A DNA stretch of 64,000 bases from Nitrosomonas communis. GTDB taxonomy: Bacteria; Pseudomonadota; Gammaproteobacteria; Burkholderiales; Nitrosomonadaceae. Position numbers and translations under genes: made by a program. Within the stretch, counting starts at the first letter, position 1. Each line of letters starts with the position of its first letter. The notes below the pieces were generated by a model. It saw only the letters and a list, made by a program, of their open reading frames with translations, was not told the DNA's origin and did no database searches. The stretch spans positions 47,850 through 111,849 of the forward strand of contig NZ_JAGFJM010000004.1 in the NCBI RefSeq assembly GCF_024102715.1. Direction: 5' to 3'. Positions 1 to 64,000 of the stretch are shown one piece after another.

Positions 1-315
1 GACACGCAAAGCTTTAATATAGGGCAATATAAATTGGTTGCAAAATTCAGGTGATTCCTGCCCATGAAACTGCAGCAAACTCAGACCAGCAATAACAGAC
101 GTTTCTTCAACCCATTCTGGAAAAGGATCAACATAAACACCCACTACACTCACAAAAGGTGGTAAGCGCAATGCAATTTCACGCGCTTGCATGGGCGAAA
201 CAAAACGCGCACTTTCCTGCCAAAATACAAATCCAATAGCATCTGCGCCATGCTGCACTGCTGCCAGCGCATCTTCAACTCGCGTTATACCACAAACCTT
301 TACCCGAACTGGCAT
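1..315 (-). CDS. trpF: Phosphoribosylanthranilate isomerase TrpF (partial, 3' end beyond window)
   Basis: This is the N-terminal 105 codons of the enzyme that converts N-(5-phosphoribosyl)anthranilate to CdRP in tryptophan biosynthesis. The start MPVRVKVCGITRVEDA contains the family's beta-1 motif KxCGITR with the catalytic Cys, followed by GADAIGFVFW and, later, LLQFHGQESPEFC, both typical of TrpF. The ATG at 315 is preceded by GGAGTG at a suitable distance. The reading frame is open to position 1, so the C-terminal half lies outside the window. It follows truA on the same strand, as in other Nitrosomonadaceae, where trpB and trpA usually come next (not visible here). Confidence 0.93.
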   Translation of the reverse strand, partial: MPVRVKVCGITRVEDALAAVQHGADAIGFVFWQESARFVSPMQAREIALRLPPFVSVVGVYVDPFPEWVEETSVIAGLSLLQFHGQESPEFCNQFILPYIKALRV

Positions 316-379
316 GAAACATTCACTCCATCCTAAGCATATCAATAGTCATAATCCCTCCTCCCCTATCTGCATGAAT

Positions 380-1219
380 TTATTCTTCTTGATCTTTGCC
401 CAATGTTACATTTTTACCAGGTCTATTAACACCCAATATCATAGCTGCAGGGAAAAATTGATTAAAGGCAGGCAAATTCCATTTTGCTTCATAAGTAATC
501 CCCGCCAGGTACAACCCATAAGGAGAAAATGTTGGCGCGGCAAGTGTCCGATCACGGCTTTGCAGTAACATCCGCATCCATCCAGGAGGATATTTACCTT
601 GACCAATATAAACAAGACTGCCGACAATATTACGTACCATATGATGTAAAAAACTATTAGCACGAAATTCGAACAAGAAAAGCTGGCCATATTGCGTGAC
701 CTCTAGCATAGTTATGTTTCGTACCGGATTCCTCGCTTGACACTCGGCTGTGCGGAAAGCGCTAAAATCATGCTCACCCAGCAACATGCCTGCAGCCTGC
801 TGCATTTTCTCAAGAGACAGCGGTCTATAAAACCATCCTACTTTCCCTTGATGTATGCTAGGACGAACGGGATGATTCAATAAGTAATAAAGATAACGCC
901 GCTCGATAGCACAAAAACGCGCATGAAATGCTTCATCCATTTCTGATGCCCACAAGACGGCGATATCATTAGATAGTAACGCATTAGCTCCTCGTACCCA
1001 TGCACTCAGAGGCCGCTGTGTTGACGTTTCAAAATGAATCACTTGATATAACGCATGAACGCCCGCGTCTGTCCGGCCAGCCGCAACAACTTCTACTTTA
1101 TGACAAGCAATTCTGGATAATGCTGTCTCCAGCTCACTTTGAATCGAGATGCAAGCAGGTTGACTTTGCCAGCCATGATATCGCTCACCGTTATATTCTA
1201 AAACTAAGGCTATTCTCAC
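380..1219 (-). CDS. truA: tRNA pseudouridine(38-40) synthase TruA
   Basis: TruA isomerises uridines 38-40 in the anticodon arm of many tRNAs. The 279-aa product has the family signature AAGRTDAGVHA with catalytic Asp51, the N-terminal RIALVLEYNG strand, and the conserved FRANSFLHHMVRNIVG segment in the C-terminal half. The start is GTG at 1219; no in-frame ATG lies just upstream and MRIAL is the usual N-terminus. The gene sits between fimV and trpF in one leftward unit. Length is normal and there is no sign of damage. Confidence 0.95.
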   Translation of the reverse strand: MRIALVLEYNGERYHGWQSQPACISIQSELETALSRIACHKVEVVAAGRTDAGVHALYQVIHFETSTQRPLSAWVRGANALLSNDIAVLWASEMDEAFHARFCAIERRYLYYLLNHPVRPSIHQGKVGWFYRPLSLEKMQQAAGMLLGEHDFSAFRTAECQARNPVRNITMLEVTQYGQLFLFEFRANSFLHHMVRNIVGSLVYIGQGKYPPGWMRMLLQSRDRTLAAPTFSPYGLYLAGITYEAKWNLPAFNQFFPAAMILGVNRPGKNVTLGKDQEE

Positions 1220-1292
1220 AAAAATATGACCATCGCTACGCTGGTCTGCTGCTGAGTATGACTAAAAGTTACTTCGGAATTTTACTAAACAA

Positions 1293-3674
1293 CTACATCA
1301 AGTCTTCTAACATTGTTCTTGCAGTAGTTTGCTGCTTCTCATCCCCCTCTCTCATGACTTCTTCTAACATCTCTCTGGCACCCACTTTGTCATCCATTTC
1401 CAGGTAGGCCTTGGCCAAGTCAATTTTCACAGCAACTTCATTCCATACTGTATTGCTATCTTTAGCATGATCGGTATCGTTACTTGTCTTTTCCAGTTCA
1501 TCATCTAAATCCAGTTTGATATCAGCTAGATTGAATCTGGTCAACCGATTATCATCTTGTGTCGATAAAGATTCCTCTTCATCTAACAATGCCACTGATT
1601 CGAAGGACTGTTTTATCTCATCAGGAAAATCTATACTGAATGCCACCCCTCTTTCTTCAGTAGAAGAAATTTCCTTATTGGTTTGCTCAGCCTCAAGTTT
1701 CATGGCAAATCCGGGATCAGATTTAGGCTCCCCTTTTGTTACCGACATTCCGGATACATTTGAATCTTGCAACCGATCGACTGCGGCAGTCGATAAAAAA
1801 TCATTGCCAATATTTTTCATCTCAAATTTATTTTGATGAACAAACTCAGCAGAAGCGATCTCCGTCTGGCTAGAGCCAATTCCGACACGACTATGCTCTA
1901 TATCGACTTCTCGCTCATTGGCAAGGTTTTCACTTGTTTTTTTGCCAAAAAAGAACCCGGCAGCAGCGTCAGAAAGACTATTATTGAGATCTGCAACACC
2001 AGATTTAGAGTTTTCAGAAGATTTAAATAGTAAGCTTTCTTTCTCATCCCGTGCAGTGTCTAACCCCATGGGAACTGCAGATGCTAATTTAGTCATATGT
2101 GATGCAGTCACATCGTCTTTCGCAATTTGTTCAGCATACTCAAACGCATCATCCATTTCGTCACTACTCTCTCTTTTGCGGCGAAGAATGGATATCCCTA
2201 GCCAAGCCGTAAGCAAGGCCGCAAGCCCTCCTCCCACTAATTCCATATTATCTGTGACAAAACCCATAATTTGATCCGATATCTCTTTCATCGCAAAAGA
2301 ATCGGGTAATTGGCTTTGTTTTGCAGTCTGTTCTGGCATAATAGACGGGGATGAGGCAATCGTTTCAGGAGACTTGGCATGATCCAGTGCAAGTAATGAG
2401 GCTAGATCTCTTAAATCTCCTGTAGCTGCCCCCGTTTCAGCCGGCGTTGGTGATGCTGGTGTTATCGCTGCATCCGCTTGTGCAAGCGACTGCTCTGCCT
2501 GGCTTTGAATTTCCGCCATACCTGCACCCTTAATCTCAAGCAGGCGCTGCAATCTTTCAACATTTTGCTCCAATAAAGCAACCCGCTCATTCGCTTCTTT
2601 CAGCGCACGATCCTTAGCGATGGCATTTTCCTCCATCATTCGCACATAGTCTTGGGAATCAGTCCTTTCTCCTTCAGAACTTTCATTAGCCTGAACACCC
2701 GTAAACTGCTCACCTTTTGAAACGATTAATACTTCCTCAGGCGATTCATTTTTTGCTGCAGCACCCTGATCGGTAATTGTCGTCGATATTCTTCCGACTG
2801 CAGATTGCTTCGATTCTGCTTTAGGTGCGGAATCCATGGCCACACTGGCTATTCTTTGACGATAAGCATGCCAGTTTGCACTTTGCGCTTTCATTTCACG
2901 GTTTACTTCTGCTTGACTGATAGCTGAAATCTCATTCTGATCAGGAATGCGCAGCATTACTCCCATTTTCAACAAATTCATGTTTTTGTCAAAAAAAGCA
3001 TTTTGATTTGCTTGATAGAGCGCAACCAGCATTTGATTGAGATCCCCCCCCTCCGGTACAATCTGCTTGGCAATTTTAATCAACGTTTCGCCTCGCCCAA
3101 CGGGACCATAAATGCCCATCTCATGTTCATAGGTGGTGACTTCCCTGGCTGCGGATCTCTGATCAGTACCACCTAGTGGTTGTTTTGATTGAATGGCTTC
3201 ACCTGATCCCAAGGTAGTAGTTTGGGATAGAGCCGACATAGGCGGAATCATCGGCTTAGTTGACTCAGCTGTTTGTGTTTCAGCTAGATCCAGTAGAATG
3301 GTATACTCGCGTAACAAACGCCCAGATGACCAGTTCAGCTCTATCAGCAAATTTACAAATGGATCATCTATCGATTGCGATGAAGTAATTTGAATATAAG
3401 GCTGACCATTGACGCGTTTCTCCACCGAAATATTCAACGACGAAAGATAAGGTGCATATGTTACACCTGCCTCACGAAAAGTTTCAGGTGAAGCCACACG
3501 CGCTGTCAAAGACGGGATTTCATCATCTATTACAGAAACGAGTTCTACCTCTGCTTTAAGCGGTTGCCCCAGAGACGAGCCTAGGGTTAGCTTTCCCAGT
3601 CCAGCCGCATAAGCCAGCCAGGGAGACATGAACCAAATGATTAACCAACATGCTCTAAAATAAATCTTATTCAC
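1293..3674 (-). CDS. fimV: FimV/HubP-family polar peptidoglycan-binding membrane protein
   Basis: FimV-type proteins are inner-membrane polar hubs that bind peptidoglycan and help organise type IV pili and polarity. This 793-aa protein has a signal peptide (MSPWLAYA-A), a FimV N-terminal domain (GLGKLTLGSSLGQPLKAEVEL; residues about 25-125), a LysM-like region near 190-245 (VGRGETLIKIAKQI ... LLKMGVMLRIP), a coiled coil around 350-400, one transmembrane helix near 475-495 (LVGGGLAALLTAWLGISIL), a long acidic cytoplasmic stretch, and the FimV C-terminal tetratricopeptide-like cap (VAVKIDLAKAYLEMDD). The start is GTG at 3674 with AAGGA seven bases upstream. It lies between asd and truA, the common betaproteobacterial order. 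Confidence 0.92.
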   Translation of the reverse strand: MNKIYFRACWLIIWFMSPWLAYAAGLGKLTLGSSLGQPLKAEVELVSVIDDEIPSLTARVASPETFREAGVTYAPYLSSLNISVEKRVNGQPYIQITSSQSIDDPFVNLLIELNWSSGRLLREYTILLDLAETQTAESTKPMIPPMSALSQTTTLGSGEAIQSKQPLGGTDQRSAAREVTTYEHEMGIYGPVGRGETLIKIAKQIVPEGGDLNQMLVALYQANQNAFFDKNMNLLKMGVMLRIPDQNEISAISQAEVNREMKAQSANWHAYRQRIASVAMDSAPKAESKQSAVGRISTTITDQGAAAKNESPEEVLIVSKGEQFTGVQANESSEGERTDSQDYVRMMEENAIAKDRALKEANERVALLEQNVERLQRLLEIKGAGMAEIQSQAEQSLAQADAAITPASPTPAETGAATGDLRDLASLLALDHAKSPETIASSPSIMPEQTAKQSQLPDSFAMKEISDQIMGFVTDNMELVGGGLAALLTAWLGISILRRKRESSDEMDDAFEYAEQIAKDDVTASHMTKLASAVPMGLDTARDEKESLLFKSSENSKSGVADLNNSLSDAAAGFFFGKKTSENLANEREVDIEHSRVGIGSSQTEIASAEFVHQNKFEMKNIGNDFLSTAAVDRLQDSNVSGMSVTKGEPKSDPGFAMKLEAEQTNKEISSTEERGVAFSIDFPDEIKQSFESVALLDEEESLSTQDDNRLTRFNLADIKLDLDDELEKTSNDTDHAKDSNTVWNEVAVKIDLAKAYLEMDDKVGAREMLEEVMREGDEKQQTTARTMLEDLM

Positions 3675-3831
3675 AGAGATATCCTTACATTTCTTGGAAT
3701 GAGATGCACACCAAGGCGGAATTTAATGACCCAAAAGGATCACTTTATATCATGGGTCAATTCAATCGATCTGGTTACATTGAATGAATTGAAATTGCCT
3801 CTTGCCCTCTTCATTTTGAGGAAAAGTTATT

Positions 3832-4944
3832 TTAGTTCTCGATCAGTATCCGCAGCATTCTACGCAAAGGTTCTGCTGCTCCCCACAGTAGCTGATCGCC
3901 TACGGTAAATGCAGAAAGATATTCTCCACCCATATTAAGCTTGCGCAACCGCCCAACATGTACATCTAGCTTGCCATTCACAGCAACAGGCGTCAGCTCT
4001 TTTGTGGTCTTTTCCCGCTCGTTAGGGATTACTCGCACCCAATCATTTGACTGGGCAATGACATCCTCGATTTCATCCAGTGGAATATCTTGCTTGAGCT
4101 TGATCGTCAATGCTTGACTATGGCAGCGCATCGCGCCAACACGCACACAAATGCCATCAACCGGGATAGGTTTATCAGTCTGCCCCAGGATCTTATTGGT
4201 CTCGGCCTGACCTTTCCATTCTTCCCGACTCTGACCATGCGCAACTTCCTTGTCAATCCAAGGAATCAGACTTCCTGCAAGCGGTACACCGAAATTTTCC
4301 ATCGGAAATTTTCTGTCACGTAATTTCTCTACAACTTCACGGTCAATATCCAAGATGCTAGAGGCCGGATCATTTAACAGACCCTCTGCCACTCGGTGAG
4401 TTTCACCCATCTGCTGGAGCAACTCCCGCATATTTTGAGCGCCTGCACCTGAGGCAGCTTGATAGGTCATCGCGCTCATCCATTCCACCATGTTCTTCTC
4501 AAACAACCCCCCTACCGCCATCAGCATCAGGCTGACAGTACAGTTGCCACCGATGTAATTCTTTACACTATCATGCAAGGCTTGCTTGATAACAGGCATA
4601 TTGACAGGATCAAGAATAATGACAGCATCATCTTTCATTCTGAGGACCGATGCCGCATCAATCCAATAACCTTTCCAGCCAGATTCGCGTAACTTACCAA
4701 AAATCTCATTGGTATAGTCTCCCCCCTGGCAAGAAATGATGATGTCCATCTTCTTAAGTTCTGCAATATCACGTGCATCCTCAAGAGGTGGTACATCTTT
4801 ACCGATATCCGGCCCTTTTCCGCCCTTCTGCGAGGTTGTGAAAAATACCGGCTCTACCAATGAAAAATCATCTTCTTCTCGCATACGCTGCATGAGAACA
4901 GAGCCTACCATACCACGCCAGCCTACAAATCCTACTCGCTTCAT
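3832..4944 (-). CDS. asd: Aspartate-semialdehyde dehydrogenase
   Basis: Asd reduces aspartyl-4-phosphate to aspartate semialdehyde with NADPH, feeding lysine/diaminopimelate, threonine and methionine synthesis. The 370-aa sequence has the N-terminal nucleotide-binding motif [15 protein letters not shown] and the active-site segment [10 protein letters not shown] with Cys135; length and both motifs match the gram-negative Asd group. It follows leuB on the minus strand after a 177-base gap, and precedes fimV by 157 bases, so it may have its own promoter. No defects are visible. Confidence 0.96.
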
Positions 4945-5121
4945 TTAATTTTCTATAACCTTTCTGCTGAATAACCTTGACTATTTAAATTTCGGGCAAT
5001 TGTTAGCGATTAACTGGTAATCGAAGAATCGAACTACAAGTTGCAAACTTAAATCCAAATCAACAATAGACAGATAGATTTATAATCGCCATCGTGAGCT
5101 ATCTGTCTAAGCATCGCAGGT

Positions 5122-6183
5122 TTATAAATTTGCCAGCACGGCATCGCCCATTTCTATCGTACCAACTTTTTTCATACCAGGTTCATAAATATCACTGGTA
5201 CGAAAGCCCTGCGCCAACACCTTTCTAACTGCATTCTCAATGCGTAAAGCTGCATCTTCCTGAGCAAAGGAGTAACGTAACATCATCGCTACTGATAGTA
5301 TTGTGGCTAAGGGATTAGCCACATCCTTTCCTGCGATATCCGGTGCCGATCCATGAATGGGCTCATACAATCCTTTATTTTGCTCATCCAACGATGCAGA
5401 AGGCAGCATGCCGATCGAACCAGTCAGCATGGAAGCCTCATCGGATAAAATATCGCCGAACATATTACCTGTCACGATCACATCAAACTGCTTGGGATCA
5501 CGCACCAGTTGCATTGCGGCATTATCTACCAGCATATGAGAAAGACTTATCTCCGGATAGTCCTTAGCTGTTTCAATAACCACATCACGCCACAACTGAG
5601 TGCACTCCAGTACATTCATTTTATCAACCGAACATAACCGCCCTTTCCGTTTACGTGCTGCCTGAAAAGCGACATGAGCAATCCGGCGTATTTCCATTTC
5701 GCTATAGATCATAGTGTTGAAACCAACTCGCTGACCATTGCGTTGTTCAATACCGCGCGGCTGACCAAAATAAATATCGCCTGTCAGCTCACGTACAATC
5801 AGGATATCCAGTCCCGAGACAACCTCCGGTTTCAACGTTGAAACGCTGGCCAATTCTGGATACAGGATCGCTGGCCGCAGATTAGCAAATAGATTAAGCT
5901 CTTTTCGAATCGCAAGCAGTCCTTGTTCGGGACGTTTCTCGCGCGGCAAGCTATCATATTTTGGACCGCCAACGGCACCCAACAGTACCGCATCTGCCTT
6001 AGTAACGAGTTTGCGGGTAGCCTCTGGAAACGGCTCTCCCGTGACATCCACTGCACATCCGCCCAACAGACCAGATTCCAGCTCAAGCTTTAAGCCATCA
6101 CTTTTAAGCGCTGTCAATACTCGCTGAGCTTGCGCAGTAATTTCCGGGCCAATACCATCACCTGCTAAAACAGCAATTTTCAT
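5122..6183 (-). CDS. leuB: 3-isopropylmalate dehydrogenase
   Basis: LeuB oxidatively decarboxylates 3-isopropylmalate to 2-ketoisocaproate precursor using NAD+. The 353-aa protein begins [15 protein letters not shown] and has the substrate loop ([13 protein letters not shown]), the catalytic DKMNVL Lys-Asn segment, and the metal-binding [13 protein letters not shown] motif with its aspartates. It lies 29 bases after leuD and completes the leuC-leuD-leuB order on the minus strand, so all three are probably one transcript together with the small lipoprotein gene. Confidence 0.96.
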
Positions 6184-6212
6184 ATTATTCTTTCACGAAA
6201 GGTCAATTCATT

Positions 6213-6851
6213 TCAGGCAAACAACCATGGCTGCTCTCTACGTCGCCTTTCTTCAAACTGTTTGATTTTATCAGCGTGCTGCAAAGTCAAGCCAATTTCA
6301 TCCAATCCATTGATTAAGCAATATTTGCGGAATGGGTCGATATCAAAGCTGTAGATTTCATTACCCGGCGTCGTAACTGTCTGCGCTGCCAAATCCACAA
6401 ACAGGCGATAACCGCTCGTAGTCACAACTTCATCAATCAGCTTATTCACTACATTTGAATCAAGCACGATGGGTAACAAACCTATCTTGAAGCAGTTATT
6501 AAAAAAGATGTCGGCGAAACTCGGCGCAATGATTACCTGCAAACCGTAATCCTGAAGCGCCCAGGGGGCATGCTCCCGGCTTGAGCCACAACCAAAATTA
6601 TCACGTGCAATCAATATCTCCGCACCTTGATAGCGAGGCTGATTTAGCACAAAATCAGGGTTAATTTTACGCTGCGATGCCTCCATTCCAGGCTCACCCC
6701 GATCAAGATAACGCCATTCATCAAATAAGTATTGACCAAAGCCGGAACGTTTGATCGACTTCAGGAATTGCTTAGGGATAATGGCATCCGTATCCACGTT
6801 AGCACGGTCAAGCGGGACCACTAATCCTTTACACTGCTCAAATTTTCTCAT
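6213..6851 (-). CDS. leuD: 3-isopropylmalate dehydratase small subunit
   Basis: LeuD is the swivel-domain subunit that, with LeuC, isomerises 2- to 3-isopropylmalate. The 212-aa product shows [19 protein letters not shown], the substrate-recognition segment [15 protein letters not shown], and [18 protein letters not shown], all diagnostic. The start ATG at 6851 lies only eight bases after the stop of the entericidin-like gene, and leuB follows 29 bases later. Confidence 0.96.
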
Positions 6852-6859
6852 TTTTTGAT

Positions 6860-6988
6860 TTATTGGGCAGATTTTTCGATTGCCTCGCCGCCACGCTGGA
6901 TATCCTTGCCAACCCCCTGCAACGTATGACAGCCAGACAACTGCAGTGCAATCATCAACGATCCAATCAATACCGACAACATCTTCAT
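6860..6988 (-). CDS. Entericidin-like small lipoprotein (42 aa) inside the leu operon
   Basis: This is a 42-residue ORF: an N-terminal hydrophobic signal ([16 protein letters not shown]), lipobox LSGC with Cys20, then [20 protein letters not shown]. The [13 protein letters not shown] core is characteristic of the EcnA/EcnB entericidin family of tiny cell-envelope lipoproteins. AAGGAG lies five to six bases before the ATG at 6988. It sits between leuC (34 bases downstream of its stop) and leuD (eight bases before its start), so it should be cotranscribed with leucine synthesis genes. Its role here is unknown; nothing in the sequence links it to leucine metabolism or shows an antidote partner. 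Confidence 0.85.
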
Positions 6989-7022
6989 TCGCGTCTCCTT
7001 AAATAAAAAATAGAGCTCCCAA

Positions 7023-8435
7023 CTATTCATTCATTGTACGAACATCAACGAAATGACCAGCTACTGCGGCAGCAGCTGCCATGGCTGGACTGACCAGGTG
7101 CGTTCTTCCGCCCGGTCCCTGCCTTCCTTCAAAATTACGATTTGATGTGGAAGCGCAGCGCTCACCTGGCATCAATCTATCGTCGTTCATAGCCAAACAC
7201 ATGGAACAGCCAGGTTCACGCCACTCAAATCCTGCCTCACGAAAAATTCTATCGATTCCTTCCTGTTCGGCTTGAGATTTTACCAAACCGGAGCCTGGCA
7301 CCACGAGAGCCAGTTTGATATTAGGTGCAATGCGCTTACCTTTCAGAATCACTGCAGCCTCTCGCAAATCTTCTATCCGTGAATTGGTACATGAGCCAAT
7401 AAAAATCTTGTCGAGAAAAATCTCGCGAATCGGTGTATTGGGAGAAAGTCCCATGTATTTCAATGCATTTTCAGTGTCATGGCGCTTGACCGGATCAGTG
7501 ATCAAAGCAGGGTCTGGCACTTTCCCTTCAATCGAAGCTACCATTTCAGGGGAAGTTCCCCAAGTGACCTGCGGCTTGATTTGTGCAGCATCCAATCTTA
7601 CAACCCGATCAAAGACCGCGCCTTCATCGCTTCTCAATGTACGCCAGTAAGAAACCGCCTGCTCCCACATTACCCCCTTCGGTGCAAAGGGCCGACCTTT
7701 AAGGTATTCGATCGTAGTCTCATCCACCGCAACCATGCCTGCACGCGCGCCTGCCTCGATCGCCATATTGCAAAGCGTCATTCGTCCTTCCATGCTAAGC
7801 GCTCGTATGGTGCTGCCTGCAAATTCAATCGCATAACCTGTACCACCTGCCGTGCCAACCTCACCTACAATCGCCAATGCAATATCTTTGGCAGTCACGC
7901 CACACCCTAATTTACCCTCAATCAGTATTTGCATCGACTTGGACTTTTTGGCTAACAGACACTGGGTAGCCAGTACGTGCTCCACCTCGGAAGTGCCGAT
8001 ACCAAAGGCAAGGCAAGCGAAAGCGCCATGAGTGCTGGTATGTGAATCTCCACATACCACCGTCATTCCAGGCAAGGTCGCACCCTGCTCCGGACCGATG
8101 ACATGCACGATTCCTTGTCGCTGATCATTCATTCTGAACTCGGTTATACCCAGTTCCTCACAATTCTGATCCAGCGTTTCCACTTGCAGACGTGAAGTAG
8201 GATCTTTAATACCACTGCTTCTGTCTGTTGTGGGTACATTATGATCTGCTACCGCCAGAATTGAATTCACTCGCCATGGCTTGCGGCCAGCCAGTCTCAG
8301 TCCTTCGAATGCCTGCGGGCTGGTTACTTCATGCACCAGGTGACGATCGATGTAAAGAATGACCATGCTGTCCGGCTTGTCTGATTCCGCATGCACCACA
8401 TGGCTTTCCCAAAGTTTGTCATATAAAGTCTTCAT
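7023..8435 (-). CDS. leuC: 3-isopropylmalate dehydratase large subunit
   Basis: LeuC carries the [4Fe-4S] cluster of isopropylmalate isomerase. The 470-aa protein begins [14 protein letters not shown], has [32 protein letters not shown], and the cluster cysteines in [13 protein letters not shown] and [10 protein letters not shown]. It is the first gene of the leftward leuC-lipoprotein-leuD-leuB unit. The 182-base space to acs (starting in the opposite direction) must contain its promoter; I saw no clear leader peptide or attenuator there. Confidence 0.97.
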
Positions 8436-8617
8436 CTTACGTTATTCCAAATGAACGGAGTGATTATCCCATAAAGCAGAATTAAGAAGTAGACAGTCAT
8501 TCAAACAGCTGCAAATAATGCTATTTTGTTAATCGCAACTTTCTTTGAGCTGGATGAATGGTACAATTTTCTTGTTCATCATTTTCGCTTAAAAATAATG
8601 AAATAAAGGATTGTTCT

Positions 8618-10588
<1,971 letters not shown>

Positions 10589-10645
10589 ACTGAAATAACC
10601 ATTTTTTAGCTTCATTCAACTCTATACGCTCTATTGCAACAATAT

Positions 10646-11596
10646 ATGAATCTGCCTAATACTATCGATTACGATTCCGGAATCAGCGCCATCGACGCTC
10701 AATACCATCGCCCAGGTCGCGCGGCTATTCACTTGATTGTCGAAAACGGCGTTGCTGCCTTGGTTGATACAGGCACTCAATTTTCTGTAGCAGGCGTGAT
10801 GCAGGTATTACAGAACAAACAACTTGCTCCTGAGAAAGTGGCTTATATATTTCTCACCCACATCCATCTGGATCACGCTGGTGGTGCAAGCGAGTTCATG
10901 CGACTGCTGCCCAATGCCAAGCTGGTTGTGCATCCACGTGGTGCAAAATATATGATTAACCCTGTCAAACTGATTGCTGGTGTGATGGCAGTTTATGGGG
11001 AAGCAGAATTCAAACGCCTTTATGGAGAAATTTCTCCTATTGACGAAAACCGCGTTATCGAAGCTCCCGATCAAACATCTATTGATCTGAATGGTAGAAC
11101 ACTGCTGTTGCTTGATACTCCTGGCCATGCCCGACATCACTATTGCATTTTCGATGAGCGGAGTCAGTCATTTTTCACTGGAGATACTTTTGGCGTTTCC
11201 TACCGTGAGCTTGATGTAGATGGATTGGAATTCGCTTTTCCAACGACGACACCAGTACAATTTGACCCAGATGCTGCCCATGCTTCTTTGCATCGAATCA
11301 TGAGTTATCAACCCCAATATGCTTTTCTTACTCACTATAGTCGTATCGGTCATTTATCTCATCATGCAGCAAACATGCATGACCTGCTTGATGCATTCGT
11401 CGACATAGCCAAGCAAGCAACAAAAACCTCTGACAAGCACGCGTTTATAGTACAGGCCTTGACAGAATTATTGTGCCAGCGACTTGCAATACATGGTTGC
11501 ACCTGGTCACCCGCAGCGATTCATGAGTTGTTACGCATCGATATCAAACTAAACGCCATGGGACTGGAAACATGGCTGAATCAAACCGAGAAATGA
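10646..11596 (+). CDS. MBL-fold metallo-hydrolase
   Basis: This is a metallo-beta-lactamase-fold hydrolase of 316 aa. The metal motif THIHLDHAGG supplies His72, His74, Asp76 and His77 (numbered from the ATG at 10646), LLDTPGHARHHYC a further His, and FFTGDTFGVSY the bridging Asp. A TTG twelve bases upstream could also start it. It lies 57 bases after acs on the same strand and may be cotranscribed. Substrate is not predictable from sequence; the family includes thioesterases and glyoxalase II-like enzymes. Confidence 0.85.
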   Translation: MNLPNTIDYDSGISAIDAQYHRPGRAAIHLIVENGVAALVDTGTQFSVAGVMQVLQNKQLAPEKVAYIFLTHIHLDHAGGASEFMRLLPNAKLVVHPRGAKYMINPVKLIAGVMAVYGEAEFKRLYGEISPIDENRVIEAPDQTSIDLNGRTLLLLDTPGHARHHYCIFDERSQSFFTGDTFGVSYRELDVDGLEFAFPTTTPVQFDPDAAHASLHRIMSYQPQYAFLTHYSRIGHLSHHAANMHDLLDAFVDIAKQATKTSDKHAFIVQALTELLCQRLAIHGCTWSPAAIHELLRIDIKLNAMGLETWLNQTEK

Positions 11597-11787
11597 AACA
11601 AGCTGTAAATATGATCGAACGAAGATTCCAAAGTATTATCTTCTGATAATCGTCAGACTAAAATTGATAATCTGAACACTCAAACTTATTGACAATGACA
11701 AGTTATTGGCAAACATCATCGAATAATAAATTACAGATAAGTATTTCTCATTATTAATTTTCCTGTTTTTTTATGGAGGAGCGGTCA

Positions 11788-12849
11788 ATGAATGAATTAA
11801 ATGAGTTTATAGCCGAACTGATAAATGGTTTTTCCATAAATATGATCACTGACAGAAGCTGGTTTGAAATCGTATCAATTCTGGCACCTTCAGTTATTTT
11901 GATTTCCGTTCTGTTTGGCTCCAGCTTCTTCCTACAAAAAAACTGGAAAATCGTAACCTATATTACTTGCCTTTTACTTACCTTATTTTACTTACCCTAC
12001 GAATTATTCCGTCAAACCACCACCTTATCCAAGGCTCAGGTAAACATTGATGAAATGCAAACCAGCCTGAAAACACTGCTGAATACCTCAGATCTTACTC
12101 ACATTGAAAATTTAACCGACAAGGAAGTAGCCTCTAACATGCTAGAAGAGATGATTAGCCATCTCGGCCCGAAAGAAAAAAAAGAACTGATACTCATCTC
12201 ATGGCTGATTGCCGAAAACGAGAAGCAATCAGCGCACTTTCACGAAGATAAACAAAAACTCTTTTCTGACGAAATCAAATCGAGTCTTAACGAAGCAAAA
12301 AGAGAAATCATCCACACAAGAGAGCCTGTTGACAAAATCTCTGATGATATTCTGAAACGGATGAATAAAGACATAAATTATCTCATTGAAAATAGAATGA
12401 GATCCTTCAGTGAAGCAATTGATCATTCACTACAAATATTCCAGCAAGAAATCAATACTTTTGTTCAGAATGAAATGAAAACATATGAAGAAATACTAGC
12501 CAACCTTATTCACAAAAGCACTGCTGAGCTAAGAAATTACACTAGCGAAGCAAAACAAGAATTTTCCAATCAAATTAGATATGTGAATGAAGAACCATTA
12601 CAAAAGCTTGATGAGACCAAAGAAAGTATCGATCATCTGGAAAATACTGTCGAGAATATCAATCTGGACAAAGTTGTTGCATACATCAAACAACTCTCAG
12701 ATTCAATTGATTTGATACAGAAGCAAAATGACATCCGGTTCGAATATAACGAATGCCTCAGAACTGTGGGATGGATTGATTTGGAGGGTAAGGAAGAAGG
12801 GTGCCGCAAGAAGTTTTATACGAACATGAATAGTTTGGTCAGTCAGTAA
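11788..12849 (+). CDS. Unrecognised membrane-anchored coiled-coil protein
   Basis: I do not recognise this 353-aa protein. The ATG at 11788 is chosen because GGAGGAG lies just upstream; an ATG at 11773 overlaps that ribosome site. Residues about 25-80 hold two hydrophobic helices (SILAPSVILISVLFGSSFFL and IVTYITCLLLTLFYLPYEL); the rest is highly charged and helical, rich in Glu, Lys and Asn, and likely a coiled coil. Lower GC than its neighbours suggests weak constraint or transfer. A small RlpA-like gene starts 16 bases downstream, so the two are likely one operon. Resemblance to a methyl-accepting or mechanosensor stalk is only superficial. Confidence 0.7.
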   Translation: MNELNEFIAELINGFSINMITDRSWFEIVSILAPSVILISVLFGSSFFLQKNWKIVTYITCLLLTLFYLPYELFRQTTTLSKAQVNIDEMQTSLKTLLNTSDLTHIENLTDKEVASNMLEEMISHLGPKEKKELILISWLIAENEKQSAHFHEDKQKLFSDEIKSSLNEAKREIIHTREPVDKISDDILKRMNKDINYLIENRMRSFSEAIDHSLQIFQQEINTFVQNEMKTYEEILANLIHKSTAELRNYTSEAKQEFSNQIRYVNEEPLQKLDETKESIDHLENTVENINLDKVVAYIKQLSDSIDLIQKQNDIRFEYNECLRTVGWIDLEGKEEGCRKKFYTNMNSLVSQ

Positions 12850-12865
12850 TGGAAGGACATCAAAT

Positions 12866-13228
12866 ATGACAAAACGCTTTGCTTCAATCTTACTGGCTGG
12901 CGTAATTATTTATTTGTTCCTTGACTCAGATATCACGTTAGCTAAAACAGGTTATGCTGTCCATTATAGTGACAAGTTTCAAGGTAGAAAAACAGCCAAT
13001 GGTGAAATTTTTGACCAAAGTGATCTTACTGCAGCACATAATGAATTCCGTTACGGGACGCTCGTGAAAGTCACTAATCTCGAAAACAATTACAGCATAG
13101 TCGTTAAAATAAATGATCGCATGGCTCCTCATCACAGCAATATCATCGATGTTACTAAACGTGCGGCAGCAAAGCTCGGTTTTATAAACAAAGGCCGAGC
13201 CCGCGTTAGTCTTGAAGCAATTAAATAA
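12866..13228 (+). CDS. Small RlpA-like double-psi beta-barrel protein
   Basis: This 120-aa exported protein has a signal peptide (cleavage near DITLA-K) and little more than an RlpA-type DPBB domain: KTANGEIFDQSDLTAAHNEF, FRYGTLVKVTNLEN, IVVKINDRMAP and NIIDVTKRAAAKLGF match the consensus order. RlpA proteins bind or cleave glycan strands lacking stem peptides. Unlike canonical RlpA it has no lipobox and no SPOR domain, and the usual NDRGP reads NDRMA, so lytic activity is uncertain. It is probably cotranscribed with the upstream membrane coiled-coil protein. Confidence 0.8.
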   Translation: MTKRFASILLAGVIIYLFLDSDITLAKTGYAVHYSDKFQGRKTANGEIFDQSDLTAAHNEFRYGTLVKVTNLENNYSIVVKINDRMAPHHSNIIDVTKRAAAKLGFINKGRARVSLEAIK

Positions 13229-13796
13229 AGCAGAGCAACAAATTTCACACGTTAGAAATAGAAATATCTTCAAATCTCGAAGACAGTAAGATTTCATGAC
13301 GATTTGTCGAATTAACTTAATCCAGCATCGGAGCATAAATGGCAAGCTGACACATAAGGAGTGCACAAGATTTGTACAGTTGAACAGCCACTGTAGTCTC
13401 TTTTTGCAGCAGGCCAAATAACTATTATCCCTCCTCAACATATCGCAGTTACCCACAACATTATCCACGGAAATTGTGGATAAGAATCAAACTGTCCGGA
13501 TCAGAAAATAACTTAATGGCAGAAAATAAGGCTGATCTGGCTCTTCTTTGCAAGAATTAGTTGGCTTGCTTACAACCCCGTTGGCGAAAATAGTTTGAAA
13601 TATTTCAAGCTATTCGAACTGTTGTCAGGAACGGTTTCTTTGCATATCCATTAATCCTTAATATAAGGCAAGTTATAAACTAATCTGGCAATGCGTATCT
13701 GCTCAAGCCTATTTACCCTACAAAACACACTAAAATATTTTGCAATTATCGCTTATCTAAGTAAATCTGCTCTGATCTTGTCATAAGGAAATGCTA
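13229..13796. other. 568-base AT-rich intergenic region
   Basis: No convincing gene lies here. A long minus-strand frame covering this stretch and the RlpA gene is cysteine- and aromatic-rich in the antisense of a real gene and was rejected. The region contains a cluster of three DnaA-box-like 9-mers at 13449-13483 (separate entry) and, near its right end, the presumed promoter of the exoD-like gene. The 13502-13531 stretch has a short direct repeat of CAGAAAATAA. Confidence 0.6.
13449..13483. promoter_or_regulatory. Cluster of three DnaA-box-like sites
   Basis: TTACCCACA (13449-13457, plus, 8 of 9), TTATCCACG (13461-13469, plus, 8 of 9) and TTATCCACA (13475-13483 on the minus strand, perfect match to the E. 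coli consensus) lie within 35 bases. The last two also form an 8-bp inverted repeat with a 7-base spacer. There is no T-run after it, so a terminator is less likely. There is no dnaA or dnaN in the window, so it is probably not the main origin; a DnaA-titrating or DnaA-regulated site is possible. Confidence 0.45.
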
Positions 13797-14408
13797 ATGG
13801 AGAACAAAGAACGCAATACATCTGAATTGCTCCAATCAGTAGTGTTGCACAACACTAACGACACGATGAGTGTCGGCGAAATTAAAAATTCTCTCCAAGA
13901 AAGAGGATTTGGTATTTTTCTTGCTATTGCCGCTTTACCTATTTGCCTTCCTATCCCTGTTCCGCCTGGTTATACCACTTTTTTTTCTCTTCCACTTTTT
14001 ATTTTTTCAGTACAAATGATATGGGGAATGAAATCACCCTGGCTACCTGAATGGATAGGCAAAAAAAAGATAAACAAGAAAAATCTGGAAAAGTTGATTA
14101 CAAAAGCAACACCATGGCTACGTAAGATTGAAAGTTATCTGCATCCAAGACTTACTTACATTAGCGTTCACGCCTGGGAACGAATTATCGGTATTTTTAC
14201 TTTTATATTCACAATTGCCATTGCCATGCCCATTCCTTTGATAAATTTCCTTCCAGGTTGTGGCATTCTCATCATGTCACTGGGTTTACTTAATAGAGAT
14301 GGATTAACTATTATGGTAGGTATGGTAGTAGGTACTATCGGTATAGGAATAGCACTTGTAGTTCTTGCACTTATATGGATGGGGGTGTCAATGCCATCTT
14401 TAAATTAG
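13797..14408 (+). CDS. ExoD-family membrane protein
   Basis: This 203-aa protein matches the ExoD family (exopolysaccharide synthesis ExoD of rhizobia): a short soluble N-terminus with MSVGEIKNSLQERGFGIFL, a proline-rich membrane segment ALPICLPIPVPPGYTTFFSLPLF, then PWLRKIESYLHPR and a second membrane block containing AMPIPLINFLPGCGILIMSLGLL. The ATG at 13797 is preferred because AAGGA lies seven bases upstream; one at 13791 is too close. The molecular role of ExoD proteins is unclear. It is transcribed alone and convergent with the rubredoxin reductase gene. Confidence 0.82.
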   Translation: MENKERNTSELLQSVVLHNTNDTMSVGEIKNSLQERGFGIFLAIAALPICLPIPVPPGYTTFFSLPLFIFSVQMIWGMKSPWLPEWIGKKKINKKNLEKLITKATPWLRKIESYLHPRLTYISVHAWERIIGIFTFIFTIAIAMPIPLINFLPGCGILIMSLGLLNRDGLTIMVGMVVGTIGIGIALVVLALIWMGVSMPSLN

Positions 14409-14465
14409 TTGTAAGCAAAATACTTTCACAAAGCCAGGAGATTGATGTGATGCCCCCCCCAAAGA

Positions 14466-14493
14466 GGGTAGCAGCTTATAGCTGCTTCTACCC
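14466..14493. terminator. Hairpin between convergent genes (possible bidirectional terminator)
   Basis: GGGTA-GCAGCT-tat-AGCTGC-ttc-TACCC forms an 11-bp stem with a 3-base bulge, between the exoD-like stop (14408) and the reductase stop (14529). No U-run follows on either strand, so it may stabilise transcript ends rather than terminate by the intrinsic route. Confidence 0.4.
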
Positions 14494-14528
14494 AATCTCA
14501 CGCAAGCTACACGCAATAATGCTTGATC

Positions 14529-15683
14529 TCATGCGAGTACAGGCGGTAGCAGAGGAGTTATTGCGTTTTTTTCCTTTGTTGCTGCACCCAACAGTGCAAA
14601 GCCATGAAGATTGCCAGCTTGATCCTGAAATAAGGCCTTTACTCCTTCTTGATTGGCATCAACCTGCCACTCACCTAGCACGACAGGATCTGGTGGAGAG
14701 ACCACAGCAGGACAGGCTGGTGTTTTAACCAATACGGGCATTGGAGGATAGCGAACAGCTGTGGGCGCTCCGATCACTGTTGCTGCCAGCGCGCGCGCTG
14801 CATGAGTAATAGGCAGCACGAATGGCAATACTTTACCCTCAACCTCTGCACAATCACCTAGCGCAAAGATATTGGCATTCCCGGTCTGCAAATATCGATT
14901 CGTTACCACACCCCGATTAACATGAATGCCTGCCGCTTCAGCCAGTTTGATACGTGGACGCAAACCTACTGCTGACAAGACAAGATCTGCTTCGATCATT
15001 CGATCTTCATCGAAGATTAAACGATACCGGCTTCCGATTCGTTCAACGCGTTGTGTCTTGGTATTCAAATGAAATCTAATCCCTATCGCTGCCAGCCTAT
15101 CTTGTAGATACTTACCTCCCTCCTCAGGAAGTAATCTGCCTAAAGGTTGTGCGCTGACATCAATTACATGCACCTGATAACCTGCTACTGCGAGATCGTT
15201 GGCAAATTCACAACCGATCAGTCCTGCGCCAAAAATAGCGATTTCTTTTATACCTACCAGCGCTTTATGGAAATGATGATAATCATTGAGATCGTTCACA
15301 GATAAAATCTCATCCACCGCATCTCCAGCTAAGGACAAGCGGATTGGATCAGCCCCTACCGCCAGTACAAGCTGGCTATATGATAAATCCTCCCCATTTT
15401 CAAGCAGCACAGTTCTACTGGATTGATCAATGATATTGACGCGGGTATACGGTCGTATCGTTATGTTAAGTTGACTGGACATCTGCGCTGCGTCTGAATT
15501 CAGAAGCGATGCAGGAGTTTTACCTGTTGCCAGCACATTGGATAACATTGGCTTGGAATAAAACCCTCCATGATCAGCTGATAACATCGTGATTGGAATT
15601 CCTCCATTCAGTTTGCGTAACTCCCTTGCTACAGCATAACCTGCCAGACCACTACCAATGATCACGATTGACCGCTGACTCAT
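14529..15683 (-). CDS. FAD-dependent rubredoxin reductase-like oxidoreductase
   Basis: This 384-aa flavoprotein of the pyridine nucleotide-disulphide type has an N-terminal FAD motif (IVIIGSGLAGYAVARELRKL), substrate-site GFYSKPMLSNVLATGKTP, a central NAD(P)H motif (IAIFGAGLIGCEFANDLAVAG) and the second FAD motif (NIFALGDCAEVEG). The arrangement and YSKPMLSN fit rubredoxin-NAD+ reductases (RubB/AlkT). Its ATG overlaps the stop of the upstream rubredoxin-like gene (ATGA), so translation is coupled. Because that partner has lost two cluster ligands, the actual electron acceptor is uncertain. Confidence 0.88.
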   Translation of the reverse strand: MSQRSIVIIGSGLAGYAVARELRKLNGGIPITMLSADHGGFYSKPMLSNVLATGKTPASLLNSDAAQMSSQLNITIRPYTRVNIIDQSSRTVLLENGEDLSYSQLVLAVGADPIRLSLAGDAVDEILSVNDLNDYHHFHKALVGIKEIAIFGAGLIGCEFANDLAVAGYQVHVIDVSAQPLGRLLPEEGGKYLQDRLAAIGIRFHLNTKTQRVERIGSRYRLIFDEDRMIEADLVLSAVGLRPRIKLAEAAGIHVNRGVVTNRYLQTGNANIFALGDCAEVEGKVLPFVLPITHAARALAATVIGAPTAVRYPPMPVLVKTPACPAVVSPPDPVVLGEWQVDANQEGVKALFQDQAGNLHGFALLGAATKEKNAITPLLPPVLA

Positions 15684-15847
15684 ACGATTTTTACCATTTC
15701 AGAATCAACTTTGACGATCACATGCTCAAAGCAGACCCAATTCGCGGAAATGTCTTTCCAAACCGTATCTGGATAAATATCATGCTCTGAAGCATCTTTT
15801 GATCCGTCATAAGCAGAAGTACACACTTTATACGAAAATTCCCTCAT
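15680..15847 (-). CDS. Degenerate rubredoxin-like protein (55 aa)
   Basis: A 55-codon gene immediately upstream of the reductase, overlapping it by four bases. The core YPDTVWKDISANWVC aligns clearly with the rubredoxin GTxWEDVPxDWVC segment, and VCTSAYD with the CGxxYD turn. Rubredoxins bind iron through two CxxC pairs; here the first pair reads Y6-K-V-C9 and the second C39-F-E-H42, so only two of four cysteines remain and a His replaces the last. It is either a non-iron or altered-metal derivative, or a decaying gene; the frame is intact and AAGGG lies upstream of the ATG. Confidence 0.8.
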   Translation of the reverse strand: MREFSYKVCTSAYDGSKDASEHDIYPDTVWKDISANWVCFEHVIVKVDSEMVKIV

Positions 15848-16051
15848 TTTTATCACGCCCTTATTTTATTGGATGCTAACAACTCTCTTTTTAATTGTAC
15901 CTCAATAGAAGCTTGATTTTGTTACTCTCTCCCATTCTTTTTCCCTGCTTGATAAAATACATTTTTCGTTTAATCTACACAGGCAGCAATTGAACCATTG
16001 CCTTATATGGCATTCAAATATTCGTTAACAAAACCTGACAGGTAGCTATTT

Positions 16052-16936
16052 ATGAAACGTATTCTTTTATTCATTGCAACTAACCTAGCCGTTTTATTGG
16101 TGCTAAGTATTACACTGCGGATATTGGGCGTTGATCGTCTACTGGATGCTGAAACTGGTGGACTAAATTATAATTCCTTACTTGTATTTGCAGCAGTCAT
16201 TGGTTTTGGCGGCTCGCTCATTTCGCTTGCCATGTCTAAATGGAGCGCAAAACACATGACAGGAGCTATCGTCATTGATATACCTTCCAATGCAACGGAA
16301 GGCTGGTTAGTTGAAACTGTACGTCGGCAAGCCAAGGCTTCCGGTATCGGCATGCCAGAAGTAGCCATCTACGATTCACCCGACGTCAATGCTTTTGCTA
16401 CTGGAATGAATCGGAATAATGCATTGGTAGCAGTCAGTACAGGATTGCTGCAAAAAATGCAACAAGACGAAATCGAAGCCGTCCTTGCACACGAAGTAAG
16501 TCACGTAGCCAATGGTGATATGGTGACGCTTACTCTAATTCAAGGAGTGGTCAATACTTTTGTAATTTTCTTGTCTCGAATTATTGGCCATGCAGTCGAT
16601 CGCGTTATCTTTAGAACGGAAGAAGAACACGGACCCGCCTATATGATTACAAGTATTATTGCAGAAATCATGTTGGGCATTCTTGCAAGCATCATTGTAA
16701 TGTGGTTTAGCAGACAGCGTGAATTCCGGGCAGATTCAGGTAGCGCAAAACTGGTTGGACACCATAAAATGATTGCTGCACTGGAGCGTCTGCAACAACA
16801 GTATGAGCCTTCTCATTTACCGGACAAAATGGCAGCATTCGGTATATCGGGCCGGAAAAGTCAAATTGGCCGCCTTTTTATGTCTCACCCTCCATTGGAA
16901 GAACGGATTGCGGCATTACGGGAAGTCGCACGTTAA
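16052..16936 (+). CDS. htpX: Membrane protease HtpX
   Basis: HtpX is an inner-membrane zinc metalloprotease (M48B) involved in membrane-protein quality control. The 294-aa sequence has two N-terminal membrane helices, the zinc motif HEVSH (His147, Glu148, His151) followed by [11 protein letters not shown], two further helices, and [14 protein letters not shown] containing the third ligand Glu. It ends with [14 protein letters not shown], typical of the family. It is monocistronic and convergent with mlaA. Confidence 0.96.
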
Positions 16937-16948
16937 AGCTGCGAAAGG

Positions 16949-16980
16949 GGTAGGATGCATGCTTACAGCAGCGTCCTACC
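16949..16980. terminator. Strong hairpin after htpX
   Basis: GGTAGGATGC and GCGTCCTACC pair over ten positions (one G-U) around a 12-base loop, 12 bases after the htpX stop and before the convergent mlaA stop at 17055. A weaker alternative stem, GCTTAC (16961) with GTAAGC (16981), is mutually exclusive with it. No U-tract is present. It probably marks the transcript end. Confidence 0.45.
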
Positions 16981-17054
16981 GTAAGCAATCCAAACGTGAT
17001 TGCACAAATATTACTTAATCTCGCGCTCTTGTTTTTTATCCATATTGTGCCAAT

Positions 17055-17879
17055 TCATTCCTCTTTATTGGGAATGATTGAATCATCTTCATGATTCTCA
17101 CTCTCATCATTCCCATTTTCACCATTTCCGTTGGTCTCAACGTCTTCTTCTTCCTCTGAAGGCGGATTACCATCGTAGACAAGACTCCTCCGTCGCTGTA
17201 GATAGGCATCTCGTACAAATTCATATTTATCCAATGCTGCTTCTTCCAAAGTCTTATCAGTATCTAGCATCTGGGCGCGCGTATCGACAGCCCATCCCAT
17301 CGAAGTTGGAAAACGAACGGTCAGAAAATCAAAATCAGGGTATATCGACCAGATAGGATGAAAAATAGAGCTATCCACTGCAATCCCGACAGCATCCCGT
17401 ATTGAACTGGGACCCAAGAAAGGTAATACGAGATAAGGACCTGGCCCGACACCATAACGGCCTAGCGTCTGGCCAAAATCCTCATTACGCTTGTTGATAT
17501 TGATATCACTAACGGCACTAATGTCGCTTGCAAGATCTACGATTCCAAATAAACCAAAAGTTGTATTGATCAGCACGCGAGCTGCGCTTGCTGCCGCAGT
17601 ATCAAACTTCAATTGCAATAGCGCATTGGCTGTAATCACCACATCGCTAAAATTTGAGAAAACATTCCCAATGACCATTTCAAGAGGATCTGGAGTAACT
17701 GCTCGATAGCCCCTGGCTACTGGGTCAAATATAAATTCTTCAAACTTTTCATTAAATGCAAATACTGCCCGGTTCATTGACTCCAGCGGATCCCGTTTAT
17801 TGTTCTCGACTGAAGCACACCCGATCAGCATATACCACAATAACACCAAAGCCAGAAATTTATAGCGATACAAGCTCAT
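17055..17879 (-). CDS. mlaA: MlaA/VacJ outer-membrane lipoprotein with long acidic tail
   Basis: MlaA removes surface-exposed phospholipid from the outer membrane and passes it to the Mla system. The signal peptide ends in lipobox LIGC; the body has DPLESMNRAVFAFNEKF, FDPVARGY, NLF-like NVFSNFSDVV, INTTFGLFGIVDLA, EDFGQTLGRYGVGPGPYLVLPFLGPSSIRD and DAVG, all MlaA hallmarks. ATG at 17879 (or GTG two codons earlier) starts it. The last 35 residues or so are unusually acidic and Asn-rich (SEEEEDVETNGNGENGNDE), an addition outside the family core. The other mla genes are not in this window. Confidence 0.93.
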   Translation of the reverse strand: MSLYRYKFLALVLLWYMLIGCASVENNKRDPLESMNRAVFAFNEKFEEFIFDPVARGYRAVTPDPLEMVIGNVFSNFSDVVITANALLQLKFDTAAASAARVLINTTFGLFGIVDLASDISAVSDININKRNEDFGQTLGRYGVGPGPYLVLPFLGPSSIRDAVGIAVDSSIFHPIWSIYPDFDFLTVRFPTSMGWAVDTRAQMLDTDKTLEEAALDKYEFVRDAYLQRRRSLVYDGNPPSEEEEDVETNGNGENGNDESENHEDDSIIPNKEE

Positions 17880-18047
17880 TTTCACATTTGTTTTTTATTA
17901 GTCAACAGGGCATCTTGCCATAATTATGCAATTGCGACAACTTCCTCAGCAACCGATCTTCCCCTTTGTATGATTAATTTGCTCATGCCAGCAAATGATA
18001 TGGTTATTAACAATCAATCCTATCGTGCTTCTTTATCAAAGAAGAAT

Positions 18048-18084
18048 TAAATAACAATAAAACAGTTATTTATCATATAACTGT
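18048..18084 (-). terminator. Intrinsic terminator after prlC
   Basis: On the minus strand ACAGTTAT-atgataa-ATAACTGT makes a perfect 8-bp stem and is followed directly by TTTTATTGTTATTT. It lies 36 bases past the prlC stop, a good Rho-independent terminator that separates prlC from mlaA. Confidence 0.72.
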
Positions 18085-18119
18085 ATCCCATTTATAAAAA
18101 TTCCGGTATAGCCCGAGCT

Positions 18120-20222
18120 TCAGGTCGCCATACCGCTGTGGCGCAGCAATGCATCTATTTTGGGCTCCCGGCCACGGAAAGCAATAAAAGATTCTAACGC
18201 CGCCCGGCTTCCACCCACTGCCAAAATTTCATTCCTGAAACGTTCGCCAACTTTGGCATTTACCACCTGATCAGCACCACTTTCCTCGAACAAGCTGTAA
18301 GCATCGGCAGATAAAACTTCTGCCCATTTATAACTGTAATAGCCGGCCGCATAGCCACCTGCAAAAATATGCGAAAAGCTGTTCGGAAAACGATTAAAGG
18401 CAGGAGGAATAACCACGGCAACCTGGCTGCGGATTTCATCAAGTAATTGCAGCACCGTTTTTTCACCATGAGGATCAAAATCATAGTGCAAATGCATATC
18501 GAATAGGGCAAATTCAATTTGGCGCAATGTTTGCAAACCACTCTGAAAGTTCTTGGCAGCCAACATTTTGTCGAATAATTCACGCGGAAGCGGTGTACCG
18601 CTATCGATATGGATTGTCATATGGCGCAACACCTCCCATTCCCAGCAGAAATTCTCCATGAATTGACTAGGCAGCTCGACCGCGTCCCATTCCACACCAT
18701 TGATCCCCGAAACTCCAAGATCTTCAACCTGAGTCAACAAATGATGCAAGCCATGACCAAATTCATGGAATAACACGATCACTTCATCATGTGTAAATAA
18801 TGCAGGACGTAACTGACTATTAACTGTCATCGGTGCGGAAAAGTTGCAGGTCAGATAGGCGACAGGTGTTTGGATAGCTGATTTCCTTGTCTCTGGATAT
18901 TCAATACGGCGTCGGGTAATGGCATCATCCATCCACGCTCCTCCACGCTTACTTGGGCGTGCATAGAGGTCGATATAAAACTGGCCGATAACATCACCCT
19001 TGCTATCACGGATCGCGAAAAATTTTACATCCGGATGCCAGCATTGAATCTCAGGTGATGGCTCAACCTGCGTAATGCTAATACCATAGAGCGCCTCCAC
19101 CAGTTTGAACATGCCCGGCAAAACCTTGCTCTCAGGAAAATATTGTTTAACTTCCTGATCAGAAAAAGCATAGCGTTCCATACGCAGTTTTTCACTGGCA
19201 TAAGCCAGATCCCACGACTCCAGCTTCTCCAATCCGAGTTTGGTCGCAGCAAATTGCTTCAGCTCAGCCAGATCACGCTCAGCATAGGGTCGAGCTTTCG
19301 CTGCAAGTTCATTCAGGAAATTCAACACTTGCTTAGGAGAGTCGGCCATTTTAGGCGTCAGAGAAACCTCTGCATAGCAATCAAACCCCAGCATTTTAGC
19401 TTCCTCTTGCCGCAGTTGAAGGATCTGGTTAATCAGCAGCATATTGTCCCAGCTCGATGCGCCATGAGCGAGGCTATCAATTTCACTCGCCCGAGTCGCG
19501 TAAGCACGGTACATATTCTCACGCAATGTCCGGTTATCGGCATATTGCATAACGGGTAAGTAGGAAGGTGCATGTAAAGTAAATTTCCAGCCTGGTGCAG
19601 AAATACTCGGATCTTTAACGGCAGCCTCTCTGGCAGCATGCAGCGCATCATCTGGAATACCCGAAAGTTCACTTTCATGCTCTATGAATAGAAAAAAATC
19701 ATTGGTTGCATCGAGCAAGTTATCGTTAAATTTTGCCGAAAGCGCTGATAATTCTTCCTGAATATGCATAAAACGTGTTTTGTTTTCTGGCGCTAGCTCA
19801 GCTCCGCCTAGGCGGAAATCGCGTAACTGGTTTTCAATAATTTTTTTGCGAGCGGGAGCGAGACTATTAAATTCCTTGCTTTCTCGCAATTGCTTGAATT
19901 TATTGAACAATACCTGATCTTGTGACAATTCGGCGTAATACTGCGTGATGCGCGGCAAATTGGTGTTATAAGCATCACGCAGTCCAGCGCTATTCATCAC
20001 GGCATTTAAATGCGATACCTGCCCCCATGCACGTGACAATCGCTCATTCGCATCAACCACGGGTTGCACAAAATCTTGCCAGCTAGGCAAAGTTATCGCA
20101 GCACGCGCCCTGGCAACTATATCACGGCAATCATGCAGTAATTCTTCTACGGCAGGCATAATGTGCTCTGGTCTAATATCGGTAAAACGCGGTAATCCAG
20201 AAAAATCGAGTAATGGGTTCAT
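18120..20222 (-). CDS. prlC: Oligopeptidase A (M3 metallopeptidase)
   Basis: PrlC/OpdA is a cytoplasmic zinc oligopeptidase that degrades peptides, including cleaved signal peptides. The 700-aa product starts MNPLLDFSGLPRFTDIRPEHI, as usual for OpdA, and contains the zinc motif VLFHEFGHGLHHLLTQ (HEFGH near residue 485), GVEWDAVELPSQFMENFCWE with the third ligand Glu, and FAGGYAAGYYSYKWAEVLSADAYSLFEE near the end. It stands alone, with a clear terminator downstream. Confidence 0.95.
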   Translation of the reverse strand: MNPLLDFSGLPRFTDIRPEHIMPAVEELLHDCRDIVARARAAITLPSWQDFVQPVVDANERLSRAWGQVSHLNAVMNSAGLRDAYNTNLPRITQYYAELSQDQVLFNKFKQLRESKEFNSLAPARKKIIENQLRDFRLGGAELAPENKTRFMHIQEELSALSAKFNDNLLDATNDFFLFIEHESELSGIPDDALHAAREAAVKDPSISAPGWKFTLHAPSYLPVMQYADNRTLRENMYRAYATRASEIDSLAHGASSWDNMLLINQILQLRQEEAKMLGFDCYAEVSLTPKMADSPKQVLNFLNELAAKARPYAERDLAELKQFAATKLGLEKLESWDLAYASEKLRMERYAFSDQEVKQYFPESKVLPGMFKLVEALYGISITQVEPSPEIQCWHPDVKFFAIRDSKGDVIGQFYIDLYARPSKRGGAWMDDAITRRRIEYPETRKSAIQTPVAYLTCNFSAPMTVNSQLRPALFTHDEVIVLFHEFGHGLHHLLTQVEDLGVSGINGVEWDAVELPSQFMENFCWEWEVLRHMTIHIDSGTPLPRELFDKMLAAKNFQSGLQTLRQIEFALFDMHLHYDFDPHGEKTVLQLLDEIRSQVAVVIPPAFNRFPNSFSHIFAGGYAAGYYSYKWAEVLSADAYSLFEESGADQVVNAKVGERFRNEILAVGGSRAALESFIAFRGREPKIDALLRHSGMAT

Positions 20223-20417
20223 GATGATATTTGTTTAAGATAATTATTTTTTAGATGCAATCAAATCATAAATTTTGCAGGACTTTTTATTTTGTAAAAA
20301 ATATACAAGGATTAAGTGGAAAAGCGCAGCAATGAGCTATGATCACTTCTCACTATTTTGATTAGTGTTATATGTTGCATTTTATCTCGCTTGCCAATTA
20401 CTACATATCTTCATAAA

Positions 20418-21692
20418 TTAACTTTCATATACAATATTGCCATCAATTAGCGTAAATTTTACCCGTCCAGGTAACTCCCTCCCCAAAAATGGCGTGTTCT
20501 TGCCCTGACTCTTAATCGTCAGAGCAGTCACTTTCCAATATTCTTCTGGATCGAAAATACATATATCAGCTGGTGCACCGGGAGTGAGGTGTCCCCCATC
20601 AATGTTCAGTATCCGGGCAGGCGCTAGCGTAACTTTGCTTAATGCTTCAATCAGCGGAATATTTATCGTCTCTGCCCATTTAAACGCGAGTGACAGCAAC
20701 AATTCCAGACCCGTGCTCCCTGCCTCGGCCTGTCCAAAGGGCAGCAATTTGGCATCTTCATCCACCGGCGCATGGTCCGAGCAAATGGCATCAATCGTGC
20801 CATCGATCAGTCCAGTACAGAGCGCATCTCGATCACGCAAGCTCCGTAAGGGAGGAACAAGATGGCAATTGGTATCGAAAAAGCCGATATCCATCTCTGA
20901 AAGATGGACATGATTGATAGCAACATCACAGGTAACAGGCAATCCCTGCTGCTTAGCTGTTCGCACCATGGCTACCCCTTCTGCACTAGAAATTCGGCAC
21001 AGATGAACTTTCACGCCAGTCTCTCGTGCCAGATAAATGATATTTGACAAAGCTATCGTTTCTGCACAAACCGGAATGGGTGGTAAACCGAGCCGGGCCG
21101 CAATTTCACCATCATGCGCTACACCATTGTTAGTGAGGCTGGCTTCTTGAGGACGTAACCAAACACTAAAACCAAAAGTTGATGCATATTGCATCGCCTG
21201 CATCAACACATGCAGATTAGCCAGAGACGCATCGGCATGACTAAAAGCAACGCAGCCAGCATCATGTAATTCAGCCATTTCCGTCAAGCGCTCACCTTTA
21301 AGTTTTTGGGTGAGTGCTCCCACTGGATAGACATGAACCTTATCCAAATTCTTGGTGCGATGTTTCAACATTTCAACCAGCCCGGGCTCATCTAACGGCG
21401 GATCGGTATCGGGCGGACAGGCAAGACTGGTGATACCTCCAGCGGCGGCAGCTTCCAATTCTGATTCTAAAGTAGCTTTGTATTCAAGTCCTGGCTCACG
21501 TAATCGTGCAGACAAATCGACCAAACCAGGGCACACAATTAATCCGGTCGCATCGATCACCCGGCAATCCTGAAAGCCTGCAGGAATAATGTCTACTGCA
21601 ACAATTTTGCCTGTGGCAATGTAAAGATCGGCGGCAGCATCGATACCATTTTTTGGGTCAATCAGGCGTCCATTTTTGATATGAATTTTCAT
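20418..21692 (-). CDS. pyrX: Dihydroorotase-like protein lacking metal ligands (PyrC'/PyrX type)
   Basis: A 424-aa homologue of type I dihydroorotase directly downstream of pyrB. In active enzymes the first metal motif is D-x-H-x-H-x-R-x-P-G; here it is DLSARLREPG, with Ser61 and Arg63 in place of the two histidines. The usual HIST motif reads CRISSAEG, and SDHAPH reads SDHAPV. Such inactive copies (PyrC' of pseudomonads) are structural partners required for aspartate carbamoyltransferase assembly. I infer the same role here; catalytic dihydroorotase must be encoded elsewhere. It starts 62 bases after pyrB's stop on the same strand. Confidence 0.9.
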   Translation of the reverse strand: MKIHIKNGRLIDPKNGIDAAADLYIATGKIVAVDIIPAGFQDCRVIDATGLIVCPGLVDLSARLREPGLEYKATLESELEAAAAGGITSLACPPDTDPPLDEPGLVEMLKHRTKNLDKVHVYPVGALTQKLKGERLTEMAELHDAGCVAFSHADASLANLHVLMQAMQYASTFGFSVWLRPQEASLTNNGVAHDGEIAARLGLPPIPVCAETIALSNIIYLARETGVKVHLCRISSAEGVAMVRTAKQQGLPVTCDVAINHVHLSEMDIGFFDTNCHLVPPLRSLRDRDALCTGLIDGTIDAICSDHAPVDEDAKLLPFGQAEAGSTGLELLLSLAFKWAETINIPLIEALSKVTLAPARILNIDGGHLTPGAPADICIFDPEEYWKVTALTIKSQGKNTPFLGRELPGRVKFTLIDGNIVYES

Positions 21693-21754
21693 AAATAACA
21701 GCGATCGGTTATGCGGGAATTGCCTAAAATTACGATATCAACTCGGGAAATACA

Positions 21755-22705
21755 TCAGTTTCCAGCAAGAATTGACATAACCGCCATTCGTACCGCGATG
21801 CCAAAAGTCACTTGCGATAAAATAACTGACTGTTTCCCATCTGCTACCGCAGAATCGATCTCGACTCCACGATTCATGGGCCCAGGATGCATGACGATTG
21901 CATCTTGCTTGGCTAGCGATAATTTCTCCTGAGTAAGCCCATAATATTTAAAATATTCTTCAGCGCTCGGTAGGCTTGCTCCCAGCATGCGTTCATTTTG
22001 CAGGCGCAGCATGATCAACACGTCAATATCTTTCAATCCTTGAACCATATCGTGATAAACACGTACACCCAAGCGTTCAACCTTGCTCGGTAATAGCGTC
22101 TTGGGTGCAATGACGCGAACTTCGGGCACACCTAAGGTGGTCAGCGCATGAATTTGCGAGCGCGCCACCCTTGAATGCAAGATGTCGCCAACAATCGCCA
22201 CCCGAAGATTATGAAAATCCTTTTTATAACGGCGGATAGTAAACATATCTAGCAATGCTTGCGTAGGATGAGCATGACGCCCATCTCCGGCATTGATGAC
22301 ATGAATCTCCGGACGAACATGACTCGCTATCATATGCGCCGCACCACTTTGCAAATGCCGGACTACAAACATATCCGCATGCATGGCTGAAAGATTATTG
22401 ACCGTATCCAACAACGTCTCACCCTTGGATTGCGCAGAAGCTGCAATATTGAGATTGATTACATCCGCTGATAATCGCTTGGCAGCAATCTCGAAAGTTG
22501 TCCGTGTACGCGTGCTGGACTCAAAAAAAAGATTGAAGACTGATTTTCCACGCAGGAGCGGAATTTTTTTGACTTCGCGCTCAGTAACACCAGCAAAAGA
22601 TTCCGCTGTATCCAAAATATGCAACAAAATAGAAACAGGCAATCCCTCAGTAGTAAGCAGATGCTGTAATTCGCCATGTTTGTTTAGCTGGGGATTTCTG
22701 TTCAT
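21755..22705 (-). CDS. pyrB: Aspartate carbamoyltransferase catalytic chain
   Basis: PyrB condenses carbamoyl phosphate with aspartate, the first committed pyrimidine step. The 316-aa protein has the carbamoyl-phosphate motif [13 protein letters not shown], the [14 protein letters not shown] motif, and [14 protein letters not shown] near the C-terminus. Its ATG overlaps the pyrR stop by four bases, and the inactive pyrC homologue follows, an arrangement typical of the dodecameric PyrB-PyrC' enzymes. Confidence 0.96.
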
Positions 22706-23211
22706 TTCTCAGGCAAACAGATATCGCGCACACCGAGACTCAATTTGCCATCACTTTCCTGTTTTAACTCCAGCATTTTGTCTGCGGGCAAAGGCAATAT
22801 AGCCCCCACATATTGCGCTGCAATAGGAAGCTCTCTGCCTCCCCGGTCTATCAATGTCGCCAAATGAATGCATGCCGGTCGCCCATAATCAAATATCTCA
22901 TTCACAGCAGCCCGAATTGTCCTTCCTGTATATAGCACATCATCGACTAAGATGATGCGACTTCCTTCAACTTCAAAGGGAAGATCGGACGGTTTGACTT
23001 GGGGGTGTAAGCCTATCTTGCTGTAATCGTCCCGATAAAAAGAAATATCTAGAACGCCAAGCGGTGAACTGATTCCCAGCGCTTGGTGCAATCGTTTTGC
23101 CACCCATACCCCCCCCGTATGGATACCTATCATTACATCGGTTTCGCCAACGTCGGGACGTAACCGTTCGGTCAAAGCAGCGAGTAGCTGCTCAGCATCA
23201 GGTAGTTGCAT
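22702..23211 (-). CDS. pyrR: PyrR bifunctional regulator/uracil phosphoribosyltransferase
   Basis: PyrR is a PRTase-fold protein that in many bacteria regulates pyr genes and can carry weak uracil phosphoribosyltransferase activity. [10 protein letters not shown] starts at the ATG at 23211 (169 aa). The PRPP-binding loop [17 protein letters not shown] is intact, and [14 protein letters not shown] and [12 protein letters not shown] fit the family. It overlaps yqgF by 14 bases and pyrB by four, so the whole block is probably one transcript. I saw no obvious anti-terminator RNA before pyrB, leaving its regulatory role here open. Confidence 0.93.
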
Positions 23212-23716
23212 AGTCACAGTCAAAAAAAGATTGTAAGATATGCTGCGCTGCAATCTGGTCCAGCATCGTTTTTTGCTTTTTTCCTTTAATACCTGCTTCC
23301 CCTAAAGAAGATCTGGCAGTAATGGTCGTATAGCGTTCATCTACCAAAATCGATTTGATGCCGAAACGCCCCTCCAGGCGCCGCGCAAACCGCTGACTCA
23401 ATCGGGTAAGCTCATGTTCCGACCCATCAGCATGAGTCGGCAATCCTACCACCAGTAAGACCGGATGCCATATTTCAATCAACTTGGCAATAGCTTCAAA
23501 ACGTTGTTTCGTTATTTCACAGTGAATAGTGGTAAGAGGATGAGCTAACCGCAACACCTGCTCACCCACAGCCACTCCAATACGTTTCTTTCCAAAATCA
23601 AAAGCCAACACTGTGCCACTTTGTTGTCGTTTCACAATTTCCGATGTGTCTTCATGGCTATGTGCTGAACTATCAGGCGCTAAAGTGGCTTGAATGCAGC
23701 AGTCCTGCCTATGCAT
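23198..23716 (-). CDS. yqgF: Holliday junction resolvase-like YqgF/RuvX
   Basis: YqgF is an RNase H-fold nuclease linked to pre-16S rRNA 5' processing. The core [16 protein letters not shown] carries the first catalytic Asp, [19 protein letters not shown] the substrate loop, and ILVDERYTT and [11 protein letters not shown] the later acidic residues. The ATG at 23716 overlaps yqgE's stop by eight bases and yields a 172-aa form with a non-conserved leader; GTG at 23635 gives 145 aa, closer to the family norm and preceded by GGAA, so the true start is unsettled. Confidence 0.92.
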
Positions 23717-24269
23717 GCCCAACTTCATTTGATAAATTAGAGAAGTTGACCCCCAGCAATTGCGCCGCAGCAGGTAACCTTTCCTCAAAGGACATTTCAA
23801 AAATAATGCGAGAAGATGCCGGAACTGTCAGCCAGGCATTCTGCGCCAATTCTTGTTCAATTTGTCCTGGCGCCCATCCTGCATAACCCAGCGCAACCAA
23901 CATTTGTTCTGGCCCCTGGCAATTTGCAATAGCTTCTAAAATATCAACAGAGGATGTCAAGCCTATGGCCTGGTTAATTGCCAGCGTAGATTTCCATTCT
24001 CCCACAGGCTGGTGTAACACGAATCCACTATCGATCTGCACTGGTCCGCCAAACAATACTAAGCGCCCTTCAGGTAACGAATCAGCAGAAGGGATGCCAA
24101 GTTGCTCGAATAATTTCTCCAAAGTAAGTTCTGTAGGACGATTAATAACCAGTCCAACTGCGCCGTGCTCATTATGCTCACAGACATAGGTAAGCGTTTT
24201 GGCAAAAAAGGGGTCGACCATATTAGGCATAGCAATCAGAAAATGATCTGTCAAGTTGATGTTTTTCAT
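23709..24269 (-). CDS. yqgE: YqgE/AlgH family protein (DUF179)
   Basis: A 186-aa member of the YqgE/AlgH family of unknown biochemical function, first tied to alginate regulation. It begins [17 protein letters not shown] from the ATG at 24269, with AGAGG upstream, and contains [38 protein letters not shown] and [20 protein letters not shown]. It heads the yqgE-yqgF-pyrR-pyrB-pyrC' cluster, a gene order common in beta- and gammaproteobacteria. Confidence 0.93.
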
Positions 24270-24362
24270 AATAAAGACCTCTTTATTACTAATGCAAAAT
24301 CGCAAATCATGCGCTATGGTCAATTTGAAACATAAAAATTCCTATTCCTCCTATGTTTCTCA

Positions 24363-24989
24363 TCAAACCCAATACGCCGTATGTGTCATGATTTTTGAAC
24401 TCATTTTCATGGCCAATTTCACTGGTAATGGTAACTCGATACCGCCATGCGATATTGCCATTGTTGCATGGCAAGCTTCATCAACTCTCATTTGCGCAAC
24501 GATAGCGCGACTTTTCACATCTTGATAAGGTAATCGCTGCAAATGCTCTGCGAGATGGGCCTCCACTTGATGTTCTGTTTCCGCGAGAAAACCGAGATTC
24601 CATTTATCACCAAGCATACCCGCCACTAAACCGATGGCAAAAGATCCCCCATACCAGACTGGGTTAAGCAAGCTTTTACGGCCGCCTAACTCAGCAATAC
24701 GACGCTCTGTCCAAGCCAAATGTTCAGTTTCTTCACGCGCGGCTTGTGTCAATGCGTTTTGCACTTCTTGATTTTGCGCAGTAAGCGCTTGTCCTTGATA
24801 AAGGGCCTGAGCACATATTTCTCCGACATGATTAACACGCATTAATGCACATGACTTCTTTTTTTCACCATCAGTTAATTCATTTTCTGGCAGACTCTTC
24901 CCTGGTATAGCGCGCAATGTTTGAGCCGGCACCATTAGGGTGCGTAATGCATTATCAAAACCGATAATAAGCTTATCTATATTCAGCAT
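24363..24989 (-). CDS. coq7: Ubiquinone-biosynthesis di-iron hydroxylase Coq7
   Basis: Coq7 hydroxylates 2-polyprenyl-3-methyl-6-methoxy-1,4-benzoquinone, the penultimate ubiquinone step. Two repeats of E-x6-E-x2-H di-iron ligands are visible: [13 protein letters not shown] with [12 protein letters not shown], and [13 protein letters not shown] with [10 protein letters not shown]. The ATG at 24989 ([13 protein letters not shown]) gives 208 aa, the normal size; a TTG nine codons upstream is less likely. Bacteria with aerobic respiratory chains need it. It follows glcF by 41 bases on the same strand. Confidence 0.94.
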
Positions 24990-25029
24990 GGCATCAATTC
25001 CAGTAGTTATCAGCAAACTATTTATCTTA

Positions 25030-26322
25030 TCATTGTATACCTATTTGCCGGGCTAGCAATGTTACCGGGTGCAATACCTCTATTTTTTTCCCTTGCGCCC
25101 TTAAACCACTAGCGAAATGTAATAAACAACCGACATTGGATGTCACCAGATAGCTTGCACCTGTTTTATCCAGCGCGACCATTTTATCGTTCAGCAATGA
25201 TTCTGCGATTTCTGGCTGATCAAGGAAGTAGGTGCCAGCAGCACCACAACAGAGATTATTGCCGGCAAGCTCTATCAGCTCAATACCAGGGATGTGCGCA
25301 AGCAACTGATAAGGGCAATCTGAGGTACGCACCACATTACGCATACTACACGGATCATGCACAGCGACTCTTTCTGACAAAGCTGTTATTTTGACTTCAT
25401 TCCAATCCAGCTCAGTTAAAAATTTATTGATATCTACTATCGGAACAGAAAAATTCTCTGTCTGATATTGAGAGCAAAACTCTGTTAAATGCGCTCCACA
25501 ACCTGAAGCTGTACTGATAATCGCTTTTATATTCAAACCAGCAAATGCATTCTTGTTTCGCTGAATCAGATCAGTCGCCTCAGCTATCCGACCACTATGT
25601 TGGTATAACGCCCCACAACAGGTTTGCGCGTTGGGTACATGCACTGTATAACCTAGCTGGTTAAGCACCAAAATCGCTGAAAGGTTTGTTTCGACATCAA
25701 CCAATCGTGCCACGCAACCCAGAAACAGGGCGACTTCTCCGCGTTGCACGCCAATGGCTGGATAAACTTCTTGCCATGCATGAAGAGGAAAGCGAATCCA
25801 CGGTAATTTTGACAGCAACAATCCCAGCTTGGTCCTTCTTACCAAATCCGACCGTAGCAACCCTTGTTGCAAGCCAATTTTCTGAAAAAGATATATGAGT
25901 GGACGTACAAGGTCAAAACGACTCGATTTGTCAATAAATATGCTTTCTAACAAGCTTCTGAAACGATTTTTTTTTATTACCACCTTCCCCCTTGATGAGT
26001 CCGATGTTGGTATTGCCATCATGGCGCGCGTCTCATCAATCAAACGGCCATAGGCTACATGATTAGGGCAAACTGCCTCACACGCCCGGCAAGCCAAACA
26101 GCGATCAATATGGACGGCAAAACGTTCATTCATCGGAATACGCCGACTTGCAACCCCATGTATCATCGCGATACGTCCCCGCGGAGAATCCGCTTCCGAT
26201 AACGTCAAACGATAGGTTGGGCAATGCGGCAAACAAAGCCCGCATGAAACACATCGATTCGCTTCTGCCAATAAGCGAGCTCGGGAAGGATTAATTAGAG
26301 ATTCATCTTCTTTACTTTGCAC
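25030..26322 (-). CDS. glcF: Glycolate oxidase iron-sulfur subunit GlcF-like
   Basis: A 430-aa Fe-S protein with two ferredoxin motifs near the N-terminus ([14 protein letters not shown] and [13 protein letters not shown]) and two C-terminal CCG domains ([11 protein letters not shown] and [16 protein letters not shown]). This matches GlcF, the electron-transfer subunit of glycolate dehydrogenase, which in carbon-fixing ammonia oxidisers would serve the oxygenase product of RuBisCO. The GTG at 26322 is placed properly after AGAGGA; a GTG at 26328 is too close. GlcD and GlcE are not adjacent, so an alternative role as a HdrD-like subunit cannot be excluded. Confidence 0.87.
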
Positions 26323-26504
26323 TTCCACTTCCTCTAAATAATTTTGTTATAACTTTTCTTCTACAAAAAGTATTAATAAAAAACACAACTATCAGACTAT
26401 ATTAATCAAATAAGTTTTTTTATTTTTATAGCTTGCTAAGTCACAGAAAATTACCATAAAATTACATGTTTTAAGTTTTCTATTTGCAAACACACGATTA
26501 AGAT

Positions 26505-26771
26505 ATGGTAATTATTCGACTGGCGCGCGGCGGCGCTAAAAAAAGGCCTTTTTTCAACATGGTAGTTGCAGATTCCCGTTGCAGGCGTGACGGCAGATTC
26601 ATTGAACGTGTCGGTTTTTATAATCCACGGGCAGTCGAGGGTGAAGAAGCGCTACGTATCCACATGGATCGGCTGACTCACTGGCAATCCAATGGAGCGC
26701 AATTATCCAATACGGTAACAAGACTGGTAAAACAGTTTAGTGCGCAACAAAAAGTTGCACAAGAAAGTTAA
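26505..26771 (+). CDS. rpsP: 30S ribosomal protein S16
   Basis: The 88-aa sequence begins [20 protein letters not shown] and continues [19 protein letters not shown], unmistakable S16. It is the first gene of the rpsP-rimM-trmD-rplS ribosome/tRNA operon. The AT-rich 180 bases between it and the divergent glcF hold the promoter; no strong ribosome site is visible before its ATG. Confidence 0.97.
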
Positions 26772-26796
26772 TACCAAGCAATACCTAACTGAATGC

Positions 26797-27309
26797 ATGG
26801 TACCAATGGGTCATATCATAGGACCTTTTGGTATTCTCGGGTGGGTTAAGATAGCCTCCTATAGTGAAAATATCGAAAGTCTACTTGATTACTCTGTATG
26901 GTGGCTAGGCAAGGGCGATGATGCATGGTCAGCAATGAAGGTTGTATCATACAATATTCATGACAATAAATTGATTGTTGCATTCCAAGGATATCATGAT
27001 CGAACTCAGGCATCACATTTAAAAGGCATGCAGATCGCAGTGCCGCGCGACCAATTGCCTCACCTGCCTGAGAATGGCACAGAAGGTTACTATTGGTCAG
27101 ATCTAATAGGCACAAGCGTGTTTAATTTGCAGAATGAAGAATTTGGATATGTAATCGGCTTATTAAGAACAGGAGCCAATGATGTATTACAGGTTCGATC
27201 CGTGAGAGGAGACCAGAAGGAAAGATTAATACCGTTTATTGATCAGGTTATTGTCGAGGTGGATTTAACAGCTCGCAAAATAACAATTGATTGGGGACTA
27301 GATTACTGA
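26797..27309 (+). CDS. rimM: 16S rRNA processing protein RimM
   Basis: RimM assists maturation of the 30S head, binding S19. The 170-aa product from the ATG at 26797 starts MVPMGHIIGPFGILGWVKI, the RimM N-terminal barrel, and ends with the PRC-barrel segment RLIPFIDQVIVEVDL. GTG at 26740 or TTG at 26755, inside the end of rpsP, would add a poorly conserved leader. There is no strong ribosome site at any of these, so translation coupling with rpsP is plausible. Confidence 0.92.
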   Translation: MVPMGHIIGPFGILGWVKIASYSENIESLLDYSVWWLGKGDDAWSAMKVVSYNIHDNKLIVAFQGYHDRTQASHLKGMQIAVPRDQLPHLPENGTEGYYWSDLIGTSVFNLQNEEFGYVIGLLRTGANDVLQVRSVRGDQKERLIPFIDQVIVEVDLTARKITIDWGLDY

Positions 27310-27324
27310 CAGGAGGCAAGGATC

Positions 27325-28101
27325 TTGTCATTTGAGATCGATGTCATCACACTATTTCCAGAAATGCTTGATGCTATTACAAAATATGGCGTAACGAGCA
27401 GAGCAAACAAAAATGGGATTTTTCAATTGCATACTTGGAATCCGCGCGATTTTGCGAAAGATAACTATCGTACGGTAGATGACAGTCCATATGGCGGCGG
27501 ACCTGGTATGATAATGCTGGCTCAGCCTCTGGATGAAGCGATCACTCAGGCTAGAACAAGACAGCGATCACAAGGCATTAACGAAACAAAAGTAATTTAT
27601 CTTTCTCCTCAGGGCAAACTTCTTGATCATGAGAAAATTTTACAATTAACCAAATTAGAGGGATTAGTATTACTCTGTGGCCGTTACGAAGGAATTGATG
27701 AACGGATAATCATGCGTCAGGTAGATGAGGAAATCTCTATCGGAAACTACGTTATTTCAGGCGGCGAACTAGCGGCAATGGTTCTAATCGATAGCATAGT
27801 GCGACAGATTCCGGGCGCATTAGGGAGTGCTGATTCAGCTAAGGAAGATTCATTTACCAATAATTTACTTGAGTTTCCTCAATATACACGACCAGAAATA
27901 TATCGAGGGGACGCCGTACCCCCTATTTTACTCTCAGGAGATCATGCAAAAATAAATCGCTGGCGATTGCAGCAATCTCTTGGCAAAACATGGCTAAAAC
28001 GACCAGATTTATTAGAACTCAAATACAAGCAGGGTATTTCCAAGGAAGAAGAAGAATTATTGGAAGAATTCAAACGAACTGAAAATTTTAGAATAAACTA
28101 A
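27325..28101 (+). CDS. trmD: tRNA (guanine37-N1)-methyltransferase TrmD
   Basis: TrmD is a SPOUT-fold methyltransferase acting on G37 of tRNAs with G36. The 258-aa protein has [42 protein letters not shown] and [16 protein letters not shown] forming the knotted AdoMet site. The start is TTG at 27325, with a perfect AGGAGG eight bases upstream, an instance of a rare start with an unusually strong ribosome site. Third gene of the rpsP operon. Confidence 0.96.
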
Positions 28102-28126
28102 TTCCATAAAATGGTAGGAGAAAAAA

Positions 28127-28510
28127 ATGAATTTGATTGAACAATTAGAGCGAGAAGAAATAGAGCGTCTTGGCAAAATTATCCCGAATTTCTCTCCTGG
28201 TGATACAGTGGTAGTCAACGTAAATGTAGTAGAGGGCGATCGCAAACGTATTCAAGCATATGAAGGTGTCATCATCGCCAAACGCAATCGCGGTCTTAAT
28301 TCGTCTTTCATTGTACGCAAAATATCCAGTGGTGAGGGTGTTGAGCGTACTTTTCAGACATATTCACCAATGATTTCGACGATCGAAGTCAAACGTCGAG
28401 GCGATGTGCGTCGTGCAAAACTTTACTATTTGAGAAGCCGTTCTGGTAAATCAGCGCGCATTCGGGAGAAACTTCCTGCCCGCAGCGCAAGCATCGCTAC
28501 AAATGAATAA
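28127..28510 (+). CDS. rplS: 50S ribosomal protein L19
   Basis: The 127-aa sequence has [39 protein letters not shown] and [29 protein letters not shown], which define L19. GGAGAA precedes the ATG. It ends the rpsP-rimM-trmD-rplS operon and is followed by a hairpin terminator. Confidence 0.97.
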
Positions 28511-28550
28511 GCCTTATTTCACATAGCAATATCGAATATCTATCTGTAAA

Positions 28551-28588
28551 GGCGGCAAATTAAGTAAGCTTTGACCGCCCTTTTCTTT
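28551..28588 (+). terminator. Terminator of the rpsP-rplS operon
   Basis: GGCGG (28551) pairs with CCGCC (28575), extended by partial AAA/TTT pairing, and is followed by CTTTTCTTT. It lies 40 bases past the rplS stop, between the convergent rplS and ArsC-like genes. Confidence 0.65.
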
Positions 28589-28609
28589 GTCAAACAGACA
28601 CTTTTTCTA

Positions 28610-28954
28610 TTACTCTAATAATTTTTTCACATTCTCTGGTGGCCGACCCAATATCGCTTTATCTCCTCGCACTACAATAGGGCGCTGAATCAGATCGGGG
28701 TTAGCCACCATCATCTGTAACAATTCTTCATCAGTTCCAGACTCAATACCACACGCCATAGCTTCGTCAGTACGCAAAATATCGCGTACTGACATGTTCA
28801 ACTTATGAAGAAGCTCGCGCAACAATTCTACTGTCATAGGCCTTTCATAGTAATTGATGCTATCAAACTCTTTCCCACTCTCGTTCAGCAGAGTTAACGC
28901 AGCCCTGCATTTACTGCAAGTTGGCTTCTGATAAATAGTTATTTTGTCATTCAT
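28610..28954 (-). CDS. ArsC-family thioredoxin-fold reductase
   Basis: A 114-aa protein of the ArsC/YffB/Spx superfamily. It starts MNDKITIYQKPTCSKCRAAL at the ATG at 28954, with GGAGAAG upstream, and ends RPIVVRGDKAILGRPPENVKKLLE, the ArsC C-terminal signature with the substrate-binding Arg. The N-terminal CSKC pair resembles a thioredoxin-like redox motif rather than the single Cys of the R773 enzyme. No ars genes are adjacent, so a general glutathione/thioredoxin-linked reductase is as likely as arsenate reduction. Confidence 0.85.
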   Translation of the reverse strand: MNDKITIYQKPTCSKCRAALTLLNESGKEFDSINYYERPMTVELLRELLHKLNMSVRDILRTDEAMACGIESGTDEELLQMMVANPDLIQRPIVVRGDKAILGRPPENVKKLLE

Positions 28955-29026
28955 TTTACTTCTCCGTTTTAACAAACGGTAACGCGGAGGAGAAGCATAT
29001 CTGGATTTTATTGCTTAGAATAATAT

Positions 29027-29542
29027 TTATTTGATACCACATTCTTTGGAAATAGCAGCATACGCAGAAGATGACCCTTTTAATCCAAAAGTATCAGTCG
29101 TTGCTGTATCCCGCGCAGATACCCCCTTCACAACCAATGAGCTGCCACTGCGAATTGCGTTAGTTATTTTATTATCAGTCGCTTCATCAGCTGTCCAAGC
29201 CGTTTCATTTTGAGTAAAAAGCTTGAAACTCTGACTGCCCACACTTACCGTTACCTCGCTACCTTGTTTGAATGGATAGCCAGCAACGAAACTAAAGACA
29301 TTTTTACTTTTCTCGGCAGGCCGGTGGGTAATCAGGGCGAAAACATCACCCCGCTTGGTATAGCTTCCCTCCTCCTTTTTAGGCTTACTAACCATATAAC
29401 ATACTTTGTTACTACCTTCCATATAGACATAAGCAGTCCAATCATTGAATTCACCAATCACTTTTGGATCAGCTGCATATACCCATCCACTCATTATGAG
29501 TGTAGTCAGAAAAGTAAGTTGCTTTACAAAAGTCAGTCTCAT
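29027..29542 (-). CDS. Exported invasion-associated locus B (IalB)-like protein
   Basis: A 171-aa periplasmic protein with a signal peptide ending VYA-A. The mature part matches the IalB family: FNDWTAYVYMEGSNKVCYMVSKP, GDVFALITHRPAEK, FVAGYPFKQGSEVTV, FKLFTQNETAWTADEATDN, and VVKGVSARDTATTDTFGLKG. Two cysteines (in KVCYM and KECGIK) probably form a disulphide. IalB-like proteins were named in Bartonella but are widespread in free-living proteobacteria; the function is unknown. Not clearly in an operon. Confidence 0.82.
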   Translation of the reverse strand: MRLTFVKQLTFLTTLIMSGWVYAADPKVIGEFNDWTAYVYMEGSNKVCYMVSKPKKEEGSYTKRGDVFALITHRPAEKSKNVFSFVAGYPFKQGSEVTVSVGSQSFKLFTQNETAWTADEATDNKITNAIRSGSSLVVKGVSARDTATTDTFGLKGSSSAYAAISKECGIK

Positions 29543-29587
29543 TATATAAAACCCTAAGTTATCGGTTATCCCGTCATACTGCCAATG

Positions 29588-29845
29588 TTAATTACAGCCT
29601 TCCATCTTGTATATGAAATAGCCCTCTTTGTTGATCGTCTCAATAACATCAGCAGGTGCGCCCTGGCTATGACAGAATCTGCATTCCTTGCTAGTAACAA
29701 CTGCATCTCCTTCCCCGATCGAAGCTAACCATTGTTTAGCATATTCGATCGCTTTCTTTTCATCTCTTACAGTAGTAAATACATCAAAATGCATGATATG
29801 CCCATCTTTCGCTTTTACATAAGTATCGTAAACATGAATTTCCAT
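29588..29845 (-). CDS. DUF2024 family small protein
   Basis: An 85-aa protein that begins MEIHVYDTYVKAKDGHIMHFDVFT and carries WLASIGEGDAVVTSKECRFCHS, the DUF2024 pattern with its CxxCH segment. Short soluble proteins of this family have no known function. GGAA precedes the ATG. It sits 42 bases upstream of the IalB-like gene on the same strand. Confidence 0.78.
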   Translation of the reverse strand: MEIHVYDTYVKAKDGHIMHFDVFTTVRDEKKAIEYAKQWLASIGEGDAVVTSKECRFCHSQGAPADVIETINKEGYFIYKMEGCN

Positions 29846-29937
29846 AAATATTCCTTTCTGAATAAATTAAATGAGTTGGTTAATTAACATGGAATGATCT
29901 CAAATTACTTTATTTTGATCTTTTCCTCACTCTTTTA

Positions 29938-30630
29938 TTATGCCATTTTTCGCCGCGCCACAATAACACCATCACGCGTTGGATTGATAAAAGCATCAAA
30001 CTCAGGGTCATCGAAAATCAGCTGATTATGTGTAAGGATTGCTTCTGTCCACCCTGAAACAATGTCAGTAAAATTTTCTACTGCAACTCGCCCATGCCAA
30101 AGCACGTTATCTGCAATGTATAGGCCGCCTGGGCGGATACGGCCCCTTGCCATTTGCCACACATTAGGATACTCACCTTTATCAGCATCGTTGTAGCAGA
30201 TATCGAACATACCGTCAGTTTGCAGAAATACTTCCTGAGCATAGCCAACCTTGAAATCTATCCTATCCCATAAACCGGCTGCAGATAAATATTGCTTTGC
30301 CTTTATCTTATTCGCAGCATTATTATCAGTGCACACCACTTTCCCTTCGGTACCCACTGCTCTAGCAAACCAGAAAGCAGAATAACCATAACCGCTGCCA
30401 AATTCAAATATTCGTTTAGCGTTAATCATTTTTGCTAGCACTTCCAAACAAGTGCCTACCAAACGATCAACAATTGGAAAATTTTTCTGTTTCGCCAAAT
30501 CTTCCATTTCAAGCAGGACTGGATGATCAGTTTGTTTTACCAAGCCACGCATATATTTCTCAATCGCTGGATTGACTGGCAGCAAAACATTTGGATTTTC
30601 AACTGTTGGAGATTGTATCTTTGCCATCAT
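29938..30630 (-). CDS. Class I SAM-dependent O-methyltransferase (family 3)
   Basis: A 230-aa O-methyltransferase of the caffeoyl-CoA/catechol type. Visible motifs are the AdoMet loop IFEFGSGYGYSAFWFARAVG, the acidic CTDNN after beta-2, metal-site YNDADKGEYPNVW, and PGGLYIADNVLWHGRV with the family's DNxL-W-G-V signature. Two adjacent ATGs (30630 and 30627) both follow AAGGA. Substrate unknown; it lies next to polysaccharide genes but could act on a small phenolic or flavonoid-like compound. Confidence 0.86.
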   Translation of the reverse strand: MMAKIQSPTVENPNVLLPVNPAIEKYMRGLVKQTDHPVLLEMEDLAKQKNFPIVDRLVGTCLEVLAKMINAKRIFEFGSGYGYSAFWFARAVGTEGKVVCTDNNAANKIKAKQYLSAAGLWDRIDFKVGYAQEVFLQTDGMFDICYNDADKGEYPNVWQMARGRIRPGGLYIADNVLWHGRVAVENFTDIVSGWTEAILTHNQLIFDDPEFDAFINPTRDGVIVARRKMA

Positions 30631-30691
30631 CTATCCTTTCTTAAGCATTAACATCTAAATTTAAACTAAAAATTAGATTTCCAAGGCGTTT

Positions 30692-31936
30692 CTACACTTT
30701 TAAGTGATTGCATGTTCCGGTTATTGGTTGCCAGCGTATCATTATTGCTGTGACAACTAGCAGTATGATCGGGGTTCGGTTGTAAAGCAAAAATGTATCT
30801 GTCAATCCTGCTAAAAATACATAACACATTAATACGACTCCTAGCATACTTAGTCGGTGATTCTTTAATGTCTGGAACCAACTCCACAGGAGAAAAACTA
30901 ACGCTAAAATACCAAGCGCTCCCACCTGCATACCAATCTCAATCCAGTCATTATGGTAATGCGATGTTCTTTGAAATTCAGGTAAATTCTTATATATTCC
31001 ATCTTTATAGGTTGGTATGGTCTTTTCAAAATATATTTCCGGCATACCCGTCCCATGCCCCAACAAAGGGTGATCTGCGATTCCATGCAAACCGACATCC
31101 CATATTGCGAGACGATAACCCAGGCTAGTCGTATAGTTACCCTGCAAGACCGAATTCAGATCGCTTGCCACTAACTCTAACCTTTCCTGGAAAACACTGC
31201 TGCTCATCGCAAACAAGAGAATCGCGGTCATCATTGCAGCAAAAATACCCAGAAATGCCCTGCGCTCAGCTCGGTAGCGCAGAAAGATTAAAAGCAATAG
31301 AGCTACTACCGTAGCCAGCAACAGCACTCTTGCATTCTGATTAAATTGGATAAAAAGCAAAAATAATGCCATTGACCAACATAATAATGCTCTCCCCTTT
31401 GTCTGACAGGTACTTCCTATGAAAGCCATCAGTATAATTCCAATACCCAGCATCGCTGAGAAAGCAAGGTATGAGATCTCAAAAAAGGGCACCCCTTGCT
31501 CCCCTAAAACCAACCAATGATAAATTCCTGCTACTAACACGCTCAAATAGCCGATTAAAGATGCAGTCATCACCCAAGGCAACCGCTCTTTATTCAACAT
31601 GGAAAGAAAAGGAATAAATGTCAGAAAAATGAAATATTTTTTCCATTTATTTTGACCAGTATCAGTATAGTCGCCCCAAAGTAACCCAAGAGCTAAGACA
31701 CCGCAGAATATCAGGATAGCTAGCACTAAAGGCTCTTTTATCAGCTTACCGAACTTCTGCAAACCTCCATCAGTTATCCAGGCAAGCGTCAAAAGGAAAA
31801 ACGCATAAAAAAGCGACCACTTTTGCCAGAGGGCAATACAAAAAAAGGCAAGCACACATCTTGCAAACAAGTCACGCCAACCATTCACAAAAATGCTCTC
31901 TCCCAGATAAAACAGACCGATTCGATTCTCACGCAT
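30692..31936 (-). CDS. O-antigen ligase (WaaL/Wzy_C) family membrane protein
   Basis: A 414-aa integral membrane protein with about eleven hydrophobic helices. The large periplasmic loop near residues 285-345 has the Wzy_C signature: YRLAIWDVGLHGIADHPLLG, then GTGMPEIY and SHYHNDWIEIGMQVGALG, with the conserved histidines. Such proteins ligate polymer to lipid A core or polymerise O units. It starts MRENRIGLFYL. It neighbours two glycosyltransferase-like genes and an FkbM methyltransferase, which supports a surface-glycan role. Confidence 0.87.
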   Translation of the reverse strand: MRENRIGLFYLGESIFVNGWRDLFARCVLAFFCIALWQKWSLFYAFFLLTLAWITDGGLQKFGKLIKEPLVLAILIFCGVLALGLLWGDYTDTGQNKWKKYFIFLTFIPFLSMLNKERLPWVMTASLIGYLSVLVAGIYHWLVLGEQGVPFFEISYLAFSAMLGIGIILMAFIGSTCQTKGRALLCWSMALFLLFIQFNQNARVLLLATVVALLLLIFLRYRAERRAFLGIFAAMMTAILLFAMSSSVFQERLELVASDLNSVLQGNYTTSLGYRLAIWDVGLHGIADHPLLGHGTGMPEIYFEKTIPTYKDGIYKNLPEFQRTSHYHNDWIEIGMQVGALGILALVFLLWSWFQTLKNHRLSMLGVVLMCYVFLAGLTDTFLLYNRTPIILLVVTAIMIRWQPITGTCNHLKV

Positions 31937-32060
31937 TTGCAATATCAGTCATCAATTCATTAATCTTATTCAGAGAGTAAAAATTTAGCGCTTTGATAAT
32001 TTGCTTTCTCAAAGAAATTAAAAAATATGACATGGGTTTGATCAATTAAGCGCAAAGACA

Positions 32061-33329
32061 TTATCTGGTTTCAACCAGCGATTCTAGCAATGCAACATAA
32101 TGAGGCAATACCTCCTTACCGGGAACATCCAGCATTTCCTTTATGAAACGTTGCCGATGCGATTCAATATAATGAGACTGACATCCCTTTGTAAGCAACT
32201 TATCAATGTTTTCATAGACATCATCCCGGCAGCGCAGCTCAGTTTCTGGCATATATACCGCTGCAGCAGAACGACCGGCATGTAAATAATCGGCAGCCAA
32301 TACCGGTTTACCCGCTCTAATGGCTTCATACGCCACTGAGGTAGCCAGATCGATGATGACATCAGCCCACTGCAACAAGTGCACGGAATGAATGTCTTCT
32401 TCTATCATGGTGACATTCGTTAGACGCTGCAAGGCGGCATCCTTAGTCAGAGATTGTTTCCAACCGCCACGGGTATGGGGTTTGACCGCCAATTCCACAC
32501 CAGGGAATGCTGCAATCATCTGAATGACCTCACCCACCTCTTCCCAAAATGTCGTGAAATTGGCTTTTCTCAGAAAAATCACCACATTGAGTCGGTTATC
32601 GGAACGCACCAGTGGTGAAGCAGGAATAAGGGTCGCCAGTTTAGTTAGCCACTCCTCGCAGTAACGTGGTGAGCCCAAGACGATGAGTTTCCGATCATCC
32701 ATAAAAGGGCGAAAACGCGTGGCGCACAATTCATTGGGTACTACCACTTTATCGAACATCCCAGCAGCAGAAAAAGATGTATCCGGTTTTAACTGCCATT
32801 CGCCCCGTCGTATCAACTGACTCGCATGAGGACTATCACCATGCGGTAGCGATACCGTGCCGAGGCCTTGCTTACGCGCTACACTAACCAGAATCTCGAC
32901 CCACTCGACACAGATTTCTGAATTTCTCTCGATCCAATCAAAGGCAACTACGCCCTTTCCAGATTCTGGAAAGCTTCTTTCCAGTAAACGCTGCGTAGTA
33001 AGCAACCAAATTGCTTCACGCCGCTTGGCGTTATAAATTCGGGCAAGTACCTTGACCAGTGGCGCAAAAAAAGAACGATACGAGCTTCTAACCAGCAATA
33101 ACGTTTGCAAACGCCATTTTGTAAACTCCAGAAATGACAATAAATCTTGAAGATGAACAATGCTTACTCCTGCCAGTTTTTTCAGAAACTCAATGCGATA
33201 ATCGCCATCGAACCGTTTCTTACCGATCATGACGATATCGCAAACATGGCCGCGTTCAATCCATTTCGCAATAACCGGGGTAATGTGATCGATATCGTTA
33301 TAATGACGTAGAAAAAAAAGAGCTTTCAT
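32061..33329 (-). CDS. Glycosyltransferase-like protein, copy A of a tandem pair
   Basis: A 422-aa soluble protein, apparently of the GT-B capsule-type glycosyltransferase class. It begins MKALFFLRHYNDIDHITPVI; a middle part has SLPHGDSPHASQLIRRGEW, LGSPRYCEEWL; the C-terminal half has FLRKANFTTFWEEV, VKPHTRGGWKQSL, WADVIIDLATSVAYEAIRAG and KPVLAADYLHAGRS, like the nucleotide-sugar site in capsule glycosyltransferases. It is a clear paralogue of 34210-35478, with FkbM between them. The specificity is unknown; a CMP-sugar from the adjacent divergent operon is a plausible donor. Confidence 0.75.
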   Translation of the reverse strand: MKALFFLRHYNDIDHITPVIAKWIERGHVCDIVMIGKKRFDGDYRIEFLKKLAGVSIVHLQDLLSFLEFTKWRLQTLLLVRSSYRSFFAPLVKVLARIYNAKRREAIWLLTTQRLLERSFPESGKGVVAFDWIERNSEICVEWVEILVSVARKQGLGTVSLPHGDSPHASQLIRRGEWQLKPDTSFSAAGMFDKVVVPNELCATRFRPFMDDRKLIVLGSPRYCEEWLTKLATLIPASPLVRSDNRLNVVIFLRKANFTTFWEEVGEVIQMIAAFPGVELAVKPHTRGGWKQSLTKDAALQRLTNVTMIEEDIHSVHLLQWADVIIDLATSVAYEAIRAGKPVLAADYLHAGRSAAAVYMPETELRCRDDVYENIDKLLTKGCQSHYIESHRQRFIKEMLDVPGKEVLPHYVALLESLVETR

Positions 33330-33368
33330 CAATGCGAATTAAATTAATTGGAATTTTTAAGAGAAAAT

Positions 33369-34172
33369 TCAAGAAGCTTTATTTTTCTCAAATACGAAAC
33401 ATGTCTCTCCCCAGTTCCGGCTTGATTTTTGCTTCAATTCAAGCCCTGCCCGTTGCATAATGGCAACCGCTTCCTGTTGCTCAGCAGGTGTCCCTAGCTC
33501 GACAATAACGGATTTAAGATTGGGATGCCGCAAAACTTGTTCAGCTGCTTTAAGAATAGCAATTTCAATTCCATCCACATCGATCTTCATGTAATTAGGG
33601 TAAGGAAAACCCCATTTACTGCATAAATCATCCAATGTCACACCAAACATGCCTTGTATGTGAGAAGTAGGTGTTTTCATGGTATCGAGCGATTCTTCTC
33701 CGAATTGGGAGCGATTTCCGCCTGGAATAAATTTGGGCACATATAGCTTAGAAAATTCGCTCTTGCCTGATACCGCAATACAATAAGCACTGATGTGATC
33801 TTTAAGATTGTTGTAGAAAATATTTTTGTTAAGGACGTAGTAATTATTGCTCTGTGGTTCAAACGCATATATCTCGACTTCACGGCCATATTTCTTGGCA
33901 GGATAAAGTGAATACTGACCGATATTGGCACCGATATCAAAATAACACGACCCTGGTTCAAAACCATCGAGCCAATCCAAAGTATCCGGCTCTTTAACCG
34001 CATATGTCTTTGCGCGTTTAAGTACTCGCCAATGATCTACCGTGACTAGGATCGCATGTCCTCTGACATTTGTCTTGGTGTAACCTCCCTTAGCCCAGTA
34101 GGCAGCCACTACCAAGTTCTTCAGAAAATTAACTGAAAACATATATTTTATTGCAGCCCACAAGGATCGCAT
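33369..34172 (-). CDS. FkbM-family methyltransferase
   Basis: A 267-aa AdoMet-dependent O-methyltransferase of the FkbM family. The AdoMet motif is CYFDIGANIGQYSLYPAKKYG, followed by VEIYAFEPQSNNYYVLNKNI and the catalytic-site MKIDVDGIEIAILKAAEQVL. ATG at 34172 follows GAAGG; GTG at 34184 is an alternative. FkbM enzymes often methylate sugars in surface glycans; its place between two paralogous glycosyltransferase-like genes suggests modification of the same glycan. Confidence 0.88.
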   Translation of the reverse strand: MRSLWAAIKYMFSVNFLKNLVVAAYWAKGGYTKTNVRGHAILVTVDHWRVLKRAKTYAVKEPDTLDWLDGFEPGSCYFDIGANIGQYSLYPAKKYGREVEIYAFEPQSNNYYVLNKNIFYNNLKDHISAYCIAVSGKSEFSKLYVPKFIPGGNRSQFGEESLDTMKTPTSHIQGMFGVTLDDLCSKWGFPYPNYMKIDVDGIEIAILKAAEQVLRHPNLKSVIVELGTPAEQQEAVAIMQRAGLELKQKSSRNWGETCFVFEKNKAS

Positions 34173-34209
34173 AAGCACCTTCACTCTATCAAAAAAATTA
34201 CTAATTATT

Positions 34210-35478
34210 TCACTCTACCCCAGCAGCCGCTTCAAGCAATGCTACATAACGCGGCAAAACATCTGATCCAGAAACATCGAGCATTTCTCTCAAAAAATGT
34301 TGACGGTGCTCTTCGACGTAAAAATCATGACAGCCCTCTACAAGGAACTTATTTATTTTTTCATACACATCATCACGGCAGCATAATTCAGTCTCAGGCA
34401 TATAAACGGCAATAACAGAACGGCCCGCATGAAGGTAATCTGCTGCCAATACCGGTTTCTTAAGCCTGACAGCTTCAAATACTACTGACGTAGCCAGATC
34501 AATACAAATATCCGCCCAATTCATCAGATGAATAGAGTGGACGTCATCTCCTGCCACACTTACATTGGGCAAGCGTTTTAGAGATCTTTCTTTGGTTAAA
34601 GATTGTTTCCAGCCGCTGCGGGTATGGGGCTTGATTACCAACTCAACACCAGGAAACGCGGCTATCATATGAACGACTTCATTCACTTCTTCCCAGAACG
34701 TCGTAAAATTCGCCTTTCTCAGAAACATGACTATCTTGAGATGGCTATCAGAGTGCCTTAAGGGCGAAGGTGGCATCAATTCAGCCAGCTTGATCAACCA
34801 CTCTTCACAATAGCGCGGCGAACCCAATATGGCGATCGCATGCTCTGCCAAGAAAGGGCGAAAGCGTTTAGCGCAAAGCTCATTTGGCACTACCAGTTTA
34901 TCGAAAATCTGCGCTGTCGAAAATAAAGGATCTGGACCAACACACCATTCGCCACGACGGATCAATTGATTGGCATGCGGGCTATCACCATGTGGTAAAG
35001 ATACCATACCCAGCCCCATTTCATGCGCCACGGCAATGACAGTCTCAACCCACTCCACAGCAATCACCGAGTTCCTTTCAATCCAATCAAAAGCCACCAC
35101 ACCCTGGTCAGCACCATCAAAACTACGTGACAGCAAATGCTCCGCAGTAGCACGCCATAGCGGCGCACGTCGCTTGGCATCGTAAATATCTGCCAGCATG
35201 CGAACGAAAGGTCCTATAAACAAGCGGCGCAGATTACCTGTCAACAATAGCATCTGTAATCGCCACTTGAGAAATTGCAACGGCGAGAACACTTCTCGGA
35301 TATGCGCGACGTTAACTCCTGCAAGTTGGCTCAGGAATGCAATACGAAAATCATAGCGAAACCGCCTAGCTCCAATCAGAATTACATCACAGGTATGGCC
35401 TGAATCGATCCATTTGGAGATGACAGGGGTAATATGATCAATGTCGTTATAATGGCGAAGAAAAAAGAGAGCCTTCAT
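34210..35478 (-). CDS. Glycosyltransferase-like protein, copy B of a tandem pair
   Basis: A 422-aa paralogue of the gene at 32061-33329, similar over its whole length, including the start MKALFFLRHYNDIDHITPVI, SLPHGDSPHANQLIRRGEW, LGSPRYCEEWLIKLAELMP, FLRKANFTTFWEEVNEV, IKPHTRSGWKQSLTK and DLATSVVFEAVRLKKPVLA. The ATG at 35478 is chosen because it matches the N-terminus of copy A; the open frame runs 12 codons further up. The two copies have diverged in the middle third, so acceptor specificity may differ. It begins the leftward glycan unit and faces the divergent kdsB-like operon. Confidence 0.75.
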   Translation of the reverse strand: MKALFFLRHYNDIDHITPVISKWIDSGHTCDVILIGARRFRYDFRIAFLSQLAGVNVAHIREVFSPLQFLKWRLQMLLLTGNLRRLFIGPFVRMLADIYDAKRRAPLWRATAEHLLSRSFDGADQGVVAFDWIERNSVIAVEWVETVIAVAHEMGLGMVSLPHGDSPHANQLIRRGEWCVGPDPLFSTAQIFDKLVVPNELCAKRFRPFLAEHAIAILGSPRYCEEWLIKLAELMPPSPLRHSDSHLKIVMFLRKANFTTFWEEVNEVVHMIAAFPGVELVIKPHTRSGWKQSLTKERSLKRLPNVSVAGDDVHSIHLMNWADICIDLATSVVFEAVRLKKPVLAADYLHAGRSVIAVYMPETELCCRDDVYEKINKFLVEGCHDFYVEEHRQHFLREMLDVSGSDVLPRYVALLEAAAGVE

Positions 35479-35788
35479 AGCTGTGTTATGATTAGCAGCA
35501 TTTAAAATAAACAATATGCCTATCGTTTTATGAATCAGATCAAAAAATAAGTATCCAGCAAATCAGGCAATAAAATAAATGAGATTATTCAAAAAGTCTG
35601 GGCAAATAATTTTACACGTGCAATTCTTTATTTACCAAAAAAGCAATCAATTCACTTTATTTTCCTGAATTATTTGACGTAGCGCTCATGCATCTTCCCG
35701 GGCAGATGAAACAGCTTGATAGCTTAAATCCGGCTGACCTTACCTATTAACCACCGATAAATAAATTATTATCCATCATTTACTTGCT
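35479..35788. promoter_or_regulatory. 310-base AT-rich divergent promoter region of the glycan locus
   Basis: This gap separates the leftward glycosyltransferase/FkbM/ligase unit from the rightward kdsB-like operon, so it must hold both promoters. It is AT-rich with no open frame of note. I cannot assign a specific -35/-10 pair or operator with confidence. Confidence 0.5.
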
Positions 35789-36538
35789 ATGAAAACGATC
35801 GCAATCATTCCCGCGCGTATGGGATCATCTCGCTTCCCCGGCAAACCCATTGCTAAATTGCTTGGACGAACCATGTTAGAGCATGTGTATAAACGCGTTG
35901 CTCTGAGTGATGCGCTTGATGCTACCTATATTGCTACCTGTGACGAAGAAATTCGGCAAGCGGCAGAAGCTTTTGGTGCACCTGTTATCATGACTTCGGA
36001 CAAGCATGAGCGCGCAAGTGATCGCATCGCAGAAGCAGTCACTGGCACTGACGCAGAACTCATTGTGATGGTGCAGGGCGATGAACCGATGACACATCCT
36101 CAGATGATCGACACCGCAGTTGCACCCTTTCGTAATGATTCACACTTAGGTTGTGTCAATCTTGTCCGACGCATCGAGAATGAGGCTGATTTCCATGATG
36201 TCAATACCATTAAGGTCGTGATGAATCAGCAAGGAGATGCCCTGTATATGTCGCGCCAGCCTATTCCTACCCTGGCCAAATCAAGCTTTGCCCCAACGAT
36301 TGCTTATAAGCAAGTGTGCATTATTCCATTCAGGCGCGCGACGCTGCTCGAATATGCCCAATTACCGCCTACACCGCTGGAGCAACTTGAATCAATTGAT
36401 ATGCTACGATTATTGGAACATGGACGCCGAGTAAAAATGGTCGAGACTGAATTCAACAGCCAGGCCGTTGACACAGAAGCGGATCTGGCACGTGTCGCCA
36501 AGCTTATGGAATCCGACCCATTGCTTGCCAAATATTAA
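35789..36538 (+). CDS. KdsB-like CMP-sugar (ulosonate) cytidylyltransferase
   Basis: A 249-aa nucleotidyltransferase of the KdsB/NeuA type that transfers CMP from CTP to a 3-deoxy-ulosonic acid. The CTP-binding loop IPARMGSSRFPGKPIAKLLG and the VMVQGDEPMTHPQMID metal-site motif are intact, and the tail LEQLESIDMLRLLEHGRRVKM matches KdsB. It is divergent from housekeeping KdsB (ARMGSSRFPGKP rather than ARLxSTRLPGKP) and heads a sugar operon, so the substrate may not be Kdo itself. Confidence 0.86.
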   Translation: MKTIAIIPARMGSSRFPGKPIAKLLGRTMLEHVYKRVALSDALDATYIATCDEEIRQAAEAFGAPVIMTSDKHERASDRIAEAVTGTDAELIVMVQGDEPMTHPQMIDTAVAPFRNDSHLGCVNLVRRIENEADFHDVNTIKVVMNQQGDALYMSRQPIPTLAKSSFAPTIAYKQVCIIPFRRATLLEYAQLPPTPLEQLESIDMLRLLEHGRRVKMVETEFNSQAVDTEADLARVAKLMESDPLLAKY

Positions 36539-36557
36539 CCATTTTTTAGGATTGGCC

Positions 36558-37322
36558 ATGCCATTAAAAGCAAAGCTAGCACGCTCCGAATTAACTATTG
36601 GTTCATGGATTACACTCGGTCATCCGGCTATCGCCGAAATCATAGCCTCAGCCGGCTTCGACTGGTTGGTACTGGATATGGAGCACAGCGTCCTCGAATT
36701 AAATGAAGCGCAAATGATTATACAGGTGCTCGATGGACAGCGCTGTCCGGCAATCGTCAGACTTACTTCCAATCATCCGGATCAGATTAAGCGTGTCATG
36801 GATGCAGGTGCGACAGGTATCATGGTGCCCATGATCAAATCTGCTGCAGATGCTCGGGCAGCAGTAGAATCTGTTTATTATCCTCCAGAAGGAAAACGTG
36901 GCGTGGGACTGGCTCGTGCACAAGGCTATGGTGCCCGTTTTCATGAATATCGCCAATGGTTGAAAAACAATGCCATTATCATCGTCATGATCGAACATAT
37001 CGATGCGGTGCAGCAAATTGATGCGATTCTTTCTGTCGCAGGAATAGATGCTTATATTATCGGCCCGTATGATCTCTCTGGTTCAATGGGACGGCCGGGC
37101 GAACTCGATCATCCACATGTACAAGATGCTATCAGGCAGATATTGGAGGCGGGACAGCGCTTGCGCAAACCGGGTGGCATCCACGTCATTGAACCTGATC
37201 CGTCTGCATTACAACAACGTATTAAAGCAGGTTTTAATTTTCTGGGCTACAGCCTCGATATCCGCATTCTCGATACGCTCTGCCGCAATCATATGCAAAC
37301 TATAAAATCCTATCATGAGTAA
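36558..37322 (+). CDS. HpcH/HpaI-family class II pyruvate aldolase
   Basis: A 254-aa TIM-barrel aldolase that makes or cleaves 2-keto-3-deoxy (or 4-hydroxy-2-oxo) acids with pyruvate. Signatures: SWITLGHPAIAEIIASAGFDW, VLDMEHSVLEL, MVPMIKSAADARAAVESVYY, GKRGVGLARAQGYG, and the metal ligands in VMIEHIDAV (Glu) and IGPYDLSGSMG (Asp). ATG at 36558 follows AGGA; it starts 20 bases after the kdsB-like gene and overlaps the next gene by eight. In this context it may build the carbon skeleton that the cytidylyltransferase activates. Confidence 0.87.
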   Translation: MPLKAKLARSELTIGSWITLGHPAIAEIIASAGFDWLVLDMEHSVLELNEAQMIIQVLDGQRCPAIVRLTSNHPDQIKRVMDAGATGIMVPMIKSAADARAAVESVYYPPEGKRGVGLARAQGYGARFHEYRQWLKNNAIIIVMIEHIDAVQQIDAILSVAGIDAYIIGPYDLSGSMGRPGELDHPHVQDAIRQILEAGQRLRKPGGIHVIEPDPSALQQRIKAGFNFLGYSLDIRILDTLCRNHMQTIKSYHE

Positions 37323-38253
37323 AGTCGTTATCTCCACTTCTTCCTTTGACCTTGACAACAACCCGTCCATTCAGCGTTTAATCAAGGCGGGAATAGCCGT
37401 CGTGACAAACCCTCACCGACGCAAATTGAATGAAGACGAAATCATCGCCCTATTGAATCAAGATACAGTTGGCCTGCTAGCAGGTATTGAACCACTAACT
37501 GAACGCGTTTTTGCCTCGGCCAGCAGTCTCAAGGTCATCGCCCGTTGTGGCACTGGTCTGGATAGTGTTGATTTAGCCGCTGCCAAACGGCACAACATAA
37601 CCGTTTCCAATACTCCTGAAGCGCCAGCCCAGGCAGTAGCCGAACTGACACTGGGGCTGATGCTAACCACACTCAGACAGATTAACCAGACAGACCGGCT
37701 GTTACGCAATGGCGAATGGCCACGCATGCAAGGACATTTACTTGCCGCTCAAACCGTTGGCCTGATCGGTCTCGGACATATCGGCCGGCGTGTTGCAAAA
37801 CTATGCCAGGCTTTTGAAGCAACCGTCATCGCGCATGATCCTTATCTGCCGCAAGCGCCCACGGGTATTGCACTTATGCCACTGGAACAACTCTTGGCAG
37901 AAGCAGACATCATCAGCCTCCATCTGCCCTATTCCACCGCTACCCATCACCTGCTCGATGCTGCTGCCTTCACACGCATGAAACCAGGCACTATCGTTAT
38001 CAATGCAGCACGCGGCGGTTTAGTGGATGAAACAGCGCTCCATGACACTCTGGTTTCAGGTCATTTGGGTGGCGCAGCCCTCGACGTATTTGAGCAGGAA
38101 CCTTACCAGGGTTCGCTACTCCAATGCGACAATATCACACTGACTTCGCATATTGGTTCACTTGCCAAAGAATCCCGCCATCGTATGGAAATCGAAGCAG
38201 CAGACAATTTATTATGTGGACTAGTCAACATGGGGTTAATAGATGAGCAATAA
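37315..38253 (+). CDS. D-isomer-specific 2-hydroxyacid dehydrogenase
   Basis: A 312-aa NAD-dependent dehydrogenase of the SerA/D-lactate class. The nucleotide motif VGLIGLGHIGRRVAKLCQAF, catalytic Arg in NAARGGLVDETAL, Glu in DVFEQEPY and His in TSHIGSLAKES are all present. It overlaps the aldolase by eight bases and the epimerase by 11. Its likely role is redox chemistry on an acidic sugar precursor or a C3 acid; the substrate cannot be read from sequence. Confidence 0.88.
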   Translation: MSKVVISTSSFDLDNNPSIQRLIKAGIAVVTNPHRRKLNEDEIIALLNQDTVGLLAGIEPLTERVFASASSLKVIARCGTGLDSVDLAAAKRHNITVSNTPEAPAQAVAELTLGLMLTTLRQINQTDRLLRNGEWPRMQGHLLAAQTVGLIGLGHIGRRVAKLCQAFEATVIAHDPYLPQAPTGIALMPLEQLLAEADIISLHLPYSTATHHLLDAAAFTRMKPGTIVINAARGGLVDETALHDTLVSGHLGGAALDVFEQEPYQGSLLQCDNITLTSHIGSLAKESRHRMEIEAADNLLCGLVNMGLIDEQ

Positions 38254-39187
38254 ATCAGCATCGGAGGAAATTGCGGTTGTATTTGGCGCCAGTGGTTTTT
38301 TGGGCAGCCATGTAGCCGATGCCTTGTCGGAAGCGGGCTACCGTGTTCGCCTGTTTGATCGCGCCCCCTCTCCTTACCAGAGGCCCGATCAGGAAATGAT
38401 AGTAGGCGATATCATGGATCTCGACCAAGCCATCGAAGCCGCCAAAGGTGCTGCTGTCGTCTACAATTTCGCTGCCATCGCTGATATCGATGAAGCGCAT
38501 GATAAACCACTGGCTACTGCCACCATCAATGTGCTAGGGAATATGCATGTACTGGAAGCAGCTCGTTTCGTTGGCGCACGCCGCTTTATCTTTGCCAGCA
38601 GCGTATATGTCTATTCTGAGTCTGGTTCATTTTACCGCGCCAGCAAACAGGCTGCTGAACGTTTCACCGAAACTTATCATGAACGTTATGGCTTGGAATA
38701 TACCATTTTGCGTTACGGCTCATTATATGGCCGGCGCGCTGACTTGCGGAATGGAATTTACCGGATGCTGCATGAAGCCATTCAAAAACATACCATTACC
38801 TATCATGGAACTGGCAATGCCATGCGCGAATACATTCATGTCGAAGACGCTGCGCGTATGAGCGTGCAAGTGCTCGCGCCAGAATTTGCTAACCGGCATC
38901 TGATCCTGACAGGACAAGAAAAACTGCGTATCCGCGATGTGATGACCATGATCTCGGAGATCATGCCGTGGCCAGTAGAATTACATTTTGAAAATGCCAA
39001 CGCTGTGCACCATTACGAGATCACTCCTTATGCATTTCAGCCGCGTATCGGCCGCAAACTGGTACTGAATGAACACGTCGATCTGGGTCAAGGATTGCTT
39101 GATTGCTTGAGAGAAATTCATCAACACATCCATCATGCGAAACAGGAAGATGATGCCACACCGACAACATCTGATAATAGAGCCTGA
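38243..39187 (+). CDS. NAD-dependent epimerase/dehydratase (extended SDR)
   Basis: A 314-aa sugar-nucleotide-type SDR. It has the GASGFLGSHVADAL Rossmann motif, DIxDL-like VGDIMDLDQA, the active Ser in FASSVYVYSESGSF, and YxxxK in FYRASKQAAE. RYGSLYGRRADLRNG and REYIHVEDAARMSVQ follow as in sugar epimerases. The C-terminal tail is polar. Fourth gene of the operon; possibly epimerises or dehydrates a nucleotide-linked sugar intermediate. Confidence 0.88.
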   Translation: MSNKSASEEIAVVFGASGFLGSHVADALSEAGYRVRLFDRAPSPYQRPDQEMIVGDIMDLDQAIEAAKGAAVVYNFAAIADIDEAHDKPLATATINVLGNMHVLEAARFVGARRFIFASSVYVYSESGSFYRASKQAAERFTETYHERYGLEYTILRYGSLYGRRADLRNGIYRMLHEAIQKHTITYHGTGNAMREYIHVEDAARMSVQVLAPEFANRHLILTGQEKLRIRDVMTMISEIMPWPVELHFENANAVHHYEITPYAFQPRIGRKLVLNEHVDLGQGLLDCLREIHQHIHHAKQEDDATPTTSDNRA

Positions 39188-39189
39188 TC

Positions 39190-39831
39190 ATGTATATTAA
39201 AGAGTGGCAAGCAATTATTTTCGATTTTGACGGTGTCATCGTCGAATCAGGCGACATCAAAACGCAGGCTTTTGCCGAGCTGTACCATGCTTATGGCGAG
39301 CAAATCGTAACTGAAGTGGTACGCTATCACCGCCAAAATGGCGGCATGTCCCGTTACCACAAGTTTCGTTATTTTCAGCAGCATCTATTAAGCAAACCGC
39401 CCTTGACAGCAGTAGAGGAACAAGTGCTTGATCAGCGTTTTTCTGAGCTGGTCATCGAAGCCGTCATTGCAAGCCAGCCTGTAGCCGGTGCTGAAACACT
39501 TCTTGAAAAGGCGGCTACAGCCATCCCCCTGTTTGTCGCTTCCGGCACACCGGAAAATGAACTGAGAACAATTGTTGAGCGGCGCGGCTTGTCACCCTAC
39601 TTCACAGAAGTGCGTGGCTCGCCGCTATCCAAGCAGGCTTTGATCGCAGGTATTTTAGCTGCTCATGGGCTTATTCCTGAGCGAGTCCTGATGATAGGTG
39701 ATGCCATGGCTGACTATCAAGGCGCAACACTGAACGGCACTGCATTTCTGGGCCGTGTCCGGCCAGGCGACGACAATCCCTTTCCGGAACATGTCAAGAT
39801 AGTTCCAGATTTACGCTCATTGACGACATGA
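39190..39831 (+). CDS. HAD-superfamily phosphatase
   Basis: A 213-aa HAD hydrolase of the beta-phosphoglucomutase/phosphoglycolate phosphatase class. The nucleophile motif is IIFDFDGVIVESG, motif II FVASGTPENEL, and motif III/IV MIGDAMADYQGA. It starts two bases after the epimerase and overlaps pgl by four (ATGA). In a CMP-ulosonate pathway a phosphatase step, like KdsC for Kdo-8-P, is expected, and this gene could supply it. Confidence 0.87.
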   Translation: MYIKEWQAIIFDFDGVIVESGDIKTQAFAELYHAYGEQIVTEVVRYHRQNGGMSRYHKFRYFQQHLLSKPPLTAVEEQVLDQRFSELVIEAVIASQPVAGAETLLEKAATAIPLFVASGTPENELRTIVERRGLSPYFTEVRGSPLSKQALIAGILAAHGLIPERVLMIGDAMADYQGATLNGTAFLGRVRPGDDNPFPEHVKIVPDLRSLTT

Positions 39832-40505
39832 TTGAGCGCCGTTTCCATAAAAGTATGCATGACTTAGCTGCTGCTTTCGCTGACTTCGCTGCCTCGATTT
39901 TGCGCAATGCGCTGATGCAAGCCAATACAGCCAGTTTAGTGGTACCAGGTGGACAAACCCCGCGCAACTACCTTCCAGTGCTAGCACGTCAAGCATTACC
40001 ATGGGAAAACATTTATATTACGTTAAGCGATGAGCGTTGGGTGGATACCAACGCAGAGACCTCCAATGAACGGCTATTGCGTACTTACTTGTTGATAAAC
40101 AAGGCAGAAAAAGCGCATTTTATCGGCTTAAAAACAGCGCATTCGCATCCGTCCGAAGCGCTAACTACGGTTCATGCACGACTCTGCCAACTACCCCGAC
40201 CATTCAGTCTCACGGTATTGGGATTGGGAGAAGATGGTCACATAGCCTCCTTGTTTCCAGGCGCGACCCTTGAGCAGGATTCTTCGTATTTATGTCAGGC
40301 AGCCGAGCCACCGATCGCTCCCAGCGCGCGCATCAGTCTGACACTACCGGCATTGGCCAGTAGTCACCATATTGCCTTGGTCGTTACTGGTATTACCAAA
40401 CGGCAGCTACTCGATCAATTGATTGAAGCTCCCGATCCGCTCATTCCATTTGTTCAGCTCATGCAGCAATGTCAATCGCCCATCACCCTATTTGAAACAG
40501 ATTAG
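39828..40505 (+). CDS. pgl: 6-phosphogluconolactonase-like protein
   Basis: A 225-aa member of the glucosamine-6-phosphate isomerase/6-phosphogluconolactonase family. The phosphate site LVVPGGQTPRNYLPVL, catalytic-site ITLSDERWVDTNAETSNERLL and LGLGEDGHIASLFPG agree with 6PGL. It normally hydrolyses 6-phosphogluconolactone in the oxidative pentose phosphate pathway. Translational coupling with the HAD gene and no zwf or gnd nearby leave open a pathway-specific lactonase role. Confidence 0.9.
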   Translation: MIERRFHKSMHDLAAAFADFAASILRNALMQANTASLVVPGGQTPRNYLPVLARQALPWENIYITLSDERWVDTNAETSNERLLRTYLLINKAEKAHFIGLKTAHSHPSEALTTVHARLCQLPRPFSLTVLGLGEDGHIASLFPGATLEQDSSYLCQAAEPPIAPSARISLTLPALASSHHIALVVTGITKRQLLDQLIEAPDPLIPFVQLMQQCQSPITLFETD

Positions 40506-40517
40506 AAAGGGTTGCTT

Positions 40518-41687
40518 ATGAACAATGACCCTATTGATTACCAGCGCCGCAAGCTGCTGCGCTACGGCTGTCTAGGACTCGGCGCTGCTTTGGCACATCA
40601 CGTGCTGTTTCTTGCTCCCAGCAAAGCAGCCATGCTAAACCTCGCATCAGTTGGCCCCCTCCAAACACCTGACAAGAATGGCCTTCGCCTGCCCAAAGGT
40701 TATACTTCGCGAGTTATTGCCTATTCGGGGCAAAATCTGTTTGGCTATCCATGGCACGCTGCACCTGATGGTGGCGCGACCTTCGCTACCGGTGAGGATG
40801 GCTGGATTTATGTCTCCAATAGCGAAATGAAACATAATGCCGGCGGAGTCGGGGCGCTTCGTTTTGATCGCGATGGCAAGCTGATTAATGCCTATTCTAT
40901 TCTAAAAAATACCAGCCTCAATTGTGCAGGCGGCCCCACGCCGTGGCAAACATGGCTATCCTGTGAAGAAATCGAACGCGGCCAAGTGTGGGAATGCGAT
41001 CCCCTTGGAAAAAAAACAGCACAAGTCAGAAGAGCGCTCGGACGCTTCAAGCATGAAGCTGTAGCTGTCGACACGGAAAACAAGCAACTATATCTTACGG
41101 AAGATGAGCCTGATGGCTGTCTATATCGTTATACTTCCAATTTACTCAATACAGCAGGTCACCCTGATCTGGAAAACGGATTTCTTGAAGTGGCGGAAAT
41201 TCTGTCAGATCGACAGATACGCTGGCATCGCCTGCCTGACCCAGATGCAACATCCATCACCACACGCAAGCAAATCAAGCAAAGTAGTCATTTTAACGGC
41301 GGCGAAGGCATCTGGTATCACCATGGCATCGTGTACTTCACAACCAAGGGCGATGATCGGGTATGGGCTTATGATACGCGTCAAAACCACATCGATATTA
41401 TTTATGACGCTGCAAGCCATGCTTCACCCATACTGACCGGTGTGGACAATATTATTGCCAGTGTTGCGGGTGAGCTGCTGGTCGCTGAGGACAATGGAAG
41501 CATGCAGATCGTTATTCTATCCGGCAACATAATCAAGCCTTTACTCCAACTTATCGGTCATGACCATTCCGAAATAACAGGCTTGGCTTTCAGTCCGGAT
41601 AGATCACGCTTGTATTTCAGCTCCCAGCGAGGAAAAACCGGACGCCATGAAAACGGTATGACTTTTGAAATAATGGGGGCATTCTAA
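40518..41687 (+). CDS. PhoX-like (DUF839) exported protein with Tat-like signal
   Basis: A 389-aa protein related to the PhoX/DUF839 beta-propeller phosphatases. The N-terminus DYQRRKLLRYGCLGLGAALAHH has a twin-arginine signal, suggesting export of a folded, metal-loaded protein. Matching segments are DGWIYVSNSEMKHNAGGVGA, CAGGPTPWQTWLSCEE, HEAVAVDTENKQLYLTEDEP, FNGGEGIWYHHGIVYFTTKGD and TGLAFSPDRSRLYFSSQRG. It is shorter than full PhoX. GAAAGGG lies six bases before the ATG at 40518. Probable last gene of the operon; its role there is unclear. Confidence 0.83.
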   Translation: MNNDPIDYQRRKLLRYGCLGLGAALAHHVLFLAPSKAAMLNLASVGPLQTPDKNGLRLPKGYTSRVIAYSGQNLFGYPWHAAPDGGATFATGEDGWIYVSNSEMKHNAGGVGALRFDRDGKLINAYSILKNTSLNCAGGPTPWQTWLSCEEIERGQVWECDPLGKKTAQVRRALGRFKHEAVAVDTENKQLYLTEDEPDGCLYRYTSNLLNTAGHPDLENGFLEVAEILSDRQIRWHRLPDPDATSITTRKQIKQSSHFNGGEGIWYHHGIVYFTTKGDDRVWAYDTRQNHIDIIYDAASHASPILTGVDNIIASVAGELLVAEDNGSMQIVILSGNIIKPLLQLIGHDHSEITGLAFSPDRSRLYFSSQRGKTGRHENGMTFEIMGAF

Positions 41688-41734
41688 AATCGATTCAGGA
41701 ATACTGGTATTTGCTACGATTTCTTCCCCACTGT

Positions 41735-43243
41735 TCAATCTTCCTTGCGCAGCTGCGGGAACAAAATAACATCCCGAATACTGGGACTATCTGTCAATAA
41801 CATGACCAAACGATCGATTCCGATTCCTTCGCCTGCTGTTGGCGGTAAACCATATTCCAACGCACGAATATAATCAGCATCATAATGCATGGCCTCTGCA
41901 TCACCCGCCTCCTTGGCTTTGGCCTGCTCCAGAAAACGCGCGGCCTGATCCTCGGGATCATTCAACTCCGAAAAACCATTCGCAATTTCACGTCCCGCAA
42001 TATAAAGCTCGAAGCGATCCGTGATATCGGGATTGTGGTCGTTCCGGCGCGCCAGAGGCGATACTTCTGCTGGATAGTCTATGATAAAGGTTGGCTCGAA
42101 TAACAGATGCTCTGTGGTTTCATCAAATAAGGAAAGCTGTAGTCCTCCCACCCCATCTTTCTCATTATAGGTGATACCCAGCGCTTGTAGTCTGTTTAAC
42201 AGAAAACTGCGATCATTAAGCTGCGCAGTCGTATACTCGGGATAATGCTTTTGAATAGCCTGTGTAATGGTTAAACGCGCAAAAGGCTGCGATAAATCGA
42301 TTTCACGCGCCTGATAAGTCATTCGGGTAGTTCCGAGCACTTTCGTTGCAACTTCCCGTAGCATCGATTCCGTCAAATCCATCAGGTAGGTATAATCCTG
42401 ATAGGCTTCATAGAATTCCAACATAGTGAATTCAGGGTTATGCCGGGTAGAGATACCCTCATTTCTAAAATTTCGATTAATTTCAAAAACCTTCTCCATC
42501 CCTCCTACCACTAAGCGCTTCAAGTATAGTTCAGGGGCAATGCGCAAGTAGAGCGCCATATCCAAGGCATTATGATGGGTAGTAAACGGCCGCGCCGTGG
42601 CACCGCCCGGAATCGTATGCATCATGGGAGTTTCCACTTCGAGATAATCTCTCATTACCAGAAATTCACGAATAGCCTGGATGACTTTAGAGCGGATGGT
42701 AAAAACCCGGCGCGCTTCTTCATTGGTAATCAAGTCGAGATAACGTTGACGGTATTTCTGCTCCTGATCAGCCAGGCCGTGAAATTTTTCCGGAAGTGGG
42801 CGCAGGGATTTTGTCAGTAACTGCAAATAGGTGACACGTACGGATAGTTCGCCAGTTTTGGTTTTGAATAAAATACCCTCAGCACCCAAAATATCACCCA
42901 GGTCGTAATGCTTGAAAGCTTCATGAACCGCCTGGCCAGTATGGTCATTGGAGATATAAAGCTGGATGCGTCCACTCATATCTTGAATAGTGGCAAAGCT
43001 TGCCTTGCCCATAACCCGCTTAAACATCATACGGCCAGCAATCTTTACGACAATTCGCTCCGCTTCCAATGCTTCTTTGGTCTGCGCGTTATAGTGCCGA
43101 TGCAATTCAGCAGTCAGGTTAGTGCGGCGAAAATCATTGGGAAAAGCATTACGGACTTTGCGTAGCTCAGTTAGTTTAGTACGCCGTTCTGTAATAATAT
43201 GGTTCTCGTCTGGGGAAAAACCAGATTGGGTTTCTTGAGTCAT
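41735..43243 (-). CDS. lysS: Lysyl-tRNA synthetase (class II)
   Basis: LysRS charges tRNA-Lys. The 502-aa protein has an N-terminal OB anticodon-binding domain ([20 protein letters not shown]), class II motif 1 ([18 protein letters not shown]), motif 2 ([23 protein letters not shown]) and motif 3 ([20 protein letters not shown]). Length is normal. It converges with the PhoX-like gene and diverges from glnS. Confidence 0.97.
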
Positions 43244-43414
43244 AACAATTTAATTTGCTTAATAAATATTTTATTCTGGAGTCGATATGTGTCTTGCACT
43301 GCATTTACCTCACTTATTCTGGTTTTGCCTGACTGAACACACCTTATAATATTACTAGCTGTATTATAGTTGTTTTGATGATCGCATTCCCAATCCAATT
43401 AGAAAGATAAATTT

Positions 43415-45100
43415 GTGAGCACATTACCTATTTCTTCAAATTTCATTCGCAGCATCATTGATGAGGATAACCAAACTGGCAAATGGGGGGGACGCGTTGA
43501 GACACGTTTTCCGCCAGAACCCAATGGCTACCTGCATATCGGCCATGCCAAAAGTATCTGTCTCAATTTTGGACTAGCCAAGGATTATGGCGGGATATGC
43601 CACTTACGTTTTGACGATACCAATCCAGAAAAAGAAGCGCAAGAATATGTAGATGCCATTTGTGATTCGGTCAAATGGCTGGGTTTTGACTGGGGAGCAC
43701 ATCTTTACTATGCATCCGATTACTTCGAGCAACTATACGAATTTGCCGAATATCTAATAAAACAAGGAAAAGCATATGTGGACAGTCTCACTGCCGATGA
43801 AATCCGTCAATTACGCGGCACTTTAAATCAGCCCGGTAAAAATAGTCCATACCGTGATCGCACTACGGAAGAAAACCTAGATTTGTTCCGACGCATGCGC
43901 GCTGGTGAATTCCCAGATGGCGCACATGTTTTACGCGCCAAAATTGACATGACTTCCCCCAACATCAACATGCGCGATCCGGTCATTTATCGCATTCGCC
44001 ATATTCACCATCATCGCACCGGCGATAAATGGTGCATCTATCCCATGTATGATTTTACGCACTGCATATCGGATGCACTGGAACATATCACCCACTCGCT
44101 GTGTACGCTAGAATTCGAAGATCACCGATCACTGTATGATTGGGTGCTGGATCAATTGGACGGCCAAGTTCCCTGTCACCCCCAGCAAATTGAGTTTGCC
44201 CGCTTGAATCTCACGTACTGCGTGATGAGTAAACGCAAACTGATTGAGCTCGTAGAGGGCCATTTTGTGGATGGCTGGGATGACCCACGCATGAACACCT
44301 TAGCAGGCGTGCGTCGTCGTGGCTATACCCCTGAATCAATTCGGCTGTTTACTGAACGTATCGGTATTAGCAAGGCAGATTCATGGATTGATATGACTGT
44401 GCTGGAAGATTGTCTGAGAGACGATCTCAATGAGCACGCTTTGCGGCGGATTGCAGTGTTAAAACCACTCAAGCTGGTGATCGATAATTTTCCGGAAGAT
44501 CACGAAGAAGAATGCTATGCACCCAATCATCCGCAAAAGCCAGAATGGGGAAAACGAGTATTACTCCTTAGCAAAACTGTTTATATCGAACAGGATGATT
44601 TTATGGAAGTTCCCAGCAAAGGTTATTTTCGCCTTTCGCCTGGCGCCGAAGTCCGTTTACGCTATGCCTACATCGTAAAATGCGTCTCGGTTGTCAAGAA
44701 TAGCCAAGGTGAGATAGAAGAAATCCACTGTATTTATGATCCCGACACCAAGAGCGGAACAGCCGGCGCCGATAGCCGCAAGGTCAAAGGGAATATTCAC
44801 TGGCTATCCGCTAAGCATGCGCAAACTGCAGAAATAAGAATTTATGACCGCTTATTTAGCCATCCCTATCCTGATGCTGGCGACGAAGACTTTAAGTTCC
44901 ATTTGAATCCTTATTCCAAACAAACCATTACAGCCTATCTCGAGTCTTCACTTTTTGACGCGCAGCCTGAACAACGTTTCCAGTTTGAACGTCATGGTTA
45001 TTTCGTAGCAGATTGCCTTGACTCAAAGCCAGGAAAACCAGTATTTAATCGTGCCGTCACCTTACGTGATACATGGGGAAAAATCACCAAAAAAGTGTAG
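43415..45100 (+). CDS. glnS: Glutaminyl-tRNA synthetase
   Basis: GlnRS charges tRNA-Gln directly, a trait of gamma/betaproteobacteria. The 561-aa protein begins at GTG 43415 (MSTLPIS) and has the HIGH-type motif [16 protein letters not shown], the FDDTNPEKE tRNA acceptor motif, and VMSKRKL (KMSKS type), then a beta-barrel anticodon-binding C-terminus. An AGAAAG lies upstream of the GTG. The presence of GlnRS implies tRNA-Gln is not made by the amidotransferase route alone. Confidence 0.97.
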
Positions 45101-45259
45101 CTCACTTAGACTGGCAGTCAGGCTATGAATTGAGCAGTGGCACTAATTTACGAGTAGCAACGGTAAATTGTGATATTGTCATGGTTGATGATATTACTTT
45201 AGCAACTCACTCGCAATGAGTGGATACAGTTAATATAAATTTTGAACGAGGAGAACTTA

Positions 45260-45622
45260 ATGGCAAAATCAATCAAATCGATATTAGTAATATTCGCGCT
45301 ATTTTTCTTTCTGCCAAACATGGCAATGGCAACTGACTACCCCATTAAAGTTGGTGAAAAACTAGCTAATGGTGTAGCCAATGCAGTGACTGGTGTAGTA
45401 GAAATTCCTAAAACTATGATGGTTACCGGTCGCAATAAAGGCGCGACCTATGGCATGACCGCCGGATTCTTTATTGGTCTTGTCCATACGATAGGACGAT
45501 CCTTAAGTGGAGCGCTTGACATCGCCACCTTTCTGGTTCCAACCACACCCATCGTGAATCCTGCTTATATCTGGGATGATTTTAACAGGGAAACAACTTA
45601 CACTGCTTGGCGCATGCGCTAG
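45260..45622 (+). CDS. TIGR04073-type exosortase-associated exported protein
   Basis: A 120-aa exported protein (signal peptide MAKSIKSILVIFALFFFLPNMAMA). The mature part KVGEKLANGVANAVTGVVEIPKTMM, GATYGMTAGFFIGLVHTIGRSLSG and LDIATFLVPTTPIVNPAYIWD match the small family named as exosortase-system-associated (TIGR04073), found near EpsH/PEP-CTERM genes in many betaproteobacteria. GAGGAGA lies just before the ATG at 45260. No exosortase gene is in this window, so any link must be to a distant locus. Confidence 0.82.
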   Translation: MAKSIKSILVIFALFFFLPNMAMATDYPIKVGEKLANGVANAVTGVVEIPKTMMVTGRNKGATYGMTAGFFIGLVHTIGRSLSGALDIATFLVPTTPIVNPAYIWDDFNRETTYTAWRMR

Positions 45623-45642
45623 AAAATAACGTAATTTTTCTG

Positions 45643-45666
45643 GAATCGCCCGTGCGCGGGGGATTC
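45643..45666. terminator. Hairpin after the TIGR04073-type gene
   Basis: GAATC-gCCCG-tgcg-CGGGg-GATTC forms a stable GC-rich hairpin 20 bases past the stop, in the gap with convergent queG. A T-rich TTTCTTTT lies nine bases later, so intrinsic termination is possible but not ideal. Confidence 0.5.
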
Positions 45667-45725
45667 TGGAAGAGTTTCTTTTGCTACGAATTTTTATAAC
45701 GGGTTTCAATAAAAACAGCAATAAG

Positions 45726-46808
45726 CTATTTATCGTGCTGCTGCAAAGCCCACTGCACATGTTCACGCACCAATGGTGAAGGATCATCGCGACGTGCTTG
45801 CAGTGCTGCTATGACTGCTGCTGATGTTGATGCATTACCCAAACCAACCGCAAGATTGCGCAACCATTGCTCGTAACCGATTCGACGTATGGGGCTACCT
45901 GCCAGCTTTGATTCAAACTCCTCTTTGCTCCATTGAAATAATTCGATCAGCGATACGTCATCTAAGCCATTGCGTACGGCAAAATCAGCTTCTTGTGTTA
46001 CTTTAGCAAACTTGTTCCAAGGGCAAATTAATTGACAATCATCACACCCATAAACACGGTTACCGATTAGTGGGCGCAAACCCTCTGGAATACCCCCCTT
46101 CAGTTCTATTGTGAGATAAGAAATACATCGTCTGGCATCTACCTGGTAAGGCCCAATAATTGCCTGCGTAGGACAAATATCAATGCATTGAGTACAGCTT
46201 CCGCAATAACTTCCAACAGGATCATCTACCGGTAGCGGCAAATCGGTGTACATTTCGCCAAGAAAAAAATAGGAACCTGCTTCTCTGGATAACAGCAAAG
46301 TATGCTTACCTCGCCAGCCAAGACCAGATTTTTTTGCCCACTCGACCTCCATCACGGGCGCGCTATCAGAAAAAACACGATAATTGAAATGACCGACCTC
46401 ACTGGAAATATGATCAGCCAGCTTTTGTAAGCGCGCACGCAATACTTTATGGTAATCACGCCCGAGCGCATAACGCGAAATAAATGCCTTGTTGCCGTCA
46501 TGAATAATGTCCCAACTTTCCTTTGCTGCTGGAGGTGTATAATTCATTCGCACAGAAATTATTCGTAACACCCCCGGTACCAGTTCTGCCGGGCGAGTAC
46601 GCTTGGTACCATGTTTTGCCATATAATCCATGTCACCATGAAAACCTTTATTCAACCAAGCAAATAGCCCGGCTTCGGCCGAGGACATATCGGCGCCAGC
46701 ATCAGCGATACGAATATCTTGAAAACCAAGCTGGCTGCCCCACTGTTTAATAGATTGTTTTAACGAGATAATATTTAATGATGAGTATGTGGAGATCTCT
46801 TCTTGCAT
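45726..46808 (-). CDS. queG: Epoxyqueuosine reductase QueG
   Basis: QueG makes queuosine from epoxyqueuosine in tRNA using cobalamin and two [4Fe-4S] clusters. Two ferredoxin motifs are visible, YCGSCTQCIDICPTQAI and YGCDDCQLICPWNKFA, and the C-terminal HEAT-like extension (RRDDPSPLVREHVQWAL) fits. The ATG at 46808 (MQEEISTYSS) is used because a ribosome-site-like AGAAAG lies upstream; a longer frame to 46832 is rejected as it would overlap tsaE further. It is divergent from tsaE with six overlapping bases. Confidence 0.93.
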   Translation of the reverse strand: MQEEISTYSSLNIISLKQSIKQWGSQLGFQDIRIADAGADMSSAEAGLFAWLNKGFHGDMDYMAKHGTKRTRPAELVPGVLRIISVRMNYTPPAAKESWDIIHDGNKAFISRYALGRDYHKVLRARLQKLADHISSEVGHFNYRVFSDSAPVMEVEWAKKSGLGWRGKHTLLLSREAGSYFFLGEMYTDLPLPVDDPVGSYCGSCTQCIDICPTQAIIGPYQVDARRCISYLTIELKGGIPEGLRPLIGNRVYGCDDCQLICPWNKFAKVTQEADFAVRNGLDDVSLIELFQWSKEEFESKLAGSPIRRIGYEQWLRNLAVGLGNASTSAAVIAALQARRDDPSPLVREHVQWALQQHDK

Positions 46809-47291
46809 AATCTTTTTCTTTCTGACTCTCATCCAAAGCAGCCTCTCATTTTACAGCTTGCGGATGAAACAGCAACGCTCGCGCTGGGTGAGAAGATTGC
46901 TCACATACTGCACCCCGGTTTAATCGTTTTCCTTTATGGCGACCTCGGAGCCGGGAAAACGACATTAACTCGCGGCATTTTGCGCGCAATGGGTTATGAG
47001 GGAAAAGTGAAAAGTCCAACGTATAATCTGGTTGAGATTTATAAATTTTCTAGGTTATACTTGTATCACTTTGATTTTTATCGTTTCAATGATCCCAATG
47101 AATGGGAAGAAGCAGGTTTTCGTGATTACTTTAACGCAGAATCAATTTGCCTAATAGAATGGCCAGAGAAAGCTGATCAGCTATTGCCGGATGCAGATAT
47201 AAAGATTTCTTTTCGATTCAATGAGCGAGGCCGGGAAGTTAGGATTCAAGCTGAAACGGAGACAGGAAAACAATGCTTAACACACTGGTAA
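46803..47291 (+). CDS. tsaE: tRNA t6A biosynthesis ATPase TsaE
   Basis: TsaE is the P-loop ATPase of the tRNA N6-threonylcarbamoyladenosine system (with TsaB, TsaD, TsaC). The 162-aa protein has Walker A FLYGDLGAGKTTLTRGIL and the conserved VKSPTYNLVEIY switch segment, then LIEWPEKA. The start is TTG 46803, supported by GGAG at 46791-46794 with eight bases spacing; no other in-frame start precedes the Walker motif. Its start codon overlaps the divergent queG start region. amiC follows with a 19-base overlap. Confidence 0.94.
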   Translation: MHNLFLSDSHPKQPLILQLADETATLALGEKIAHILHPGLIVFLYGDLGAGKTTLTRGILRAMGYEGKVKSPTYNLVEIYKFSRLYLYHFDFYRFNDPNEWEEAGFRDYFNAESICLIEWPEKADQLLPDADIKISFRFNERGREVRIQAETETGKQCLTHW

Positions 47292-48610
47292 AATCCGAAG
47301 TTATTTTAACTGTCAATGCTGCCAGGCATCGTCAGATTCTATTTCCAACTTTTTTTTCATTATTTTCTATATTCATTTTCCTATTCAGCGCTAGTACTGC
47401 CGCAAATACTCAGATTACCTCCATGCGCCTCTGGGCAGGGCCGGAATATACTCGACTGACACTCGAATCCAATATCCCTATCAACTATACCCTTGATACC
47501 CTAGACAATCCTCGGAAAATCATTATGAATCTCGAGGGTGTTGCCTTGACCCCGGCGCTTGAGAGTCTATCAAGAAAAGTTGATGCGAAAGATCCCTTTA
47601 TCCGTGCAGCACATATAGAACGTCCTCATCCACATCTACTGCGCCTTGTATTAGGACTAAAAACAGATGTTGCGCCTCGGACGTTTACTCTTGATCCGAT
47701 AGATGGATTTGGGCACCGTCTCGTATTAGATATCTTTCCTCCTGACCAGACTACCGCACCCAATAAGAAAGAAGATCCCTTAATGGCGCTTGTACAAGAA
47801 TTTGAAAGCAGAGTTCCTGTGGAAAATAATCATCACAAGCAAGAAAAAGTGTTGCTAACATCTTTTGATCGCAAACCTAATAAATCATCAAAAACTTTCA
47901 TCATCGCAATTGATGCCGGGCATGGAGGGAAAGATCCTGGTGCGATTGGACCAAACGGAACGCAGGAAAAAGATGTCACTCTCGCTATCGCAAAAAAGAT
48001 TAAAGTTAGCATAGACAAAGAACCCAATATGCGCGCCGTCCTAATTCGTGACGATGATTATTTTTTACCTCTGGCAGAACGGCGCACAAAAGCACGCCAG
48101 GCAAACGCTGATTTGTTTATATCTGTTCATGCGGATGCAGTTCCCAGAATGCAGGCGCATGGCTCTTCTGTATATGCATTGTCTGAAAATGGCGCCACTT
48201 CCACGACAGCAAACTGGCTAGCAAAGAAAGAGAATGAATCTGATTTAATCGGGGGAGTTAAACTTGATAACAAAGATCATTATCTTAAAAAGACACTAAT
48301 CGATTTGTCATTAAATGCAACTATTAATGATAGCATCAAGCTTGCAGGTAACGTCCTATCAGCGATTGGTAACATCAATCATTTACATAAGAGAAATGTA
48401 GAACAAGCCGGTTTTGCTGTGCTCAAATCACCAGATATTCCATCTATCCTGGTGGAGACCGCATTTATCAGTAACCCAACCGAAGAAGGAAAACTAAAAA
48501 GCCAAGCCTATCAGGACAAGATGGCTAATGCTATTACTGCTGGGATTAAACGCTATTTTGCTGCTATTCGCTCAATAGTGGCACATACCGAAGTAGTTCA
48601 GGTTAAGTAG
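47273..48610 (+). CDS. amiC: N-acetylmuramoyl-L-alanine amidase AmiC-type
   Basis: A 445-aa exported cell-wall amidase that splits peptide stems from glycan during daughter-cell separation. It has a signal peptide (ending STA-A), an AMIN septal-targeting domain near residues 45-155 and an Amidase_3 catalytic domain: IAIDAGHGGKDPGAIGPNGT with a zinc His, EKDVTLAIA with Glu, ISVHADAV with His, and VETAFISNPTEE with the catalytic Glu. Overlap with tsaE by 19 bases suggests coupling, and mutL usually follows in relatives but not here. Confidence 0.95.
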   Translation: MLNTLVKSEVILTVNAARHRQILFPTFFSLFSIFIFLFSASTAANTQITSMRLWAGPEYTRLTLESNIPINYTLDTLDNPRKIIMNLEGVALTPALESLSRKVDAKDPFIRAAHIERPHPHLLRLVLGLKTDVAPRTFTLDPIDGFGHRLVLDIFPPDQTTAPNKKEDPLMALVQEFESRVPVENNHHKQEKVLLTSFDRKPNKSSKTFIIAIDAGHGGKDPGAIGPNGTQEKDVTLAIAKKIKVSIDKEPNMRAVLIRDDDYFLPLAERRTKARQANADLFISVHADAVPRMQAHGSSVYALSENGATSTTANWLAKKENESDLIGGVKLDNKDHYLKKTLIDLSLNATINDSIKLAGNVLSAIGNINHLHKRNVEQAGFAVLKSPDIPSILVETAFISNPTEEGKLKSQAYQDKMANAITAGIKRYFAAIRSIVAHTEVVQVK

Positions 48611-48640
48611 AATTGATCAGGCAGCCACTGCCCATCAATT
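48611..48640 (+). terminator. Hairpin directly after amiC
   Basis: AATTGA-tca-GGCAG-cca-CTGCC-ca-TCAATT forms a two-part stem right after the amiC stop, followed by ACCCCTTTAC. It likely ends the tsaE-amiC transcript; the U-tract is weak. Confidence 0.5.
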
Positions 48641-48940
48641 ACCCCTTTACAAACAAAAAAATCGACCATAGCAAAAGAGATGATCAGCATAAATAGTAGT
48701 CAGCAAAGCTTATTCTATTATTTCGGATAAGCCATCAGAGCCGCCCCGCTCGGCCTAATACATTTCCCTTACCTCCTGCAAGAATCAGAGAAAATAAGCT
48801 CAGCTATCCTGATTTATATCAGATCGTAAATAAAGACTGCGAGTAATATTTCTTAAATATCTTACTTGCAGAATAGAAAGAAGTCATCCTTGGTTGATGA
48901 ACCACGTCAATATTGCTGAATATATCCTCAATATTTGCCG
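48641..48940. other. 300-base gene-free stretch between amiC and rpmG
   Basis: I find no open frame with coding signs, and no tRNA, in this AT-rich stretch between two convergent units. A short GC-rich patch near 48740-48760 (GCCGCCCCGCTCGGCC) might fold, but it has no terminator-like T-run. Confidence 0.5.
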
Positions 48941-49096
48941 CTATTTTAATTTTGTTTCTTTATACTTAACATGCTTTCTGGCTACTGGATCATATTTCAT
49001 GAGCTCAATCTTCTCAGGGTTAGCACGCTTATTCTTGGTTGTAGTATAAAAATGACCAGTTCCAGCTGATGATTCAAGCTTAATTTTTTCACGCAT
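48941..49096 (-). CDS. rpmG: 50S ribosomal protein L33
   Basis: A 51-aa protein, [20 protein letters not shown], then [20 protein letters not shown] and [11 protein letters not shown]: the proteobacterial L33 form without the zinc-binding CxxC pairs. It follows rpmB by 43 bases on the minus strand, the usual rpmB-rpmG pair. Confidence 0.96.
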
Positions 49097-49139
49097 AATT
49101 ACATTCTCATCCTATTTAAAGCAATATTTATCCTATATG

Positions 49140-49376
49140 CTAAATACTTACCCCATGTGCACGCATTTTGGCAAGCACAGCATCAATTCCATTTTTATCG
49201 ATAGTACGCAATGCTGCATTGGTCAAACGTAAACTAATCCAGCGTTTCTCACTTTCTACCCAGAACCGGCGGTGCTGCAAATTCGGCAGGAAACGACGTT
49301 TTGTTTTATTGTTTGCATGGGAAACATGATGACCAGTCATAGGTTTCTTACCAGTCACTACACATACTCGTGCCAT
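49140..49376 (-). CDS. rpmB: 50S ribosomal protein L28
   Basis: A 78-aa protein beginning [20 protein letters not shown] and containing [20 protein letters not shown] and LRTI-type [18 protein letters not shown], which is L28. First of the rpmB-rpmG pair. Confidence 0.97.
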
Positions 49377-49438
49377 GATGACGCACTCCTAGATCTAAAA
49401 GCCGGTAATTATATCCTGATTTGAATGAATCCTTCAAT

Positions 49439-50113
49439 TTAAATCAGACCATACTCAGCAAACGAAAGTGTGTCTTTATCGCCAATAATGAAGTGATCCA
49501 ATACCTTTATGTCAACCAGTGCCAGCGCTTGCTTCAATGATTGTGTCAGAATTTCATCAGCCTTACTTGGTTCCGCGACACCAGATGGATGATTATGCGC
49601 AAAAATCATAGCTGCCGCATTGTGATATAGTGCGCGCTTGACTACTTCGCGTGGATAAACACTGGCTTGGGTCAATGTCCCGGTAAATAATTCTTCCGTA
49701 GCAATAGTACGATTTCTTGCATCCAAAAAAATGCCAACAAAAATCTCGTGCTCTTTGCCAATTAATTTAAGGCGTAAGTAATCACGAACTGATTGAGGTG
49801 AATCCATGACATCACCGCTTGTTAGTTCTTCTCGGAGAGCACGCTGCGCCATTTCCAGAACGGCCTGTAGCTGCGTATATTTGGCTACCCCCATGCCGGG
49901 CAATTGACAGAATGCATCTTGATCAGCAAGAAATAATTCTGTCAGGCCTCCAAAATGCTTTAATAACTCTCGTGCAAGATCAACAGCGCTTTTGCCTGCA
50001 ATACCAGTACGCAAGAAAATGGCCAATAGCTCAGCATCTGAAAGGCTTTTTGCGCCTTCTCTTAGTAGCTTCTCCCGCGGACGTTCTGACTCAGGCCAAT
50101 CTGTAATTGCCAT
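49439..50113 (-). CDS. radC: RadC-like JAB/JAMM domain protein
   Basis: A 224-aa protein with an N-terminal helix-hairpin-helix-like region ([19 protein letters not shown]) and the C-terminal JAMM metal site ([17 protein letters not shown], pattern HxHx7SxxD) with [24 protein letters not shown]. Named for a supposed DNA-repair role, its function remains uncertain. It is upstream of rpmB on the same strand and divergent from coaBC, the standard proteobacterial layout. Confidence 0.94.
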
Positions 50114-50259
50114 TGTTTAATGAATCATGTAAAAAATATCTAATCAAACTTAACGGCTGAGTTTTGCAAAAATACAGTAAATTGCTTATTTTTATTTATA
50201 TCGTCCGTTTTGGCACAACCTAAATCTCATATTTCTCGCTTTCAACTAAGCATGTACCG

Positions 50260-51465
50260 ATGACAATTGCAAATTTCCAGAATGGAAGACGTTTATTACT
50301 TGGCATAACTGGCGGTATCGCCGCGTATAAGGCTGCTGAGCTTGCACGCTTGCTCATCCAGGACAGCATTGAAGTCCAGACTGTTATGACAGAATCAGCC
50401 TGCCATTTCGTGGGGCCGACCACTTTACAAGCACTGACCGGTAAGCCGGTATACACGCAATTGTGGGATGATAGTATCAATAACAGCATGGCGCACATTG
50501 ATCTCTCGCGTATGGCTGATATTATTTTAGTCGCACCGGCAAGCGCTGATTTCATTGCAAAAATTGCGCATGGTCTAGCCGATGATCTGCTGTCAACGTT
50601 ATGTCTTGCTCGTAATTGTCCGTTAATGGTTGCACCCGCCATGAATCGACAAATGCTGGAAAATCCGGCCACACAGCGTAATCTGACCACCTTACAAAAG
50701 GACAATATAGCTATTCTTGGCCCTGCTCATGGCATCCAGGCTTGTGGTGAATCTGGAATGGGACGTATGCTGGAGCCACATGAGCTTGTTGAAGCTGTAC
50801 AAAATTTCTTTCAACCCAAATCATTGCAAGGAAAGCGCGTGCTCATTACGGCCGGGCCTACTTTTGAAGCGATTGATGCCGTACGCGGAATTATCAACTT
50901 AAGTTCTGGAAAAATGGGTCATGCCATCGCGCAAGCTGCACTTGAGGCAGGTGCAGAAGTCACGCTCATTTCGGGCCCAGTCTGCTTGACTTACCCTGCC
51001 GTTAAAAAGCTCATTCCCGTCACAAGTGCAAACGACATGCTGGCTGCAGTCAAAAATGAAGTGTCCTTTAACGATATTTTCATCAGCGTCGCCGCAGTGG
51101 CAGACTACCGCCCCGCCATCAGTCACACACAAAAGATAAAAAAATCCGATAACAATCTGGCGCTTGAGCTCGTCCCCAACCCGGATATTTTGCAATATGT
51201 CGCTAATCTGCCAAATCGGCCATTCTGCGTTGGTTTTGCTGCTGAAACAGAGAATATTGATCAAAATGCCGAAAGCAAACGCCGCAAAAAGAATCTTCCC
51301 CTACTGGTCGCAAATTTGGCTCAGGAAGCAATGGGTGCAGATGACAGCACCTTGCTGCTATTTGACGATAATGGCAAACATGCCTTAACCAAAGCACCTA
51401 AAATTGATCAGGCGCGCTGCTTAATCAAGTATATTGCCACCTTGTATGAACAACATCACGCCTAA
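50260..51465 (+). CDS. coaBC: CoaBC bifunctional phosphopantothenoylcysteine synthetase/decarboxylase
   Basis: CoaBC couples cysteine to phosphopantothenate and decarboxylates it, two steps of CoA synthesis. The 401-aa product has the flavin-binding CoaC half with [36 protein letters not shown] and the catalytic [13 protein letters not shown], then the CoaB half beginning near [19 protein letters not shown] with [15 protein letters not shown] and the Lys segment [14 protein letters not shown]. dut follows by eight bases. Confidence 0.96.
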
Positions 51466-51473
51466 CTTTTTGT

Positions 51474-51923
51474 ATGAAAAAAATTGACCTCAAAATTCTT
51501 GATCTGCGACTAATAGATCAGCTTCCCGCTTACGCCACGCCAGGGTCAGCGGGATTAGATCTGCGCGCATGTACTGACCACCCCCTGCAAATACAGCCCG
51601 GAGAAACGCAATTAATACCAACTGGCATCGCAATCTATTTGAATGACCCAGGTTTAGCCGCAATGGTATTACCTCGTTCTGGTCTTGGCCACAAACATGG
51701 CATCGTCCTGGGGAATCTGGTTGGATTAATCGATTCGGACTATCAGGGACAAATTTTCGTTTCTTGCTGGAATCGTGGACAAACAGACTTTGTGCTCAAC
51801 CCTTTAGAACGGATAGCACAACTGGTCATCGTCCCCGTCCTGCAAGCTCAATTCAATATCGTCGAAAATTTCGAACCGACTAACCGTGGCGAAGGCGGTT
51901 TTGGAAGTACAGGTAAATGTTAA
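51474..51923 (+). CDS. dut: dUTP diphosphatase
   Basis: Dut hydrolyses dUTP to dUMP, keeping uracil out of DNA. The 149-aa protein has all five trimeric dUTPase motifs: [49 protein letters not shown] and GEGGFGSTG at the C-terminus. It follows coaBC directly, a common pair, and overlaps the DUF192 gene by seven bases. Confidence 0.97.
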
Positions 51924-52366
51924 GATACTTACTGTTAGCAATCATCATTTTGCTGCTACCCGTAGTGGAAAGCCCAGCTACCCTCGCTGGATCCCCAGCG
52001 ATTCCTCTCAAGATTTTAAATCATACACTCTTGGCAGAAATAGCGCATACTCCGACTGCGCGCTCCAAAGGATTGATGCATCGCGCGCAATTGGATGAGA
52101 ATAGCGGCATGTTGTTCGTTTTTCCCAAAACGGATATTTATGGCATGTGGATGCTCAATACCGCTATTCCACTCAGTGTGGCATTTCTTGACGAGAAAGG
52201 GGTGATCCTCAATATCGCCAATATGGTGCCGCACTCAGTCACCCCCCATTATGCAGCCAAGCCAGCAAAATATGCGCTTGAAATGAATCTTGACTGGTTT
52301 GCTGCTAAAGATATCAAAGCAGGCGCTCAGGTACGGGGACTCGAGCAGGCACCTGAGGCAGAATAA
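51917..52366 (+). CDS. DUF192 exported protein
   Basis: A 149-aa secreted protein of the DUF192 family. The N-terminal signal is [19 protein letters not shown]; the mature domain has [49 protein letters not shown] and [20 protein letters not shown]. Members are small beta-barrel proteins of unknown function. The ATG overlaps the end of dut, so they may be cotranscribed. It converges with ffh. Confidence 0.88.
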
Positions 52367-52400
52367 TCAAACAGGCTTTTCTTCGGCATCAGCTTTGCTT

Positions 52401-53750
52401 CTAGCGCATCTGCGGCAGCATGCCTTTTACTGCGCGCATCATCTTGGCCATGCCACCTTTATTCACCATTTTCATCATCTTGCGGGCCTGCTCGAACTGT
52501 GTGAGCAAACGATTCACTTCCTGCACCGAAACGCCTGATCCGGCCGCAATACGACGTTTACGTGATGCCTTGATGATCTCTGGTTTAGTACGCTCTTCCC
52601 TTGTCATAGCATTGATAATCCCTTCGGTGCGATTGATTATTTTATCGTCCACTTTCATATTCTGAGCAGCCTGCGTCAACTGATGAGGCAGTTTCTCCAT
52701 CATCGCACTCATTCCCCCCATTTTTTTCATCTGTTGGAACTGCATCTTGAAATCATCAAGGTCGAAATCCTTGCCTGATTTCATTTTTTTCATTAACTTC
52801 TCAGCTTCTTTCTGATCCGCACTCCGCTGCGCTTCTTCAATCAGTCCCAACACATCGCCCATGCCCAGGATACGAGAAGCCATACGATCAGGATAAAAAG
52901 GCTCCAAGCCAGTCAGTTTTTCGGCAACACCGGTAAACTTGATCGGTTTACCCGTCACATGCCGCACCGACAAGGCTGCCCCTCCCCGCGCATCTCCATC
53001 CAGCTTGGTTAAGATAACCCCTGTCAACGGCAGCGCGTCGGCAAATGCTTTCGCAGTATTGACGGCATCTTGTCCTTGCATGGCGTCTACCACAAAAAGC
53101 GTCTCGATAGGTTTAAGCAGCGCCTCAAGTTCACTAATCTCCTGCATCATTGCTTCATCAATGCCCAGGCGGCCTGCAGTATCGACGATCATGACATCAT
53201 GGTGATGTTTGCGGGAATAATCCAGTGCAGCAGTGCAGATTTCTAGCGGCTGCTGGCCCGCCTGCACCGGAAAAAAATCAGCACCAACCTGACTAGATAA
53301 CAGCTTTAATTGATCAATTGCGGCAGGTCGATAAATATCACAAGAAACCAGCATCACTTTCTTCTTTTTATTATCTATCAGCCACTTGGCCAATTTTCCA
53401 CTACTCGTTGTTTTTCCCGCACCTTGCAGCCCAGCCATGAGAATAATGGCAGGCGGTAGAGTGCTTAAGTTGAGATCTGCTTTTTCCCCTCCCATGATGG
53501 CGATGAGCTCTTGATGGACAACCCCTACTAATGCCTGTCCGGGAGAAAGGCTTTCCATTACCTCCCGGCCAATCGCCTTTTGTTTAACGCGCTCAATAAA
53601 ATCCTTAACGACGGCTAAGGCTACATCAGCTTCGAGCAGCGCCAGGCGTATTTCTCGCATTGCAGCCTGGATGTTGCTCTCAGTTAATCTTGCTTCTCCA
53701 CGCAGCGATTTGATGACACCGGAAAGTCGGCTGGTCAGATTATCAAACAT
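52401..53750 (-). CDS. ffh: Signal recognition particle protein Ffh
   Basis: Ffh is the SRP54 GTPase that binds 4.5S RNA and signal sequences to target membrane proteins. The 449-aa protein has the N domain, the G domain with GLQGAGKTTSSGKLAKWL, VDTAGRLGIDEAMM and TKLDGDARGGAALS, and a methionine-rich M domain (MQFQQMKKMGGMSAMMEKL, then RKRRIAAGSGVSVQEVNRLL). Divergent from the YpjD-like gene, a common betaproteobacterial pair. Confidence 0.97.
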   Translation of the reverse strand: MFDNLTSRLSGVIKSLRGEARLTESNIQAAMREIRLALLEADVALAVVKDFIERVKQKAIGREVMESLSPGQALVGVVHQELIAIMGGEKADLNLSTLPPAIILMAGLQGAGKTTSSGKLAKWLIDNKKKKVMLVSCDIYRPAAIDQLKLLSSQVGADFFPVQAGQQPLEICTAALDYSRKHHHDVMIVDTAGRLGIDEAMMQEISELEALLKPIETLFVVDAMQGQDAVNTAKAFADALPLTGVILTKLDGDARGGAALSVRHVTGKPIKFTGVAEKLTGLEPFYPDRMASRILGMGDVLGLIEEAQRSADQKEAEKLMKKMKSGKDFDLDDFKMQFQQMKKMGGMSAMMEKLPHQLTQAAQNMKVDDKIINRTEGIINAMTREERTKPEIIKASRKRRIAAGSGVSVQEVNRLLTQFEQARKMMKMVNKGGMAKMMRAVKGMLPQMR

Positions 53751-53889
53751 ATATATTCCTCAAAAAAATGAGTGCTAATCGCATAGCACTATAAAGTTAT
53801 AATTTCCCAAATTCTCATAATAGCGCTTTGAATTTATACAAGTGCAAGGTAGACTGAACAAATCCGTTTTTAGATTTGTTACTACATTA

Positions 53890-54735
53890 ATGCTCAGCAT
53901 TCTAGTTTATATCGCAGCTTTTTTGTTTTATGCATCAGTTGGATGGTATTTCTGGCGTACCAGATGGAAAAACCAACCCATCTTTCCCAGTGCTGATGTA
54001 AGTGCCTCAGTAATTGCCAACTGGGAGCGCTTTGGCATGCTTGCCCCGGTCACACTTCATGCCCTCATACTTTATCAATCCATCTTTATAAATGAGGGAC
54101 TCAGTTTTGGTGTGGGTAATGCCATCTCATCGATTGTATGGCTGACCGCCCTGATTTACTGGTTCTCAGGTTTCTTTCCACGGCTGCAGGAATTACAGAA
54201 TTTGATTGCACCGATTGCAATTGTAGCAGCAGTAGCAGTGTTACTACCCTTGGCACTTCCTTCGCTTCATCCCCTTGCCAATACTGAATTACCTGCATTC
54301 AAGGCACACTTGCTGGTTGCCATGCTCGCATATAGTCTATTTACCATCGCTGCGCTCCATGCAGTCCTCATGACTATCCTAGAGTATCGTTTGCATCATC
54401 CGGCCATGTCGCCGCTGCTAATGAACCTGCCGCCTCTGCTAGTGATGGAGAAAATGCTTTTTCGCATTATCTGGACAGGTTTTATCCTCCTCACCCTGAC
54501 ACTTTTCAGCGGAATAATATTCTCACAAGAAGTTTTTGGTCAATCCGTGACATTTTCGCACAAAACACTTTTCAGTTTTATATCTTGGGGAGTATTCGCC
54601 GCTTTGCTCATAGGCAGGCAGTTTTATGGATGGCGCGGACGCACTGCCATACGTTGGACTTTAACTGGCTTTGCCATTCTGCTACTTGCTTATATCGGCA
54701 GCAAATTTGTGCTGGAAATTATACTGGATCGGTAA
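53890..54735 (+). CDS. YpjD/CcsA-like cytochrome c assembly membrane protein
   Basis: A roughly 281-aa integral membrane protein with about eight helices, matching the CcsA/YpjD group that carries the cytochrome c assembly fold (heme-handling). The segment FSGIIFSQEVFGQSVTFSHKTLFSF and the C-terminal YGWRGRTAIRWTLTGFAILLLAY resemble the family core. ATG at 53890 (MLSILVYIAAFLFY) starts in the first helix; a GTG at 53842 would add a 16-residue leader, and neither has a strong ribosome site. It is conventionally next to ffh. Confidence 0.85.
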   Translation: MLSILVYIAAFLFYASVGWYFWRTRWKNQPIFPSADVSASVIANWERFGMLAPVTLHALILYQSIFINEGLSFGVGNAISSIVWLTALIYWFSGFFPRLQELQNLIAPIAIVAAVAVLLPLALPSLHPLANTELPAFKAHLLVAMLAYSLFTIAALHAVLMTILEYRLHHPAMSPLLMNLPPLLVMEKMLFRIIWTGFILLTLTLFSGIIFSQEVFGQSVTFSHKTLFSFISWGVFAALLIGRQFYGWRGRTAIRWTLTGFAILLLAYIGSKFVLEIILDR

Positions 54736-54751
54736 AGACATAACCGATCCA
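54725..54751. terminator. Perfect 9-bp inverted repeat over the YpjD-like stop codon
   Basis: TGGATCGGT-aaagacata-ACCGATCCA spans the stop at 54733-54735, in the 61-base gap between this gene and convergent hoxH. No U-tract follows on either strand. It may be a transcript-end hairpin; a protein-binding palindrome is an alternative. Confidence 0.4.
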
Positions 54752-54796
54752 TTCACGCCCGAATAACACCCTCAACATCGTCAACTCAGCACGCTG

Positions 54797-56266
54797 CTAT
54801 GCTTGCCCAGATACATACCGGTCAAGCAGTATTCCGTCGCTATTGACCAACTCCACCTGCAGGGGCATCTTGCCCAGTGCATGGGTAGCACAGGATAGAC
54901 AAGGATCATAAGCGCGTACAGCCACTTCGAGATGATTAAGCAACTCTTCGGAGATTTTCTGCCCATCCAGGTAGGTATTTGCCACAGTCCGTACGGATTC
55001 GTTCATTGCTTGATTGTTACTTGTCGTTGAAACAATCAGATTTGCTTTGGTAATCAACCCTTCAGCATTTACCTGATAATGATGAAAAAGTGTGCCACGC
55101 GGCGCCTCGATAACACCAATACCTTCCTCCTGCCTGGGTCCTTTGGGAACAACCAGTTCAGTTCCGGTAATGTCTTCATCAAGCAAGAGGATATGAATTG
55201 ATTCGGCACAGTGCAACAACTCGATCATCCGCGCCCAATGATACGCCAGCGTGTCATGCACAAAACCATTCTGACCATACGCCAGGAAACGCTTGCGCGC
55301 TGTCTCTGCTAGCGGTGTGGGAATCGTGTCGCAGTTATTGATGCGCGCCAGTGGTCCGACACGATACCAGCCTTCAGTTGGACCCAGTGCCGTTAAAAAC
55401 GGGAACTTCATATAACTCCACGAGCGCACTTCTTCATGAATCAGCTGATGATAGTGACGATAGTCGCATTGATCGAAAATCTTATCCCCCGCCGCCGAGC
55501 TTGCACGTAAGCCGCCATGATAGAACTCAAGTTCGCCATCTGGACTGACCATGCTTAGAAAAGGGGTATGCAATGTTGCAAAATGGCGATGCTCAGGATG
55601 AGCCACATGAATCTGTTCGTTAAGCGCAGCCGCTTCCAGACTCCAGCTCAGGATAGCTTCAATATCCGCAAGCAAGGTATCACGCTCAGCCAAGCTTAAC
55701 GACTTATTCATGCCGCCTGGCACGGCCGCTGCACCATGAATGCGCTTACCTGTAATCGCCTGAATAATTTGCTGGCCATACTTGCGTAATTTGACTCCTT
55801 TCAAGCCAATTTCCGGATATTTTTCCAGGATGCCGGCGATATTGCGCCGGGATGGATCACTGCCAAAACCAAATAACAGATCAGGAGAAGACAGATGAAA
55901 AAAATGCAGTGCATGCGATTGTAGAATCTGGCCAAAATGCAGCAAGCGACGCAGCTTGGTCGCAGTCGGTGTAAGCTGATCGATCCCCACCAACTGATCG
56001 ACCGCTTTAGCTGCCGCCAATTGATGGCTGATCGGGCAAATGCCACATAAGCGCTGAACAATAAAGGGCACCTCCCAGTAAGGCCGGCCCTGGATAAATT
56101 TTTCAAAACCGCGAAATTCAACAATATGAAAACGCGCCTCCTGAATATGATTATCCTGATCGAGCAGCAATGTTATCCTGCCATGCCCTTCCACGCGCGT
56201 CACAGGGTCGATAGCAATCCGCCTGTTTTTGCCTGAAGATTGTTTGTTATGCTCAGTTGCTGACAT
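54797..56266 (-). CDS. hoxH: [NiFe]-hydrogenase large subunit HoxH-like (orphan)
   Basis: A 489-aa catalytic subunit of a group 3 (NAD-coupled, bidirectional HoxH type) [NiFe] hydrogenase. The N-terminal cluster ligands are in RLCGICPISH (Cys74, Cys77), the C-terminal ones in DPCLSCATHALGKMPLQVEL (Cys456, Cys459, His462). The His462-Ala463 bond matches the maturation-protease cleavage site, leaving a 27-residue C-terminal peptide. The sequence looks complete. HoxY, which normally precedes it and carries a cluster-binding CxxC, is not in the 280 bases upstream, nor are hoxEFU or hyp genes in this window. Confidence 0.92.
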   Translation of the reverse strand: MSATEHNKQSSGKNRRIAIDPVTRVEGHGRITLLLDQDNHIQEARFHIVEFRGFEKFIQGRPYWEVPFIVQRLCGICPISHQLAAAKAVDQLVGIDQLTPTATKLRRLLHFGQILQSHALHFFHLSSPDLLFGFGSDPSRRNIAGILEKYPEIGLKGVKLRKYGQQIIQAITGKRIHGAAAVPGGMNKSLSLAERDTLLADIEAILSWSLEAAALNEQIHVAHPEHRHFATLHTPFLSMVSPDGELEFYHGGLRASSAAGDKIFDQCDYRHYHQLIHEEVRSWSYMKFPFLTALGPTEGWYRVGPLARINNCDTIPTPLAETARKRFLAYGQNGFVHDTLAYHWARMIELLHCAESIHILLLDEDITGTELVVPKGPRQEEGIGVIEAPRGTLFHHYQVNAEGLITKANLIVSTTSNNQAMNESVRTVANTYLDGQKISEELLNHLEVAVRAYDPCLSCATHALGKMPLQVELVNSDGILLDRYVSGQA

Positions 56267-56547
56267 CACGATACTTCGGAAAGTGGTGAATGCTCAGTAT
56301 TCCACAGAATTGAGAAATTTGGGAGACTTTCAATCATGTAGTGACACTTTGCATCTTCCAAAGAATCACCAGGCGTAGCCACATGGTCGATCTGCTGAAA
56401 ATGTGATTTACTGCTGGGTAGCCATGAATTGCCATTGAATGAGCTGGATAAACAGATTGAGTTATTGCTCGAAGAAGCAATAATTACCCAGGTCATGACT
56501 CAGGCTGGCGGAGATTCAGAGAAATCCGTCAGTCTTTACTGCTCAAA
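56267..56547. other. 281-base boundary segment between hoxH and the defence remnants
   Basis: No recognisable gene. On the plus strand a short open frame (about 56408-56560) reads KCDLLLGSHELPLNELDKQ, then a helical acidic stretch, but it has no start and runs into the peptidase gene, so it may be a remnant. A 76-codon minus-strand frame ends at TGATG overlapping the hoxH start; it is Ser/Asn-rich, has no cysteine cluster motif and does not resemble HoxY. The segment probably marks a rearrangement endpoint. Confidence 0.4.
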
Positions 56548-57252
56548 TCAATACCCCCATTCTTCATACCGGACCGGCAATCGATTGAGTTCGTCCCGAT
56601 AAAACCGCCATTTCGGCATGAATCGATCCATCAATCCGATAAAACGGCTATTGTGCGTCGGTTCCAGCAGGTGGGTCATTTCGTGCACCACGATATATTC
56701 CAGGCAAGCCCGCGGTTTCTTGGCCAATTCGGTATTGAGCCGGATGCTGCCCGAATGAACGCTGCAACTGCCCCACTTGGTTTTCATGCTTTGCACATAA
56801 AATCTCGTAACGCACACGCCCATGCGCGACTGCCATTTTTCGATCAATGCAGGAACGGCTTGCCTGAGATTCTCGCGGTACCAGGCTTCCAGAAGAGCCT
56901 GTTTTCTCTCTTGGTCCGTCCCCGGCCGAACCGAAAGCACCAGCTTGTTGTGCTTGAGTTCTATTCTGGGGGGCGCTTCTGTTTCTTCAATTTTGAGCAG
57001 ATAGCGCTTGCCCCAGACATAATGACTTTCACGGTCGAGATATTCCCGTGGCGCTTCCCGTTGCTGTGCACGCAGCTTCGATTGCTGTTTCTTGATCCAC
57101 GCCAATTTGGAAATGACAAACACCCGAAGCGTATCCGGTGCCATGCTGAGCGGGGCCGATACTTTGACTCTGCCATCTGGCGGGTAGACGCTTAAATGGA
57201 CATGTTTGATGTTTTTCTGAACGATTTCGATATCCAGCTCATTCAGTTTCAT
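56548..57252 (-). CDS. YgjP/SprT-like M48-type metallopeptidase (DUF45)
   Basis: A 234-aa zinc peptidase of the YgjP (DUF45/WLM-like) group, which is often the last gene of type I restriction operons. The zinc motif VVHEMTHLLEPTHNSRF supplies His190, Glu191, His194 and His200. KTKWGSCSVHSGSIRLNTEL and LDRESHYVWGKRYLLKI are family hallmarks. The ATG at 57252 lies 10 bases after the hsdR remnant's stop. The sequence looks intact although its operon is broken. Its function in restriction is not known. Confidence 0.88.
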   Translation of the reverse strand: MKLNELDIEIVQKNIKHVHLSVYPPDGRVKVSAPLSMAPDTLRVFVISKLAWIKKQQSKLRAQQREAPREYLDRESHYVWGKRYLLKIEETEAPPRIELKHNKLVLSVRPGTDQERKQALLEAWYRENLRQAVPALIEKWQSRMGVCVTRFYVQSMKTKWGSCSVHSGSIRLNTELAKKPRACLEYIVVHEMTHLLEPTHNSRFIGLMDRFMPKWRFYRDELNRLPVRYEEWGY

Positions 57253-57262
57253 GTTCAGGATT

Positions 57263-58162
57263 TCAGTAGTCACTTTGCTGTTTGACGATCGCAAAAATAC
57301 GCTCGACTTCATCGACATCGTTTACGACTTTGAAGATCGCGTATTTAATCGCATTTTCTTTGGCCAAATTACCACGAAAGCTATCCTGCTTGCTGCCCAT
57401 CACCGCGTCATTGATTTGCAACGCCAGCGCTTCGTTTTTGCCTAAATTGCTATACAGCACCCGCTTGGCTTTGGTATTCAGGGACATTGGCGTATCGTCC
57501 GGTTGCGCTGTGGTAGCTTTGCGGGCAAGATCGGCAATCTTTTGCAAATATTCCTGATAATTGAGCGCGTTCTGCTTGCGTTGCTTGACGATTTCATCGA
57601 GCAGCTTCGACATCTTCTCGAAGTAGGCCGGATCGAGCAGGTGGTTTTTGATGATGTGGCTGCGCACATTGTTTTCGATGGTCTCGGCCACCGCTTCTCG
57701 ATTGGCTCTGATGCCATCGGGCAGCGTGCTGATCGCCTCGGCAATACCGCTTTTCTCGATAATGTCCAGAATAGGCAGATCGGCAAACGGAGAAATGACC
57801 ACGGATTCTTCCGCCTGAATATAACGATCGATCAGATAGCGCATATCCGCTTCAAACGCTTTCAAATCGATTTTTTCATTGGCGGCATTTTTGATAACGT
57901 CACGCAGTTTGAGGTAGTAATCCACGTGACTCTTGATATGTTCGATAGCGCTCGGGCTGTAACCGGCCGTTTCCATGTCGTCGCCGATGTTGGCATACGC
58001 ACGGAGCAGGTTGGCGGTCGCTTTGTATAACGCGGTTCGTTGCACTTCGCGCGCTTTCAAGTCTTCCGGGATTTCGGTATTGCCGAATGGCCTGCGCATC
58101 AAGTAAGGTATAAATGTACCAATGCAGGCACTGATCCCTGAACGCTTTGTTACTTGCAGCAA
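57263..58162 (-). pseudogene. hsdR: 3' remnant of type I restriction subunit HsdR
   Basis: The frame encodes the C-terminal region of HsdR (DUF3387 type) with its typical order: EVQRTALYKATANLLRAYAN, AGYSPSAIEHIKSHVDYYLK, YIQAEESVVISPFADLPIL, NREAVAETIENNVRSHIIKN and YFEKMSKLLDEIV. The first 30 residues or so do not match, and the N-terminal nuclease and helicase domains (normally about 700 residues) are missing. The join lies near 58075-58120. It is therefore a truncated gene, though the peptidase after it remains intact. Confidence 0.85.
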
Positions 58163-58265
58163 TGAAAGACATAATCATCTAGCCGTTCCACGCCGTGTCA
58201 TCAGCAATCTGAAATTTGCGGATTCCGGGAAGTTTTATGCGTTTGATGGACAGATTGTGCCTTGA
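58122..58265 (+). pseudogene. Possible 47-codon gene fragment before the Avs-like gene
   Basis: A plus-strand frame ending at TGA 58263-58265 reads MQALIPERFVTCSNERHNH, then LAVPRRVISNLKFADSGKFY and AFDGQIVP. The composition looks protein-like and the frame has an ordinary C-terminal end, but I do not recognise it. It sits where the hsdR homology stops, so it could be a scrap of the inserted DNA. It may equally be chance. Confidence 0.25.
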
Positions 58266-58370
58266 TAATTTAATCCCAGGTAACAATGCAAGAGATTTAA
58301 GAAGTGTATAGTGATAAATACAGATCGACAAAAATCTAAGCTCGATTCATTTAATTGTTAACAAGAATTC

Positions 58371-61300
58371 ATGACCCTAAGCGCAACTGACCAGAAAAAC
58401 CAAAGCAATTTAAAGAATGAGCTGCAGAATGATCCGAAGCACTCCAAACTAGAGAAATTGGCAGCAGCTCTGATAAGTCGGCTTCTCGGTGTACCGATTG
58501 CGGTCGCAAAATCTGGCTTTCAACATGGCGGTGATGCCGGTCCAGCAGGTCGCCAAGGACGACGTTTCCGGTTGGAATGCAAGAAATACAGCGATACCAC
58601 TAGCCTGAGTGATCGAGAATTACTGGGTGAAATAGACCAAGCGCTAGCTCGAGACACTGCATTAGAAGCGTGGTTTCTTATTGCAACTCGCAATGTTCCT
58701 GAACAACTCCGGCAAGAACTTACGCAAAAAGGTGAGAGAGAAGGTGTGCCAGTAGAAATCATTGATTGGGAAGATCGCGAACTAGCCCCTCTTGCAGCAC
58801 TATGTGCTTTTGTGCCTGATATTGTAAAAGCTGAATTCTCGGAAGAGGCTGAAAAATTGGCATATGCACTTCAACCAGCTTCAACCGATACGATTGAAAT
58901 GTTGCGACGCAACCTGCAGTCTTGGTGCTTAGGTTTCAACATATTGCGAAACAGTTCGCACGACAAACTGAGAAAAATCTGGAACTCACCTAAAGAATCA
59001 AATGCCTACCTTGGGCAAGACGCAGCCGGCGGTGCTCACACAAAGCGAATTAGGCGCAATTCGGTCCATCAAGCTCTCAGTGATTGGTGGCTTGCACCGG
59101 CAAAGATAGATTCTCCTGCGGCAGTTATTGGCTGGGATGGCGTCGGAAAGACTTGGATAGCACTTAATTGGCTAATTGAGACAATCGACGAGCAACCAAT
59201 CATCCTGGTTGTCCCATCTTCTGCTGCTGCTAATCTTTCCAGCATTTCCGAAACAACAATAAAGCAGTTCCTGGCTAATCAGCTGTATGAGCTTAGTGGC
59301 GTTAGAGATACCGCACATTGGTTGCGGCGGCTAGATTACCTGTTTATGCGACCGACGGATGAAGGCTCTGTTTTCACTATTTTCTTTGATGGCTTGAATC
59401 AAGAACCTTCTATTCAATGGCTTAATCTACTCAAGATTCTGCAAAGTGAAATTTTCTCAACAAAAATACGAGTGATCATCAGTACACGAAAACATCACTT
59501 TGAAAACAAATTGGGAAGACTTCGCAGCCTGATTTCTGCTGCAAAATCTATTCAAGTCGATAATTATGATACAACACCAGGAGGTGAACTTGACCAAATG
59601 CTTGTATTCGAGGGTTTAACTCAAGCTGATTTGCACCCAGATCTAATTGAGCTAGCCCGCACACCTCGCTTATTCGCACTCGTAATCCGATTCCGCGATA
59701 GATTGATCGAAGCGGGCCAAATCACTGTTCATAGATTACTCTGGGAATATGGCCGAGATACCTTGGGTGTACGCGCTGGAAGATCATTTAGCGAAGAAGA
59801 ATGGCAAGCTTGGTTAAAAGAAATTGCGCAGAAATACCGCAATGGTATCAAGGAGTACACGACTAAATCTCTCGGTGAAACAGTAAGTCGCTTTGATCTT
59901 AAGGAATCAGAAAATTATGCACGCCTCAGTGACATCATCGATGGCCGGTTTGCGGAACCTGACCCATCAGGTAATTTACTTCTCACTTCGACAGTTATCG
60001 AACATGCCCTTGGCGTTGCACTGCTAACCCACCTTGACTCTGTTGCCAACACAAGCTTTACGTCACTTTATACCGCGCTCACGCAATGGCTTGACCCTAT
60101 TGCAGGATTGGACGAACGCGCGAAAATCCTGCGAGCAGCTGTTTCTATTCTGGTAGAACAAGATTCTAAACCTTCTATTCAAGCCGAAGTGCTTGTCACA
60201 GCATGGCTACAAACTCAAAATGCAACCGATAATCACCGAAAAGAATTAGCCGCGCTTGCCCCAAATCTCATTGATGCCCTACTTACTACGATAGAGCACT
60301 CTGACAATGATGCACAGGCATCTGCACGTCATTGGGCAGTTAACGCATTAAAAGCCATACCGAGAGAAAATCATCATGCTGCTACGACGATATTCGATAG
60401 GATTTCACAGTGGTTCAAAGTTATTTCACGAGACGTTTATCCCCATCAGGGTGCAGATTACGAAAAGAACCGGTCTGAAGGTTTCATACGCCGGATAGGT
60501 ATGGATCAATCGAAAGAAATTACGGTTGCGGGTGTTAAACTTGTACTCGTTGATCAATACGACGGCACACTACAGCTAACTGCACCTTCGATTATAGAAG
60601 GATTTCCACTTGCTGATGCGTTACCTATTTTTGAAGCAGCAGCAATCACACTAGCAATTCGAAATCGTTGCGAGGGCTGGGATGCTTTAAAATGGCTCTG
60701 TTTATTGAACGAAATCGATCCGGATGAAACAACCTTGGCTTTACGCAAACACGCAGAAAGTATCCAGCAACGGCAACCGGAGCCGGGTATAAATCCAGGC
60801 ATCCCTGATCGTATCGCCACACTTCTACTTGTGCTAATTGGTCAGGAATCAGATGAAACGGTTGCTGCAATGATCGATCCTCGTATTGATCGCTGGTATA
60901 CCTATGAAAAAGATTACTTACCAAATCCAAGTCATAGCTTTTTCGCACTTGAAAGACGGCATGCCAATCTTGCGCTAAACGATACCGATTCTTCTTTATC
61001 CTGGCGCGTACAAAAGACCAATGAATTTTGGTTTGATCCGGCTTTCCAACCACCAGCTTACTTTATCACTGAAATTAAAAAGCATTTAGCATCGATCGAG
61101 GTAAATAAACTTAATAGGCATGACCACTACACCAGTGAAGATCACAAATTTGAGCAACTCGAAAGTTGTTTTGCCCGTTGCACACCTGATTTGCTAGCCG
61201 ACAGGATGCGTCATAAAATCCAGGGCATTGCTTCATTTCCTGCGGGATCCCGCTATTGGAGTGCATTGCACGTAACTGATCATTTGTTATTGTCAGATAC

Positions 61301-63023
61301 GGAAGCTGCAACTGCTGCGAAAACTCTACGATTAAGTACTACCGAGATAGATGACACGCACGAATCTTTCGTTGCAATTCAGCTTTTAATGGTGGAAATA
61401 CTGAAACTTGATTCAAAATCCCAATTTCACACAATAATCGACGCAAATATAGAATGCATTTTTGACAACATCAAAGAAGTTTTACGGCCTCCCAGTTCAG
61501 ACGATGTTGATGCATTGATTGCTCACTACGCTAATGGGTCATCTAAACAAAAAAATGATCTTCTCCTGTTGTTATCTATTCACTCAGTAAAATTGAGTGA
61601 CCATGCATGGTCATGGATTCTTGAATTTATGAAAAAAATTCATCACAAGTTCTGTGATATTGCATTCCAAATACTGACATGCTTTGATGCAATCCGTATT
61701 GGAGAGGCACTTATGGCCGAAAACTGGTATTGGAGCCCGGACAAGCATTTCTGGATCAATCACTACGGCACCGGTGCTCTTATCGAAGCGACACGAGCAC
61801 TCCCTTTTGATCAAATAGCGCCGCGATTGGCACCATGGCGATTATTGGAAGCTGTAAGCTTACGTGGTGCTGATCCCAAAGAAACACGGCTTGCCGCTGA
61901 AATCATAGGGCATAAACTTTTAGCAGAGAAACTCGGCGAACCTGATCCAGGATCAATTTTATCGTTCGAGCGGAATGCCGCGAAGATTTCTCCCTTTTCA
62001 TTTTCTGTTACACCACATCAAAGCCAAACTGTTACCAGCGATCCATCCGTTGCATTCGGAGCAACCATGGATGATGATGCATGGATAAAAGCGCACCGAC
62101 TCGCCGCCGAAACGGCCGTCTCACGTATCAATGAAGCAAGAACATCTGGTGCAGATTTATATCTCACAATTCCAGATGCAGCTGACTTCATACCAGCTTT
62201 GCGATATGCATCGAATATGGTTGAGCGTTGGCTTGAAGGCTACCAGGAACTTACGCCGGATTTCAGACGCCGCGTTCACTTGGCAGAAGGCACCTATCTT
62301 GCACTGTGTGAAGCGCTTCTTAGTTATGATCCCCCACGGGGCGTGAATTTGTGGCGATCTCTCCGCGCAACGATATCCACACGTTATCTTGGCAAAGCGG
62401 ATATCGAAGATTTTTTGCACATGATCTTTCGTGTATCCGACTCTCCTGAGGTCACCGCATTGCGTATAGAGTTGCTCGAACTTGATTACAGTAATACCGA
62501 TCAAGATTTGCTAAATCTGGCGATTGCCGCCTCGTACAATGGTAAAGCAGTCTGGTTAAATGAAATGATTGAATCAGACCGAAAATCTCCGTTTGCCTGG
62601 AAACGAAAACGCGGTGTTGTTCTCTCAGGATTCACAGCAAACAACATTCTTCCTATTCCAGATGCTTGGCCCGAGGGTGAAATTAAGACCAGCCATGAAT
62701 CTTTAGAAAAGAAATCTGCTCGTTTCCGTTGGATTGAAGCTTGCGCTCGTCATTGGTGGGAAATCTATCTTAAGGCGAATGATCCATCTGAGGCTTATGC
62801 TGCCTGGATACTTTTTCTTAAGTCAGCTGATCCACGTGCCTGGATCTGGATTGATCAAGAAATTGAAGTGGCCAATGATTCTAGTAACTTCTTTAAATTA
62901 AAATTGGGTCACTTCCAGCTTAATCGCTCAAAACTTAAGCGAGCTATGGAAAAGCGGATTGAAAAACTCAATAAAAAATTATTTGACCGAGATATTTGTA
63001 ATGGAGTAAGACCATGGAGATAA
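58371..63023 (+). CDS. Avs-like STAND NTPase with N-terminal PD-(D/E)xK nuclease-like domain
   Basis: A 1550-aa protein. Residues about 25-145 form a restriction-endonuclease-like domain: FQHGGDAGPAGRQG (Asp55) and FRLECKKYSD (Glu69, Lys71), the D...ExK pattern of Mrr-like nucleases. Then a STAND-type P-loop NTPase: Walker A GWDGVGKT (254-261), Walker B FTIFFDGLNQ (Asp340), and RVIISTRKHH. The segment LARTPRLFALVIRFRDRL and ITVHRLLWEYGRDT follows as in the winged-helix part of NACHT-like ATPases. The remaining 1050 or so residues have no recognised motif and read as helical repeats. Nuclease, STAND and a long sensor match Avs (AVAST) antiphage proteins. The frame is intact. Confidence 0.8.
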   Translation: MTLSATDQKNQSNLKNELQNDPKHSKLEKLAAALISRLLGVPIAVAKSGFQHGGDAGPAGRQGRRFRLECKKYSDTTSLSDRELLGEIDQALARDTALEAWFLIATRNVPEQLRQELTQKGEREGVPVEIIDWEDRELAPLAALCAFVPDIVKAEFSEEAEKLAYALQPASTDTIEMLRRNLQSWCLGFNILRNSSHDKLRKIWNSPKESNAYLGQDAAGGAHTKRIRRNSVHQALSDWWLAPAKIDSPAAVIGWDGVGKTWIALNWLIETIDEQPIILVVPSSAAANLSSISETTIKQFLANQLYELSGVRDTAHWLRRLDYLFMRPTDEGSVFTIFFDGLNQEPSIQWLNLLKILQSEIFSTKIRVIISTRKHHFENKLGRLRSLISAAKSIQVDNYDTTPGGELDQMLVFEGLTQADLHPDLIELARTPRLFALVIRFRDRLIEAGQITVHRLLWEYGRDTLGVRAGRSFSEEEWQAWLKEIAQKYRNGIKEYTTKSLGETVSRFDLKESENYARLSDIIDGRFAEPDPSGNLLLTSTVIEHALGVALLTHLDSVANTSFTSLYTALTQWLDPIAGLDERAKILRAAVSILVEQDSKPSIQAEVLVTAWLQTQNATDNHRKELAALAPNLIDALLTTIEHSDNDAQASARHWAVNALKAIPRENHHAATTIFDRISQWFKVISRDVYPHQGADYEKNRSEGFIRRIGMDQSKEITVAGVKLVLVDQYDGTLQLTAPSIIEGFPLADALPIFEAAAITLAIRNRCEGWDALKWLCLLNEIDPDETTLALRKHAESIQQRQPEPGINPGIPDRIATLLLVLIGQESDETVAAMIDPRIDRWYTYEKDYLPNPSHSFFALERRHANLALNDTDSSLSWRVQKTNEFWFDPAFQPPAYFITEIKKHLASIEVNKLNRHDHYTSEDHKFEQLESCFARCTPDLLADRMRHKIQGIASFPAGSRYWSALHVTDHLLLSDTEAATAAKTLRLSTTEIDDTHESFVAIQLLMVEILKLDSKSQFHTIIDANIECIFDNIKEVLRPPSSDDVDALIAHYANGSSKQKNDLLLLLSIHSVKLSDHAWSWILEFMKKIHHKFCDIAFQILTCFDAIRIGEALMAENWYWSPDKHFWINHYGTGALIEATRALPFDQIAPRLAPWRLLEAVSLRGADPKETRLAAEIIGHKLLAEKLGEPDPGSILSFERNAAKISPFSFSVTPHQSQTVTSDPSVAFGATMDDDAWIKAHRLAAETAVSRINEARTSGADLYLTIPDAADFIPALRYASNMVERWLEGYQELTPDFRRRVHLAEGTYLALCEALLSYDPPRGVNLWRSLRATISTRYLGKADIEDFLHMIFRVSDSPEVTALRIELLELDYSNTDQDLLNLAIAASYNGKAVWLNEMIESDRKSPFAWKRKRGVVLSGFTANNILPIPDAWPEGEIKTSHESLEKKSARFRWIEACARHWWEIYLKANDPSEAYAAWILFLKSADPRAWIWIDQEIEVANDSSNFFKLKLGHFQLNRSKLKRAMEKRIEKLNKKLFDRDICNGVRPWR

Positions 63024-63084
63024 AGATGCCCAGGGATAAAGGTCAGCCCAGTGATGAAGAGAACTGATAGGAGCGAGCACGGGA

Positions 63085-63698
63085 TCAGGTTGGCTCGAAT
63101 GGATCAAAGATTTGCGCAGGTGCTCTAGGCGGCACTCGGAAGGACAAGCCAAGATGATCAAGAATTTTAGTGATTGCGCCAGATTCCAGGATGGCGGCGA
63201 TGATTTTCAGGGTTCCCCCGCAATGCGGGCAATGCTCAATGTCAATATCGAACACCCGTTTAAGCAAACGCGCCAACTGACACGCACGGAAGCCGAGGAA
63301 GGTGGCACAGCATCATTCGTGCAGGATGGATTACTTTTGTTTTTCTTGCTACCGGGAATAATCTCAGAACGAAGCTTCACGTTGAGCGCGAGCACGCCAT
63401 GGAAACTAATGAGGTTAAGCCTTGGCCTGGGAACTAACGCGGCCAGTCACTGCATGAATTCCAGCGGCGACATGACGATATGCGTGGTGCCATCCCGATA
63501 AGGCGTTTTTAGTGTCAACACCACCTGCCCAGCATCATTTAGCGCCAGACGCTCATTGGCAATTGCCGGCCGCGTGATTAACGACACAGGTGTTCCAGTT
63601 CCTTGCGCTGATTCATGGCGCAACGCACCCCGGCATGCAGGCTAAAGCCGTGGGCGTTGGCACAGTACTCCTGGTCTGACTGTTCCAGATTTTGTGTG
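63085..63698 (-). pseudogene. Decayed IS91-family (ISCR-like) rolling-circle transposase
   Basis: Six-frame reading joins fragments of the C-terminal third of an IS91/IS801-type transposase: YCANAHGFSLHAGVRC, NERLALNDAGQVVLTLKTPY, RDGTTHIVMSPLEFMQ, LAALVPRPRL and ARLLKRVFDIDIEHCPHCGG. There are at least three lesions: a one-base loss around 63590 (after HLCR), a TGA within EFMQ*LAAL, and a further one-base shift before ARLLKRVF. The N-terminal catalytic tyrosine region is missing. The 5' end abuts hsdM sequence at about 63700; the 3' end lies just after the Avs-like gene's stop. Confidence 0.82.
63085..63698 (-). mobile_element. Remnant of an IS91-family insertion sequence
   Basis: The transposase remains are the only sign of the element; no intact ends were identified. 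The element interrupts the hsdM coding sequence directly (join at 63698-63702), so it reached the restriction operon and then decayed. IS91-type elements can move adjacent DNA, but nothing shows that it carried the neighbouring Avs-like gene. Confidence 0.7.
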
Positions 63699-63701
63699 GG
63701 T

Positions 63702-64000
63702 GCGGTTCTTACTGAAATCAAGCGCCTTGTTTTCAAAAATGGCGATGAGGTTGCTGAGCCCGTCCACCATGTTCTTACCGCTGCCGAGTTTTTCCGGATC
63801 GTTGAAGTTCGGCATGCTGGACAGCTTGTTGGCATTGGCGAGCGGCGGGATGATGATCGGCGCAAACGGCTGACCGGCGTATTTGTCGCTGACGTATTTG
63901 ATGAACAGCATCACCAGCACATAATCCTTGTACTGGCTGGCATCCATGCCGCCGCGCAGTTCATCGCAGCTCGACCACAGGGAGGAATAAAGTTCGGATT
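63702..64000 (-). pseudogene. hsdM: 5' piece of type I methyltransferase HsdM, internally deleted
   Basis: The frame continues past the right edge and reads SSLWSSCDELRGGMDASQY, KDYVLVMLFIKYVSDKYAG, QPFAPIIIPP, then LANANKLSSMPNFNDPEKLG and NLIAIFENKALDFSKNR. In HsdM, roughly 30 residues normally separate the IIIPP and LANANK segments, so there is an in-frame deletion. The coding homology stops after SKNR at 63702, where the transposase remnant begins. The AdoMet-binding motifs (NPPF) are lost, so this copy cannot methylate. Confidence 0.85.

Follow-up and report, generated by a model that had tools for sequence, protein, structure and literature searches.

A putative single-gene STAND nuclease with an N-terminal Mrr-type domain in a disrupted hsd operon of Nitrosomonas communis

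The window, i.e., the whole stretch of 64,000 nucleotides of Nitrosomonas communis DNA analyzed here, comprises positions 47850-111849 of its contig and contains a putative STAND nuclease gene (58371..63023, plus strand) between the remains of a type I restriction operon. The gene forms one open frame of 1550 codons that encodes 1550 amino acids without an internal stop, as had been claimed from the sequence beforehand; under the base composition of the gene, an open run of this length has a chance of about 10^-38.7, and the protein start, MTLS, is common to the Azospirillum relative in the alignment. On the left, a gene for a YgjP-like metallopeptidase (56548..57318, minus strand; Pfam PF01863, 8.9e-63) lies beside the hsd operon, of which the 3' end of hsdR remains (57263-58162, minus strand; PADLOC REase_I, 5.7e-89, profile positions 758-1033 of 1034 only). 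It is followed on the plus strand by a 79-bp tail of a short-chain dehydrogenase (SDR) gene (58191..58269; Pfam adh_short), which is 92% identical to the SDR end of another genome (G008) and found no BLAST match in the SDR gene fetched from its own genome, and by a leader up to the start codon (58270..58370) that is partly conserved in other Nitrosomonas copies. On the right, the minus strand carries the end of an IS91-family transposase gene of the Y2, zinc-binding type (63115..63707), which shares 82% DNA identity with a G008 stretch that holds a 389-aa open reading frame with the domains Y2_Tnp and Zn_Tnp_IS91; in the window, tblastn places the match in two frames, and the gene is therefore broken. 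The 5' end of hsdM (63642-63998, minus strand; Pfam HsdM_N, 8.8e-12) closes the locus and is visible only as far as the end of the window, which is also the end of the contig. The flanks of hsdM, hsdR, and transposase remnants named in the original prediction were hence confirmed by the PADLOC, Pfam, and IS91-type matches.

Comparison with two other Nitrosomonas genomes (G012 and G002) delimits the insertion. Both match the hsdR side up to 58085 (82% and 80% identity) and the hsdM side from 63702 onward (88 to 92%), and both carry about 5.6 kb between these matches, an unannotated interval that presumably contains hsdS, the remainder of hsdR, and most of hsdM. The window instead has the block at 58086-63701, consisting of the SDR tail, the leader, the STAND gene, and the broken transposase end. 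In Nitrosomonas oligotropha Nm45 and a Nitrosomonas metagenome-assembled genome (MAG), the STAND gene begins about 100 bp past an open SDR gene, and in Nitrosomonas ureae Nm13 there is a short match to the SDR end just upstream (81% over 52 bp). The SDR tail in the window, together with the SDR genes upstream of the other copies, indicates that the block moved from an SDR site into the hsd operon. Its source was probably another Nitrosomonas lineage, and the adjacency of the transposase end suggests that an IS91-type element may have moved it.

Ten full-length relatives from two phyla can be aligned with the window protein over its entire length. In all 11 rows, E28, S48, Q51, G53, D55, E69, Y73, G254, G257, G259, K260, D340, G341, and N343 are invariant, and K71 and R373 are kept in at least 90%. 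The predicted nuclease and NTPase motifs, D55, E69-x-K71, Walker A GWDGVGKT, and DGLNQ (within FFDGLNQ), are thus present, with D55, E69, and K260 among the invariant positions. The N-terminal domain (residues 14-165; 58410..58865, plus strand) carries D55 at 58533-58535 and E69 to K71 at 58575-58583. A 13-row alignment of this domain has E28, Q51, G53, D55, E69, Y73, and W101 in all rows and K71 in at least 90%, with R at this position in G278. Compared by hhalign with a Mrr_cat profile made of 17 domains, the higher-scoring among 37 matches, it scored 43.8 (probability 92) over 103 columns with the catalytic residues in register, whereas 100 column shuffles reached at most 20.8 and the reversed alignment 13.2. 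The full family profile of 1542 columns matched Mrr_cat best at 19-134 (45.5, probability 72; shuffles to 22.8). No profile similarity to the Avs2 nuclease domain was detected (16.6; shuffles to 18.1), and Cap4_nuclease, found in 2 of 185 genomes, was too rare for a profile. These results support the assignment as a predicted PD-(D/E)XK nuclease of the Mrr type; the Mrr-like N-terminus of the original prediction was borne out, as none of the 100 shuffles exceeded 20.8.

The putative NTPase core (residues 250-440; 59118..59690, plus strand) was delimited by the alignment, by Pfam NACHT matches in family members, and by profile comparison, and contains the Walker A motif at 59130-59153 and FFDGLNQ, a D-G-x-N Walker B region, at 59382-59402. 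It scored 54.2 against the Avs2 core (60 shuffles to 20.0) and 47.6 against the core of an Avs4-like protein (shuffles to 26.6); in full-length comparisons with the Avs2 and Avs4-like proteins, the NTPase part alone was alignable. Pfam NACHT was found in 6 of the 11 members at E <= 1, with 1.7e-6 as the best value, while a match at 9e-4 in L033 was below the cut-off; it is absent from the matches of the window protein, whose sole Pfam match is AAA_22 (E 0.079). The assignment of this part as STAND-type is supported by the invariant Walker residues and the two matched cores, which upholds the earlier claim. The domain check named beforehand has accordingly recovered, by profile comparison, the relation of both the nuclease and the STAND NTPase.

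The C-terminal part (residues 561-1550; 60051..63020, plus strand), the presumed sensor, is conserved over its full length in the 11 rows; its roughly 1000 residues keep length and register through the family and, in the searched libraries, correspond to no known motif. It found no profile match in the C-terminus of Avs2 (18.7; 20 shuffles to 22.3) or of the Avs4-like protein (21.5; shuffles to 21.6). The prediction that this sensor is not a recognized one therefore holds against Avs2 and one Avs4-like protein, the two covered by the comparison. Whole-protein searches were similarly silent. The window protein had no match in PADLOC or NCBIfam at E <= 1; among the 11 members, PADLOC returned six families with one member each (best 6.3e-4), with its Avs2 model reached by one member at E 0.029, and NCBIfam one family with one member (E 0.19). 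Solved structures gave no match for the window protein (E <= 10) or for the full alignment (E <= 1) and no significant match for the domain profiles, whose 11 nonsignificant matches included two restriction nucleases, AspBHI (E 0.17) and BbvCI (E 0.58). AlphaFold models built from 5 and 6 rows, drawn only from the window and related loci, with mean pLDDT values of 47.4 and 42.2, were too poor for use, and the C-terminal model was mostly helical at a confidence too low for any inference.

Members of the family are rare and scattered. The closest relatives of the gene belong to Nitrosomonas, of which three other genomes carry a copy. With the own genome counted, relatives occur in 2 of 61 related genomes, 3 of 274 of the class, and 4 of 398 of the phylum, and a second class contributed 2 of 289, one of which (G911) is 10% contaminated. 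A housekeeping role is rejected because of this rarity. Twelve of 72,556 plasmid records carry a relative, and queries with two more members at a stricter limit each returned 11 of the same 12 and none that was new. No relative was detected in 50,697 phage records, in two scans of viral contigs with short peptide patterns, or in Escherichia coli by megablast; the phage records and viral contigs leave a phage-borne origin unsupported. Three Manganitrophus records represent the Nitrospirota, and the other named relatives belong to the Pseudomonadota. With full support, a 15-row tree that includes two pieces groups the Azospirillum plasmid copy (60% identity) with the three Nitrosomonas rows, whereas G150, from the same class, has 39% identity and stands apart, which is indicative of horizontal spread. 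The surroundings of 12 relatives were examined, and seven of these relatives sit on plasmids. The plasmid copy of Manganitrophus GAC4 (L018:11623-16588) has a frame break near the C-terminus, unlike that of GAC2 (L013). No name for the family came up in the searches made of the open-access literature.

Among the four Nitrosomonas copies found, only that of the window is intact, and assembly error may underlie the breaks in the others. The Nm13 copy consists of two contig-end pieces with an internal stop, and the MAG and Nm45 copies have one frame break each, so that the gene appears dispensable there. The Nm13 copy (end of L006, start of L003) is cut by the contig ends at about residues 235-315, as an inserted repeat element would do. 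Seven piecewise comparisons of the window gene with the three other copies gave dN/dS values of 0.16 to 0.25, which shows purifying selection on the gene relative to these copies and makes the breaks look recent.

Synonymous divergence is distributed in a mosaic pattern along the gene. The scan covered 58371-63020 in steps of 50 codons for all six pairs of the four copies. Low dS values of 0.03 to 0.21 were found at 101-150 between the window and the MAG, at 1401-1450 between the window and both Nm45 and the MAG, and at 1151-1300 between the window and Nm13 (up to 0.21). Values above 1 occurred at 901-950 in all six pairs and at 951-1000 in five, where Nm45 values near residue 905 touch the frame break of that copy, and, in all three pairs that include the window, at 1051-1100 and 1451-1550; some peaks, at 601-650 and 651-700, lie outside this region. 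In a permutation test restricted to same-amino-acid codons, the unevenness exceeded 1000 of 1000 permutations in each pair, in a scan confined to this gene. The simplest reading of these sequences is recombination between alleles, which would be strongest at about residues 901-1000 of the presumed sensor.

The relatives are often found near defense genes. The stretches within 8 kb of 12 relatives encode 103 proteins (>=150 aa), which yielded matches to 90 PADLOC families (E <= 1e-20), whereas 11 control stretches, taken from the same genomes or plasmids, encode 138 proteins with matches to 47; since the models overlap and are not systems, this difference is indicative only. Hachiman adjoins the Manganitrophus and Methylobacterium copies, a XamI restriction gene lies beside that of Manganitrophus, a GajB-like helicase and RloB are near the Sphingobium plasmid copy, pAgo is near the relative in G385, a PDC-S37/Hhe match is near that in G911, and an Avs4-like gene is near the Azospirillum copy. 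Defense genes thus occur near at least 6 of the 12 relatives. None of the neighboring genes recurs across the loci as a constant partner, which fits a single-gene system. A Trypsin_2-NACHT-like protein is encoded about 10 bp downstream of the relative in G385 (L025:10993-19326), and on an Azospirillum oryzae plasmid (L012:6676-16662) the gene for the Avs4-like protein lies upstream of the relative at a distance of about 120 bp, each on the same strand; these two loci with a second STAND-type gene possibly encode paired receptors. Near the relative in G278, a 1481-aa protein (L030:3771-8213) has no match in PADLOC (E <= 0.1) or Pfam (E <= 0.001).

Taken together, the window gene probably encodes a single-gene, NLR-like STAND nuclease that would kill or arrest phage-infected cells. 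The C-terminal 1000 residues or so may recognize that the cell is infected, the most likely cue being a conserved phage protein, upon which the STAND NTPase would bind NTP and oligomerize; the clustered Mrr-type nuclease domains could then cut DNA, and the infected cell would die or stop growing. Against this reading stand the missing defense-database match, the lack of a NACHT match in the window protein, the choice of the higher-scoring Mrr_cat domains for the profile, the poor fold models, the three broken Nitrosomonas copies, the failure to find a phage-borne relative, the exchange of K71 for R in G278, and the control stretches, which match PADLOC families too.

A rather unlikely alternative with the same nuclease output is a receptor of the bNACHT type guarding a chaperone or other host protein and not binding a phage protein. 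The NACHT matches in 6 of the 11 members agree with it, as does the dependence of bNACHT25, a PD-(D/E)XK nuclease joined to NACHT, on host DnaJ (PMC12169576); the window protein itself lacks a NACHT match, and its NTPase core matches Avs2 and the Avs4-like protein well above the shuffles. It is distinctly unlikely that the window holds a silent, recently moved copy whose frame is intact but whose expression is lost and which is decaying like its Nitrosomonas relatives. Its position next to a broken transposase within a disrupted operon, the three broken copies elsewhere, and an upstream region of only the SDR tail and the leader of about 100 bp before hsd sequence would suit such a copy, whereas 1550 open codons, intact catalytic residues, and a partly conserved leader speak for a working gene, as does a dN/dS of about 0.2, even if average selection is compatible with very recent silence. 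It is improbable that the gene encodes a restriction-like system whose trigger is foreign or modified DNA, as for Mrr, or plasmids in place of a phage protein, despite the Mrr-type nuclease and the site inside a former restriction operon, because the long C-terminal part with a STAND switch is the layout of protein-sensing receptors (PMC12931631 and PMC12169576), the hsd position results from the move, and 7 of the 12 relatives examined are themselves on plasmids.

Beyond the proposed NLR-like STAND nuclease of the window, it is conceivable, as a tentative proposal, that the gene represents a new antiphage receptor family of the NLR-like kind, present in at least two phyla and with its own sensor type, diversified in Nitrosomonas by allele recombination, and that it is carried between sites by IS91-type elements and repeatedly broken, lost, and regained. 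If the window protein works as a STAND nuclease in the way proposed above, a discrete branch would be added to the bacterial STAND immune receptors that is silent in the defense databases searched. The mosaic Nitrosomonas alleles would then be natural sensor swaps suited to map recognition, and they would illustrate how the specificity of a bacterial NLR-like protein may shift in nature.

Among known systems, Avs4 unites, in a single protein of comparable size, a Mrr-like nuclease, a STAND NTPase, and a long C-terminal sensor, and the C-terminal part of bNACHT25 is much shorter than that of the window protein. The likeness to Avs4 comprises the three-part layout, the size, and the NTPase core; the differences are the missing PADLOC match and the C-terminus without profile similarity, in a comparison made via the Avs4-like protein and not a bona fide Avs4. 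A search with the Avs4 reference PDLC02169 gave no match anywhere, controls included, and is hence uninformative. Avs2 is present in two Nitrosomonas genomes, with 1404 aa in G021 (L038:337-4548; PADLOC Avs2, E 0) and split over two frames in G009 (L037:1498-6014). These Avs2 copies share the layout and the NTPase core with the window protein and differ in the nuclease and the C-terminal part. With the Mrr and Mrr-like restriction nucleases (Pfam Mrr_cat), the catalytic domain is shared by profile, but in the window protein it forms the effector at the N-terminus of a STAND protein, and on its own it lies under the Pfam report level. The predicted closeness to a Mrr-type Avs class thus stands for the nuclease type and the Avs2/Avs4-like NTPase core and fails for the Avs models, none of which match the window protein, and for the sensor, which is unlike those of Avs2 and the Avs4-like protein. 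By the tests performed here, the sequence is not to be filed under Avs types 1-5. Nuclease effectors are described for Avs1-4 in PMC12931631, and PMC12169576 describes bNACHT25 and bNACHT32, which are set beside the window protein by description only, as PD-(D/E)XK nucleases joined to a NACHT-type NTPase, with the nuclease required for defense. With a NACHT match in 6 of the 11 members and no Avs model match for the window protein, Avs and a nuclease bNACHT such as bNACHT25 are equally near as models, and by analogy the window protein is best read as functioning in the manner of one or the other.
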